Part shown: in pieces, positions 1-64,000 of the stretch
Layout of the letters: each line of letters opens with the position of its first letter
Position numbering within the stretch: the first letter of the stretch is position 1
NCBI GenBank assembly: GCA_963082975.1
Contig: OY720345.1
Span: forward strand, 1,067,001 to 1,131,000
Reading direction: 5' to 3'
Source of the DNA: Labia minor
Lineage: Eukaryota; Arthropoda; Insecta; Dermaptera; Spongiphoridae
Length of the DNA: 64,000 nucleotides
The notes under the pieces: generated by a model
Databases searched by the model: none
What the model was told of the DNA's origin: nothing
The model's input: the letters and a program-made list of their open reading frames with translations, nothing else
Made by a program: the position numbers and the translations under genes

Positions 1-1700
1 TTTTATGATTGAATTCAAGAGACAACTTATTCATTGAATTACGTATTTAGAGAAAGGAGGGGTTTCGCCTTGTTATTATGGATTCTATGTTTACCAGCAT
101 AACAAATACCACCACCATCAGTAAATTGCAAGAAAGGTTTCCTTCTGTTGGTTTTGTTTTACACAATTTGTGAAATTTTAGAGAAAACAAATCACAAAAT
201 CTCAATTAAATCGTAAAGCATTCATTCATTTTAAATGAATTCGCATTTTATATAGGATTGATAAAAGATGAAGTCGTAGGAGAAGTTCAATTGGTTATCT
301 CCGTTTGTTTTTATAAGACTCCTTTAAAGAATATCTTTTATTGATTTTAAAAAATTATATAATTTAAGTTTTGGACTTTCATTTTTATCACAAAACAATT
401 ATTTTTATTGATGGTTGATAAAAGTAGATTTTTGTGATTATTAGAAATCAGATGTTTGTGACGGTCGGTGGCATTTCATTTACCTACAAAAACAACATAA
501 ATTATGTTTAACTAAATAATGTTAAAAATATAAATTCTTAAATAATGGGTAGATCCTTTTATGAGGTGTGATATTTATAAAGAAAACAACACTTGGATAG
601 CACATTATATAAAAGTAATATAAGAACACCGAGTGTGTGTAAAAATAGACTGTTTCCATTCTAAGAGTGTTTTTTTTTTTTTTTTTTTTTTTTTTTGTGG
701 TTTCAATTAAATTAACAGGTACTCTATAAGAGGCACGAGAATGCCACACCCTAATAGTAAACTTGACGCATCATTGATTATCCAAAATTTAGTTGAATTA
801 AAGACGACATTTTATGGCATCTTAATTCTATTGACTCGACATTCATTGGAAAACATTCCTGAAACATTCCAACAGGTAAAATTGGATAATGCATTTTCCA
901 CCTTCGCTCTCTCTCTCTCTCATTTCTTGTTATTATTTGGCAATGAACATAATTAATATTGCAATTGGTTGCCTGACCCTCAAAATATACATGCAGTGAT
1001 ATCAAAAAGGAGACAACGACCAATGATAATTTACCAGAATAGGGTAGCAGATGTGTCTGAATTGATTCTGACCCGCTAAATTGCTTTTTGCACGCTTCTA
1101 GTCAAATTAATTTAATAATTGTAAATTTCAAAACTTGTAAATTACAACTTTTTTGTAAAACAAACTATAATAATTCAAATTAATATCCAACAAGTTGTTT
1201 ATTTGTCCAATAAAGTTAAAATGAAACCTCGAGACTGTAATTTACGTGTATATATATTTATATTGGATTTTTTTTTTTTTTATAATGGAATTATTAGAAA
1301 ATTTGGATGAAAATCAATTTTTATATTAAATAACTAATTTGAAAAAATGAATACAATAAGTTCATTATATTTTTTTAAGAATATAACCATAGTATTTAAA
1401 AATATTTAACTTTTTTGATATATTACATATTGATATCCTGAGTTATAGATGAATGGTTTGAGAATTAAAGAAAATAATAATAAAGAAGTGAAAATAAAAT
1501 TAAAATTTGTGATTGACTTTATTTTATACATGCGAAATGGAAGGGGCAGGGCTAAACTACAGAAATGGATTGCATACCGGAAAATCTTACAATAAGAATA
1601 TAATACATGTTTTCTATTGATTGAAACTTGATTATAATCTGTAACAAGGAAAATCATAATTTAATTTTATTATTAGTTTTATTTATAAGATAAAGAATAT
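1..1700. other. AT-rich intergenic DNA without a supported gene
   Basis: It contains a run of about 27 T at 670-696, a short CT run near 910-920, and otherwise AT-rich unique sequence. The short open frames here start in or cross homopolymers and show no domain. Confidence 0.6.
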
Positions 1701-1709
1701 ATATTAATA

Positions 1710-2603
1710 CAGTGATGCCTCGCATAACGAACGCCTCGCACAGCGAACGCTTCACACAACGTACCATAATGAACTAAATTTCATGATTCATACAACGAAC
1801 TTCGTTTCACACAACGAACTCGCCCGAGCTTCCACGATCGCTGCCGTTGTATTGCATCCCCTTGGGCAGGCACTGCAGGCAGTCATTATAGTCACTGTAC
1901 TTAACTTAAACACGTATCGCGGCAATCGTTCTTCATTACCATATTCAATTATCATTATCATTCAATATATTTTTTATATCATGACTTCTAAAAAAAGCAG
2001 GAAGGTGATTTCTGGTGAAATAAAACAGGAAATAATTAGAAGGAGTGAAACTGGGGTAAAACAGTGTGACCTCGTCAAAGAGTTTGGCCTCAGCAAGACC
2101 ACTATTTACACCATTTTGACAAATAAGGATGCAATCAAATCAGCCAAAGTAGCCAAAGGAGTATCAAAATTATTTCATGAAAAACATAGGTCTTCAATCC
2201 ACGAGGAAATGGAGAGGCTATTAGCGATTTGGATTAAGGACAGGCAGGTGAAAGGTGACGTAACAACCCAAGATATTATCTGTCACAAAGCCAAGAGAAT
2301 TTATGACGATCTAAAGAAAAATGTCCCTGGAAGTAGCAGCAATCAAGATAATGAAGAAGAATTCAAAGCCAGCAGGAGGTGGTTTTTTAGATTTAATTAT
2401 GTTTTTTTCTAAATATGTATCTAAATAAAAATAGTAACAAAAATTTTATCTTTTATTATGTCATCTTAGCATATTTTATGCTACAGAACGAATTATTTTT
2501 TTTAACATGTATTGTTACGGGAAAACGCGTTTCACATAACGAACTTTTCGTATAACGAACTTGCTCCTGGAACGAATTAAGTTCGTTGTGTGAGGCACCA
2601 CTG
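1710..2603 (+). mobile_element. pogo/Tigger-like Tc1-mariner element, internally deleted
   Basis: The left end reads CAGTGATGCCTCGCATAACG and the right end, reverse-complemented, CAGTGGTGCCTCACACAACG. Both are flanked by TA, the Tc1/mariner target. The GTTCG/CGAAC motif recurs inside both ends. At 894 bp it is far shorter than a complete element because the DDE catalytic half is missing. Confidence 0.85.
1981..2412 (+). pseudogene. pogo/Tigger transposase N-terminus: CENP-B-type DNA-binding region only
   Basis: The best start is the ATG at 1981; an upstream in-frame ATG at 1783 would read through terminal-repeat DNA. The 143-residue product has a CENP-B/Psq-type helix-turn-helix at about residues 8-55, including VKEFGLSKTTIYTIL. 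A second CENP-B/Tc5-type DNA-binding domain follows at about 70-138, containing ERLLAIWIKD, AKRIYDDL and a degenerate RRWFFRF near the end. Family members continue for several hundred residues with a DDE nuclease. Here a poly-T tract and stop follow directly, so no catalytic residues remain. The DNA-binding part is free of stops, so it could still be translated, but transposition by this copy is not possible. Confidence 0.8.
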
Positions 2604-2619
2604 TATATTTATCGTAGAA

Positions 2620-3460
2620 TTGCCAGTGTGATAAATAAATATATAAATGAATAATGCAGTTGAATTTTAGAACTGCCTATATAATAATAAATAATATCTT
2701 GATATTTTTTAATAATAAAAATACCTTTGTATCTTATAATATGAATTATCTCTTTAAATCAACATCCGAGTTTCCAAATTTATGATTTATTTGATTTTAA
2801 CTAACTAACTTTATCTATAAGTATGAAGTATGAGGTACTGTTTTGCAATGGCGAATTGACATCACAAACAATTTATTATATTAATTTATAAATTTATAAA
2901 TTCACTATATAAATAATTCAAAATATGAGAAAAACATATTATTTGAAAAGTATTAAAATCATTAACTTTAAGTATAAAAATTTATTAAGATCGGTTTAAA
3001 GAAAAACTTTTTTTAATCAAAATAAAATATTAATATATATACTTCAAAGATTTACTCTTATATTATATTTTGATTTACAAATTGATCATAAAAGAAAACT
3101 TTCAATCGAAATTATCTTTAAAAATTATTTCATTTAATTCTGTTTAGTCTATTTTCAATACATTGATTCCCTTATAGATACTAAAAGCTAAAATAAATTA
3201 TTAAAGAATTTCAGCTCTTTCATTTCTTCCTAAAGGAATTTAAAAATTCAGTTTCTTACATTCATTCCATCGTAAATAATGAGATTTTCTTCACCCTATT
3301 CTCACACGAAGGGTACATAAAAAGAAATGCTTTTTAGAGAACAGCGTAAAAAGATTTTCTTTCTTTTTAAAAAAAAAAAAAAAAAAAAAAGACTTTAATT
3401 ATGCTTTTTATATTATATTGACAAGATATAAGGTGTTAAAGAGAGATATAATGAGAAAAA
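2620..3460. other. AT-rich intergenic DNA
   Basis: No ORF, repeat end or structured element seen, apart from a 22-A run at 3369-3390. Confidence 0.6.
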
Positions 3461-3469
3461 TTCAGAGTG

Positions 3470-3810
3470 GATAGCAATTTTTGTTTGTGGGTGGACCAGG
3501 ATGCTGAGGGCGATTAGGACATTTGTGTGTTTTTAATCGTTTGGCATTGTTTCCAGTGCCACGCACAGCTGTTAAACCTAACGCGAGATTGTCGCTGCCT
3601 ACACGTAGGACACGCCCTGATGTAGAATCCAAGATGGCGGCGTCAACATGTTCGATCGGCCGAGGGTGAAGGGTGCTCACGGGTCCTTTGTTCTCAAGCG
3701 CCTAGCCTCCAATCAATACGCACACACACCGCAAACATATCTTGGTACCACGGACGGTAAACAGGATTTTGGACCTTGGAACCGAGGGAGGTCCAGCCAA
3801 ACGTCAGCTA
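3470..3810. other. Unique block of raised G+C with a Pho/YY1-like motif
   Basis: It stands out from its AT-rich surroundings. CAAGATGGCGGCG at 3630-3642 matches the YY1/Pleiohomeotic core. A 72-codon minus-strand frame (3462-3680) crosses it, but I recognise no domain and see no splice context. It could be a conserved regulatory block or a non-coding first exon. Confidence 0.35.
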
Positions 3811-4200
3811 CAGGTTGTTCCACATAGAAAATGTTTTATTATTTATTTGGAATTTTTTGGTGAAAATTGATCAAGTCATTCATGATGAAGGAAATGATGA
3901 CAAAGTAGCCTCTCGTTTTTCAAAAATTCCATTTCATTCTAATAAATAGGGACATTCCTTTAGTGATATAGAAAAAAAAAAAAAAAAAAAAAAAGCAAGA
4001 AAAATGACAGCATGAAAAGAGAATTCAATGATGATTTCTTTTTATCTTCATTCAGTCTTTGAAGTTGAAAAAATTCAACTACTTTATCTTAATATAAGAT
4101 CTTCCAAATATAAGAATCGATCAAGCTTAGTCAGAGACAGACAGACATATCCAGGTCTCAGAAATAAGACTGTGTTATTCCAACATATAACAAATCAATT

Positions 4201-4224
4201 TATATATATATATATATATATATA
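4201..4224. repeat. (TA)n microsatellite
   Basis: Uninterrupted TA dinucleotides. Confidence 0.9.
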
Positions 4225-4429
4225 ATATGAATATTAATATGAATATCTAGTTAATGGAAACTTTTCAGTATTTATGTTATATAATTTAATTAAAGATAAT
4301 TTAATTTAATATCTCTAAAATTTTGCAAATCAATTCTCTAGGATTGTTTCGAGTTGCAAAAGTGAAATGGTTAGGAAGTTTTGGGATGAAATATAATCTT
4401 GTTTGGTTATTTCAAAGTTTGGTCCATAT

Positions 4430-4720
4430 ATTCTCAGATTCTGCTGTTGCTGCGGCGGCAGCATCACCTTTATCTCTTGCACAACACATGACGCAGCATC
4501 AAAGTTTCCCTTCATGACGAGGCTTTGGCGGCGATGAAGAGGGTGAACAAAAGGGGAAAGGTACCACGTCGGCTCCGGAAGAATATTTCTCACCGACTTT
4601 ACTAGATAAACAACATTTTTCAAAAAAAAGGGAGACAAAATGGGTTGGGTGTCGCGACGGCGGCGACTTCTTCAATTTACCTTTTCCAAGGGATGCAATT
4701 GACTTCCACAACGACATATT
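4430..4720. other. Unique G+C-raised block, possible regulatory sequence
   Basis: It contains a CTG/CGG-rich patch near 4440-4465 and GC-rich clusters at 4500-4690. Several short frames overlap on both strands, but none resembles a protein domain. Confidence 0.3.
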
Positions 4721-5243
4721 CGAAAATGAATTATGAATTTACAAACATATATAAATATATTATTTCCGTTTCAAATATTTTATATTTTAGAATAAAAATA
4801 AAAGATTTTTTATTATAAAATGTTTATATATGTATTCATAAAAATTGAGCTAATCTTAAGATTCTTTTCCCAATTTTTTTTCATTCAATAAAAAAAAATT
4901 AAATTGTTTTATTTTCTAATAAATCGTCCAAATATATATACGTACCATAACCATATACCATAAAAAACCTAGAACAATCTTTTTAGTCAATCAATAAAAA
5001 ATGTCATCATAGAAGCAAAAACAATGCTCCCAGTTTTCCCACAGAAATCATCCATCTCTCCTTCATGGATATAAATGATTCTTTAACGTTTTAAAAGTCA
5101 TACCAAATTTTCTTTTCCATTGTTTATCTTACATTTTATTACATTTTAAATTGAACTTTGTAGAGAATATTTCTTTGTTGAACATAAATATAAATATCGT
5201 TATTATATTAAAAAGTCTATTACTTTCTTTTTGATCCTATAAA

Positions 5244-5817
5244 ACTATCTCGTAAGAGATAGTATTGCGATCACGAAAATTTTCGATGTTGAGATTTTGA
5301 TGTTTTTATATGTTTTGAAGGTTCCTGAATCTTTTTCACTAAGGGTTGAGAAAAATGTCTCTGTGTGTGTGTATGTATGTAACCAAGATTACGAAAAAAC
5401 GGTTTAAGCTAGAATGATGAAATTTGGTACATGAGCATTATTCAAAATTCGTAGTTTTCTTCAACTTTTGAGAAATGTAGATCAACCGGAAGAGGGTCAT
5501 TACTTACAACGTCTTGATTTCTTTTCCTCTAAAGTGACCGTAAAAATAAAGATATATGTTTGATAATTTTTCACATGATTAATAATTGTATAAAACTGCT
5601 ATATATAGAATTTCAGCTTGATTGATTCGCTGAAATTACCAGAATTAATTTTTTAACACTGCAAATCTCACGCGCCATCAACAAAAAGCCAAACATGCGC
5701 TGGTTTAATATTTATTATTTATAATTTATAATTAATAAATTTAATTTAAATATAATATATTATGTTATTTAATCCAATTCAAATTGCGAGATAGTCGAGT
5801 GGAGACACTCCAACTAA
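5244..5817 (+). mobile_element. Family A non-autonomous element (DINE-1/Helentron-like), copy 1
   Basis: It begins with the hairpin ACTATCTC-GTAA-GAGATAGT. A short (TG/TATG) simple-sequence tract lies about 120 bp in. Near the 3' end GAGATAGT recurs as a subterminal inverted repeat, followed by the hairpin GAGTG-GAGA-CACTC and CTAA. The copies at 24495, 35809 and 58742 share the whole arrangement. Subterminal inverted repeats, a microsatellite and a 3' hairpin are the layout known for Helentron-derived INE elements. Confidence 0.7.
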
Positions 5818-5941
5818 TTTATTATTCAATCATAATATTTATTATATATTAAAAAGAAAAAAATGCACTGCCTTATTTATGAAAATGAATGAAATTATAT
5901 ATTAATTAATAATTAAGTATTTACACAGCAAGGTACATAGG

Positions 5942-6427
5942 TAGACTTGCCATACGTCCCGGTTTCGCCGGGACAGTCCCGGATATACTGGGTTGTCCCG
6001 ACGTCCCGCCCTGTTGTTGAAATTGTCCCGGTTTAGATTCAGGGCACAGTTTCTTGGAAATAATTGAGCAAAATTATTAGATCAGAGAATGATTAATCTG
6101 CTCTTGTGTGATTAGTAACGTTTTGGCAAGTAACACAGTAATACAAATTTTTTGAACCAAAATTTTCCTTGGGAAAAACCAAATGTGAGGCTATAATATT
6201 GAATGTAATGGCACATTTAGCACTGGAAGAATTAAAGAATGATTTAATAAATGCAAATTTTGTTGCACTAAGTATGGATGCTTATTATCTATTCTATATT
6301 TTAAGTGTTTTTTACATTACTGTTTTCACATAACCCCCCCCTCCCAAAAAAAAAACGACATCCCTAAACCTAAAGTAAAATAGACAGAACTGTCCCGGTT
6401 GGTCCGTGAAAAAATATGGCAACCCTA
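5942..6427 (+). mobile_element. hAT-type element relic with perfect 8-bp target duplication
   Basis: The terminal repeats are TAGACTTGCCATA on the left and, reverse-complemented, TAGGGTTGCCATA on the right. Each is followed by CCCGG-rich subterminal sequence. The 8-bp direct repeat TACATAGG occurs immediately outside both ends (5934-5941 and 6428-6435), which is diagnostic for hAT insertion. Confidence 0.9.
6150..6310 (+). pseudogene. hAT transposase fragment
   Basis: Inside the hAT relic the plus strand reads a peptide with KCEAIILNV, then AHLALEELKNDLINANFVAL and SMDA before a stop. This matches the KCEAI...DAS region just after the first catalytic segment of ZBED-like hAT transposases. 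Everything on both sides is lost. Confidence 0.6.
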
Positions 6428-6439
6428 TACATAGGTAAC

Positions 6440-8390
6440 TAGTGTAATGATTTTTTGCATTGGTAAATCAAAATTATTATTAATATTAATATAATAAATA
6501 TTTCAATTGAAAACTGTTTATGATAAATTATTTATAAATATTTGCAATATTATAATCAATTAAATCAAATAAATAAATTTTCCCATAATTTTTTTTTGAT
6601 TATTGAAAATTTGCTAATATGTAGGTACTTTAATTTTACCTTAGATAGCAGTTTCGTCAACATTGTAATGATTGGCACTCACCTGAAACAAAGAATACAA
6701 ATATTATAAATATTAATAATTAGTTTGTTTTTATTATATAATAACAAGCTGCAAGAACTCATCTTTGCCCGAGTTTAAAATAAGGTTTTCTGTAGAAGCG
6801 TACAAAACTGTTTATTTGCATGCAATAAAAGGGGGTCCATTTATCTTAAAGCAACCAGGACCAGGACCAGAACTCCCAACAACTTCAAATTAAAAATTGA
6901 TCATTAGGTATACGAAAAATATTGTTTTCAAACAACTATTGAATTAATTGCTATAAGCGACGATAAATTAATTTTAAACTTAGTTTGCAACGGGTTCGGT
7001 TATTGATTAATATTTTCTAAAACAAAGTAAGCAACATTATTTATATTTAAATTTATATTTTCAAAAATAGTGTAATTTGCAAATTGAAGTGAAAACGAAA
7101 ATCCAAATGAAATCATAAATATACTGATTGAATTAAAATGAATTAAAACCTTTCGCATACAGACTCTCAACAAATTACTATGTAGCCCCCTGTCTAGTTT
7201 CTAGAAACTAGTTATTTATATTATTGAAAAATAACAAAATTATAATAATAAATATTTTAATACTTTTAACATAAAAATTAATTATTTTATAATATATAAA
7301 TAATTTTTTGAATATAAATAATGTGCTCAATCAAGTATCTTTAAAAAAATATTGCGAGAATTTTAATAATTACTCACAAACTTGAAATTTAATTATATTT
7401 AAAATATTATAGTACATCCACTTTATAATATTTTTCTTTATATTAAAAACTGATGGAAATTAATAAATTTCTCTAAATAAACGGTCTAAAAATAAATCCT
7501 GTCTGGAGTATATCCTTGAGTATCCCATAGTCCGAATGTTCCTCAGGTGCCACTTGTCCATTGGCCTCAACTAACTCCTCTCCAGTTTAAAAGGTTTTTT
7601 ATTTTTTTCTTGTCAATTCAGTAAATCGAAAAAAGAGCCACACATTTATATGATTTTAAGAAATGTTTCCCCTTCTTCCTTCTATGGAATTCATTGGAAG
7701 AATTCCTAAATAATACATTGATTTCATAAAAAAAATAAAGATAATATTCATAATTAAGAAAATTACTAATCCTTATAATATTAGGAGTTAATAATTGTAT
7801 TCTGGCATTTATATATAACACTATAAATTATAAATTTAAATTATAAATATTATTATTACAGAATAATTTTCTTTAGTTTATTATTATGAATTCCAATGTT
7901 ACTTTATCATGTGTAAGATTATATATATATTACAATTTATAATTATTTAAAGTAATCAACTTTATAAAATAGCTCGACTAATGACTTCACGAAATTAAAC
8001 ACGACTCGGAAATATTTATGTCAAAAAATTTTATTGTAATTTATGATTGCATTTAATAAAAGGTTATGACATAGAATGGATCGTATTTTAACTAATAAAT
8101 ATGGAGAAAAATATATATATATATATATTATGTATATACATTAATCATAGGATATGCATTTTAGGATTAAATAATATAGCAGTATATCTCATAAGATTGA
8201 AAATTTATATTTAATACCATTTCTATAAGCCTTAGTCACGTATTAGAATTAAATTGATAATTCTATTTTTCTAAACTTGCAACGAGACAGACACTCTGTT
8301 CACCGAGTAAAGAAATGAAAAATTAATTATCCTAAAAGCTTGGGATTAGATTTTTTTAATTAATATTAAAATTATCTAAAATCATAATAT
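6440..8390. other. AT-rich intergenic DNA with scattered repeat debris
   Basis: Apart from the Helitron 3' fragment near 6850-7000 I see only low-complexity AT sequence and a short (TA)n at 8108-8128. No supported gene. Confidence 0.5.
6850..7000 (+). mobile_element. Second Helitron family, 3'-end fragment
   Basis: The segment from the GGACCAGAACTCCCAACAAC region to TTTGCAACGGGTTCGGTTA is the reverse complement of the 3' part of the copies at 45729 and 11257. The terminal hairpin is truncated and the CTAG terminus mutated. Confidence 0.5.
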
Positions 8391-8393
8391 TAA

Positions 8394-9590
8394 TCTATAA
8401 TAATAAAAGCAAGTGTAATGTGTCTGTCTGTCTGCCTGTCTGTCTGTCTGTCTGACCGAGTCTCCAGCCATATCTATCGCACGCAGGGACCTGGAATTTT
8501 TTACACGGAAGCACAAAGGGGCTGGCCACCAGACCTCGAAGCCCGATTTTCGATTTTTTAATTAGAACAATTTTAAAAAAAATTATAAAAAATAATTAAT
8601 GAAAAATAGTTTAGTTACCATACTAGATCATAGAGGCGCTGGTGGCGATAATTTGGCGGTAATTTAAATTCTGAGCAATGTGCAGATAAAAATCTTTTTA
8701 TATATCTATTGATATTTTCAATATCTCAATTGATCTTATTGGCCTTTTAAACTTTGAAAACATTCACATTACGGCTATAATTTAATACTATTAATTTTTA
8801 AGATTATGTGAGTAAATTATTTTAATTAAGAAAATTTGATCTCATAATTGGATTTTCACGTAAGATTTTAATATATAATATATTTTTTAATATTATTTTT
8901 ATAGTAGTTTAGTGTTATGGTAATTTTATATTTTATTTTTATTTTGTTTACTTTGATTTTTTTTTAAATAAATTAATAACATTTAAAGTAGCATAAAAAA
9001 ATTAATCGAGGCAGGAAAATTGATGGGGTTTGAAATTAATAGTGATAAGACAAAATAATTAGTATCAGAGAGAATAATATTTGCAAAGAATTTAAATCGA
9101 GGTTACAATCTGGAAATTATTATCAAAGGGGATCAAAATTATTAAATTATTAATTGTATTATATGGGTGGGAGGCATGGTCTATAACCCTGGGAGATGAG
9201 AATAGATTCAGAGTATTTGAGAATAGGATTCTTCCCAGCATTTATGGGACAAAGAAAGATGAGGATACCGGGGAATAGCGGAGACTGCATAACAAGGAAT
9301 TGTATGACCTCTATGCATCTCTAGATATAGGTCATAAAATAGAGAAGGCTGGGATCGGCAGGGCACATGGCTAGAATGGGAGAGGAAAAATATATTGATG
9401 GGGAGTTCGATTGGAAAACGTCTGTGTGGAAGACCAATTGTGAACAGGGTGGACAATGTAGGAAGGAACGTGAGAGAGATGGGACAGGTTAGGAGTTAGA
9501 TGGTTATAGCTCAGAATAGGGACACTCGGGGGGGGGGGGGTACAGGGGGCGGAGCCCCCGTCTAGATGCGAAGAGCGACGAAGGAGCATA
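8394..9590 (+). mobile_element. Helitron family C, degraded copy carrying a LINE fragment
   Basis: The 5' end is A|TCTATAATAATAAAAG followed by a TCTG-repeat tract at 8420-8455. The 3' part has the GGGGGCGGAGCCCCC hairpin (about 9545-9560) and the degenerate second hairpin GAGCGACGAAGGAGC. The terminal CTAG is gone. The LINE relic lies between. Confidence 0.6.
9000..9535 (+). pseudogene. LINE reverse-transcriptase C-terminal fragment inside a Helitron
   Basis: Conceptual translation across frameshifts gives VLYGWEAWS, RFRVFENRILPSIYG, KKDEDTG and LHNKELYDLYASLDI. This is the conserved region after the RT palm of non-LTR retrotransposons (YG.E.W; R.FE..ILR.IYGP..DE). Several stops and shifts make it non-functional. 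The same segment recurs at 33240, 39600 and 42850. Confidence 0.75.
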
Positions 9591-9599
9591 ATAATTGAA

Positions 9600-10290
9600 A
9601 GTCAACCTAGTTTTTCCATTTTCTGTAACATTAGTAATGATTCCAGAATACAAAGCTTTCTCAAAGGTGAAAGTATTGTCTAATTTTCCGCTCTATAGGC
9701 ATTTTGGGTGTTTTTTCTTTGTTATAAGTTTAACATATAGAAGGTAGATAGATCTTCTTCACTTTTCACTTTTACGTGAAATAATGGCATCACATTCCGT
9801 TTGAACCCCACTTTTCCTGAATTCATTTGCCAGGATGCCTCCCATGTTCCACAGCTGCTTTCAGTAACTTCTAAAATTTCCCTTTATAGGAGACATCTAC
9901 AAAATGACAAATATTAGAAAGCTTAAAAAATTCAGTAGTTGACAGTCTTATTCCAATATTTCTTAGCACTTTTCATAAGAAAAACTAGCAAAAATTGAAT
10001 TTTACAAACAGACTTGTTTATTGATTTCCGCCATTATGTTTTATGGTCAACCTTTTCAAACTGTTGTGTTCAGTTCTGTGGCGAAGAGAAAAAAAAGTCA
10101 CTTCTTTTATGTTATTTCCTACCACCGTTTTCTTATTATGTTGCTTTTAGTGTTACCTACTGGGTATTTTACCTTATGTCTATTTGAACTTCAAATAAAA
10201 TATTCAATAAATATGGTCTAATAATATTAAACTATATCAATTACAATAAATTTAAATAAATAAGTTAAATGATATTTCATTAATAGAAAT
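9600..10290. other. Intergenic DNA, no gene seen
   Basis: Moderately AT-rich unique sequence. Short frames only, without domains. Confidence 0.5.
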
Positions 10291-10293
10291 AAT

Positions 10294-10931
10294 AAGTTGA
10301 CCTGAGCCAGGTCCGAACCGACCGACGGATTGAAGTAAATTAATTTCCAGCTACAGAAACAATTTCAAATAATTTAAATCTATTCTATCTATTAATGCAA
10401 TAAAAAACAGATAGGCATACATAAATAATAAATATAAACATTTTTAATTTTATTTCATTTATAATATATATGCAAGACCAGGCTGTGGCGTCATGAATGG
10501 CTGGATGACGTCATATAATTTTAAATCAAGAAAAAACTAATAAATATGATTTTTCTCTAGTATAAAACCAATACAAAGTGAATGATTCGTACTAATATGT
10601 AAAAAATCTCCTCATGTAAAATTTGGTGTGAAAATTACCCTTCCCTTATTATCGTCGATCGCTAATACTACCACTTCCGGTTTCCGGATTTGCACCAAAA
10701 GTTGATCAATTCATCCCACTGATGCATTAAGTAAATATACCAAATTTCATCGAAATCGGTTGAGCCGTTCAGGCTGTACACATCTATACGGACGGACGGA
10801 CGGACAGGCATCATGCTAAAAATACTTTTTTCTGTTAAGAAAATGCATGATTCGTGGAGATATGTAAAAATCTCCACATGTGAAATTTGGTGTGAAAACA
10901 ATACCTCCCTTTCTATCGTCAGTCGGTAAAA
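10294..10931 (+). mobile_element. Family B non-autonomous element, copy 1
   Basis: It starts AATAAGTTGACC..., with CGAACCGACCGACGG just inside, and ends near CGTC(A/G)GTCGGTAAA. ACCGACCGACG and CGTCGGTCGGT form subterminal inverted repeats. A GGAC tetranucleotide run lies in the core. A segment of about 85 bp running from CATGATTCGTGG to the CGTCGGTCG motif occurs twice, in the middle and at the end. Copies at 26344, 30412, 46683 and 48522 match along their length. Confidence 0.75.
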
Positions 10932-11256
10932 ATAAGAACTAAAATTTATATATCTTAATTATTTTGTGCCTGATTTGATAGAATTATAATATTAATATTT
11001 TTATTTTTTAATTCATAGATAAGTTCTCTGAACTGAGGCATTAAATTAACAGTGTAATAAATACTCATAAAATGTTTTTATTTCCAAAAGGTAATAATAC
11101 CTATGTGTTGTTTAAAAAAGAAATTGATTGATATTTTCTCATCAAATTAATTAATATTTCCAGACAAACAAAGAATATTCTTAAACCAATATTCACAAGT
11201 AGTTTAAAAGTATCGAGCGGTGGTTCGGTGAACCAAGTACTTTATTACATAAGAAA

Positions 11257-12083
11257 CTAGTCGAACCCGTTGCAAACGGTGTTTGCAATTTTAGTTTAAA
11301 CATAAATAAATAGTTTTTTGAAAATAATATTTTTCATATACCAATGATCATTTATTAGTATTTATTTTGTCGATAAGTTTATGTTTAAGATTGACATTTG
11401 TTGGTTGCTCTAATCTCTAATCTATCGGCTGTTTCCTGTGTGGAATTCATGATATAGGGTTGGGCGTATTTTTTTGAATATCCATTTTGTGGGTTTAAAT
11501 GTGAGTTTTTTCTCTACTCAACCGTCTTTTTTTATGAATTGGGGCTTTCCATTGTTATATCTGTATAAACATGGGCAAATATATAATCCATTAATTTTAT
11601 TTTAATTAAATCCACTGGCCGTCCTCCGGTTTGCCTGCATCATTTGCCGACCTCACACTCACGTCTTCTCTGCCTCCAGCACCCGCCGTTCACCTTGGGC
11701 CGTCTACAGGACACCTCAAATTCTTTAATTCATTGTATTTTGAAATCTTTAAATAAGAATAGTTAAAATCTAAATAAAAGAAAATTATTTTATGTTTTTT
11801 GTGATTCTCTATTTTCTCTGTATTTATGAATTAAACCAATATTTAAGATTCTAGTCCTAAAAAAAAAAACATCTTATAGAATTGTTGTTTATCAATTCGA
11901 AATGTAAAATTTAAATGTGTGATTTATATAAAAATAAATCTCAAAATGATTATTTGTATACCCTCTCTTAATCATTATTAGCCCGGAAAATCGAGGTTCC
12001 ACTGTATTTATATATTTGTTATTGTTATATACAGTTTCGCGCGATGAGTATTTTCTGTCTGTAAATAAAAAAAAAAAAATAGA
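11257..12083 (-). mobile_element. Second Helitron family, copy 2 (5' end uncertain)
   Basis: On the minus strand the 3' end is the hairpin TTGCAAAC-ACC-GTTTGCAA, nine bases, then CTAG followed by T. This is the Helitron 3' signature and is shared with 45729. The 5' end is tentatively TCTATTTTTT at 12083. It does not resemble the 45729 5' end, so the far boundary is weak. Confidence 0.5.
11978..12004. repeat. Isolated pogo/Tigger-type terminal repeat
   Basis: Reverse-complemented it reads CAGTGGAACCTCGATTTTCC, flanked by TA. It matches the usual pogo/Tigger terminal sequence. No partner end was found nearby. Confidence 0.5.
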
Positions 12084-12289
12084 TGGATATTCATTTATTC
12101 TATTTCATTTTCATACATAAATTGGAATATTTGTTAATTTTTAACAACATCCAACCGCAATTATAATATGGATCTATATTGGATGATTCCGCGGTTCCTG
12201 AATAAAGAGATTAAAAATAAAAGAAAAAATAAATGTTATTGCTTTTTAATTGATTAAACTAATTAGAGGAACGAATAATGATGAATCAA

Positions 12290-12660
12290 TAGTCCTCTCA
12301 TTTCCTCCGCGCTTTTATTTCATATTCAAAGAGCATTATGGCAAAGCACCGCAGAAATATTTCATTATTAATCACGTCTAATGGGATATTAATATTTTTA
12401 ATAAGAGACGCCATTTCATTTCCGATGCAATTTCGAATGCATGATCGAACAAGGGTTGCAAGATTCATCAAGGTCGGTGGGGACACTAATGCCATCCATG
12501 TCAGCGGGTACCCGGGCGTACTCTGACAGACCGGTGTACACGATGTACGCGGCAATGTTCAGGCCCAATTAGACAATCAATCAGTGGCGAGTAATTGGCG
12601 GGTGTCGGCGCCCAAACTACCCCTCCTCCAAAGGAAAGGAATGACAACCACGAAATTAAA
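12290..12660. other. Unique G+C-raised block with Exd/Hox-like sites
   Basis: A compact GC-richer block. It contains ATCAATCA at 12576-12583 (Extradenticle/Pbx-type), CCAATTA next to it and several ATTA cores. A 51-codon minus-strand frame between stops (12416-12568) reads like protein, with IVYTGLSEYARVPADMDGIS in the middle, but it lacks an upstream start or obvious splice acceptor. Regulatory sequence is more likely than an exon. Confidence 0.4.
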
Positions 12661-13009
12661 TTGTTTAACAGAATACAGACTCGATTCTTCTTTGAATGAC
12701 TATTAAATTAATTATTATTATTAATAATAAAGAAGTATGTAAGTAATAAATTAAAAATTAACTTAACTAATATTAATCAATTTTGAATTGAAAGTAATTT
12801 TAAAAAATAACAGTTTATAATATATTTATTTATTTATTTCTCGTAAGGTTGAATATACCTAAAATAATTATATTTTTGTGTAAGTTTGTAAGGGATATAA
12901 AAGGATTTGCCATCTATTTATACCAAATTGATATAATCTCTCTTATTTTCTCTATAAATAAAAGCCCACGAGAGTAAGGATAGTTAGTTTGATTAAATAG
13001 GGAGTGGAC

Positions 13010-13270
13010 TGAATGTGCGAGGGTTGAAATTTGAAAGCAATACGATTCCTTGGGTTCGAGCTTATCTCTGATTCTCTGTGGAGTTTAATGAAGATTTAAT
13101 AGAGCTGAGAGTCGATGATGGAATGGGGTTCGATAATCCGCCCCACCTTCTCATTCAACTCCTTTCTCTCCATTTCAGCAATTCTCCCAATAAGTTTACA
13201 ACGCGCACCAAAGAGATCAAAATGTCAGACCAAAGCAACACTGAATAAATTGCATTGAGCATTTTTCTAT
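13010..13270. other. Unique block, possible regulatory sequence
   Basis: It includes GAGATCAAAATG (TCF-like) near 13216 and a pyrimidine-rich stretch at 13140-13190. No ORF or repeat match. Confidence 0.3.
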
Positions 13271-13300
13271 TTCGTTTTTTGTCTCATCTATCAACATGAA

Positions 13301-13320
13301 TCTCTCTCTCTCTCTCTCTC
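13301..13320. repeat. (TC)n microsatellite
   Basis: Ten TC units, ending at a G. Confidence 0.9.
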
Positions 13321-14145
13321 GCTATACCTAAATAACTATTTATTTATCTGGATATAGACATGAGAAACAAAACAATATACATCTATTATTTATATTGCAG
13401 TTTGTTTTGTTTGTTTTTTGTTCTAGGGAGATTCAAACTATATTCAAAAATGGAGAAAAGTCATTGGGCTAATTTTTAAAAGAGGATATGTTAATCCATC
13501 ATTTTTATATTTCATTTGCTAAAGGGAATAAATAACATAACCAGTAGGATTAGAATTTATTCGATTATAATTAAAAGTAAATAATGACATCTTGTTTTGA
13601 TATATAATTGGAATTTATTATTGGAATTGTTGGAAGCAAAGAACCCTCTTTCGAATTCTTCAGCATTAATGAAAAAATAATTGAATACTTTTATTAAGTT
13701 TGAATTGTGGATACTAATATTAATAATGTAAGTATATAATATGCAATAAATTCTTGATTGAGAGGAATTATAAAATAAGTCCCAGGAAACTAGTACCACT
13801 CAACAAGAAACATAAATTACGCGAGATTAGAAATTATAGATGTAAATGTAAAATGGTCAAAAATGGCAACCTTGTTTAATAAAATAAATTAGATAAAAGG
13901 TATTTTATTAAAAAAAATTGTTGGTAAAAACTTTATTTACCCCTATACCCCTGAAATAATCTCTAATATTTGGTTGAAGGTCTTTACGTAATACCTATGT
14001 TTTCATTTATTTGATTTATAAAATTAAAAATAACTTTGCAAACTCATTTGGTCTTCCAACAAACGTACAAAATTTAAACATATACAAATTTTCATTTTTT
14101 TTTATTTAAATACGGTTTAATATAAAGTGTCATAATAGGGCGAAT

Positions 14146-14662
14146 GTGCCAGTAGTTGACACATTAAGGGCGACTTTATGGAAAAAATTGATATTTTGTG
14201 TTTTTTATCAGATATTAATTTGAGTTTTGGGAGATATGATTCATTGGTTAATAATGAAGAATTTATCGGCAAATCTGCAATTTGCTATTTTTTTTATGTA
14301 TTTTTGATAATTTTTTTAACATTAGCAACTAAAAGCACCAGTAGTTGACACCATTAATATTAGATAATATGGACATTCAATTAATAATATTTAATATTGA
14401 TGTCAATACTAAAAATCAAAAATAAAAATAAACACATTAGTAATTTGCCTCCTTAAGCATTCGAAGAACAAAAATATTAAAATATCCAATTGTTCGATTC
14501 TATAAAAAGTAAATGTTGTGCCATTTACTTATATTTTTAAATTTACACATCTTCAATAGAGAAGGAATTACATATTTTCATATAGGCGCGCATTTAGAAA
14601 TGTTTAAACAGATATAAATCTTATTATCCGATATTAAATGTACAAGTGTCAACTTCTGGTAC
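14146..14662. repeat. Three copies of a short motif in a possible MITE relic
   Basis: GTGCCAGTAGTTGACAC (14146-14162), GCACCAGTAGTTGACACC (14335-14352) and the inverted GTGTCAACTTCTGGTAC (14646-14662). The first and third could be terminal inverted repeats of an element of about 517 bp. No target duplication identified. Confidence 0.4.
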
Positions 14663-14699
14663 ACTATCAACTAATTGTACATTTACACTAATTGTTGTA

Positions 14700-14830
14700 C
14701 AGAAATATTGAATGTTCTTAGCGAGATAAGATTTATTCTAATGTTGTCCGAATTGGTCTTAATCGCTATTGATAGAAGCAATTTGTAGATATTGGCTCCT
14801 ACACCAGACCAACTCATTTAATCATCCAAT
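14700..14830 (-). pseudogene. Small LINE RT relic
   Basis: On the minus strand it resembles the GFRPNRTT-type RT segment and its flank (ending AAGAACATTCAATATTTC), as also found at 25300, 32150, 32800 and 55850. It is heavily decayed. Confidence 0.4.
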
Positions 14831-14904
14831 TTCGATGAATAATCTAAATTTCAAAATTTGACTAGAACATTTTCCGTTTTTTTTTTTTTTTATTTTAAAA
14901 TATA

Positions 14905-14905
14905 C

Positions 14906-14942
<37 letters not shown>
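14905..14942. repeat. (TA)n(GA)n compound microsatellite
   Basis: TA units to 14920, then eleven GA units. Confidence 0.9.
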
Positions 14943-14943
<1 letters not shown>

Positions 14944-15479
14944 TCTAATTATAAATATACGAAAAGTTTATTATTGTTAATATGAATTTTTTTTTTTTAT
15001 ATAAATTTATTTATATATAATTTTATTCTAAACATTGTCAAATATATAATACCTATATTTTAATATTACAAATAATTATATTCAAATTATAAAGTATTTT
15101 AATTGAACTCGTATTTCTGAATTTAATAGCAAGTTGATTTTCAACTTTTTTCTATTTTATTTGCATATGATTGATTACTTGTATTAAAATTTAAACAAAT
15201 TCAAATATTATACAATTTAATATTATTTTTTATTAATATCATATCACAAAAAATATTTTTTTTTTAAATATAATAAATAAAAAAAAGAAAGATTTTAATA
15301 CATTACAATAGAATATAATCATTTAGGTTTAAAACAAATTTAAAATATTTAGCCAATTTTTAAAAAAAAAAAATTTCTAACAACTCATTTTTAGCATTTG
15401 TCTAAAATATCATATTTCAATTTTTATATAATCTATAAATTATTTTTTCATTTAAAATATAGTAGTAATTAATAAAGAG

Positions 15480-16345
15480 AGGAGTTAGTCAGGGGTGCAT
15501 ACTATTGCCTCTTCTATCCAATCTATTAATTCGGAGGTGAGATTCAGGGAATCACTGGAGGACGTTCCGAGTGGAATTAAAGTGAACAGTAGGCCCTAGA
15601 AATAACATTCGATATGCGGACGACTCAGTGATCGTAGCAAAGTGTCAAGCAGAACTACAACATATGCTGGACAGACTAGTAGAATATAGTGAACAATATG
15701 GCCTGAGCATCAATACAGCAAAAACAAAAGTGCTAATGCGCGCTATTTGCTAAAAAAAAAAACCTAAAATCGAAAGATTGAGCAAATCGAGTCCTTCAAA
15801 TATCTGGGTACACAAATTACCAAGAATTGCGAAAGAAAAAAGAAAATAAGATCAAGAAAGACGTTCACTAATATGAGAAAATTATTCACAAGACCTGAAA
15901 TTAATCTCACATTAAGAGTCAGAATGATGAGGTGTTATGTTTTCCCGATTTTCTTCTCTGTGTGTGTTGTGTTAGGCTTGGACGTTAGATGCTTTTCTCG
16001 AGAAAACAAATTGAGGCTTTTGAAATGTACATACCTGTACCGAATAATTCTGAATATTCCATGGACCAAGAAGGTTTCGAACCAAGAAGTTCTCACCCGC
16101 ATGAAGAAGATAGCCGAAATCCTTTTAACGATCAAGAGGTGAGAAATATGAAATTCTTCGCCTGATTATCGAGGGGAAGAGATCGGTGGGTAGGCGCGCC
16201 AGAACTCATGGCTTGGAAATCTGCTTAGATCCGTAGATGGTTTGGGCGTTCATCAATTGACATATCTTTAGAGCTGTTGTTTCCAAAAGATGTCTTGCCA
16301 TATGGATCGCTAACTCCTCTTTAGGGAGAAAGCGTCTTAAGAAAA
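15480..16345 (+). pseudogene. Non-LTR retrotransposon reverse transcriptase relic (5'-truncated)
   Basis: Translation across frameshifts gives a decayed motif B (GVSQGCILLPLL), a retained motif C with catalytic dyad (IRYADDSVIVA), then EYSEQYGLSINTAKTKVLM (motif D). Degraded C-terminal parts follow, related to the minus-strand element at 62600-63965, ending VVSKRCLAIWIANSS. An AGAAAAAGAAG-type tail follows at about 16340. Both RT aspartates of YADD are present, but multiple stops kill the frame. Confidence 0.8.
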
Positions 16346-16734
16346 AGAAGTTATTAATAATTGAGTAATTAAACTAAAAACAAAAACAAAGATAATATAA
16401 TTTAGTCATTTTAATTAAAGTTTTAAAAATAATTTTTACTTCATAAAACACTAAAAAAATAATTTCTGTTTTTTTTTTATTTGACATAAATAAAATGTAT
16501 ATCTTATAAATATAAATTTATACCCTTTTTACATAAAAAAAGAATAAATATTCAAATAAAATAAGAATAATATAAAAAAATTTAAAAAAAAATACTAAAT
16601 ATAATCTAAATATTTTATTAAATTAATTAATGTGACAATTTATTTATACATTAAATTATTTAATTGAGTGTGCGAAACCCACACTGTTGGTTATTCGGGC
16701 TAACTTTGTCTTCAATAAGATTTTTCACCTCCAA

Positions 16735-16862
16735 TGAAAAAATATCAGACCGACAGCTATGAGAAATTCACTTTTGGATTCTACAGTTCATGAAACGTAA
16801 AGATATGCAAAAAATTTTTAATTTTTCTGAGCAAAACATTTTTTTATATATGTATATAATAG
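16735..16862 (-). mobile_element. Helitron family C 5'-end fragment
   Basis: On the minus strand it starts TCTATTATATACATATATAA and continues with the same sequence that follows the 5' ends at 31156 and 19015 (TTGCTCAGAA..., TTTTGCATATCTT, ACGTTTCATGA, AATCCAAAAGTGA). No matching 3' end located. Confidence 0.6.
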
Positions 16863-17439
16863 AAAGTCATAATATTCCAATTCTAATATTAGTATATATT
16901 TATCTTTTACTAGGCTGGTACATTTTAATTATATAATGTTTTTAAAAACAAAAGAATCGTTAATTAAGTAATTAATTTAAATTATCTTCTTTTTTATCGT
17001 AATTTCATTTAGATTTTTTCAAAAGTATATAAAAAAAATTAATTGATGTTTTAGAACTACAAGCCAAGAAGTTAATTGTAAATCGATCTTAAGCGTCAAG
17101 TGTATTAAAGGTTTGTTCTATAAAAAAAAAAAAAATGTGCATACCATTTATAAATTAGAGGTTGGTGGTTTTTTTCCACCATCACACTTGATTTATTACA
17201 CTTTTTTTTCAAACGCAAATGAAAACCAGATAGATTTCATATTCCATGAAAGAGTAGTTCAAAGACTGAAATTAAAATTTTATAGGAGCAATTTTTTGAA
17301 TCGATCAGATATGAAATTTCCCAAGAGTTTACATGAGACTGATATGAAGTGAAAAGATAGGAAACCCCTAACCAGGGAAACGTTAATAAAGCTCCATTGT
17401 TTCAGATGACAAGAAGAGGTGAGTAGGAAGTGAAGTATA

Positions 17440-17720
17440 GAGTTTGGTGTCAGCCTCAATTTTTTCTTTTTGTTTTTTTTGTTAACGTACCAAAGATAGA
17501 CAGGAGAGTAGGATCTTGCGGTCCATCGCGCTCTGAATGGTGAATTGCTACGTTCAGAGTCGTTCCACCGGATTCATCCAACCGGACAGACAGATGCTGC
17601 CAAATCTGCCATCGGCAGGGCATATGGCCGCTCGATGTGCTGTTTGGGGTCTATCGAGATTAGAGAACATCATGGCAAACCATATTATCCATACTCTCGC
17701 ATAGTCACTTTTGAAAATCA
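17440..17720. other. Unique G+C-raised block
   Basis: GC-richer island at 17500-17690. A 62-codon plus-strand frame (17545-17733) covers it, without a recognisable domain or splice context. Possible regulatory sequence. Confidence 0.3.
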
Positions 17721-18514
17721 TTATCAATTTTAGGATTAAACAAGGGGTTCCTAATATTTTAGGATTTAGCTAGCTTGTTTTCCAATAAAACATCACAAAT
17801 AACTCGCATATTTATTTTGACGAAGGTATAGTAGATTAATTGGATCGAAAAAAGTTGGTAAGCAAATCGAAATTTTATTTTATATTTTATTTATGTGATT
17901 TTTAATTTAATATAATATTCATTTTATCCCGAAAAAATAATATAAATGAAAATATTTACCAACTAGTTTTATAAAATTATTTTCATTAAAATCATATAAA
18001 AAAATTAGGTAATCATTATTTTTAATACATTTTGGAACTTTAGAATATAAATCCTCAAGACAATGCACAATTAATTCATTCTGAACCCCAAAATATTATT
18101 AGGGAAATAAAAATTATGTTTGTTTATGTATAAAATATTAAAACAATTGGTTTTTCATCGAATTTTTTAAGGAAAATATCGTGATGAAATGTCAGAGGGA
18201 GGATTACTCGCTGCTGCTGTCTACTTCAATCTATTGTATGTCCAAAGAATAGATAAAATTCATTCTCTTTGACTTTCCTCGATGATATTTGTTCACATTA
18301 ACTTTTCTTAGAAGGAATATATGATATGTATAAAACTAAACTCGTTCAAAATGTTATCATATACTCTTTTGTAAATAACGTGGATTTCTGAGGAAAATTA
18401 TTATCCAAGAGGTAATTTTTTTTTTTATCTCAGGACTAGAAGTACAGCTTAACTATTAAGTAAGTAATTTTTCGTTGAGTTCTGATCTAACAATAAGACA
18501 AACACAGCGTAGGA

Positions 18515-18650
18515 TGCTCAAAAAGGCATAAAGCGCTCATGAAACTCTTAACCCGAAATTTTGCTTGAGAACTGAAACAGAAAACCCAAGCTTATAAACC
18601 AAAAATCTCATAACACAGGCAATCATAAACCGAGATTCTATTGTAATTGT
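18515..18650. repeat. Possible pogo/Tigger MITE end
   Basis: The repeated AAACC/AAACT-type phrases (CATAAACCGAGATTCTATTG at the right edge) resemble the repetitive subterminal part of Tigger-type elements. The outer boundary is decayed. Confidence 0.35.
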
Positions 18651-19009
18651 TAAAGTAACTATAATCTATAAAGATATACAAGCAAACGTCGTTAAATGTT
18701 GTCTCTTATTAAGTCATTTCGTTTTAACGTCTTTACTCTAAAATACAATTTTTTTTTTATTTCTTTATTTTAAACTTATTTATCATCATATGTAATTTCA
18801 AGTTTACGCTGCTAAGTTTGTTAGATTTAAACTTTAACTGATAACGTAGTAGAATATGATATTTATTAAAATGTCAACTTGTTTAATAATTATGTACTTT
18901 TTCTTGTTCAATACAACTTTTATTATAACATTATTTCAATCCCTTTTATTAGATCGTAAGCGATGTTACGCATCATCGACGTTATATGAGGTTTACCTTT
19001 ATATATCAT

Positions 19010-19190
19010 GTATATAACGTTTTTGTTTGAACATTGCTTAGAATTTAAAAGTTTTTGCATATTATCACGTTTCATTATCTAGAGCCTAGAGTCTAGAGTG
19101 ACAGATCCAAAAGTGACTTTAGAATTTTTCATGATTATCTGTCTGGGAAATGGTAAGATTATAGACTCAATATTGGCGATAATATAATTA
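19010..19190 (+). mobile_element. Helitron family C 5'-region fragment
   Basis: It aligns with the first 230 bp of the 31156 copy (GTTTTTGT...ACATTGCT, CAGAATTTAAAA, TTTTTGCATAT, CCAAAAGTGACTTTAGAATT, ATAGACTCA). The TCTG repeat has shrunk to two units. Confidence 0.65.
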
Positions 19191-19305
19191 GTAAAAAATA
19201 TTATATAAAAAAGAGAAATAAAATAAAAATTAATTATTTCTTTAAATAAACGATTGGACAAAGGAAGATCGAGATAGTATGTAAATTAAATAAAAAAATT
19301 ATAAA

Positions 19306-19339
<34 letters not shown>

Positions 19340-19889
19340 TAATATATAAGCATAAAAATGTCTTTTAATAAAGGAATGCCATTAAGGCAATATTTAAAAT
19401 CAATATTGACAATTTCACGTTCATTCATTTTACCTAAAAAGTCAACAATGTGTAATTGGAATAGGATCGCTTGATAGTATGGGACATTTGTGTCATGTTT
19501 TCAACCTTTTCAAGTGCTCATAAATTACATAACATATTTTTCTTAAAATTGGAGTTATTGGAAGAGTAGCCAATGGATTCTTGTGAGAGTGTAGAGAGTT
19601 GGATGGAAGAAAGAGTGTAGGATCATTATTCGGGATAGAGAGGACAGAGAGACATCTCTGACCAATACAACAGTGGCACAGGATCCTACACATCGAGGCT
19701 AAACTAAAAAGTTACTGTCCAACCAAGATGTATCATTGACTGCTTGGAAAGAAGTAATCCTTTAATTCAAATTTACTTCTTTCCTAATCAACCTTCCCTG
19801 GATTCACCCTATTATTTTCTATTAATAATCAACAGAGTGCTACCAATTAAATTAAAGATCAATTTTATTCATTTTAAATCCATTGTTTT

Positions 19890-19892
<3 letters not shown>

Positions 19893-19920
<28 letters not shown>
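19893..19920. repeat. (AC)n microsatellite
   Basis: About 14 AC units. Confidence 0.9.
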
Positions 19921-19924
<4 letters not shown>

Positions 19925-20034
19925 ATAATAAGCCAATATATATATATATTGTTTCTTTTTTTTTCAACATGTATAATATTTTTTTACTAATTATATATAT
20001 ACATATCAATACATATATATATATATATATATAA

Positions 20035-20548
20035 TTTTTCATAATTTATTATCTGTAAATTGATTTTAAGACTCATCTATATCTCTTTATAACTCTCTCT
20101 CTCTCTTTATAAAAAAACCTCTTCCGCCATTTCCAATCTCAACCCCATCGCACTCGATCGATGAATCCCTTTCAAAAAAGAAATTTAATTTTATTACCAT
20201 GAATGTTCTTTTTACTGATTTCCTTTACAACTCATGTTACGTATTAAATCTCCCACAGAATCAAGCTTCTAATATTAAAAAGATAATATAAATATTTCTT
20301 TTGGAATAATACATATAATAATATTCATAATAGATTAAAAAAAAATATTTCTAATACAATTCTTATTTCTATTAATTTTATCTGAGATATTCAAAAGAAT
20401 AATCATTTGTTGGATTAGATTAGAAAAAAGAACAATAAATATATACTAATGTATATATAATTTGAAAATGAAATAAATAAATGTGATCTCTTTTTTCAAA
20501 TTTGATTGCTTGAGGCTTCCACAAAATGCTTACTTTGTCTTTATTAAA

Positions 20549-20579
<31 letters not shown>

Positions 20580-21940
20580 AAAAACAATATAAAAATATCT
20601 TAGCTTCGGGGAAGACTTAAATTTATAATTACCAAGTTATTTATTTTTAAATAACATCTTAAAAGTATGTAAGAATAAATTAAATAAGTAATTTTCTTGA
20701 AAAAGCAAACTCGAGCTTAGGAAAAGGATTATCTTGACCCCTCAAGCAGTCTTAACACAGAATCACCCTCCTATATTTTGATATTCTATTATAACTGAAA
20801 AATACAACTTTCTCAATATTATCTTTATATGTGTTGAATTTTTTTTTTTAGATTTATTTTGAATTACAATAAAAAAAAAACAAACATTTTTGGACAGTTA
20901 AAAAGATGGAAATTGAAATGGTTGATTAAAGGATCTATAAACCCAGTCTTTAACTATTATTAAGATCTGAACGATAAATTTGCTTGTTCTTTTTTTTTTT
21001 TTTTTTTTTTTTTGTCCAATTCGGCTAACTGGTTTTTCTACAGATTCCCTGGGGCGGTTCTTCTGTTTTGGAATCATCGTCGAAAAGCTACAGTTGAGCA
21101 ACTTGGCGAGATTGCTGTTCAAACCAGCAATCCCACCCTCATCTTGCACACTTAAATGTATTACTTTGACAAAAATAAATTAAATCATTAATTTAACTCG
21201 TAATCATTTCAAACGCAAAAGAAGACAATATCCAATTCGATTAAATAAAAAGCATTCCATTCTATTCACTGTCAGGTTAAGAAGTATAAACAGAGAGAAT
21301 AAGATTTAATCAAGAAATGTCCAATGCGAAGAGTAGGAAATGTTCTTCAAGGTTAGCAGGTGTTTTAAGATGAATAAGAATAGAGAAGAGAGGAGAGGAC
21401 ACAGTGTTGTATGGTTTCACGATTGGACTTTTCAATTATATTCTAAATTAATATATAAGATATCTCCGAGTATATATGTTGTATTATGATACAACATAAG
21501 ATAGAATCTAAATCTAGATTTAAAATTTGATTGAATTGGTGTGTGTTCAGGTGGATTTATTATATTTGAATTGAACTAATAATAAATTAATTACTATTAT
21601 ATCACTTTTAGCTCAACTGAAAAGCGTGTTAGGTTGTATAATGCTCATTATTATTGTTTACAATCAAATACAACGATTGTCTTTATATCTCCACTAAAGG
21701 TATATCAACGATGTTCAGTCGAATGGTAGTATAACAAGTAACTCACACTAAAGCATTATCCAATAACATCTTTGGAAACACAAATGTAAAATTTGAATCC
21801 GATATTCCAACCAGTTTAAGCAGCAATTTATTACCACCATAAAACTTTGACATTATTAAGCTGATACTAAAAGCATTGCTCTCAATGTTTAACGAGAATG
21901 TGTAGCTAATGAATGTAAAATAACGCGCAACGAAGCCTGT
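20035..21940. other. AT-rich intergenic DNA
   Basis: It holds a CT run near 20095, an AAT run (20558-20580) and a poly-T of about 23 at 20990-21013. A small GC-richer patch at 21020-21140 is crossed by frames on both strands but shows no domain. Confidence 0.5.
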
Positions 21941-22150
21941 AAACTGAGTCGATGGTGGAGGCACGTGGACATTTTGTATGTGCCATTCTTACTCCACATA
22001 AATGGGTATTACCATAGAAATGCAGGCGGATAAGGAGGAGAGGGAAGAGAGGCGTTATTCGAACAAAACGATTCGATTAAGTAGGCAAACGGTGATACAG
22101 ACCCCGATACGATTGTATCGTGGCTAAAATCGACAAACGAATCGATATAT
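21940..22150. other. Unique block, possible regulatory sequence
   Basis: It contains dense short inverted pairs (CGATACGATTGTATCG at 22107-22122) and ACGATTCGATTAAG. No ORF, no repeat match. Confidence 0.3.
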
Positions 22151-22199
22151 ATATATATATTTGAAAAAGATGAACGAGATGAACGAGATGAACGCAATG

Positions 22200-23640
22200 T
22201 TTTCCAGAATTACATTACATGACATTAATTAAGAAAATACAATTTAATTTATTTTTCTTTTAGGTGAAACCCAGATTGATTTTTCATTTCAAAAGCTCGC
22301 AGATAGTATAAGTATTTAATTATTTATAAATTAATATAAGTATTTTAAAAATAAATAAAGAGATGAAAAAAGAGGTGAAAAAAGGAAAATAATTGTAAAT
22401 TTTTTAATATTTATAACTTCTGTGTTCTTATATTTGAATGTTATATAATTCTTTGTAATCTAACATATATATACACTCTTTATTTGAATTCTGATTCTTT
22501 TTCACTATTTCATTTTAATCATTTATCAAAATAGAGCTGTTTATAAGAGCTATTATCCATCATTACTGGTTATTACATAATAAACTTATTATTGAATTAT
22601 TATTAAATTATTTGTTGAAAGTTTTTGATTAGGAAGTATTTTTTGATAATTTTTATTTGTTTTTGTTTTTTCATTCATTGTCTTGAGAGAGACTAAAGCT
22701 GCTTTTCACTGATGGCATAGATTATTTATTGGAAATAAAACAAACTTCTAAATTTGTTTGATTCAAATTCTAAATATTATTCTCTTATCAATAATATTTA
22801 CCATTCATTCATAGGTATATGTTTAGGTTTTATATATGTATATTTATTTCTATTCATTTTCATTTTGATCAACCAAATACAATGTTTCATTCTTCATAAC
22901 TTTGATTTCATAATTCTACAAATTAAAATGATAATTTATGAATTAGTAATATACTTAATATAAAAGAATACTAAAATCATCTAATTAAAATACTATATAA
23001 TAGAAAACGTCAGTATATCGATTTACTTGTTAGTAAAAATGTTAACTAATGTTATATTCATTAACAAATTTGTATTAGATTTCATTTTTAATATTAATTG
23101 GTATTATATTAATTCCCAATCAAAAGTGAATTATAAAAAAATAATGTTGATTTTATTTGATTTATTTTAATGTATTTCAAATACCACATTTAAAGAGTTT
23201 AGTGTAAATTTTATTATTATTTTTATATTATAACAAAATTTTAAAAAATAAGCCTGACTAAATTTATGAATGAATTGCCTCATATATAACGAAAAACGTT
23301 GGGCGCATTTAGTTTTATTTATTTATATGAAACATCAAGTTATTTTTTTGTAATAATAACAATTTTATTAAACACCACTCACTTCACTGCCTAGAAGTAG
23401 TTTCATTTCCGACAATGAATATAAAATTAATATTAATTCTAATAATTCCCATACAAATAATAATTTTATTTTAATTTCTAATATTCAAATATCATTTCAA
23501 TTATTCTTATTTAATTTATTCTAAAAGTTGGATTTGTTATTGATAATATAAAAATTAAAATATGATTAGTTTTAAATTTTTGTCTTTTTAAAATTGGGTA
23601 AATTCCTCAAATTTGTTTTAAATCCAAATTATTGTATTCT
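22200..23640. other. AT-rich intergenic DNA with a decayed Helitron piece
   Basis: Around 23440-23540 is a fragment matching the Helitron interior also seen at 31620 and 41930. The rest is low complexity. Confidence 0.5.
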
Positions 23641-23641
23641 A

Positions 23642-23980
23642 CTAGCTGCTCAGACCGCCTCTTCCCCCTGTACCTCGAAGTAATACATATTATTTGGTTG
23701 AAAGTTTATATGCCAAAGGTTTTCATCCATTTTGTTTCAATCAGTATATTACATAAAACATTCATTTCTTTTTGTGTTCTTATTTAAAATATATTTTAAT
23801 TTAATCAGTAAATCATGTTATTATTGTATATGTTATATCTATCTCTGTGGTTCCACGGTACTCGAAAATTCTTGGCCACAACAACCACATTTCTCCAAAT
23901 GTTCCTATCCGGAGTTATAACCATCTAACTCCTACCTTGTCCCATCTCTCTCATGTCCCTTCCTATATTGTCCACCTATA
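23642..23980 (-). mobile_element. Helitron family C 3' end with a LINE relic, decayed
   Basis: The minus-strand terminus is intact: GAGCAGCTAG then T. Both hairpins are eroded. About 200 bp inward the antisense of the LINE C-terminus appears (CTCGAAAATTCTTGGCC, CACATTTCTCCAAATG), as in the other copies. The 5' end was not found. Confidence 0.65.
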
Positions 23981-24494
23981 TTAAAAACTTAGGTGAAAAT
24001 CCAATAATGAGATCAAAATTAAAAATATTTATTTATATAATCTTAAAGATTATAAGAGGTAATATAGTCGGAATGTGAATGTTTTCAGTGTGTTAAATAA
24101 GTTAAAGTTGTAATTAATAAATAATAAAAATTTGAATCTTTGTTTACAGAGAAACCAATAGATCTTATTATTTATCCTAAATAATAATTCACTTGTCTTA
24201 TAAAACGACAATTAATGTTATTTTACTTGTCTTATATATATAAGTATATAAATTTAAAAATTAGAATATTTGAATTTGTATAAATTTTAATACTTATTAA
24301 TAATTATAAAACTTTAAAATTTGTATACTTATATTATAATATTAAAATTGGGGTATTATTTGAGAATTATTAGAATAAAATTAGATTTTGATAAATTTAT
24401 AAAAAAAAAAAAAAAAAAATACTTATAATAATCATATATACACACTATTGGAATAATATTATAACCTCTCTCCCTTTATTTTAAATTCTAAAAT

Positions 24495-24954
24495 AAGCTG
24501 GAGTGTCTCCACTCGACTATCTCGCAATTTGAATTGGATTAAATAACATAATATATTATATTTAAATTAAATTTAATTAATTATAAATTATAAATAATAA
24601 ATATTAAACCAGCGCATGTTTGGTTTTTTATTGATGGCACCATGGCACGTGTTGGCGCGTGAGATTTGCAGTATTAAAAAATTAATTCTGGTAATTTCAG
24701 CGAATCAATCAAGCTGAAATTCTATATATAGCAGTTTTATACAATTATTAATCATGTGAAAAATTATCAAACATATATCTTTATTTTTACGATCACTTTA
24801 GAGGAAAAAAAATTAAAACGTTGTAGGTAATGACCCTCTTCCGGTTGAGCTACATTTCTCAAAAGTTGATAGAAAACTATGAATTTTGAATAATGCTCAT
24901 GTACCAAATTGCATCATTCTAGCTCAAACCGTTTTTGCGTAATCTTGCCTACAT

Positions 24955-25037
<83 letters not shown>

Positions 25038-25156
25038 GACAGACATTTTTCTCAACCTTAGTGAAAATGATTCAGGAACCTTCAAAACGTATAAAAACAT
25101 CAAAATCTCAACATCGAAAATTTTCGTGATCGCAATACTATCTCTGGCGAGATAGT
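24495..25156 (-). mobile_element. Family A element, copy 2 with expanded microsatellite
   Basis: Reverse orientation: the 3' hairpin (GAGTGTCTCCACTC) lies at 24500-24514 and is followed by ACTATCTCGC. The 5' hairpin ACTATCTC...GAGATAGT closes it at 25137-25156. The core tract is expanded to an ACAT/AC/AT compound repeat at 24950-25038. Confidence 0.75.
24950..25038. repeat. (ACAT)n(AC)n(AT)n compound microsatellite
   Basis: It lies inside a family A element, at the position where the other copies have a short TG/TATG tract. Confidence 0.9.
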
Positions 25157-25159
25157 AAA

Positions 25160-25400
25160 AACAGAAAATGTTCTAGCCAAATTTAGAAATTTAGATGCTT
25201 CATGTAACATATGAATGTGTAAATGAATTGGACTGGAAGAGGTAACAATTTATATGTTTCTTCTAATCTTACGAGGATATGAAAGGCGAAGGAGAATATT
25301 AAAGCCAAATCGGACCACATTAGATCAAATTTAATCTCGTTAAGAACATTCAATATTTCTGTTTACAAATTATTCAGAGTTTTGTCAAAGCGTATCACTC
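25160..25400 (+). pseudogene. LINE RT relic (finger region)
   Basis: It matches 32040-32240 closely (GAAATTTAGATGC, TGGAAGAGG, CTAAGAACATTCAATATTT, AAGCGTATCACTCAC). The block contains the GFRPNRTT-like RT segment, now with stops. Confidence 0.5.
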
Positions 25401-25489
25401 ACAAACACTCAGTTTAAATTAAAACATATATGTATAAAATAAAATGACAATTTGAATTTGTTTAAATTTGTAAAAAATTTGTTTAATGA

Positions 25490-25690
25490 ATCAAACAAAT
25501 GTAAATTAAAGACGTGATAGATCTCGTGACTAGAAGAATGCGAAAGACAAGCAAGAAGAACTTGGTTTGTTGCTGGCAGACCAATTGAGAAACCTTCACT
25601 CGGTAGACCAAAGATAAAAGGAGAACGTGAAGAAGTTGGGGAGAATAGGTGTTGGATGTTATATAGAGAGAATTCTGCTTGCTGTTCATA
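25490..25690 (+). pseudogene. LINE C-terminal relic
   Basis: The plus strand reads GRPIEKPSLGRPKIKGERE, the basic Gly-Arg-Pro-rich tail of non-LTR RT proteins (compare KRPLGKP at 33625). It is interrupted by stops. Confidence 0.55.
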
Positions 25691-26343
25691 CAAATACATT
25701 CAATTCAATTAATTAATTCATTTATTTGTTTTTAATTTTTCAGGAAGAAACTTATCTAACTTGTCTAGCTTTTCTGCAATCGACGTATAACCTGGAAACG
25801 ATTTAGCCATCCTTTAAATGATTTAAGGATAGTTAAATTTAACCAGTGAAACTAGTAAGATTTTATTATAGGTGTAGGATTTGTTTTGTGTGAAATATCG
25901 TTTAAATAAAAGTTAAGTAATTCTCCTTTCAAAATTAATATTGGCGGCCCTGAATTACTAGTTTCATTCTAATTATATAAAAAAATAGTATAAGCCATCG
26001 GTTTAAACAAGCTTTTAGCTTTATTCATATATTATATAACTTTTTTGTATGTATTTAATAGAAATTTATGATTATTAAGAAATCATGAAATATATTATTA
26101 TATATTTATAATAATAATCTACATCTTGAATATAAATATTACTTACTTAATAAGAAAAATTAAAATAAAAATACATAAATATTTTTATATTTAATTTAAA
26201 TTTATTTATTCAAATCAAAATTAAAATTAAATAAAGATATAATCCATAATCAATCATTTATAATAATGTTTTGAATTAAAATAAGTTAACAACCGTTTTT
26301 TATTCTTCAATCTTATATGACATTAACAAAAAAAAAAAAAAAA

Positions 26344-26704
26344 TAAGTTGACCTGTGGCCAGATCCGAACCGACCGACGGTTTGAAGTAAATTAATTTCC
26401 AGCTACAGAAACAATTTCAAATAATTTAAATATATCTATTAATGTAATAAAAAACAGATAGGCATAGAACATAAATATTTTTAATTTTATTTTATTTATA
26501 ATATATATGTAGGTTGAGACGTCATGAATGGTTGGATGACGTCATATAATTTTAAATTAAGAAAAAAACTAATAAAGATGATTTTTCTCGAGGATAAAAC
26601 CAATACAAAGTTCATGATTCGTGGAGATATGTAAAAATCTCCACATGTGAAATTTGGTGTGAAAACAATACCTCCCTTACTTACTATCGTCGGTCGGTAA
26701 AAAG
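26344..26704 (+). mobile_element. Family B element, copy 2 (internally deleted)
   Basis: Both family ends are present, but only one of the two internal CATGATTCGTGG units remains, giving about 360 bp instead of about 630. Confidence 0.75.
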
Positions 26705-26786
26705 AAAACCTCTAAAATTTCTTAAAAGCGATGGAAAATTTCAAGTTATTATTTAACACATAACTTGTTTTCACATTTCCCCTATT

Positions 26787-26822
26787 TTTACCGACCGACG
26801 ATAGTAAGGGAGGTATTGTTTG
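26787..26822 (-). repeat. Inverted family B terminus
   Basis: TTTACCGACCGACGATAGTA followed by AGGGAGGTATTG. It is the reverse complement of the end of the element 83 bp upstream, making a snap-back pair. Confidence 0.75.
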
Positions 26823-26829
26823 TAATTAT

Positions 26830-27640
26830 ATTTATTTTTTTATTAATATTCTATTTTATATGAATTTATATTTTTATTTTTTATCCGAGTGGGCACTCGG
26901 TTCATATGCTTTACAACAACCCTTGATTATATTATTTCATAACCGAAATTGAAAAAAATATTTATCAAATATAAAATAAATAAAAAACGGGAGGAAAAAT
27001 ATGTTATTATTATTTTTTCTCATTTGGGGATAAAAAAAAATATTAAAATAATATTGTTTTGTAAATATGACACACAACGTAGCTACAAACAATATCAACC
27101 GACTCAATAATTTTCTAAGAGTGCTTCTGATGGTACAACATCCAACTTGATTTAATGAAAAACAACGATCGAAACCACTTCTCAGGGGTAATATTTTTTG
27201 CTCGAATGATCCAGAATTTGTTCATGGATTACGTTCAAAAGAAAAGCATACACTTAAATAATCATTCAGATGCTAAGAAATATAAATTTGATTTCATATA
27301 AAAAAAAATCAGAAAAGTGAAATATTAAATTGACAAAAATGGGGTGTTTGGAAATGATTAGTGTAATTTTATATATCGTTGACTGCGCAAAATGTTTTAA
27401 TGAAAATCATTTTTATATTTATTATATTATATTGAGTTATTTATATAAAATGAATTATTATGTAAAGGGAAATATTTATATATAAGTTCAAGCATTATAC
27501 ATATTATTATCCTATTATAAAATTATTAGACTAGTGAGTGAGTCACAAATCCAAAAAAAAAAAAAAAAAAAAAACTTATTATATTTTATTATTGTGTTGA
27601 ATTGAAACTAAATTAAATATTGTATCATTCAATTAGATTA
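26830..27640. other. AT-rich intergenic DNA
   Basis: No gene or repeat end seen. Poly-A at about 27554-27574. Confidence 0.5.
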
Positions 27641-27910
27641 TCTAATTCAATGGCAGTTCATAATTAGAAAGCGATCCTTTAATGATATTCTTGGCTGATC
27701 GCCCTTTAAACTGAAGGAGAGCCCCTTATACGGGCGTTTAGTTAGTTATCTGTAATAAACGCTAGAGCAATAACATTCGGAACGCCTAGGTCCAATTAAA
27801 ACTTACTCAATCTAATCTTCAAAGAAGGACCGCCCTTCCTGGCCCTTTCTGCGATAATCAATGTTTCACCCTCTTAAGTCGTCTACACTCATCGTGTTAC
27901 AATCATGGAA
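27640..27910. other. Unique G+C-raised block, possible enhancer
   Basis: A compact block with TAAT cores, TTAATGATATTC, CCAATTAAAAC and GGACCGCCCTTCC. It has no ORF and does not recur in the window. Confidence 0.35.
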
Positions 27911-28859
27911 TGAATGGATGGAGGTGGTGATTAACGAAAAAAAATTTTCAATAAACAATCTTTTCGAATCCTTATACTACTCCCACTAATATTTTCATCC
28001 AAGTTTTTTTTTATTACTTTTATCCTTATTTTTTTAAGATTTTTTATTTATGTATAATTTAAAAGAAACTTTCTAATTTTTACAAATAAAGTATTTATTA
28101 AAACAAAATATTTTGACATATTATTTGACATTTCTATTTAATTTAAATGCTTTTATTAAAAAAGCTTTATTAAAAAGAGCTGTCTTCTGGGAAACTTACA
28201 ATTTGTGTGATAGTTTGATACCTGACAGATGTGAGAGGATGGTTCCTCTCATGTCCGATAGATGGGTCATTTTATGTAATTGAATGAAATGCTTAATTTT
28301 ATTAACTCTCTCATCTCTCAAGCGCCCCCTACTATTCATTCATTACTATTCCACTTTAGTTTCATTTTAGTAGGCTTCGTTTTGATGTTTACTTTTAAAA
28401 GACAAATATAGTGGCAACCATGTTATTAAAGCCCTCACAGTGGGCACACCACAACAAAGATAACAATAGTTGGTTTTTCAATTTACTATAAGTTTACTTG
28501 AAGAAAATATGATAAATATTTTATGTTTATTGCATAATTTAATTATTTAATTTTTTCAGTGAATATTTTTTGTATTGAGTTGTTTATGTTTCGAATGTTT
28601 TAGCAAATATTTATTTTACATATATTTTATGTACCTATAAATTTTGTATATATATATATTCTTTGATGTTTATGATTTCGTTTAAAAATTGAATTTAATC
28701 TTATTGCTATATATATATATATATATCTTATATATACTTTTTTTTGTAAATTAATAGAATAATGTTGCTATAGAAATGAAAATTTAGTAAATCTTTAGGT
28801 TTCATTTGATAAAATGAGTTTCCTAAAAGTGAATTTTAAAGGTTGGTCAAGGAAGTAAT

Positions 28860-29070
28860 TAACTAAAAGCAATTATGAAAGGATTGGTGTATCTGGTGGG
28901 GGGCCCAGGGGACTCTGAAAAGTACATAATGAACTCTGGCAACTGTTGCATAGTGGCCAACAGGTGGCGCGAAGCTCATGCATAAGTTATGCGAGTGCCG
29001 CGAGCAGATCGCTTTTGCACTGGCAATTCATGTGGGGCTCGAGCCGATTAGGAGATCCTCAACCCCCTCA
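28860..29070. promoter_or_regulatory. Unique block with a CTCF-like site and E-box
   Basis: CCAACAGGTGGCGC at 28957-28970 matches the insect CTCF core (AGGTGGCGC). CAACTGTTG, an E-box, lies about 18 bp upstream, and the near-palindrome GCATAAGTTATGC lies just downstream. No ORF. Insulator or enhancer role is inferred from motif only. Confidence 0.45.
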
Positions 29071-29079
29071 TAAACTCAT

Positions 29080-30410
29080 AAAAGCATTAAAAGCTTTTTT
29101 ATAGCTAGAACATGAATTGAATGTTACGAATATATTGATCTTAACCATTTTTTTTTATATTTTAAATATAAAAAAGAATAGAATCATTGTATAACATTAT
29201 TATTATTATTTTTTTTTTTTTAATTAATTTATTAAATGAAAATAACTTCCTTTTGAATTAATCAAACATGAAATTTAATAAAAAGGATAATAAAGCAATT
29301 GTGCTTTTAATATAGTTAATAGGCACTTGTATGTATATCATTGGTATCATGAACAATTTTCATCATTAACATTAATTTTCATTGTTCTTAGGAAGATTCT
29401 TAATAAAATAAAGAGAAATAAAAATTCAAAACATCTATGAATTAAGCTAAATGATAATGTTCAGGATTTCAATTTTTTACTCTTTTATATATATATATAT
29501 TAGGATAAATAAAAGCAGGGAGGAGTAAAAAATGGCCTGTTTCTTTGGATGAGAAAAATGATTAACATCCTAACTTCCCCAACATTAATTTTTCTTATTA
29601 CCCATTTCTTGACTTTAATATTTTGCTGAGAAAAATTTCTTCAGAACCCTAATCGAGTTATCTTAATGCCCTTAAGCTCAGGTCTTTCCTTCGCTGTATT
29701 TCACCCGCAGTGTCAAAGGTTGGAGGGCGGAAGTTAGGCATTTATTAATAATTTCTTCACGTGGTAGGTTTATCAGAGTATGTTTTTCTTAAAAATCTTA
29801 TACCAACACCTTTTTCTAATTCTAAACACTTGAAATATGTTATATTATAATATATATATATAAGTATCCTATTTTATTTTAGAATTAAATTGAGTAAAAG
29901 TTTATATAAATATATATATATATATATACTTTTTGTAAATAACAGGTCTTGAATAGAATATTTTCAACCTATATTTTTATTTATTTATTTTTCCTTTTCC
30001 ACTCTTTGGAAACTAAACTTGACTTTACTCACGACAAAAGTTTCTGGAAATTTATTCTTTTGGAAAACGAGACTTTTATTTTCTTAGAAAACTATCATTT
30101 ATTTACCTATAGAAAATAAAAAAAAAATAAATAAATGAAACTCAAAATTTTATGGTAAAAGGAAAGTTGACTTTATACTTTTATTATCAAAATATCTTGA
30201 TTTATTTATATGAAAAAAATATTAAATTGATTTTCGAATATATCCTGTAATCCACGTCTGATAAAAAAATATTTGCCAGAATAAATAGAAGAACAAATAC
30301 AATAATAATTATTTAATAAACATTATATTTTGAATTCGTAAATATTTAGGAATAAGTGATTAATCGGATATGTGTATATTCTTGTATTATTAATATAAAA
30401 AAGATACAAG
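29080..30410. other. AT-rich intergenic DNA
   Basis: Several (TA)n tracts (29489-29502, 29849-29862, 29909-29928). No gene. A short GC-richer patch at 29690-29740 is unassigned. Confidence 0.5.
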
Positions 30411-30411
30411 A

Positions 30412-31025
30412 AAATAAGTTGACCTGTCGCCAGGTCCGAACCGACCAACGGTTTGAAGTAAATTAATTTCCAGCTACAGAAACAATTTCAAATAATTTTA
30501 ATATATCTATTAATGTAATAAAAACAGATAGGCATATAACATAAATATTTTTAATTTTATTTTATTTATAATACCAGGCTGTGACGTCATATATGGCTTG
30601 ATGACGTCATATAATTTTAAATCAAGAAAAAACTAATAAATATGATTTTTCACGAGGATAAAACCAATACAAAGTTCATGATTCGTGGTGATATGTAAAA
30701 AATCTCCTCATGTGAAATTTGGTGTGAAAATAACCCTTTCTTTCCTATCGTCGGTCGCTAATACTACCACTTCCGGTTTCCGGAATTGCACCAAAAGTTG
30801 ATCAATTCATCCCACTGATGCATTAAGTAAATATACCAAATTTCATCAAAATCCGTTGAGCCGTTCAGTCTGTACACATCTATACGGACGGACGGACAGA
30901 CGGACAGACATCATGCTAAAAATACTTTTTTCTGTTAAAAAAATGCATGATTCGTGGAGATATGTAAAAATCTCCACATGTGAAATTTGGTGTGAAAACA
31001 ATACCTCCCTTTCTATCGTCGGTCG
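30412..31025 (+). mobile_element. Family B element, copy 3
   Basis: Full 5' end, GGAC/GACA tetranucleotide run (30887-30910) and both duplicated units. The 3' end stops at CGTCGGTCG, without the usual GTAAA. Confidence 0.75.
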
Positions 31026-31155
31026 AGTGGAGCTGCCTGCCCTGATAAGACGACATGATACCTTGAGGAAAATATCCAAGAATCATCTTACTTGAAGTCC
31101 CAGTGTTCCCCGAACTCATTATTAATTTGAATAACAGCTAAGTAGTCGACTAATA

Positions 31156-31269
31156 TCTATATATATAAAAAAAGGTTTTTGTCTGCACATTGCTCAGAAT
31201 TTAAAAATTTTTGCATATCTTCGCGTTTCATGACCTCTAGAATCCAAAAGTGACTTTAGAATTTTTCAC

Positions 31270-31344
<75 letters not shown>

Positions 31345-31847
31345 CGGAAAATTACTATTTTATAGACTCAGAATTGGCTGAACCGATTTCTTTGAAATTA
31401 CATCACAATATTCTTATATACCTCTAGAGTAACATAGGCTATAAATTTTATTAATATCTTATCAATAACCGCAGAAATTAATTTTTTAAAGTTTATATAA
31501 TTCTCCGTGTTGTTCATTCAAGAGCAGCTCGCGGCTCACTGTCGGCCTAGCGGAATCATTTCAAACAATGAATTATCATAGAGATTCCCAATTGAAGAAT
31601 TATTATAATATTTCCCTTTTTATTTTAAATTCTAATATACAAATATCAATTCAATTAAATAATTTATTCTAAAAGTTCTCAATTTAATTAAAATATTTAT
31701 TAGATCATATTTTTATCTTAAATTATTTTTTATTTAATTGAATATTTCTTCTTTTCTATAATATATATATAATAATATATAAATTTTATCATTGAATAAT
31801 AAAAAAAAATAGGTGTGAAGAGCGCCGAAGGCGCTCTGAGCAGCTAG
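31156..31847 (+). mobile_element. Helitron family C, short complete copy without the LINE insert
   Basis: The 5' end is TCTATATATATAAAA after an A. The 3' end is the hairpin GAGCGCC-GAA-GGCGCTC, then TGAGCAG, then CTAG followed by T. These are the hallmark Helitron ends with A/T target. It carries a TCTG repeat (31271-31344). It lacks both the LINE segment and the GGGGGC hairpin seen in longer copies. Confidence 0.85.
31271..31344. repeat. (TCTG)n microsatellite, about 18 units
   Basis: Uninterrupted tetranucleotide array inside the Helitron. Shorter at the matching place in other copies. Confidence 0.95.
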
Positions 31848-32039
31848 TTGTATATATAAATATAAAAATTAGAATATTTGAATTTTTTTAAATTTTAACA
31901 CATGTAATCAATCATATGCATTAAGAATGGAAAATTTTTAAAATCAACTTGCTATTAAATTCAGAAAAAAAATACTGATATATAGAATATATAGACTATT
32001 CGAATATAATTTAAAACTCTTTCTCTCCTTCTATTTTAA

Positions 32040-32300
32040 ATTAAAAAAACGGAGTTTTAAGAAATTTAGATGCCATATGCAACATGGGGGGGTAAATGAA
32101 TTCGGCTGGAAGAGGAGGCAATTTATAATTTTCTTCTAATTCAGATTTAGGACAAATCGTACAACATTATATCAAATCTCGCTAAGAACATTCAATATTT
32201 TTGTACACAAAATATTCAGAGTATTGGCTAAGCGTATCACTCACAATCAGTTTATATTGAAATTTATATAAATTAACAAAGTAAAAATTTTTATTTGTTT
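32040..32300 (+). pseudogene. LINE RT relic (finger region)
   Basis: It matches 25160-25400 and contains decayed GFRP-like sequence followed by CTAAGAACATTCAATATTT. No open frame. Confidence 0.45.
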
Positions 32301-32479
32301 AAATTTTATTATAATGAATCAAAAAAAATTAAATATATAGATCACATGATTAAGAGAAGCAAAAAACTTAACAGAAAATAACTGTTGGATGGAAGTCGGA
32401 CATGACAGAAACTGTAAACGAAATCTTCATATTGCGACGAATAATTTTCAAATCCCCTAGCACCACAGAATTTAAGTTT

Positions 32480-34002
32480 CTTTTAAGGAAAATAACTATG
32501 ATCTAAAAAAATTAATAAATGAACTTAATAATAAAAAAAACAAATAAATCAATTAATTTAAATTAATACTATTAATGAATGTATATATTGGTCATTTATC
32601 TATAGTTTTATACCGTTAATTTTTATAAATTGTCTCAAGTCTCTATTTTTGCATTTCCTCAAGTTTCATTATAATTAAAAATATTCAATAATAATCTAGC
32701 AATGAAAATAAAATACCAAAATGTAATGATCAAGAAATATTATACTCTATTATAACATATACAATACTTATAAACTATAGGCGGAGGAAATATTAGGAGA
32801 TATCATTGCGGGTTCAGGCCAAATCGACCAACATTAATTAAGATATTTTCATTATGACAGATATTAGGAACTAAACCGCGAATTCAATATTTCTGTTCAC
32901 TAATTATTTGTAGACTTTAGTAAAACATACGCATAACTCAATAGATCCTGATAAACTTTTTCAAATTTTCAATCTTCAAATTTCTCTTGAAGGTAGTAAA
33001 GAAAGAATAAGATGCGGAAATCAATTGTAAAATATTAGGTTACTCAGACGACTTAAATATAATAGGAGATTCGGCAATTGCAATTACAGATAGCGAGGAA
33101 AATTTAATGGAGGTTTGAAATTAATAGTGATAAGAAAAAATATTTAGTAACAAAGAGGAAGAGTATTAACATACAAAATCTTAAGATACAAAATGTAGAA
33201 TTTGAATATGTATAAAAATTGAATGTAATCACGAAGGATAATAATATTTGAGAAGAATTTAAATCGGGGTTGCAATCGGGAAACGCCTGTTATCTGCAAT
33301 AAAGAGGCTTATCTCTTCAAAATTATTATCAAAGGGAATATATAAAAAGAATATTTTGCCTGTTGCATTATATGGGTGGGAGGCATGGTCTATGACCCTT
33401 GGAGATGAGAGTAGATTCAGAGTATTTGAGAATAGGATTCTTCCCTGCATTTATTGGCCAAAGAAAGATGAGGTCACCGGGTATGAGGGAGACTGTATAA
33501 CAAGAAATTGCATGGCCTCTCTGCATCTTCAGAAATAGTTAGGGTTATAAAAGGGAAAAGCTGCGATAGGCAGGGCACGTGGCAAGAATGGGAGAGGAAA
33601 AAGATATTGGTGGGAAGACCGATTGGAAAACGTCCGCTTGGAAAACCAATGACGCGTAGGAAGGGACGTAAGAGAGATGGAATAAGGGCTCAGGATAGGG
33701 ACACTTGGAGAAATGTGGTTGTTGCGGCTAAGAACTTTAGAGTATCTTTGAGCCACATAGGTAGATAGATATAACATATACAATAATAATATATATAATT
33801 AATATAGTGATTAAATTAAAATATATTTTTTAAATAAGAACACAAAAAGAAATGAATGTTTTATGTAATATACTGATTGAAACAAAATGGATGAAAACCT
33901 TTTAATACTTTCAACCACCAAATACTATGTACAACTCGGGGGTACAGGGGGCGGAGCCCCCGTCTAGGTGTGAAGAGCGCCGAAGGCGCTCTGAGCAGCT
34001 AG
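32480..34002 (+). mobile_element. Helitron family C, long copy with captured LINE fragment
   Basis: The 3' end is complete: CTCGGGGGTAC, then the hairpins GGGGGCGGAGCCCCC and GAGCGCCGAAGGCGCTC, then TGAGCAG and CTAG at 33999-34002, followed by T. From about 32480 on it is collinear with the copy at 41525-43543. The true 5' terminus was not identified. Confidence 0.75.
32780..33770 (+). pseudogene. Captured LINE reverse transcriptase, broken
   Basis: Segments in order across stops: CGFRPNRPT (RT motif 2a); FVDFSKTY (motif A, first Asp kept); ILGYSDDLNIIGDSAIAITD (motif C, YADD changed to YSDD); then ALYGWEAWSMTLGDESRFRV, FENRILPCIYW and KKDEVTG; and finally VGRPIGKRPLGKP and QDRDTWRNVVVAAKNFRV. 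This is the RT palm and C-terminal region of a non-LTR retrotransposon. The endonuclease half is absent. Stops and frameshifts throughout exclude activity. Confidence 0.8.
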
Positions 34003-34374
34003 TATATAAATAATTGCAATTATTCTATGAACTCAATTCCATTCAATTTATACTCTTCTTAATTTTTTACGGTACCATTAAATTTATTCAATGTCTTATT
34101 AATTTCATTATCATCTATTGTATCAAATAAATTCTTCTATTCTTAGTAAATAAATAATTTTAGTTGTAATTTTATTTAAACATTTTTAATTGAACCTATT
34201 CAATTTTATTATTTCCCATATCAACCTACGCGGATTCAATATACCCTTTTAATTATTCTAAATTCAATCCAGAGTGCTACCTATTAATTAAACTAATTTT
34301 AAAACCCATTTTCTCTCATAAAATACCTCACCCCCTTATATCTTATATACGACAATATATATATATATATGTTG

Positions 34375-34680
34375 GTTTAGGTTTCCGTGAATGTTATTGT
34401 TATTATTATTATCAGATTTATCAGGGATATAATCACGTATTTTTGTGAGATTGTTTTCTCGACGTTTCGGCACCCATTTTGGTGCCATTTTCAAGAGATT
34501 ATTTAGGTGGGAATATTTTTGGGATTCTGGGTCTTAGTCTGTGTGACCAAGGGTTAATATCGGGATTTTGGGTTGATAGGTTGGGTGGTTTTGTACTCAC
34601 TACGTTGCTGTAGAGCTCCGAAGAATCCTGGGCAGTTGTTCGAATTTCGGACAAAATTGATTTAAAAAAAAACCGTTTTA
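34375..34680. mobile_element. Penelope-like element terminal relic with hammerhead-like fold
   Basis: It contains CGACGTTTCGGCACCC...GGTGCCATTTTCAAG. The CGACGTTTCGGC and TTTTCAAG phrases with a GGCACC/GGTGCC stem between them are typical of Penelope pseudo-LTRs, which carry hammerhead ribozyme motifs. No RT or GIY-YIG sequence is recognised here. Confidence 0.5.
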
Positions 34681-34837
34681 CACTTTTTAGGGATTATAAT
34701 AATTCTTTCAAACAAGCAAGCTGTGTAAATTGACAGAAAAAAAAATAACGGTAAAATATTCATCCAATGTCAAGTTATAAGCTATTAAGGTTGGCCATAT
34801 TACTAGCTACAAATTTCATCCTTGACAACCTAATACT

Positions 34838-35029
34838 GACTACCACTTCTTCCGAAATTTGGACAACTTCTTGATAGGAAAAAAGTTTAATTCCGATAAT
34901 GCAGTTAAACTGGCCTTCCAGGAATTCATTGACTCCCGTTCACCAGGGTTTTATACTAACGGCCTGAATAACCTCCCACTTAAATGGCAAAAGTGTGTAG
35001 ACAATATGGGTGCATACTTCGATGATTAG
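34838..35029 (+). pseudogene. mariner transposase C-terminal fragment
   Basis: An open frame ending in TAG reads DYHFFRNLDNFLIGKKF, then KLAFQEFIDSRSPGFYTNGL and LPLKWQKCVDNMGAYFDD. It corresponds to the last 60-65 residues of mariner-type transposases (S..FY..G...L..RW..C....G.YF). The catalytic DDD part is absent. Confidence 0.85.
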
Positions 35030-35039
35030 AATAACTCCG

Positions 35040-35104
35040 TATGTTTGTAAGTTATCAATAAACTTTGTGTTTTTTTCTACAAATTTCATACTTGACGAAC
35101 TGAT
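35040..35104 (+). repeat. mariner 3' terminal repeat
   Basis: CTACAAATTTCATACTTGAC, then a few bases to a TA-rich edge. A near copy in the same orientation sits at 34817-34843, immediately before the coding fragment. Confidence 0.6.
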
Positions 35105-35115
35105 ATATATATATA

Positions 35116-35437
35116 TGAGCCATCAATGTTTATGGAATGGATTAAGCGGTGTAGGCAATCAATGGAATATATATATATATATATTTCGTCATATATTATT
35201 TAAATTATCAAAAATTTATTAATTATATGATGTATAATTGATTTAATTAAAGTCAAGTTGAACTTCGTTAAATTATATATCTTACAGGAGAGATTTACAG
35301 AGTTAACGATTCTTTTTTCGGATAGAATAAGCCATGTCGATGGTACTTGGAACGATACAAGCAAATCAGGCTGAAATCTCCCTCTGAGCCATCAATGTTT
35401 ATGGAATGGATTAAGCGGTGTAGGCAATCAATGGAAT
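35116..35437. repeat. 53-bp perfect direct duplication
   Basis: The identical 53 bp beginning TGAGCCATCAATGTTTATGG occurs at 35116-35168 and 35385-35437. The first copy sits between two TA tracts next to the mariner end; the second is continuous with unique sequence on both sides. Confidence 0.9.
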
Positions 35438-35808
35438 GGAAAGGAGCAGGAAGTGATAAAGACAGTGACACACATGGAGCGTGATAAGGTGACTAAGTAA
35501 GTGCTAAAACGACCAGGTCCAAGATTTTTTTTTCATACTCTCTCTAATAATAATAGAAAGATACTTTACTTAACTTTTCGGCTGTATGAATATAAAAAGA
35601 TAGAAAAGAAAAAATGTTTTTTAAAGAATAAAAAATTTATATTACTTTTATATAAAATTTAAGTAAATTTTTTAAGAATAATTTTTAAAGATGAATGTTT
35701 TAATCAAGTATTTATACACAAGTATAAATTTTAAAAATTTCAAAAGTAATTCTCATTTCATAAAAAAATTTGAATTAATAATTTTATTTTTTTTACAAAA
35801 AAAAAATT

Positions 35809-36317
35809 CTGGAGTGTCTCCGCTTGACTATATTTAAATTGAATTAAATAAAATAAATTATAAATTAAGAATATTTGAATTGGATTTAAAAAATTTATTC
35901 CGGTACTTTCAGTGATTCAATCAAGTTGAAATTCTATATATAGCAGTTTTATACAATTTTCAATAATAATGTGAAAAATTACCAAACATATATCTTTATT
36001 TTTACGGTCAGTTTAGAGGAATAAAAATCAAAATGTGGTAAGTAATGACCCTCTTCCGAATGAGCTACATTTCTCAAAAGTTGAAAGAAAACTACGACTT
36101 TTGAATAATGCCTGGATACCAAATTTCATGATTCTAGCTCAAACCGTTTTTGCTTAATCTTGTCTATCTACACACATAAACACATACACACACACACACA
36201 GACATCTTTCTCAAACTTAGTTAAAATGACTCAGGAACCTTCAAAACGTATAAAAACATCAAAATTTCGACATTGAAAATTTTCGTGATCGCAATATTAT
36301 ATCTCTGGTGAGATAGT
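35809..36317 (-). mobile_element. Family A element, copy 3 (internally deleted)
   Basis: Same ends and core as the other family A copies. About 100-150 bp near the 3' side is missing, including the GCGCATGTTT block. Confidence 0.7.
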
Positions 36318-36539
36318 AAAAACAGTATTTATAAATATTTTTATACTAAATAAAAATTAAATAACATGAGTTGTTTAATTTTTATTTTCTTAAAAATAAT
36401 AATGTATGTCTAGATTATTACTTTGTTTTAAAACAAATAACAGAGATTTTAAATTAATCACCTTTAGAGATTTCTCAACGTATTAGAAAGAAAAGAAAAA
36501 AAGAAAAATGAATGAAAAAAGAAAATGCGATGTAAATTA

Positions 36540-36850
36540 GATTTATAGCATTGAGCTCAAATTAAGTGTCACGATCAAAAAGAGAAAGAAGGAAATCTTT
36601 TCAGGTTTAACTGCGTCCCATTTTCGCATTCAGATGGCCAAAGGGAAGGCACAATTCTGCAACGCTGCAATCGTGTCTTTGAATAGTCGAATCCTTTCCA
36701 TGACCAAATGACCCAGCCAGCCACTTGTGGAAATACGGCGCATTTGGTCTTTGATGGCTCTTTTGTCTCTTCCAATTATCAAAAGATCCGATCTACTTTG
36801 CACAAGCAATTGAATTCCCGCGAACTACTGGATGCTTTCATTGACACTCT
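36540..36850. promoter_or_regulatory. Unique block with several TCF-like sites
   Basis: GATCAAAA (36573), CTTTGATG (36749) and TATCAAAAG (36777), with a weaker TCTTTGAA at 36676, cluster within 215 bp. The block is GC-richer than its flanks and has no repeat match. A Wnt-responsive element is conceivable, but motif clustering by chance is not excluded. Confidence 0.35.
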
Positions 36851-36859
36851 ATAGTTGTT

Positions 36860-38330
36860 GCTATTAATATTTTTGCCCCAAACAATTTCCTTGTTTGCAA
36901 ATAGAAAATAGTATTTGGGGGAGAATTACTGTTCACATTTATTTATCAGAGAACAAATAATAATTTTACACAGTTCAATATTTATACTAGAATGATAAAT
37001 AAAATTGTTTCGGATCATAAAATGGATTACAATATGTTTGATCTATTTGCTTTGGAAAATAACCGATTCATATTTGAACATGGAGATATTCTGGGGAACA
37101 TCAAAATATACAATATAATATGCCGCAAAAATATTATTTTTCATATTTCCTGAAAATAAAATAAAAATAGTTGTTAATAAAAATGAAATAATTCACTAGA
37201 ATTACACTTTTTTCTGGGCTTTTATTGTATTTTATCTAAATAGACGAAATTTCTTCTCCATTTGTTTTTATTTAATGATTGTTTTTTTTTTCATACGATC
37301 AAATCCAGGCTATTTTTGCAAAGAGGGAGCGACATAATTATATTTTTGATATATAGAATACATTTCGTGGGTATTGCGTATTTCCAGTACTGTGGTCATA
37401 TTCTCGTACTAATTGATCATTTAAACTTGGATATATATATATATATATGTATAAAAGTAGGGAACAAGCATAGAAATAACAAGGGATATGAAATTAATTT
37501 TAAGGGGATTAGCCCTTGCAACGGCCAAAACAGCACTTTGATTAGTTATTTCTAGCTAACAGTGCTAACAGATCCAGCAAAATAATGATTCAATGTGGAA
37601 ACAAGGGAACGGCCTCCGATTAAAAACTTTGTTCCAGTCATTAAGTATTATTAAATGTATATCCATCTTTTGCTTATTTGCCTAGAAATTATAGTATGAA
37701 TTTAAATGGTTGATATGAAAAACCATTCCAGCAAACTCATAACAATTATAATAATGATTAGTATTGTATAATGGTTGAATGAATCTTTAAAACATTCACA
37801 TAAGTTGTAAATAAAATTGGTATAATATTTATTGCATTTTAGAAAATTATATTATTTAATATTATTTATTTTAGCAATTTTATATGATATTTTCATCTGT
37901 CCACCTTTAAATACACCCTTATATACATATATATATGTATATATAAGTATTGTGAAATGAGGCAAAAGGACAGTTATAAAGAAAATTTAGTGTTTCAAAA
38001 ATAATATAACAATCTCAATAATAAACTTAAATAAAACAATATTAATAAAAATTAAACTTATAAAATGCATTCTATATAACCTTTTTGCTGATATATATTA
38101 TATTACTTAAATATATTCATAAATTTTATAAATTTAAATTAAATCTTCATTATTTTTTGTTAATTTAAATTTATATATGGATAACATCTCACAAATGACA
38201 TTCATATTGAAATTTGCCTCTTGCCAATTTTTTTTTTTTAATTGATATTGTATTAATATTTTTTTTATATTTAAAATATTTTAAAATGTATTATTTAATT
38301 TCGAAAAATTAAAGATATTTATTTTAATAA
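36860..38330. other. AT-rich intergenic DNA
   Basis: Short frames only. (TA)n near 37431-37448 and 37920-37944. No supported gene. Confidence 0.5.
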
Positions 38331-38334
38331 AATA

Positions 38335-38918
38335 CTAGCTGCTCCGAGCGCCTTCCAGGCGCTCTTCACACCTAGACGGGGGCTCCGCCCCCTGTACCCC
38401 CGAGTGATACATGGTATTTGGTTGAAAGTCTGTATGTAAAAGGTTTTCATCCATTTTGTTTCAATCATTATAAGTAGATAAGACAAATATTTGTTTTCTT
38501 GGAAAATATATTTTAATTTAATCAACAACAAATTTTCCTAGTATAATAAGTAAGATTTATTGACTATTTCATATTATTATTTATATATTTACTAATATAT
38601 TTGTGGCTCTTTGCATTTATTTAAGTAGATTTTAATTAATTAAATAATGAATATTCTAAGTTTATGAACATTATTTTTTTTTATAAATTATATTAATTAA
38701 AATTTATTTTCTTATTTCTGTTTGTTCTTTATTTTACATATAGATGTACAAAACACAAAACAATAACACAGACAGACACACAGACATTGCCTTTTATATA
38801 TATAGATTAAAACCTTCCCTGGGATGCCCACAACAATCCCTGAAAGTTTCACCGTAATCGGACGGGTAGTTTTTGAGTATTTGACAGACACACAGGCATT
38901 GCCTTTTATATATATAGA
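38335..38918 (-). mobile_element. Helitron family C, short minus-strand copy
   Basis: 3' end: CTAG (rc of 38335-38338) followed by T, preceded by the hairpins GAGCGCC-TGGAA-GGCGCTC and GGGGGCGGAGCCCCC. 5' end: TCTATATATATAAAAGGC at 38918. A second copy of this 5' terminus lies at 38806, so the first about 110 bp are duplicated. Confidence 0.8.
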
Positions 38919-39279
38919 TATTTATTAATCTCTTAAAAAAAACAAATACGGATTGGGAATTGTCTTGTAAACATTGTTAGTATTGTTATTTACGGGGTTA
39001 AAGCAAATTAAAACCAACTCAAGTTCGAGGGATCGGAGCTAGCCGAGTGCATCGATATTTAAAAATAAAAAATAAAAAGATGGAGATATATTCAAAAAAA
39101 AAAAAGAAATTTTTTAATATGTTTTGTCGTTAAATTTTTTGTTAATTCTTATAAATTTTTATTAGTTAATTTTATGTTATTATTTTTGATCTATTTTTGT
39201 GTTTATTTTTATATACTAATATATATTTATTTATTCATTGTTCTTTTATTAATTAATTAAATTAATCAAATTACAAATA

Positions 39280-41002
39280 CCAGCTGGTCAGAGCGCCTTC
39301 GGCGCTCTTCACACCTGGACGGGGGCTCCGCCCCCTGTACCCCCGAGTGGTACATAGTATTTGGTTAAAAATAGTAAAAGGTTTTCATCCATTTTGTTTC
39401 AATCAGTATATTACATAAAACATTCATTTCTTTTTGTGTTCTTATTTAAAATATATTTTAATTTAATCAGTAAATTAATGATATATATTATTATTGTATC
39501 TATTTATATGGCTCAAAGATACTCGAAAGTTCTTGGCCACATTTCTCCAAATGTCCCTATCCTGAGCCCTTGTCCCATCTCTCTTACGTCCCTTCCTTTG
39601 CGTCCATGGTCTTGATTCCCTTTGATAATAATTTTGATGAGATAAGCCTCGTTACTGCATGATAACAGGCGTTTCCCGATTGATACCACGATTTAAATTC
39701 TTCTCAAATATTATTATCCTTCTTGATTACATTCAATTTTTTTACATATTCAAATTTTACATTTTGTATATTAAGATTTTGTATGTTAATACTGTTCCGC
39801 TTTGTCACTAAATATTTTTTCTTATCACTATTAATTTCAAACCTCCATTAATTTTTCCTCGCTATCTGTAATTGCAATTGCCGAATCTCTTATAATATTT
39901 AAAACGTCTGCTTAGCCTAACTTCAATTTTTTTGTTTAATTGCATTTCGAGTGTTTTTTCCCAATTTGTGTAATCACATACTCACAACATGCAACATATA
40001 ATTGGCCGTGGGAAAAACATCTCACAATATATTAAGATCATATAAATTGGAATTATTTATTAATTATTATTAATTATTTATGTCAACATATTTAAAATTT
40101 GATATCTACATTCATCTCATTCAAAGAATATGTATATCATATTTATATTTTTGCTTTTGTTTTTGTTTTTTTTTAATAAATAATTTTAATATTAAAAATG
40201 CGTAGAGGAAGTCTAAAAAATCATATTTTAATTTATATATAACCAAGAAATCATTTTTTCACTCATTTTAAATTGACGTTTGGAAAATATTTTTGTATTC
40301 ATAAAATAGCATATCAAAAAAGAGAATTTACAGATTAAATTAAAATATATTAAAAGTAAGAACACAAAATTCAAGATTATACGAATAAATAATTTTAAAT
40401 AATTGATCTCATAATTGGATTTTCATTTTCAAGTAAGTAAGATATTATATTATGGGTGGAATTAATTTACTGATTAAATTAAATTAAAATATATTAAAAA
40501 TAAGAACACAAAAACAAATAAATGTTTTATCTAATTGAATATTTGATACTGATTGAATATTTAGTAAATAATATTTTATAATATTTACCGGAGTATAATA
40601 AATTGATAACGTCATTTAATTCTCCTACTATATATCGAATCGAATATAAAGATAAATCTTCAAAACGTTGTGTGAAACAATTTCAAATAATTTAAATGTA
40701 TATCTATTAATGAAATAAAAAAAATCAAATATATGAATATAATATAAATATTTTTAATTTTATTTTAAGAATAGAATCTCACAGGCGGTGGTTGTGACAT
40801 CACATATATACATTTAAATTTAGAAGAAAAAAACTAATAAAGATGTAGTTTTCCTGAGATGTGATCAATAAAACTCAATTTTTCTTTATAAATACTATCT
40901 CTGGTGTGAATTTCAAAAAAATCGTTAGAGCGGTTTTTGAGAACAAAGAAACAATCAAACAAACAAACAATTTTTACTCTCATAAGAAGATAAGAAGATA
41001 AG
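39280..41002 (-). mobile_element. Helitron family C, minus-strand copy with LINE fragment and nested family B debris
   Basis: The 3' end has both hairpins intact and terminal CTGG (a CTRR variant) followed by T. The 5' end is probably near TCTTATCTTC at about 41000. The antisense LINE C-terminus lies at 39500-39900, and a decayed family B middle (AACAATTTCAAATAATTTAA...) at 40675-40890. Confidence 0.65.
39500..39900 (-). pseudogene. Captured LINE fragment in the minus-strand Helitron
   Basis: It is the antisense of the 33030-33780 segment, with internal deletions (AAAGTTCTTGGC, ATTTCTCCAAATGTCC, CGTTTCCCGATTG, CTATCTGTAATTGCAATTGC). It is non-coding in its present state. Confidence 0.7.
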
Positions 41003-41009
41003 ATATATA

Positions 41010-41520
41010 TCTATATATATAAAGGAGACTGTTTGTATGTATGTATGTAATTTGTTTACTTTTTTGCTGTCATAGTGTAATATGTTAAAATGCAAGTTAT
41101 TTACATTTTAACATAAAATAGAAAATATATTATTTAAGGATTAAAGAATAAAAATAGAAAGTAAATTAGTGAATATTTTAAAAATAAGACAATTTGTGGA
41201 AATTGAAATAACTAAGAAATGAATGGTGGAGGGGTTGAGGAGAGAGGTGGGAGTGTGTGTGAGCGAGAGAGAGAGATTGCTGACGAGGACGAGATGATTA
41301 TTAGCCTTTGAGCAGTGAATGAATTGTATAAAATAAAGGGTGAAATATTGAAAGTGGATGCATCCGGAATTTGTAATAATAGTAAGTGATCACTGAGATT
41401 TGTTTATAATTTATTTTGTAATTACTTTTATAATATTATTTTTTTTGTCTTTTCTTTCTTTGATAAAATAAATCCTATTTTATTTTTTTTTGTGTTTATT
41501 ATATAAATATTATTCTATTA
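41010..41520 (+). mobile_element. Helitron family C, solitary 5' end
   Basis: TCTATATATATAAAGGAGAC and the next about 70 bp match the start of the element at 41525. The remainder diverges (GAGA-rich stretch at 41250-41275) and no 3' end occurs before the next element begins. Confidence 0.6.
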
Positions 41521-42230
41521 TTATTCTATATATATAAAGGAGAGTGTTTGTATGTATGTATGTATGTATGTAATTTGTTTACTTTTTTGCTGTCATAGAA
41601 ACAAACAAAAAAGAAATTTCCTACTTAACCGACACTTTACCGGTAATTTAGAATTATGAACATCAAAAAATAAGAAACGATTTCTATGAAATTACATCAC
41701 AATATTCTTATATACCTATAGATTTTATTATTTAATAGCTATAGATTTTATTAATATCTAATCAATAACCGCAGAATTTAATTTTTTAAAGTTTATATAT
41801 AGTTCTCCGTGTTGTTCAATCAAGAGCCAGGCGTGACCCACTTACTGGCGGACTCATTTTACACAATGTATATAACTCTAGCGATTCCCAATCAAAGAAT
41901 TATTATAATATTTAACTTTTTATTTTAAATTCTAATATTCAAATATCATTTCAATTAAATAATTTATTCTAAAAGTTCTCATTTTAATTAATATAATAAA
42001 ATATTTAAATCATATTTAACTTAAATTATTTTGTATTTATTCTTTCCATATTTGAATAGGTACTTCTTTTATTTTAAGGGAGGGAATTAACTATGATCTA
42101 AAAAAATTAATAAATGAACTTAATAATAAAAAATCAAATAAATCCATTAATTTAAATTAATACTATTAATGAATGTATATATTGTTAATTTATCTTTAGT
42201 TTTAATCAATACTTTTATACCGTTAATTTT

Positions 42231-42307
42231 TATAAATTGTCTCAAGTCTCTTTAATTATAATAAAATTTGAGAAAATGCAAAGTTAAGAGACTTGAGACA
42301 ATTTATA
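42231..42307. repeat. 21-bp inverted repeat from a fold-back inversion
   Basis: TATAAATTGTCTCAAGTCTC(T) at 42231-42251 and its exact complement at 42287-42307. The 35-bp loop is inverted relative to the paralogous Helitron (32645-32677). Confidence 0.85.
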
Positions 42308-42329
42308 AAATATATTCAATAAAAATCAA

Positions 42330-43315
42330 TCAAGAAATATACTCTATTATAACATATACAATACTTATAAACTATAGGCGGAGGAAATATTAGACGATAT
42401 CATTGCGGGTTCAGGCCAAATCGATCAACATTAATTAAGATATTTTCATTATGACAGATATTAAAAAAACCGCGAATTCAATAATTCTGTTCAGTAATTA
42501 TTTGTAGACTTTAGTAAAACCTACGCAAGACTCAATAGATCCGGATAAACTTTTTCAAATTTTGATCTTAAAATTTATCTTGAAGGTAGTAAAGAAAGAG
42601 TAAGATGCGGAAATCAATTGTAAATATTAGGTTACCCAGACGACTTAAATATAATAGGAGATTCGGTAATTGCAATTACAGATAGCGAGGAAAAATTAAT
42701 CGAGGTAGGAGAAGAGATGAGGTTTGAAATTAATAATGATAAATAAATATATTTAGAAACAAACAGGAGCAGTATTAACATACAAAATGTAGAATTTGAA
42801 TATGTAGAAAAATTGAATGTAATCACGAAGGATAATAATATTTGAGAAGAATTTAAATCGAAGTTACAATCGGGAAACGCCTGTTATCATGCAGTAAAGA
42901 GGCTTATTTCATCAAAATTATTATAAAAGGGAATGAAAATTAAAATATATAAAACAATTATTTTGTCTGTTGTATTATATGAGTGTGAGACATGGTCTAT
43001 GATCTTATAGGAGATGAGAGTGGATTCAGAGTATTTGAGAATAGGATTCTCCCCAGCATTTATGGGCCAAAGAAAGATGAGGGAATGACGTACGAGAGAT
43101 GGAACAGAGGTTCAGGATAAGGACACTTGGAGAAATGTGGTTGTAGCTGCCAAGAACTTTCGAGTACCGTTGAGCCACGCATGGTCTATGACCCTGGGAG
43201 ATGAGAGTAGATTCAGATTATTCTTTCCAGCATTTATTGGCCAAAGAAAGATGAGGTCACCGGGGACACTTGGAGAAATGTGGTTGTAGCTGCCAAGAAC
43301 TTTCGAGTAGATAGA
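42330..43315 (+). pseudogene. Captured LINE reverse transcriptase, broken and partly duplicated
   Basis: Same segments as at 32780-33770: GFRPNRST-like region at about 42400, FVDFSKTY at about 42505, and GYPDDLNIIGD (motif C, YADD to YPDD) at about 42633. The C-terminal part occurs twice in tandem (42991-43179 and 43180-43312), each copy with different internal deletions. No usable frame. Confidence 0.8.
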
Positions 43316-43544
43316 TATAACATATTCAATAATAATATATATAATTAATTTACTAAATAAATTAAAATATATTTTAAATAATCACACAATAAGAAATGAA
43401 TGTTTTATGTTATACATTGTTTGAAACAAAATGGATGAAAACCTTTTACTACTTTCAACCAAATACTATGTACCACTCGGGGGTACAGGGGGCGGAGCCC
43501 CCGTCTAGATGTGAAGAGAGACGAAGGAGCTCTGAGCAGCTAGT

Positions 43545-44380
43545 ATATATATATATATTAAAAAAAATCTAAAATTTATTCTATTTTTTTTTGCAAACAT
43601 TGTAAGGATAAATTATCTATATGTGTTTCTAACTTTAAAATTGTTACATATTATTTATGATATTTTAAAAAAATTTCTTTCTTTAATTAATATTCATTTA
43701 AAATGATAATTAAAGAATGTCTTATTCAAAATAAATTATTGAATAAATATGATCTAATAATATTAAATACAAATAGAAAAGCACAAAGAATTTTTTTAAT
43801 GCCTGTTCCTTTAAAATATTTGAAATTTTTCATTTATTATTTTAATTATAAGTTAATATTTATTTTATTAATTAGTTATTATACTTTTTAATTATTTTTT
43901 TTTCTCTAAAATATTTGAAATATTTTAAACTGTTTTGTCGTTTAATTCTTAAATTGTTATTAATTAATATTATTATTTATTATTATTGAGGACCACACTC
44001 AGGCGGCGGATTTCTATGTGGAAGGAATTTCGAAGCTCGTTTATTGCTACGATAAATGTCTCAACTTTTTTGGTGTATAAAATGTAGAGAAATAGTATTT
44101 TAGTTGCTCTTTCAAATGTATACATTAAAAAACATTTTCCTGTACTAGTTTTGTCTTAATTCCAAAACATAACCTACTATGTGAATTGCTCCCGTATTTT
44201 AATATAATAATACATGATAATAATATTCCCTATATAGGCATGTAACTAATATTGATAGATAAGATACGATACGATCGTATGATATGTATATGTATATGTA
44301 TATCAGTTGATGAATAAAATATTTAATTAAAGTGATTCGATTATTTTCAAGGGATAAAATGTCTTGTTCTGAAAGATGGG
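43545..44380. other. AT-rich intergenic DNA
   Basis: No supported gene. A small GC-richer stretch at 43985-44050 is unassigned. Confidence 0.5.
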
Positions 44381-44800
44381 AATCTTTTATGCAATTTCAT
44401 TATTTGTAAAATTGAGATTGTTTTCCTCTGGGATTGGTTGCATTGTAAATAATGATAGGAAGCCAGGAAGGAGAATGACTTGGCCAGCGGTCTAGCAAAA
44501 AGCCTTCCCTTCGACCGCTCACACATCCAATCTAAACTTTACAGTTTACACCGAAGCCGAACTGGACTGAATAAACATTGGCTCATTAGAGTAGATACAA
44601 AGAGATAGCACACACGTCTCTATTCCATAGATAAATGCATGCTCAGCCGGCCCAAGGCTCTATTTTCTTAATGAAAACATCACTATTTGTGAAGTGTTGC
44701 TGGGCTAAGGGAAGGACGCCAAGGGGTTGAACCAAAGGGTTTGGGGAAGAAAGGAAAACCGGGTTTGTTAGTTGTAAATCACACAAGCGGCAATAGAGAT
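44380..44800. other. Unique G+C-raised block, possible enhancer
   Basis: It contains TTGCATTGTAAATAATG, a GACCGCTC/CGGTC pair, and CATAGATAAATGCATGC. No ORF or repeat match over 400 bp. Confidence 0.35.
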
Positions 44801-45728
44801 ATTTAGGAGCAATTTAGATAACGAGTTCCATTGAGTTTAAAACTTTGCATGCATGTTTGCGTGTATAAATGAACATATGTGCTGAGCCGAGTGGGTATTT
44901 CGAAGAGCAAGCAGCAAATTATACTGCTTTAAATTGCAAATTTATAAATTTGAACATAAACATCTTTCTATTAGAAAAATATTTGCAAATAATCATTAAT
45001 ATTAGCTCAACTTGTATAGCGAATGTCGATTCTATTTTTGTTTTAAGCAAGGTGAATTCATTTTGCATTAATAAGGGTCACAAAAACATTTTCACATTGT
45101 AATAATATTATGATTCGCTGCTCTTGTTTATTTTGAGTATCGTATAAAATCATCAAACGATAACAAAGAGATGGAAATGCAAGTTTATATTCCTTCTGAT
45201 ATTTATTTTGTCTGATATTAATATTATAAATAAAAAAATTAATAATTTATATATATAATATTAAAATCATCATGAAATATCTATTTAATTGATGAAATTT
45301 CATATTATATAATTCATAATTCATTGTAGAGAGATTGTTAAATACTTCTCGTTTTAAAAGTAATCTATTAAATTTTAGAAAAATTTGAGTTTGTTTTAAA
45401 ATTTTGTTTTCATAAAAAAATAATAAATCATACATATAATAATAAAAGGTGTACATAATATCTGATACACAAAAAAATTATATGTATTCATCTAGCAACA
45501 CATACTTATCTGCCATTTAATTTCCCTAAAAGCCCTAACAGCCCTAACTAATAAGGATAATCACGTCTTTGAGAATGTTATTTCTATAAAAATCCTTATA
45601 TAAGAATATATTATAATGATTCAAAATATAAAATTAATTATTTTTAAAAATTGATTCAAGAGTTAATGAATATAGCATGAAATAAATTAATAAAAAATAT
45701 TTTGAATATACACGCTTTTTAATTAAAA
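44800..45728. other. AT-rich intergenic DNA
   Basis: A 77-codon plus-strand frame (44869-45102) shows no domain and AT-driven composition. No supported gene. Confidence 0.5.
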
Positions 45729-46419
45729 CTAGTTGAACCCGTTGCAAACGGTGTTTGCAATTTCAGTTTAAAATGAATTTATCGTGGTTTGCAGAAACTA
45801 ATTAAATAGTTCTTTGAAAACAATATTTTTCGTATACCTAATGATCATTTTTAGTAATCTGCATTGAGCTTCTTCTTCTTTAATTTGAAGTAGTTGGGAG
45901 TTCTAGTCCTGGATATTAAAAAATTAAAAAAAAAAAACAACTCTTGTCGATAAGTTCATGTTTAATATTGACATTTGTTGGTTGCGCTAATCTTTGGGAA
46001 ATCCAAGATGAATATAAATAGCAGGTAAAGAATTTAATATTATTATATGCACCCCACGCTTTTTTGTTGGGTATATGTAAAGGATAATATTCAAGGTTGA
46101 ATTAATATTTTATTTTCTATTTTTTTGGGCATTTTTTATTAAAAAGCGTGTATATTAAAAAGTTTTTTTTATTAATTTATTTTAAAGTTTTTAGTTTTTT
46201 TTTTAATATTTTATTCTTGTTAACATTGCACTATTGAAAACTATTTAAATCTGTTATTCTAGAACATAGATTAGATTAAAGTCAAGTTAACTCTTTGAAG
46301 TCCGGTGGCACCACGTTGGTACCATACGCCAGTCAAACGTTAGAGGCCGGTGACAACGCACGCTTTGCAATCTGATATTGATGTGACATTTTGTTAAGGG
46401 ACAATAGAGTATATATAGA
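45729..46419 (-). mobile_element. Second Helitron family, complete copy
   Basis: 3' end on the minus strand: hairpin TTGCAAAC-ACC-GTTTGCAA, CGGGTTCAA, CTAG then T. 5' end: TCTATATATACTCTATTG at 46419 after an A. Length 691 bp, no ORF. Shares about 130 bp next to the 3' end with 11257 and 6850. Confidence 0.75.
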
Positions 46420-46682
46420 TGGATAGTGGAGATATAATATTTAATCTATTTAATCTAATCGACAAAAAAAATCGTTGTTCAGGCGGGCCTGGATTTAAAA
46501 ATGGAATAAATAAATAAATAATTATTTTCGAATAATTGCACTATTGATGGATTCCCATTTAAGGAAGTTTTTAAATTTTATAATTTGACAATACCTCCTA
46601 AACATTTTTTCATACCCAATTTTTTTGAAACCCCCAGCCTTAACTTAACTTTCTTGGCGTCGTATAGCCATTACTCTTTCAT

Positions 46683-47320
46683 TTTTACCGACCGACGATA
46701 GTAAGGGAGGTATTGTTTTCACACCAAATTTCACATATCTCCACGAATCATGCATTTTCATAATAGAAAAAAAGTATTTTTAGCATGATGTCTGTACGTC
46801 TGTCCGTCTGTCCGTCTGTCCGTCAGTATAGATGTGTACAGCCTGAACGGCTGAACGGAGTTTGACGAAATTTGGTATATTTACTTAATGCATCAGTGGG
46901 ATGAATTGATCAACTTTTGGTGCAAATCCGGAAACCGGAAGTGGTAGTATTAGCGATCGACGATAGGAAGGGAAGGGTTATTTTCGCACCAAATTTCACA
47001 TGAGGAGATTTTTTACATATCACCACGAATCATGCACTTTGTATTGGTTTTATCCTCGAGAAAAATCATCTTTATTAGTTTTTTCTTGATTTAAAATTAT
47101 ATGACGTCATCTAGCCATTCATGACGTCACAGCCTGGTCTTGCATATATATTATAAATAAAATAAAATTAAAAATGTTTATATTTATTATTTATGTATGC
47201 CTATCTGTTTTTTATTACATTAATAGATATATTAAAATTATTTGAAATTGTTTCTGTAGCTGGAAATTAATTTACTTCAAACCGTCGGTCGGTTCGGACC
47301 TGGCCACAGGTCAACTTATT
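46683..47320 (-). mobile_element. Family B element, copy 4
   Basis: Reverse orientation: starts TTTACCGACCGACGATAG and ends at GGTCAACTTATT. Both duplicated units and a TCTGTCCG tract (46798-46823) present. Confidence 0.8.
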
Positions 47321-47344
47321 TGACTTGTAATAATGACGATTTCG

Positions 47345-47500
47345 AAGGTTTACTTGGTCCTAATGTATTTCGGTTGGGAAAACATGGTCAAATCGGCGGT
47401 CAAAGTTGAAGATTTCCCATATACCTATTATAACTTTGACCGCCAATTTGACCATGTTTTCCCAAACGAATTTTAAAAAACCAAGACTACTTTACATTTA
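47345..47500. repeat. Fold-back element with a 34-bp hairpin arm
   Basis: 47374-47407 and 47432-47465 are inverted copies with a single mismatch around a 24-nt loop. Pairing continues outward in part (CTTGGT with ACCAAG). It resembles a very small fold-back MITE or a long-stem RNA precursor. Confidence 0.8.
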
Positions 47501-48520
47501 CACTTTTTTAAGCTCTACTCGAATCCAAAATCAAAATTTAAAAATTCGAAAATTTTTGGGACAGACACAGGCACACACACAGACACACAGAAATATAGAT
47601 TTAATATTAAAATTTATATTTATATACTTATTGTAATTATAAATCTTGAAAACATTTTAAAAACATTGTTTCTTATTTTGATTAAAATTACATTTTCATT
47701 CTGTAAATTAAATAATTTTATTTCATTTAAATAAATATCTATTTTTAAATATTTTTTGCTCTCTACATTATTTATCTAATTCTCACAATATATTATTAAG
47801 ATCATATAAATTGGAATTATTTTTCAATTTTGTGATAAATACGAATAAAAGTTCGTTGATAGTAATGCTTCCTAGCATTCCCAGATGTTTTAGTTATGAA
47901 TTTAATATAATAAAAAAATAAGATTGGCAATGTACAAAAAAAAAATATTTTCACAGTTAAACCTTATAATATTATTTTCTTCTCACTCAAAAAGGACAAG
48001 TCATAAATTAAAAGCATAATTGTGCCTTGTTTATCAGATATTTTCAATGTTTATCAAAGAAAATGTGTTGAATGTTTTTTTAATGCCATTAAGATAAAAG
48101 ATATATTTTGTTAAACAATAATAAAGAAATTCTATTCTCATATAAATCTAAATATTACAACACTTTTTTTCCATAATATATAGATTAACTTGAATTGTGT
48201 AAAATATAAATTAAAAACATTAAAAACAAAAGCAAAAATTTTTTATGGCGCCTTGAAAATAAGCTGACATAATATTTACACTGTAGCCATGCGTGTTGTA
48301 ATGTCATGTAAAGAGGTGTGTGTGCGATACGTGAATGAATGGGGTCGGGGTGGGGTTTGGGGGAGGGGGAGAAAAAACACTCCTTTGTAGCAAGCCGTAT
48401 GTTCAATGTTTGATCCTAAGCATTTTATATTACTAAATATTAGTTTTGATGCAATGAAAATTAATTTTGTAAATGATCTGACAAATGTATTTAAAATTAA
48501 GTCATGAATAAATTAAATTG
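47480..48520. other. AT-rich intergenic DNA
   Basis: No supported gene. A G-rich patch at 48330-48375 is crossed by a minus-strand frame without domain. Confidence 0.5.
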
Positions 48521-48521
48521 A

Positions 48522-49150
48522 AATAAGTTGACCTGTGGCCATGTCCGAACCGACCGACGGTTTGAAGTAAATTAATTTCAAGCTACAGAAACAATTTCAA
48601 ATAATTTTAATATATCTATTAATGTAATAAAAAACAGATATGGATAGAACATAAATATTTTTAATTTTATTTTATTTATAATATATATGTAAGACCAGGC
48701 TGTGACGTCATGAATGGCTGGATGACGTCATATAATTTTAAATCAAGAAAAAACTAATAAAGATGATTTTTCTCGAGAATAAAACCACCACAAAGTGCAT
48801 GATTCGTGGTGATATATAAAAAAATCTCCTCATGTGAAATTTGGTGTGAAAATAACCCTTCCCTTCCTATCGTCGGTCGCTAATACTACCACTTCCTGTT
48901 TCCGGATTTGCACCAAAAGTTGATCAATTCATCCCACTGATGCATTAAGTAAATATACCAAATTTCGTCAAAATCCGTTCAGCCGTTCAGGCTGTACACA
49001 TCTATACGGACGGACAGACGGACAGACATCATGCTAAAAATACTTTTTTCTGTTAAGAAAATGCATGATTCGTGGAGATATGTAAAAATCTCCACATGTG
49101 AAATTTGGTGTGAAAACAATACCTCCCTTACTATCGTCGGTCGGTAAAAA
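48522..49150 (+). mobile_element. Family B element, copy 5 (most complete)
   Basis: AAATAAGTTGACCTG start, CGAACCGACCGACGG, GGACAGAC run, both duplicated units, and CGTCGGTCGGTAAAAA end. It lies 670 bp upstream of the small gene. Confidence 0.8.
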
Positions 49151-49782
49151 ACAACAACAAAATTAATACCTGAAAACTACTTAGAAAAATGTACAGTAAA
49201 AGATGTATTGAAGCGTTAAAATCTTTGCACTCTTATGAAAGAAAATAAATGAGAGTGAATTGAAATTATTAACTAGAAAGACGTTAATGAAATCATTCAT
49301 CATTAATTTCAAAGAATATTCTTTGCTCTATTTAAAAGTAAACATCAAATATATGTTCATCGAATTCGTCAAGAAAAGAAAGACACAACAACGTCTATAA
49401 ATTTGATTTTCATTTTTTAAAAATTTATATTTATTAATTGACATAAATTAATATAAGAGAGAGCAAAGGTTGTATTCATTTACATTGGTAAAACATGTTA
49501 AAGAATTCCATATTATATTATTAATATTAATAATTGAATTTCGGATAAAATAAAAATTAAAAATATAAATAACTCGTAATACTATTTTTAAATTTTATCA
49601 AATGAAATTTTAATTTTATGTTTATTAATTAGTTATTTTTTTTTATAAAATATTTTTTTCTAATTTATTATTTGTATAAGATTAGAAAAGTTATATATAA
49701 TCAATTCATAAATTTAAATTAAAAAATTAAAATAGTTATTATAAAAATTAATTGTTGAAAAAAAAATAAATAAACATTATCA

Positions 49783-49787
49783 TCAGT
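49783..49787 (+). promoter_or_regulatory. Possible initiator (TCAGT) of the small gene
   Basis: TCAGT lies about 30 bp before the ATG at 49817, within ATCATCAGTAATAG. It matches the arthropod initiator consensus and would give a very short 5' untranslated region. No TATA box stands out in the AT-rich upstream sequence. Confidence 0.35.
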
Positions 49788-49816
49788 AATAGCATTGAAT
49801 TAACAGCAACATCAAA

Positions 49817-51216
49817 ATGAGTTCGTTTTTGAAATTTGGATTTCTTACTCGGATAAGTAAGTATTTTTATATTTCTTGTTTTCTTAATAATTAATTTTAA
49901 AATAAACAGAATTTGAAAAAGGGGATTGAAGATTTAAAAAAATAATTAATAAATATTAAATAAAATAAATTAATTCGTTATTTTTTTATCATTTAATTTG
50001 TAGACAATTTATTTTTAATTATTTTTTCAAAATAATTAAATTAATTAATTTAGGAATATTAATTAAAATGATTAAATGATTAATTTATTTTCAACGATTC
50101 CAATAGTTTTCCATTTGATTATTTTATCCAACATCTACAATATATCAATATATGTATATCTAATTTATATTTAAGCAATACTAATTTTTTGTACAAATTT
50201 TATTTCTTGAAAATAATTATATTTGTAATTTGATATTTTCTATAATACACAATTGATTTTCAATTGAAATGCTTTTAAAATTTAACAAAATTTATTTATA
50301 TATGAAATTTTATTTTTATAAATTAACAATGTAATGCGAAATTAAATAAATTAAAACAATCTTAATGCTATATCCCCATTGCCAAAATTAATTATTTTTT
50401 CATCTATTCTATTTTGCATATAGTTTATTTTAAAATAAACATTATAAGTATCATTTATTATGTTTTTTTATATTTATTATTATTTTTATAATTAGATCAT
50501 ATTGTTTTGGTTTTTTGTTTTTTTTTTTTTTGCATTCCATAATAGCGCATTCAATAAAACTTCTACGATTATATAATTTTAAAAATATTTTTATTAAGAC
50601 ATAAATATATAGAAATGTATATATTTTTAGAGGGAATAACGGGACGAGTACAACCCAGTCTCAACTTTGTATCGAGTCGGTGTCCACCACCGAAAGATCC
50701 CTGTAACCCTTTACCACCTCTTTGCCAACCACCGCCACCGGTATGTCCACCGCCCAAATCGGATCAACCATGTCCTGATCCTTGCGGGGAATTTGCAACT
50801 ATGTGCTCGGACTTTGCACCATGCGTCCCTTGGAAAGAGCACACATCTCGTTACCATCGAGAATTGAATTTTTGTCTCATCTCAGGTCTCACAAGCTTAA
50901 TTGTAATGATTATTTTGGTAAACAATATTTCTTACATATTATGTTTTTAATCATTTATTTATTTATATATATATTTTTAAAATTATTTATATCATAATAA
51001 TTTATTTGAAACAAAATAAATAAATTCTCTTTATAATACAATCTGTTAAATTCAGAATCTCAACTATATTATTTTTATATGAATATAGCATACAAATAAA
51101 TACATCATTTAATATAATTATTAATTTTTGAGTAAAAAAAATCGATTATTTTTTAGGTGAAGATCAAAGATCCAATAGCAATAAGCTCAGATGTTTACCG
51201 TGGAGTCGACGACTAA
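49817..51216 (+). CDS. Three-exon gene for a small Cys/Pro-rich single-pass membrane protein, family not recognised
   Basis: Seen: exon 1 is 49817-49856 (ATG to a donor reading A|GTAAGT), exon 2 is 50631-50917 (acceptor TTTTTAG, donor TTG|GTAAAC) and exon 3 is 51157-51216 (acceptor TTTTTTAG, stop TAA). The exon 1/2 junction splits one AAG codon and the exon 2/3 junction is in phase 0, so the frame stays open for about 128 residues. Residues 1-30 are basic, serine-bearing and free of acidic residues, like a mitochondrial presequence. Cysteines at about 31, 38, 45 and 52 are exactly seven apart in a proline-rich stretch (CPPPKDP, CNPLPPL, CQPPPPV, CPPPKSD); more follow at 61, 65, 72 and 78. One hydrophobic segment spans about 93-110, followed by a short polar tail ending RGVDD. 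An ATTAAA lies about 30 bp after the stop. Inference: a small organelle or membrane protein. The gene model is fairly sure; the function is unknown. Confidence 0.72.
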
Positions 51217-51449
51217 TGACCGAGCTACTTTCACTCAGAGTTTAAATTAAATTAAAATTTTCATAAATTTCTTATTTATTTTTTATGTAGTATTTGATTA
51301 AAGAATACTTAAACAAAGATCTTATATTCTTAGTTTTTTTTCTTTTAATCTAGTTTAATCTTATAAGAATTAATATTTTTTATTAAATATTTCAGATAAT
51401 CTAATCTGAAAAAAATATAGGCAGGTATAATGAAGATTTTAATTTGTTC

Positions 51450-52210
51450 CCCACTTCAGGTTTATGCTAGCTTTTCTCTTCTCGAGCATTTAATCTGCTT
51501 TTTTATCTGCAAAATTAAATGGGCATGGAAGTTTGGAGTCCTTCAGGAAGCTAAATTGGACCACAGCTAATGAAAGGAGCTGGTGCTTTTAACATTAGCA
51601 TAGAAATAAAAAGATCCCACCACAAATTCTATCGGGGACGTTGAAAATACTCCTCAGGGCTTTGAAACAACCCCAAAATATCTTTTGCACGGTTTCTTAC
51701 AATATTCCAAGGCAGCTTTATTGTATTTGAGCACAAATGAAAATTTAAACTTCAACCTGGTTGAGAGTTGAGACTGCAGAACCCACCCAACCCCCATTCT
51801 TCATGATGGGTCCATTCATTTGCGTTATTGTAACGTATATACGATATATAAAACCCGAGAAATATTGTTTTGTTTCCCCATAAATATACCTCGCCAAAGA
51901 GATTTAGTTTCCTAATACAACGTTTTGTTAACGAAAATTACCTAAAAAATAAATTACATTCGTTTATTTTTTCACCCACTCTCTCTGATTTTTCTTTTCG
52001 GTTTGTAAATTTGATATTTAATCAACCGAATAGTTCGGAACTTTAATATTCCATTGTAACACAAGAAGCGACAAACATGACTGGACATATCCTCAAATAG
52101 GATTAACACCACCCTTTAAATACCGACAACTCGGCTCGCAGGCCGCAAAACTTTTCCGCAGGAGAAAACCGCTCCAATCGGATTTAATGTTTGCGGCATT
52201 TTTGGAAAAA
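51450..52210. other. Unique blocks downstream of the small gene, possible regulatory DNA
   Basis: Two GC-richer stretches (51470-51830 and 52060-52200) with homeodomain-type cores such as GCATTTAATCTGC and GGATTTAATG. No continuous ORF or repeat match. Confidence 0.3.
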
Positions 52211-52246
52211 GGTAAAAAAAATAAAGAAAGTAATATTTTTGTTTAG

Positions 52247-52280
<34 letters not shown>

Positions 52281-53750
52281 TATACATATATATAATAATT
52301 TAATAAAGTTTAGACCTTAAACGAAAAATAAGCCGCTTTTCAATCTTCAATATGTTTTCTAAATACATATTTAATCGGATAAAAAATTTAAATTAATCAA
52401 ATTGAAGTTTTATTTGAATATATATTTTTTCTCATTCAATATATATTAATTCTTAATTAAAAAGATCTTTAATTAAGAGTAAACTATAATGTATGCGTTT
52501 TCTTTGAATCTAATATCCCTGAGTAGTAAATGTTACTTTTATTAACGTGGTAAATTTATATAGTCCAATTACTGTATATCGTACTTTCAACTTTTTAATG
52601 GGTTTTAAATGGCTCAAATAATAAAACTTTGAAATACACTTTAATTATATTTACACTTATAATATAGGTAAGGGAGGTTACCGCGTCTATTTAATAGTTA
52701 TATTTGAAAATTTTATGAGGGCCTTAATACATAAGTGTGGTCCTTGAAGATAAAGGTAAGATGTCGAGGAAAACGGGGATTAAAAAAATAACTTTTTTTT
52801 TAAATTAATGTGATAAGATAGATGAAGAATACGAATGAGTGTAGTAAAGAATACTTAAAGATGCCATTGACCCCCTACCCTTAATCATATTCTTTCAGAA
52901 TTCAACACGAACCCTAGTACAGATGATAGAGAATACAATACAATGGGGGCTAATTTGTTTTTGTTTCAAGAGTGGAAGCAACAGCAATACGACTTGTTGC
53001 TGGGAACTTAGTTGATGATGTGTGCCAAGTTGACGCTCAACAGGTTTAAATGGCAAGTGAAATTAAAAAAAATATGCAATAATCCTAAAAGTATTTCTAT
53101 CAACCTGAAAATTTTTCCCTTTTTTTAATATTAGTACATTGTCTAATCTATTCATTTATATAATTAATAAATTAATGCATATATATATACTGAATTATTG
53201 CTTACAATTATAGATTTTAACATATTAATTATTTATTACGAATTTTTATTTTCATTACCGACAATTATAATTTTAAACAATTTTTATCATTCTTATAATA
53301 AAAAGTAGTTCATTCATTCATTCTTCTTCTTCTGCTTCTTAGGTCTAGGTCCTGTTTAAACCAAAGCGTCTTTCCACCTCTTTTTTGATCAATCACGACT
53401 TCTTTTCCGTGAAAATCTATCCTGAAATCAATATTTATGCTTCAGAATCCGTTGGAAAAAATTAATCGGAGCAATACAAAAGGAGTTAGTTTCTAAAAGT
53501 AATTAATCGCTAATTATATTAAAATTAATTACTTAATTATAATTCAATTATATTTCTTCTATACCTTCTAGGGATCAAGTGAAATATCTATAAAAATTTT
53601 CAAAAGTCTATCTCAATCTAAAGATGATGAAAAATCGATATCAATTTGTCAAAAGAGCGATGAGCCAGAGAGACAGATGCCAAGTGAAGTTGTGAAAAAC
53701 GTTATAAAAAAATAAATATTAAAATCTAAATATATTTATGGACTAAAGAA
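52210..53750. other. Intergenic DNA with TA microsatellite
   Basis: (TA)n at 52248-52293. CTTCTTCTGCTTCTTAGG near 53330 resembles the antisense 3' tail of the LINE type at 15480. No supported gene. Confidence 0.5.
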
Positions 53751-53754
53751 AGGT

Positions 53755-54050
53755 ATATTATGGGCTAAAGAAAGATGAGATCATTGGGGAATGGCGAAGA
53801 CTGCGAGGAGTTGCATGTCCTCTATGCATCTCCAGACAAAGTTAGAGTAATAAAGTCAAGAAGGTTGCGATGAGCAGGATGAATGGATGGTGAAGACCAA
53901 GGAAATGGTGGGTGGTAGGATGAGACGTGAGAGAGATTGGAGAAAATAAGAGATGGAAGGGTGTAGCTCAGGATAGGGATACGTGCAGAAATGTGGTTTC
54001 TGAAGCCAAGAACTTTTGAGTTCAGTAGAGTCACAAAGATAGATAAATTG
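53755..54050 (+). pseudogene. Stand-alone LINE C-terminal relic
   Basis: The plus strand reads KKDEIIGEWRRLRGVA, the decayed GRP-rich zone, then VSEAKNF near the end, as in the Helitron-borne fragments. Unlike those, it is not followed by the GGGGGC hairpin tail. Confidence 0.65.
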
Positions 54051-54096
54051 ATCCATTCATTATTTAAAAAAATTTAAACTCATTAATTTTCTAAAT

Positions 54097-54239
54097 CAGT
54101 GGTCTTTCAAACATTTCGAAGTTGGTAACACAGAAACTTCCATCAAAAAGTACAGGTACCTCTAAAATGATTTTGTTACATGTACTGTAGATACCACCAT
54201 CAGATAATAATCGTTGAAACAGTTTGAAAGACCACTGTG
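54097..54239. mobile_element. hAT-type MITE, 143 bp
   Basis: Terminal inverted repeat CAGTGGTCTTTCAAAC / GTTTGAAAGACCACTG, the usual hAT form. Flanks are TTCTAAAT (54089-54096) and TTCTAGAT (54240-54247), an 8-bp target duplication with one mismatch, if two extra bases (TG) are counted with the right end. Confidence 0.75.
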
Positions 54240-54299
54240 TTCTAGATAAAATTTATTAAAATTCAATAATATTATTATTAAAATTATTTAGTAACGTTA

Positions 54300-54620
54300 A
54301 TCAATTCTTCTCGCCTATTTCAAGACAATTTTCAAAAGGAAGAATGTAAATCCACTCTGGTTAGTTTAATGAGCTCAATCTCCTCTTCGCAAATTTTTTA
54401 TTTTATTTTATTTTTCAAAATCGCGAGTGGGAGGAGGTTCCCATCTCTTTAGTTTTTACTTTCCAACAGCCTTTGAGATAAAAAAAAATGTTTTTTTAAA
54501 TCCCGCTTATTCCAGGTTGAAACGAATTTAAGCCCAAAAATGTGAAAGGCTAAGCTCGGTTGCTCCGCTTCATCCATGCGTGAGTAATAATTATGTACGA
54601 CTAAAAGGAGCTTTACGAAA
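54300..54620. other. Unique block, possible regulatory sequence
   Basis: GC-richer patches with GGAGGAGGTTCCC and CTCGGTTGCTCCGC. No domain in the short minus-strand frame (54449-54646). Confidence 0.3.
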
Positions 54621-55570
54621 ACAAAATAAAATTCACACACATACACAAAAAAAAAAAAAAAAGAAAGTAGAGATTTAACACATGAAAAAGTAAATCCGAA
54701 ATATTTAGTAGCTTTAAAATAACTAAATTCTAATTAATTAAGATTTTAATTTTTTTATATTTGTATATAAATTATTTTAAATTTATGTTGAATATTAATT
54801 CATATTTTTTCCTGCTTTTATATTTTATATTCATTAGAATTGATTGAATTTATTTCATTAAATAGACTGAATATATCTATAATATTTAGGTCAAATATAT
54901 ACTAAATTATTAAGATATTAAATTAAAATTAAGCAATATTTTAAAATATTACTTTAAAATATTAATTAATTGAAAATCTAATAGATTTTACCTTTGTGAA
55001 TATCTATTTCAAATATACATATCCTTAAAAAATAATGCAATATCTACAAAAACAAATTGTAATAATGTGGAATAATAACTCGAACATAAAATCAAAATAG
55101 AGTAGTTTCGAATTTCCTTTTCAAATATCGAAAACTCATTCGCCCTTTGATATAACATTTATTTTCCAACAGGGTGGTAATTTCGAGTTATCAATATACG
55201 TATAAAAAATATTTAAATTATATTCCAATCCTATTTTGTTTGATCCAATTTATTTTATTTTTTTTAATTTCGATGTTTTTTAGTATAAATATATATACGA
55301 TATATATAATAAAAACTAAAGCCCTCAAGTCATTTGAGACATTTATTTGCGTAGAGAAAAAAATCCTTGCCTGTTCCTAATTAACTGTTTTTTCTTCGGT
55401 ATAATTTGAAATATTATCTAACAATAAGTTGGTGTTGGCATCGGGATGAATTGGATAATGAATTGAAAAATGAATTTGAAACAAGGTCGAGTATTTTTTC
55501 AGATATACCAATACCAATTTTTTTTTTTATAATATTTATAAAAATTTATTTTAAAAAAAATACTATAAAT
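54620..55570. other. AT-rich intergenic DNA
   Basis: No supported gene or repeat end. Confidence 0.5.
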
Positions 55571-55579
55571 ATATAAACT

Positions 55580-55920
55580 ATTGTTGCTGAAACCGTCTTC
55601 AGCGCTCTACGCATCTAGGCAGGCGCCTCTGCCCCCTGTACACCCGAAGTAATAAGTATTATTTGGTTGAAAGTCTGCATTTAGTTTTTAATAGGTTGAT
55701 TTATAAAACTAAAACTAACATATTAACTAATTTAATCTCACCACAACCATACACAATTTAAATATAAATTCAAATATTTATTTTTTAATTTAAATACGAT
55801 TTAAACTTGTGAGCCATAATAATAAAAGTATTGAATGTTCGTAATGAGATTAAATTTCATCTATTGTTGTCCAATTTGGCCTTAATGTGTATTAATATTC
55901 TCTTAAGATTAGAAAAATAT
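55580..55920 (-). mobile_element. Helitron family C 3'-end and LINE relic, decayed
   Basis: The two GC hairpins are recognisable but eroded (GAAACCGTCTTCAGCGCTCT; GCCTCTGCCCCCTGTAC), followed by TATTATTTGGTTGAAAGTC. The antisense GFRP-type RT relic is at 55835-55920. CTAG is lost. Confidence 0.5.
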
Positions 55921-55923
55921 ATA

Positions 55924-56045
55924 TACGAGGGTGGGGTGAAAATGGGGTGAAAAGTTTCCGGTCTGACCAAGAAATGGCGCCACTAGGTCTACTTTTGGAG
56001 CGGCCTCCTAAAGTATCATTCCTACCGAGCCTGTATGTAGTTTCA
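55924..56045 (+). mobile_element. mariner 5' terminal fragment
   Basis: TACGAGGGTGGGGTGAAAAT, then GAAAAGTTTCCGGTCTGACC and the AATGGCGCCACTAG phrase. This is the outer end of a mariner element after a TA. No transposase reading frame follows. Confidence 0.55.
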
Positions 56046-56078
56046 GCCCAATCGCTACGTTACCTTTATATTTTTCCT

Positions 56079-56690
56079 TTATGGCGTTAGGACTTTTCTA
56101 AGAATATAACAAGTTTGTAGAATAACTGCTTTCTGAATAATGATGGAAAGTTTATTCGATAGTCCTGATACCTTTAAATTATCTTTAAAGTTCACTGAAG
56201 ATAGTCCTTCTACCGACATTACAATTAGAACTATTTTCACACTAGTCAACTTCCACAGAGACTTCAGCTGCATAGGAGGATTTTGGTATTTGTTGTATTT
56301 CTCCTTCTCAGTTTTTGAGACGTTGTCGGATAAAGGGATGTCCACCTCTATTATTGAGGTCTTTTTCTCTTTTTTATCAATCAACAGAAGGTCAGGGCGA
56401 TTGTAATCGATAGATTTATCGGTTATCATGGGACAATCCCAGTACAGCACATAGGAATCGGATTCTAAAACCGTGGGAGGTGAGTATTTATAATAGGGTT
56501 CTGGGATAGAGTAATAAGGTTGCACTTAAGGGAAATTTGTATGTAGAGGATCTTTGCCACTTGGTTATGTCTACAAGTGCAGACATTATCCGCTAGTGCA
56601 CTACAATCACCCGCGAGATGTTCTACTGTCTACCCACATCTGTGGGGTACTTGCTTGGTAGAACCCTGGTTCGGCTTAGATAGAAAAAAA
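56079..56690 (-). pseudogene. Non-LTR retrotransposon C-terminus with restriction-like endonuclease (R2-type)
   Basis: The main frame (56525 to 56079, 148 codons) begins QPYYSIPEPYYKYSPPTVLE and contains RPDLLLID (residues 43-50), then IIEVDIP (58-64). The R/K-P-D and downstream acidic residues fit the PD-(D/E)XK restriction-like endonuclease at the C-terminus of R2-type elements. It continues IQKAVILQTCYILRKVL and ends naturally. Upstream on the same strand, in another frame, is VEHLAGDCSALADNVCTCRH, matching the Cys/His finger that precedes the nuclease. So at least one frameshift near 56520 and loss of the RT. Activity is excluded. Confidence 0.8.
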
Positions 56691-56699
56691 TAAAAACAA

Positions 56700-57110
56700 T
56701 AACCATTATCATTAAGAATGATTAATACTAAAATAAATTCATTAATGAGTCCATAGACCCATCAATCTATTTAACAAATATCAACAAAATTTAACAAAAT
56801 CGGATAGGAATCAGCAGTGATGCGACACTACTGTTAATTTCTAGGATCAGAAAATTTCAATTTAATTGTTTATAGCTAATTATATAAAAATAAAAATAAA
56901 AGGAAATAAATCTTGAAAATGTATTTTATTTTTAAATTAAAACATCGGTATTCATGAGATTTATATATGTATATAGATATACTATATCGTATTTATATTA
57001 TATAGGTTGTGGAAAAATAATGGAATGTAAATTCACAAGACTTGGAAAGGGAAATAAATACTCGATACATTCCTGTAGAATAACAAAATAAAAAAATTGA
57101 ACTGGTTGAC
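56700..57110. other. AT-rich intergenic DNA
   Basis: No supported gene or repeat. Confidence 0.5.
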
Positions 57111-57260
57111 TCGATCTGAGTTTGCCATTCATCTCAAATAGAGGCATTTCAACTTGCGAGACACGCCCCATCGACATTATCCGCCCCTTTGACCTAAATA
57201 TGGCCTTTGACCAAGGGTGACGCCAATGGGGTTGACGATGGAAGCGTGATTCTTGATGAA
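57110..57260. promoter_or_regulatory. Unique block with nuclear-receptor half-sites
   Basis: TTTGACCTAAATATGGCCTTTGACC at about 57189-57213 holds TGACCT and TTTGACC half-sites, followed by GGGTGACG. It is GC-richer than its flanks. Function inferred from motif only. Confidence 0.35.
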
Positions 57261-57900
57261 AACAAAAAAAAAAATCATAAAAATCAATTAGCTTTTTGAC
57301 ACCAAAAAAAAGACAAAAAGAGGGACTTTAATAAATTTAGGAGAAAATATCTCTGTGAATATTCTTTAAAATCATTTTACTAAAAATAAGAGACAGTTTT
57401 TATCTTATCTTCCTAAAAAAATATGAATTTAATGAAAATATTCTTTAGGTGAATCGAGAATAAAGTGAGGAAATAAACTATTAACATAAAAATTAACTTA
57501 TTTTACATTATATTTTATTTTTGAACCAGGTCTTTAGTCTAAAGGACACTTCCCTAATTTTAATTAACTCATATGTTTAACTTCCCGTTTTTTGTGTTTT
57601 AATTTATAAAAAGACAACATTACATTACATTATAATTATATTATAAATTAAAATAGAGAGATAAAATTATAATTTTCTAATTTTACTATAAATTTAATTG
57701 AGGGGGAGGGAGAAGAATAATGGAGGTGAATAAAAACTTACTTGTAGGAGATTGGAGAATGCAAATAAAGATATTGTTAACAAAAATTTTACCAAGAAAT
57801 TAATACTTAAATAAATTATAAAATATTAAATATAATTATAGGTAGACCTCGACTTTCTCAAATTTGCTATATGGCATATTTTAAAAAATTATACTTTTTA
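57260..57900. other. AT-rich intergenic DNA
   Basis: No supported gene. Confidence 0.5.
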
Positions 57901-57914
57901 AATTTTTAGGGCTT

Positions 57915-58349
57915 AAAAAAACGATTTTTTTAATCGATATGTAACATTGAATCGATCTTGTCAATCGATATTTCACACAAGAAAATCGACATTCGATATT
58001 TTTATAGAAAATAAAAATAGGAACGTAATACAGAAAATATATATGTAAATTACATAAAAGATTGTGGAATTTTTAAGTAAAAAATTATTTATTTGGATAT
58101 AAAAACCAACATTTCGACAATTCTCTGAAAAAAGCATAATTGATGCTGAAACGTCAGTTTTATTTCCGAATAAATAATTTTTCACTTAACTGAAAATTCT
58201 ACAATCTTTTATGTAATTTACATATATATTTTCTGTATTATGTTCCTATTTTTATTTTCTATAAAAATATCGAATGTCGATTTTCTTGTGTGAAATATCG
58301 ATTGACAGGATCGATTCAATGCTACATATCGATTAAAAAAATCGTTTTT
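57915..58349. mobile_element. 435-bp near-perfect palindrome (fold-back element) with Penelope-like centre
   Basis: Arms of about 180 bp (57915-58095 and 58166-58349) differ by about four single substitutions plus a short indel near the centre. The 70-bp spacer reads CCAACATTTCGAC...GCTGAAACGTCAG, the phrase typical of Penelope pseudo-LTRs. Each arm carries several ATCGAT/AATCGATAT motifs. Confidence 0.85.
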
Positions 58350-58741
58350 AAAACTATCTAAAATCATTTCATAATGCTTTAAATGAGGATTTTTAATTTT
58401 TTTACGAAATCAATATACGAGAAATGTGTGGTCATGCAAATATATGCTATTGTTATTAATGTTTTAGAAATGCATAAAGGAAAAGAAAGATTTAAAATAA
58501 ATTAACATTTATGTGTTTTACATGTTTAATTAATTACGAACTTGAAATTATTGGGTTGATGCAAAAATTCGTCCCTATTTTAAGTCAAAGATTCAGGTTT
58601 CTGATCGAATGATCTTTTCAATTCGTGTATTTGTGAACAATATTTTTCACAATTTATTTATCTGATCCTTTGATCTCAGTTCAAAATAAATAACGCTCTT
58701 ATAATTCCACCAGATACACAACATTACTTTTTTGGTTTTTT

Positions 58742-59348
58742 ACTATCTCGTAAGAGATAGTATTGCGATCACGAAAATTTTCGATGTCGAGATTTTGATG
58801 TTTTTATACGTTTTGAAGGTTCCTGAATCATTTTCACTAAGGTTGAGAAAAATGTCTGTGTGTGTATGTGTGTGTGTGTGTATGTATGTAACCAAGATTA
58901 CGCAAAAACGTTTTGAGCAAGAATCATGAAATTTGGTACCTGAGCATTATTCAAAATTCGTAGTTTTCTATCCACTTTTGAGAAATGTAGCTCATCCGGA
59001 AGTGGCTCATTACCACGTTTTCATATTTTTCCTCTAAACTGACCGTAAAAATAAAGATATATGTTTGGTAATTTTTCACATTATTATTGAAAATTGTATA
59101 AAACTGCTATATATAGAATTTCAGCTTGATTGAATCACGTTTCGTAGTGGAATTAATTTTTTAACACTACAAATCACGCGCCAGCACGTGAGGTGGTGCC
59201 ATCAACAAAGAGTTAAACATGCGCTGGTTTAATAAATATTATTTATTAATTTTAATTTTATAATTTATAATTAATTAAATTTAATTTAAATATAATATAT
59301 TATGTTATTTAATCCAATTCAAATTTCGAGTGGAGACACTCCAGCTTA
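58742..59348 (+). mobile_element. Family A element, copy 4
   Basis: 5' hairpin ACTATCTC-GTAA-GAGATAGT, TG/TATG tract (58857-58889), GCGCATG-type block near 59218, and 3' hairpin GAGTGGAGACACTC. It lacks the second GAGATAGT near the 3' end. Confidence 0.75.
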
Positions 59349-59499
59349 TTAATTTAATTGTATAATAATCATTATATTATTAAAATGATATATTTTAATA
59401 TTAAAGTGTGGTGTTTATTATAAAATCACTATCATTTAAAAATTGTGTGCACAAATTTAATTCATATGTCAAAATCTACCAAACTACAATTAAATGAAT

Positions 59500-59790
59500 A
59501 AACCTCTTTTTCTAGTATGCCGTATGCCATTTAATTTTATTATAAGATAACTTTAATGGCGCATAGATTAATTTAGTAATAATTCGTTTCAGTATGGCAA
59601 TTTAACGTCCATTAGTTCGTATAGGTTAATATATAATTGAGAGAAATGCAAAGAGGTATAAAGTTTAAGAAGTAATCCTGGTTTTATTTGTTTGCCATTA
59701 TTTAGCAATTTGAAGATCGTAGCTCATTGTTAAGTAAATGAGCCGATAAATTGATAAAGTCTAATTGAAATTCAAACCAGAGAAGGTCTG
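59500..59790. other. Unique block with homeodomain-like sites, possible enhancer
   Basis: Several TTTAAT/TAAT cores, TTTATTTGTTTGCC (forkhead-like) and TTAATGGC-type stretches in a repeat-free 290-bp block. Confidence 0.3.
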
Positions 59791-61640
59791 TGGCTTAATC
59801 TGCGCTTATGACCATTCGAGAGTAGACAGATTAACAAGAAATAAAGAGAATAGAGCCAAGCTAAGTATTTTAATATGTATATAATGAAGAACATAGATAA
59901 ATAATAAATAATTAGTCTGAGATTAAACCAATATCATATATAAATGGTGTAAAAAAAAAGATGAAAAAAAAAATAAATGGAATTGATATTCCAGTAAATC
60001 TCAACGAAAATCATTATATTCGAGAGAGTATGGATATTTTAAAGGGGAAGGAGATAACAAATGCGGTGTCAAAAAGTATTGAGAGGGTTCATTTTTCACC
60101 GATGATGGCATGTCTTTGTTTCTCTCTCTCTCTCTCTCTCTCTCTACATAGTTGTTTTGAATTTTTTTTTATTGGATAATTCAATCAAGATGAATTCTTT
60201 TTTTTTTCAAAATCAGGAAGAAAAAATTGTTCTTTTTTTTCGAAAAATTAAGACAAATATCCCATTCACTTAAAAACAATCTCATTTGCTCACATATATT
60301 TCCACTTTTTACTGAAATAAGATACCAAATAGGTAATTTATAATAGAAAAGACCAAAAAGCAAGTTTTTTGTTTGTTATCTTTGGAATGTCTCCAAACAA
60401 ATGTGATTCATAAATATAATTCTATTTCGCACCAAGTTGGATATTTTCAAAATATTATATAGATATATATAGAAAGAAAGAAAGAGAGAGAGAGAGTTAA
60501 TTTTTGATATCAATTAATTAATTTAATATACCTACATAATACAACTATAGTTAAATTTATATAAAATAAACATAGTTAAAATTTGTTGGAATAATTATTG
60601 TGGAAGAATTTATAAAAAACAAATATTTAATCAATTGAACCATTTTGTTATTTTGTTAAAATGGTTATTCCCTTTTCTATTAAAATAAAATGATTAAATG
60701 ATTATCTGAATAATTCTGCAATAATATTTAATAGATTAATCGATTAATAATTACGAAATTAATCTTTTAAAATTATAATTTAAATTAATATTCTAGTTAA
60801 GAACTTCTTAAAGTATAATGACAGAAAGAAATGAAAAGTTTTGAAAAGTATCTGGAATAGTCATTAATAGTCTGTAAGAACAGGTGCTAGCAAGGGATGA
60901 CATTAAGGGATGATGGTGACCAAAGGGACTCGATTAAGAGCAACTGACAGAAGACGGCTACAGGATAGGAACTTATTCCAGCTGTCAAGATATTAAACCA
61001 CCTCCTCAAGTATATAAATTGGATCATTATAGTCCCCCTGTTTCGTAATAGATTCACTACCAATATTCTACCAATTCCAAGGTATTTCATTTATTTTAAA
61101 ATCTGCTTTCACGATTAGTTAATTTTAATTAAAATCATTTTACAACTTAATTTACTTAATGTTATTATTATTAGGATCAAGAGATTAAATTCGTTCTGGG
61201 TTTAGCCTGATTGTCTTTTTTTATAGGCAATTGTCATTTATAATAAATAATAATATATCTTTCAATGTTCTTCTTATTGGGAATTAATTCGACAATCAGT
61301 GGATGGAATTTGTGTTTTACCAACTTTTTTTTTTCTAATTTCAAATGTATATTCGACTATAAAGGTCAAAAGAGAGGATAGAGAGGGGTGAGGGGAGTGG
61401 AGGTTGTTTGAATATGCATTAGCCTGGCAGTCCTGATTGGATTTTGCTTGTCACTAAAACACTAGGATTACAAGTAACCCCAAAACCAAAACCAATTGTC
61501 TTTGCAAAAGAAAGAAAAAACTAAAAACAAAATTAAACGAAAATAAAAGACAAGAAGAGAATTTTTTTAACCAAAAAATAAAATAATTTCATTATTAATA
61601 AAAAAGATAATTGGAAATTTTGAATAATATATATATATAA
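59790..61640. other. AT-rich intergenic DNA
   Basis: TC microsatellite at 60119-60145 and GA run at 60480-60497. A GC-richer patch at 60885-61040 may be a very decayed LINE tail but is not assignable. No supported gene. Confidence 0.45.
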
Positions 61641-61642
61641 AA

Positions 61643-62481
61643 CAGGTGGTCTGAAAAGTTTATAGGCTGACATATACATGGCGGCACTAGTATTAAATCC
61701 ATATTTTTTTAGTTAGCACTAACCTTCAAAAGACGCGTCTATAAATTTGACAGCTGTTGCACAATTAGTTAGTTATCGAAGTTATAGAATTTTTTGTGAA
61801 AGAACTTTTGTTAATTTGAAATAATTGGAAACAAATGAATTTCATGTGTTGATAAAACATTGCTTTTTGGCGAAAAAATACTGTTGAAACAAAGGCTTGA
61901 TAAACATTATTCAGACTTAGAGAAGTGGTTTGTCAAGTTTAAACGAGACGAAATGAGCCCGAGGACGATAAACGCAGTGGACACCCCAAAGACGAAAACA
62001 TCAAAAAAGTTCACAAAATAATTTTTGATAATCGCAAAGTGAAGAAGTTGAGTGAGATAGCTGAGATCCTAAAGATATCAAAGGAACGTGTTGCATGAAT
62101 ACATGGATATGAGAAAGCTCTGTTCAAAGTGGGTGCCGCGCGAGCTGACAATCGACCAAAAACAACAACGAATCGATGATTCTAAGGAGTGTTTGGAGCT
62201 TTTCAAACGAAATAAAAATCCGAATTTTTGCGTCGATTTGTGACTATGGATGAAACATGGCTCCATCATTTCACACCGGAGTCCAATCGACAGTCAGCCA
62301 ATTGGACTGCAAGCCTATTTTGAGGCTAAAGACAAATCATATTATAAAAATGGTATCGAAAAATTATAGGTCCACTATAATCACTGTATCACCCTCGAAG
62401 AGAACTATATTGAATAATAAAAACAAATTATAACCAAAAATTTTTTTTTCTATTTCAGCCTACGAACTTTTCAGCCCATCT
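61643..62481 (+). mobile_element. mariner element, internally deleted
   Basis: Left end ACAGGTGGTCTGAAAAGTTT and right end (rc) ACAGATGGGCTGAAAAGTTC, both continuing to AGGCTGA. The right end abuts TA; the left edge has two extra bases after TA. Confidence 0.85.
61835..62408 (+). pseudogene. mariner transposase, stops and catalytic-core deletion
   Basis: Translation across frameshifts gives FHVLIKHCFLA, helix-turn-helix remnants (ISKER-like at about 62080), then TMDETWLHHF-like sequence at about 62245, which holds the first catalytic Asp. It jumps from QSANWTA directly to YFEAKDKSYYKNGIEKL and the C-terminus, so roughly 110-120 residues with the other two Asp residues are deleted. Non-functional. 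Confidence 0.8.
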
Positions 62482-62516
62482 GTTATATTTATATATGTAT
62501 TTTATATTTAAAAAAA

Positions 62517-62572
62517 TATGAGTTGTGGCCAGGCACAGAACCCACTGACGATTTGAAATTTAATTTCCAAAC
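62517..62572 (+). repeat. Family B 5'-end fragment
   Basis: ATGAGTTGTGGCCAGGCACAG...TGACGATTTGAAATTTAATTTCC corresponds to the first 60 bp of family B elements, decayed. Confidence 0.55.
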
Positions 62573-62599
62573 AACATTATATATATGTATATATATATA

Positions 62600-63965
62600 A
62601 AGTATATCTTGCTTCTTCTTGCTACGGCTTCTCCTTCAGAAGTTTGCCGATCAGTATGGCTATTTTCACCCTTGAAACCACAGCTCGGAACAACTCCGCC
62701 GAAGACAGACCAAACCACTCCCTCAAATTTCCGAGCCAAGAGATTCTTCTTCTCCCGGGTCCTCTTCTTCCTTGGATCTTTCCCTGTATTATCAACCGAA
62801 GAAGATGGTATCTGGCCCCCCGACAGACATGACCCAAGTACTGCAGCCTCCTTCTTTTTACGGAGTCAAGAACCTCCTTTTCTTTGTTCATTCTCCGTAG
62901 GATTTCTTCATTTGACACTTTATCGACCCAGGAGACTCGAAGCATGCGCCTATAGCACCACATTTCAAAGGCTTCAATCCTTTTTGTTGTTTCTTGAGTC
63001 AGGGTCCAAGCTTCAACGCCATATAAGAGTATGCAGAACGTAGCAACGGAGTAATCTCATCCTTAACTCTAATTTCAAATAATTGGTTGATAGCAAAGTA
63101 CGCACTCTTCCAAAAGCTGTTCGCGCCTGTTCAATTCTGGCCATTATCTCTTTGCGCTGCTGCCCCTCTGCGTTAAGCCAGGTGCCAAGGTATTTATAGG
63201 ACCGGACGTTTTCTATCAGCTTATTACCCACGCGCAGCACAATTGGAGTAGGACTGGACCTCCTTGAGATGACAAGTGTTTTGGTTTTGGAAGTATTAAT
63301 TTGTAGACCATATTCCTCACTGACTCTATTTACCACCTTCATCATTCTTTCAAGATCTTCAATATTATCTGCGATGATTACTGTATCGTCTGCGTACCTA
63401 ATGTTGTTTATAGGCGTTCCATTGACAATAATACCTCCTGGATCATCTCCCAATGCTTCACGAAATATGTTTTCTGAATACATATTGAAAAGTAAAGGCG
63501 ACAAGATACATCTCTGTCTTACTCCCTTTAAAATTTCAATTTGTTCTGACTGATGGTTATCCATTTTAACAGAGGCAGTTTGATTCCAGTACAAGTCCTT
63601 AATAAGTCTTATGTCCCGATAATCAATCCCACGATCTTCTAAAATCCTCATTAATTTATCGTGCTTTACGTTATCAAAAGCCTTGCTATAATCAACAAAG
63701 CAAGCATAGACATCTTTGTTAATGTCAAGACATCTTTGGGCCAACACATTAAAGGAAAAAAGGGCTTCACGCGTTTCTAGGCCATTTCGAAAACCAAACT
63801 GGGTCTCGCTAATGTCCTCTTCGCACTTCTTATAGATCCTTTGGTGGATAATCTTAAGAAGGATTTTCAATATTTGACTCATCAGGCTAATTGTTCTATA
63901 ATCATCACATCTGGTGGCGTTTGGCTTTTTCGGAAGGGCGACGAATGTTGACCTGAGCCAGTCAT
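62600..63965 (-). pseudogene. Non-LTR retrotransposon reverse transcriptase, 5'-truncated, one frameshift
   Basis: The minus-strand frame is open from about 63965 (WLRSTFVALPKK) to 63013. Counting from the Met at 63882, the RT palm shows QFGFR (28-32), FVDYSKAFD with the first catalytic Asp (62-70), GVRQRCILSP (120-129) and YADD (163-166). LQINTSKTK follows, and then SYKYLGTWL. Motif B normally reads GVRQGC; here Gly is Arg. At about 63025 a single-base shift separates this from the C-terminal part (62963-62622) with MLRVSWVDKVSNEEIL and RRRLQYLGHV, ending LLKEKP. The endonuclease half is absent; a TA repeat borders the truncation at the window edge. It is the least decayed LINE here, hence probably recent, but the frameshift and the Gly-to-Arg change argue against activity. 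Confidence 0.85.
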
Positions 63966-64000
63966 ATAGTATAAAGTAGTATATATATATAGTATATATA

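Follow-up and report, generated by a model that had tools for sequence, protein, structure and literature searches.

A three-exon gene of Labia minor predicted to encode a single-helix membrane protein with a PF16020-like segment and a cysteine- and proline-rich arm

Structure of the three-exon gene

The window, meaning the whole 64,000-nucleotide stretch of Labia minor DNA that was analysed, carries on its forward strand a gene of three coding exons (49817-49856, 50631-50917 and 51157-51216), which join into 387 bases with a sole stop at the end and encode a protein of 128 residues. The coding part of exon 1 supplies MSSFLKFGFLTRI and one base of codon 14, and its donor, TAA/GTAAGT, agrees with the consensus at 7/9 bases. 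Intron 1 (49857-50630) lies in phase 1, has a G+C content of 0.14 and ends in ttttag. Exon 2 encodes the remainder of a presequence-like region, a Cys/Pro-rich arm (residues 31-78), the start of a PF16020-like segment and most of a membrane helix; within it, the Cys/Pro-rich block of codons 31-65 occupies 50721-50825, as counted from the exon map. Intron 2 (50918-51156) lies in phase 0, has a G+C content of 0.13 and is bounded by a weak donor, GTAAAC, and a 3' end of ttttttag. Exon 3 contributes VKIKDPIAISSDVYRGVDD and the stop TAA. Downstream on the same strand, two overlapping ATTAAA motifs at 51246-51256 are possible polyadenylation signals, a motif frequent by chance in DNA this AT-rich.

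Both introns begin with GT and end with AG, and their G+C content contrasts with that of exons 1, 2 and 3 (0.30, 0.48 and 0.42, respectively). Segmentation of 49650-51350 by G+C only, in which splice sites were not used and the numbers of segments were picked by the analyst, recovered exon 2 alone with three segments, exons 2 and 3 with five, and GC-rich islands at 49781-49861, 50630-50896 and 51156-51240 with seven. Island edges mark the exon borders at 49856, 50631 and 51157 to within 5, 1 and 1 bases, respectively; the second island stops 21 bases short of the end of exon 2. When 49001-50630 was scanned for ATG-to-donor stretches in phase with the acceptor at 50631, requiring a donor with at least 7/9 consensus bases, the proposed exon 1 was the single candidate. 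The exons, phases and GT..AG borders of the original prediction are borne out by the spliced translation of 128 aa and by the independent GC islands, and as far as the sequence alone tells, the three-exon gene is real. That the locus has instead decayed or lost its function, or arose by chance from AT-rich sequence, would fit the transposon remnants that lie densely nearby; set against 128 codons free of stops and frameshifts, two intact introns and GC islands at the exons, we regard it as highly improbable.

The coding region could also be real and the model wrong, either as a shorter single-exon gene starting from an internal ATG or through other intron 2 junctions. The frame of exon 2 is open from 50558 to 50950 with an in-frame Met upstream, and the exon 2 donor agrees with only 5/9 consensus bases, as does an alternative in-phase donor at 50902 whose use would cost five residues of the helix. 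An alternative in-phase acceptor would start exon 3 at 51163, with the loss of two residues. Against such a model stand the match of GC islands to exons 1 and 3, the 7/9 donor at the sole in-phase exon 1, and the extension of the Pfam match described below from profile position 41 to 45, four positions that exon 3 adds. We judge a wrong model improbable.

Features of the predicted protein

The N-terminus is basic, with five Lys or Arg (K6, R12, K14, R19 and R30) and no Asp or Glu in residues 1-34; the first acidic residue is D36. This charge pattern suggests mitochondrial import, though the helical moment of the region is not unusual, being reached by 2586 of 5000 shuffles. AlphaFold2, run on exon 2 alone and with no alignment, returned one confident helix at fragment residues 72-95 (protein residues 85-108), and the model outside it is of low confidence and unstructured, including the Cys region (mean pLDDT 54.5). 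Hydropathy reaches its maximum of 2.46 over the 19 residues from 94. One membrane segment had been claimed for the protein, and both the hydropathy maximum and the single modelled helix bear this out; COX7B-type subunits, too, are short proteins with one membrane helix. Likewise supported is the combination originally proposed, in which a presequence-like N-terminus is followed by a middle rich in Pro and Cys and by one membrane helix. The residues before the helix (77-92) carry a net charge of +1 and those after it (110-128) one of -1, a split that would fit an N-side turned to the matrix. COX7B itself is oriented with its N-side to the matrix.

A Pfam search placed residues 77-116 on positions 6-45 of the 52-position profile of PF16020 (Deltamethrin resistance, prag01), with an E value of 3.6e-4 and 20.7 bits. 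PF16020 was the sole family listed for the full protein at E up to 10. The score lies below the curated gathering cut-off of 27 bits and so short of formal membership; the protein had been called unrecognised, a description that holds in so far as the match is sub-threshold and gives way in the membrane part, where the resemblance was tested with controls. The match persisted when the query was restricted to residues 78-128 (E 4.1e-3) or to a stretch of 46 residues (E 4.6e-4), when it was the exon-2 open frame at 50630-50947 alone (E 6.4e-4), and when residues 31-65 were left out of the protein (E 1.8e-3); this last query also drew an NFRKB_winged match at E 0.023, under cut-off and at chance level. 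Twenty segment-shuffled versions, ten of full length and ten short, in which the helix was left hydrophobic and in position, matched no Pfam family, and 0/25 other open reading frames (ORFs) of at least 90 codons in the window matched PF16020 in scans at E up to 1 or up to 10. Because both controls were empty and the match was kept after trimming, the resemblance is, by these comparisons, weak yet specific and beyond composition and hydrophobicity, with the caveat that it overlies a helix-containing stretch, where spurious matches come easier.

The protein gave no match to PF05392 (COX7B) at E up to 10. Bovine COX7B matched PF05392 with an E value of 3.1e-33 and had no PF16020 match. As neither protein matches the other's family, the sequence tests made here do not link PF16020 with COX7B, and the likeness of the present protein to vertebrate COX7B, as a one-helix subunit of complex IV, is by analogy only. 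Searches of PDB sequences with the full protein gave nothing significant, the two matches (E 4.7 and 8.1) reflecting Pro-rich composition, and none with the membrane part. Two weak NCBIfam matches (E 0.094 and 5.4), far under the cut-offs, were taken as chance.

Nine Cys occur in the protein, at residues 31, 38, 45, 52, 61, 65, 72, 78 and 95, and the 52 residues from 29 to 80 include 8 Cys and 19 Pro. The spacing of seven residues claimed for the Cys at 31, 38, 45 and 52 is genuine; its being unusual is less secure. Among 20000 shuffles of residues 29-80, four Cys at a spacing of seven arose in 0.8%, and four evenly spaced Cys at any spacing from 2 to 14 arose in 8.7%, so that the heptads are not clearly beyond chance. 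Because evenly spaced Cys are common in shuffles of a stretch so rich in Cys and Pro, the heptad is weak evidence and a mild curiosity, whereas the Cys/Pro-rich composition is a real feature.

Several origins and folds for the heptads were considered and set aside. A 21-base tandem duplication is not apparent: Tandem Repeats Finder reported no 21-base array in 50560-51000, and the likeness among the four units, 0.50 against 0.47 predicted from the codons, was attained in 16% of 2000 draws. A coiled coil was dropped, the stretch being Pro-rich and predicted to be unstructured in the AlphaFold2 model. In a polyproline helix, with three residues per turn, positions seven apart fall on different faces. 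The protein resembles the CHCHD (twin CX9C) proteins, which are mitochondrial, in being small and containing Cys; the gaps between its successive Cys are 6, 6, 6, 8, 3, 6, 5 and 16 residues, with no neighbouring CX9C. The PDB match at E 8.1 was to CHCHD10 and reflects Pro-rich composition, and in the low-confidence model the Cys region appears unstructured, not as a hairpin.

The length of 128 aa exceeds the ~90 aa given in three reports of relatives, an informal criterion. Culex prag01 has 89 aa and two beetle prag01-like proteins have 96 aa each, according to the available part of one report (PMC8956072). The present protein resembles these PF16020 proteins in its match to profile positions 6-45 and, once residues 31-65 are removed, in length; it differs in its sub-cut-off score and in ~35 more Pro/Cys-rich residues. 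Since deleting residues 31-65 leaves 93 aa, inside the 89-96 aa of known relatives, we infer that ~35 residues, the Cys/Pro block, were added between the presequence and the membrane part.

These properties bear on whether the gene, if real, has anything to do with PF16020. It might encode a small single-helix protein unrelated to that family, possibly an orphan membrane protein of the mitochondrion or the secretory pathway, whose helix and its flanks resemble the profile by chance. The score under the cut-off, the missing PF05392 match and the ordinary amphipathicity of the N-terminus would all suit such a protein. So would the failure to find relatives, in collections that were viral and prokaryotic only: eight pattern stretches in viral contigs, none of them confirmed by tblastn, speak for viral records and not for insects, and 53 and 115 pattern stretches in genome contigs of the viral and prokaryotic collections, of which 0 were confirmed by tblastn, are not informative on insects. 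Chance resemblance fits poorly with the empty shuffles (0/20) and other ORFs (0/25), and with the relative-like length of 93 aa without residues 31-65. We consider an unrelated protein somewhat unlikely.

A COX7B-like interpretation

At a little better than an even chance, the gene encodes a diverged COX7B-like single-helix protein of the mitochondrial inner membrane, of the PF16020 kind, with ~35 extra Cys/Pro-rich residues. The connection to COX7B runs through Drosophila CG7630, which we take to carry the PF16020 domain; the likeness of the present protein to CG7630 goes by way of that domain and not by direct alignment. CG7630 is a small protein of 90 aa, mitochondrial when tagged (PMC4359375), and is reported as the insect COX7B homolog and a subunit of cytochrome c oxidase in two citing papers, from which the link to COX7B is taken (PMC10434966; PMC9953451). 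By the same accounts, COX7B was believed absent from insects before CG7630 was identified, and a complexome study placed the Anopheles ortholog of CG7630 in its complex IV cluster (PMC10434966; PMC9953451). The present protein is longer than CG7630 by the Cys/Pro arm. Loss-of-function phenotypes in flies, as given in the available parts of two papers, are a viable CG7630 mutant of lowered fitness (PMC11674832) and developmental arrest upon COX7B RNAi (PMC9953451). No paper using 'PF16020' or 'Deltameth_res' was found in the literature search, and among the best 15 of 740 and the best 10 of 200 papers none connects COX7B with prag01 or with the deltamethrin resistance protein.

Beetle relatives are reported to share <30% similarity with Culex prag01 (PMC8956072), which implies that the family diverges fast. 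The low family score of the Labia protein may mark either a sole copy that evolves fast or a duplicate that has diverged.

In the favoured COX7B-like reading, a nuclear gene would give rise to a small PF16020-type (prag01) protein of the mitochondrial inner membrane, whose fly counterpart would be the cytochrome c oxidase subunit that resembles COX7B. Approximately residues 1-30, the basic N-terminus, would direct import into the mitochondrion, and the single helix (approximately residues 85-108) would sit in the inner membrane, putatively at complex IV, its positive flank turned to the matrix and the 19-residue tail to the intermembrane space. The flexible Pro/Cys-rich arm between presequence and helix would then lie on the matrix side, where it could contact neighbours, bind metal or make disulfides under oxidising conditions.

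In a narrower form of this reading, the protein would be a paralog that the COX7B-like subunit has in the male germline, and its Cys/Pro arm would serve sperm mitochondria. A diverged duplicate would fit the low family score, and two prag01-like genes are reported within one beetle genome (PMC8956072). Precedents described in flies are knon for ATP synthase (PMC5364652) and COX4L for complex IV (PMC8950493), and proteins of the sperm mitochondrial capsule are described as Cys- and Pro-rich (PMC9956255). The resemblance to such SMCP-like proteins, which are mitochondrial and belong to the mammalian sperm capsule, is one of composition and not of sequence comparison (PMC9956255), and composition is a weak guide. 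A tblastn search within the window, moreover, returned the three exons and no further copy of the gene; the best match beyond them had an E value of 0.75. We hold a germline paralog to be unlikely, and the sperm role, drawn by analogy, is an idea to test and not a result. Quite improbable, and more specific still, is a subunit whose Cys/Pro arm is a redox-switchable cross-linker and, as sperm mitochondria mature, ties inner membrane rich in complex IV to condensed matrix; such a cross-linker would be a functional insect counterpart of the mammalian sperm mitochondrial capsule.

If the COX7B-like interpretation is right, an apparent orphan gene would be placed beside a respiratory-chain subunit, and a Cys/Pro-armed version would suggest that a fast-changing subunit can acquire new parts. 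It would also allow remodelling of complex IV for special mitochondria to be tested. Should the gene be simply the ordinary single copy of the species, its value would lie in a good model of a short-exon gene.

Surroundings of the gene

The original prediction held this to be the only convincing host gene in 64 kb, which the Pfam scan of all 25 other listed stop-to-stop ORFs of at least 90 codons did not disprove: transposase and CENP-B domains were the only ones over cut-off, and genes of shorter exons fall outside such a scan. These domains lie in an ORF at 1708-2409 (+), with Tc5-type PF03221 (E 9e-7) and CENP-B-type PF04218 (E 1e-6) DNA-binding domains. This ORF resembles the N-terminus of a Tigger/pogo-like transposase. 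A 148-codon open frame at 56079-56525 (-) matched L_protein_N weakly (E 0.0057; 17.1 bits, against 27 required) and by eye resembles the endonuclease-like end of a non-LTR retrotransposon. The open frame at 15768-16142 (+) had no Pfam match, and that at 62622-63056 (-), part of the 2-kb segment with the highest G+C in the window (0.387), had chance-level matches only (best E 0.085); by eye, both resemble the C-terminal part of non-LTR reverse transcriptases.

A search across the window with Rfam and ARAGORN (bacterial code) returned nothing. A dispersed repeat family has copies at 10278-10927, 26330-26694, 30401-31027, 46801-47326 (inverted) and 48510-49145, which are 60-98% alike over the matched stretches; the last of these ends ~0.67 kb upstream of exon 1. 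An inverted repeat at 57917-58094 and 58172-58349 has 178-base arms that are 93% complementary and 77 bases apart, which makes it a hairpin or a foldback element. Perfect GTCT repeats, 18.8 copies in all, fill 31270-31344, and shorter related arrays lie at 8421-8454 and 46790-46824.
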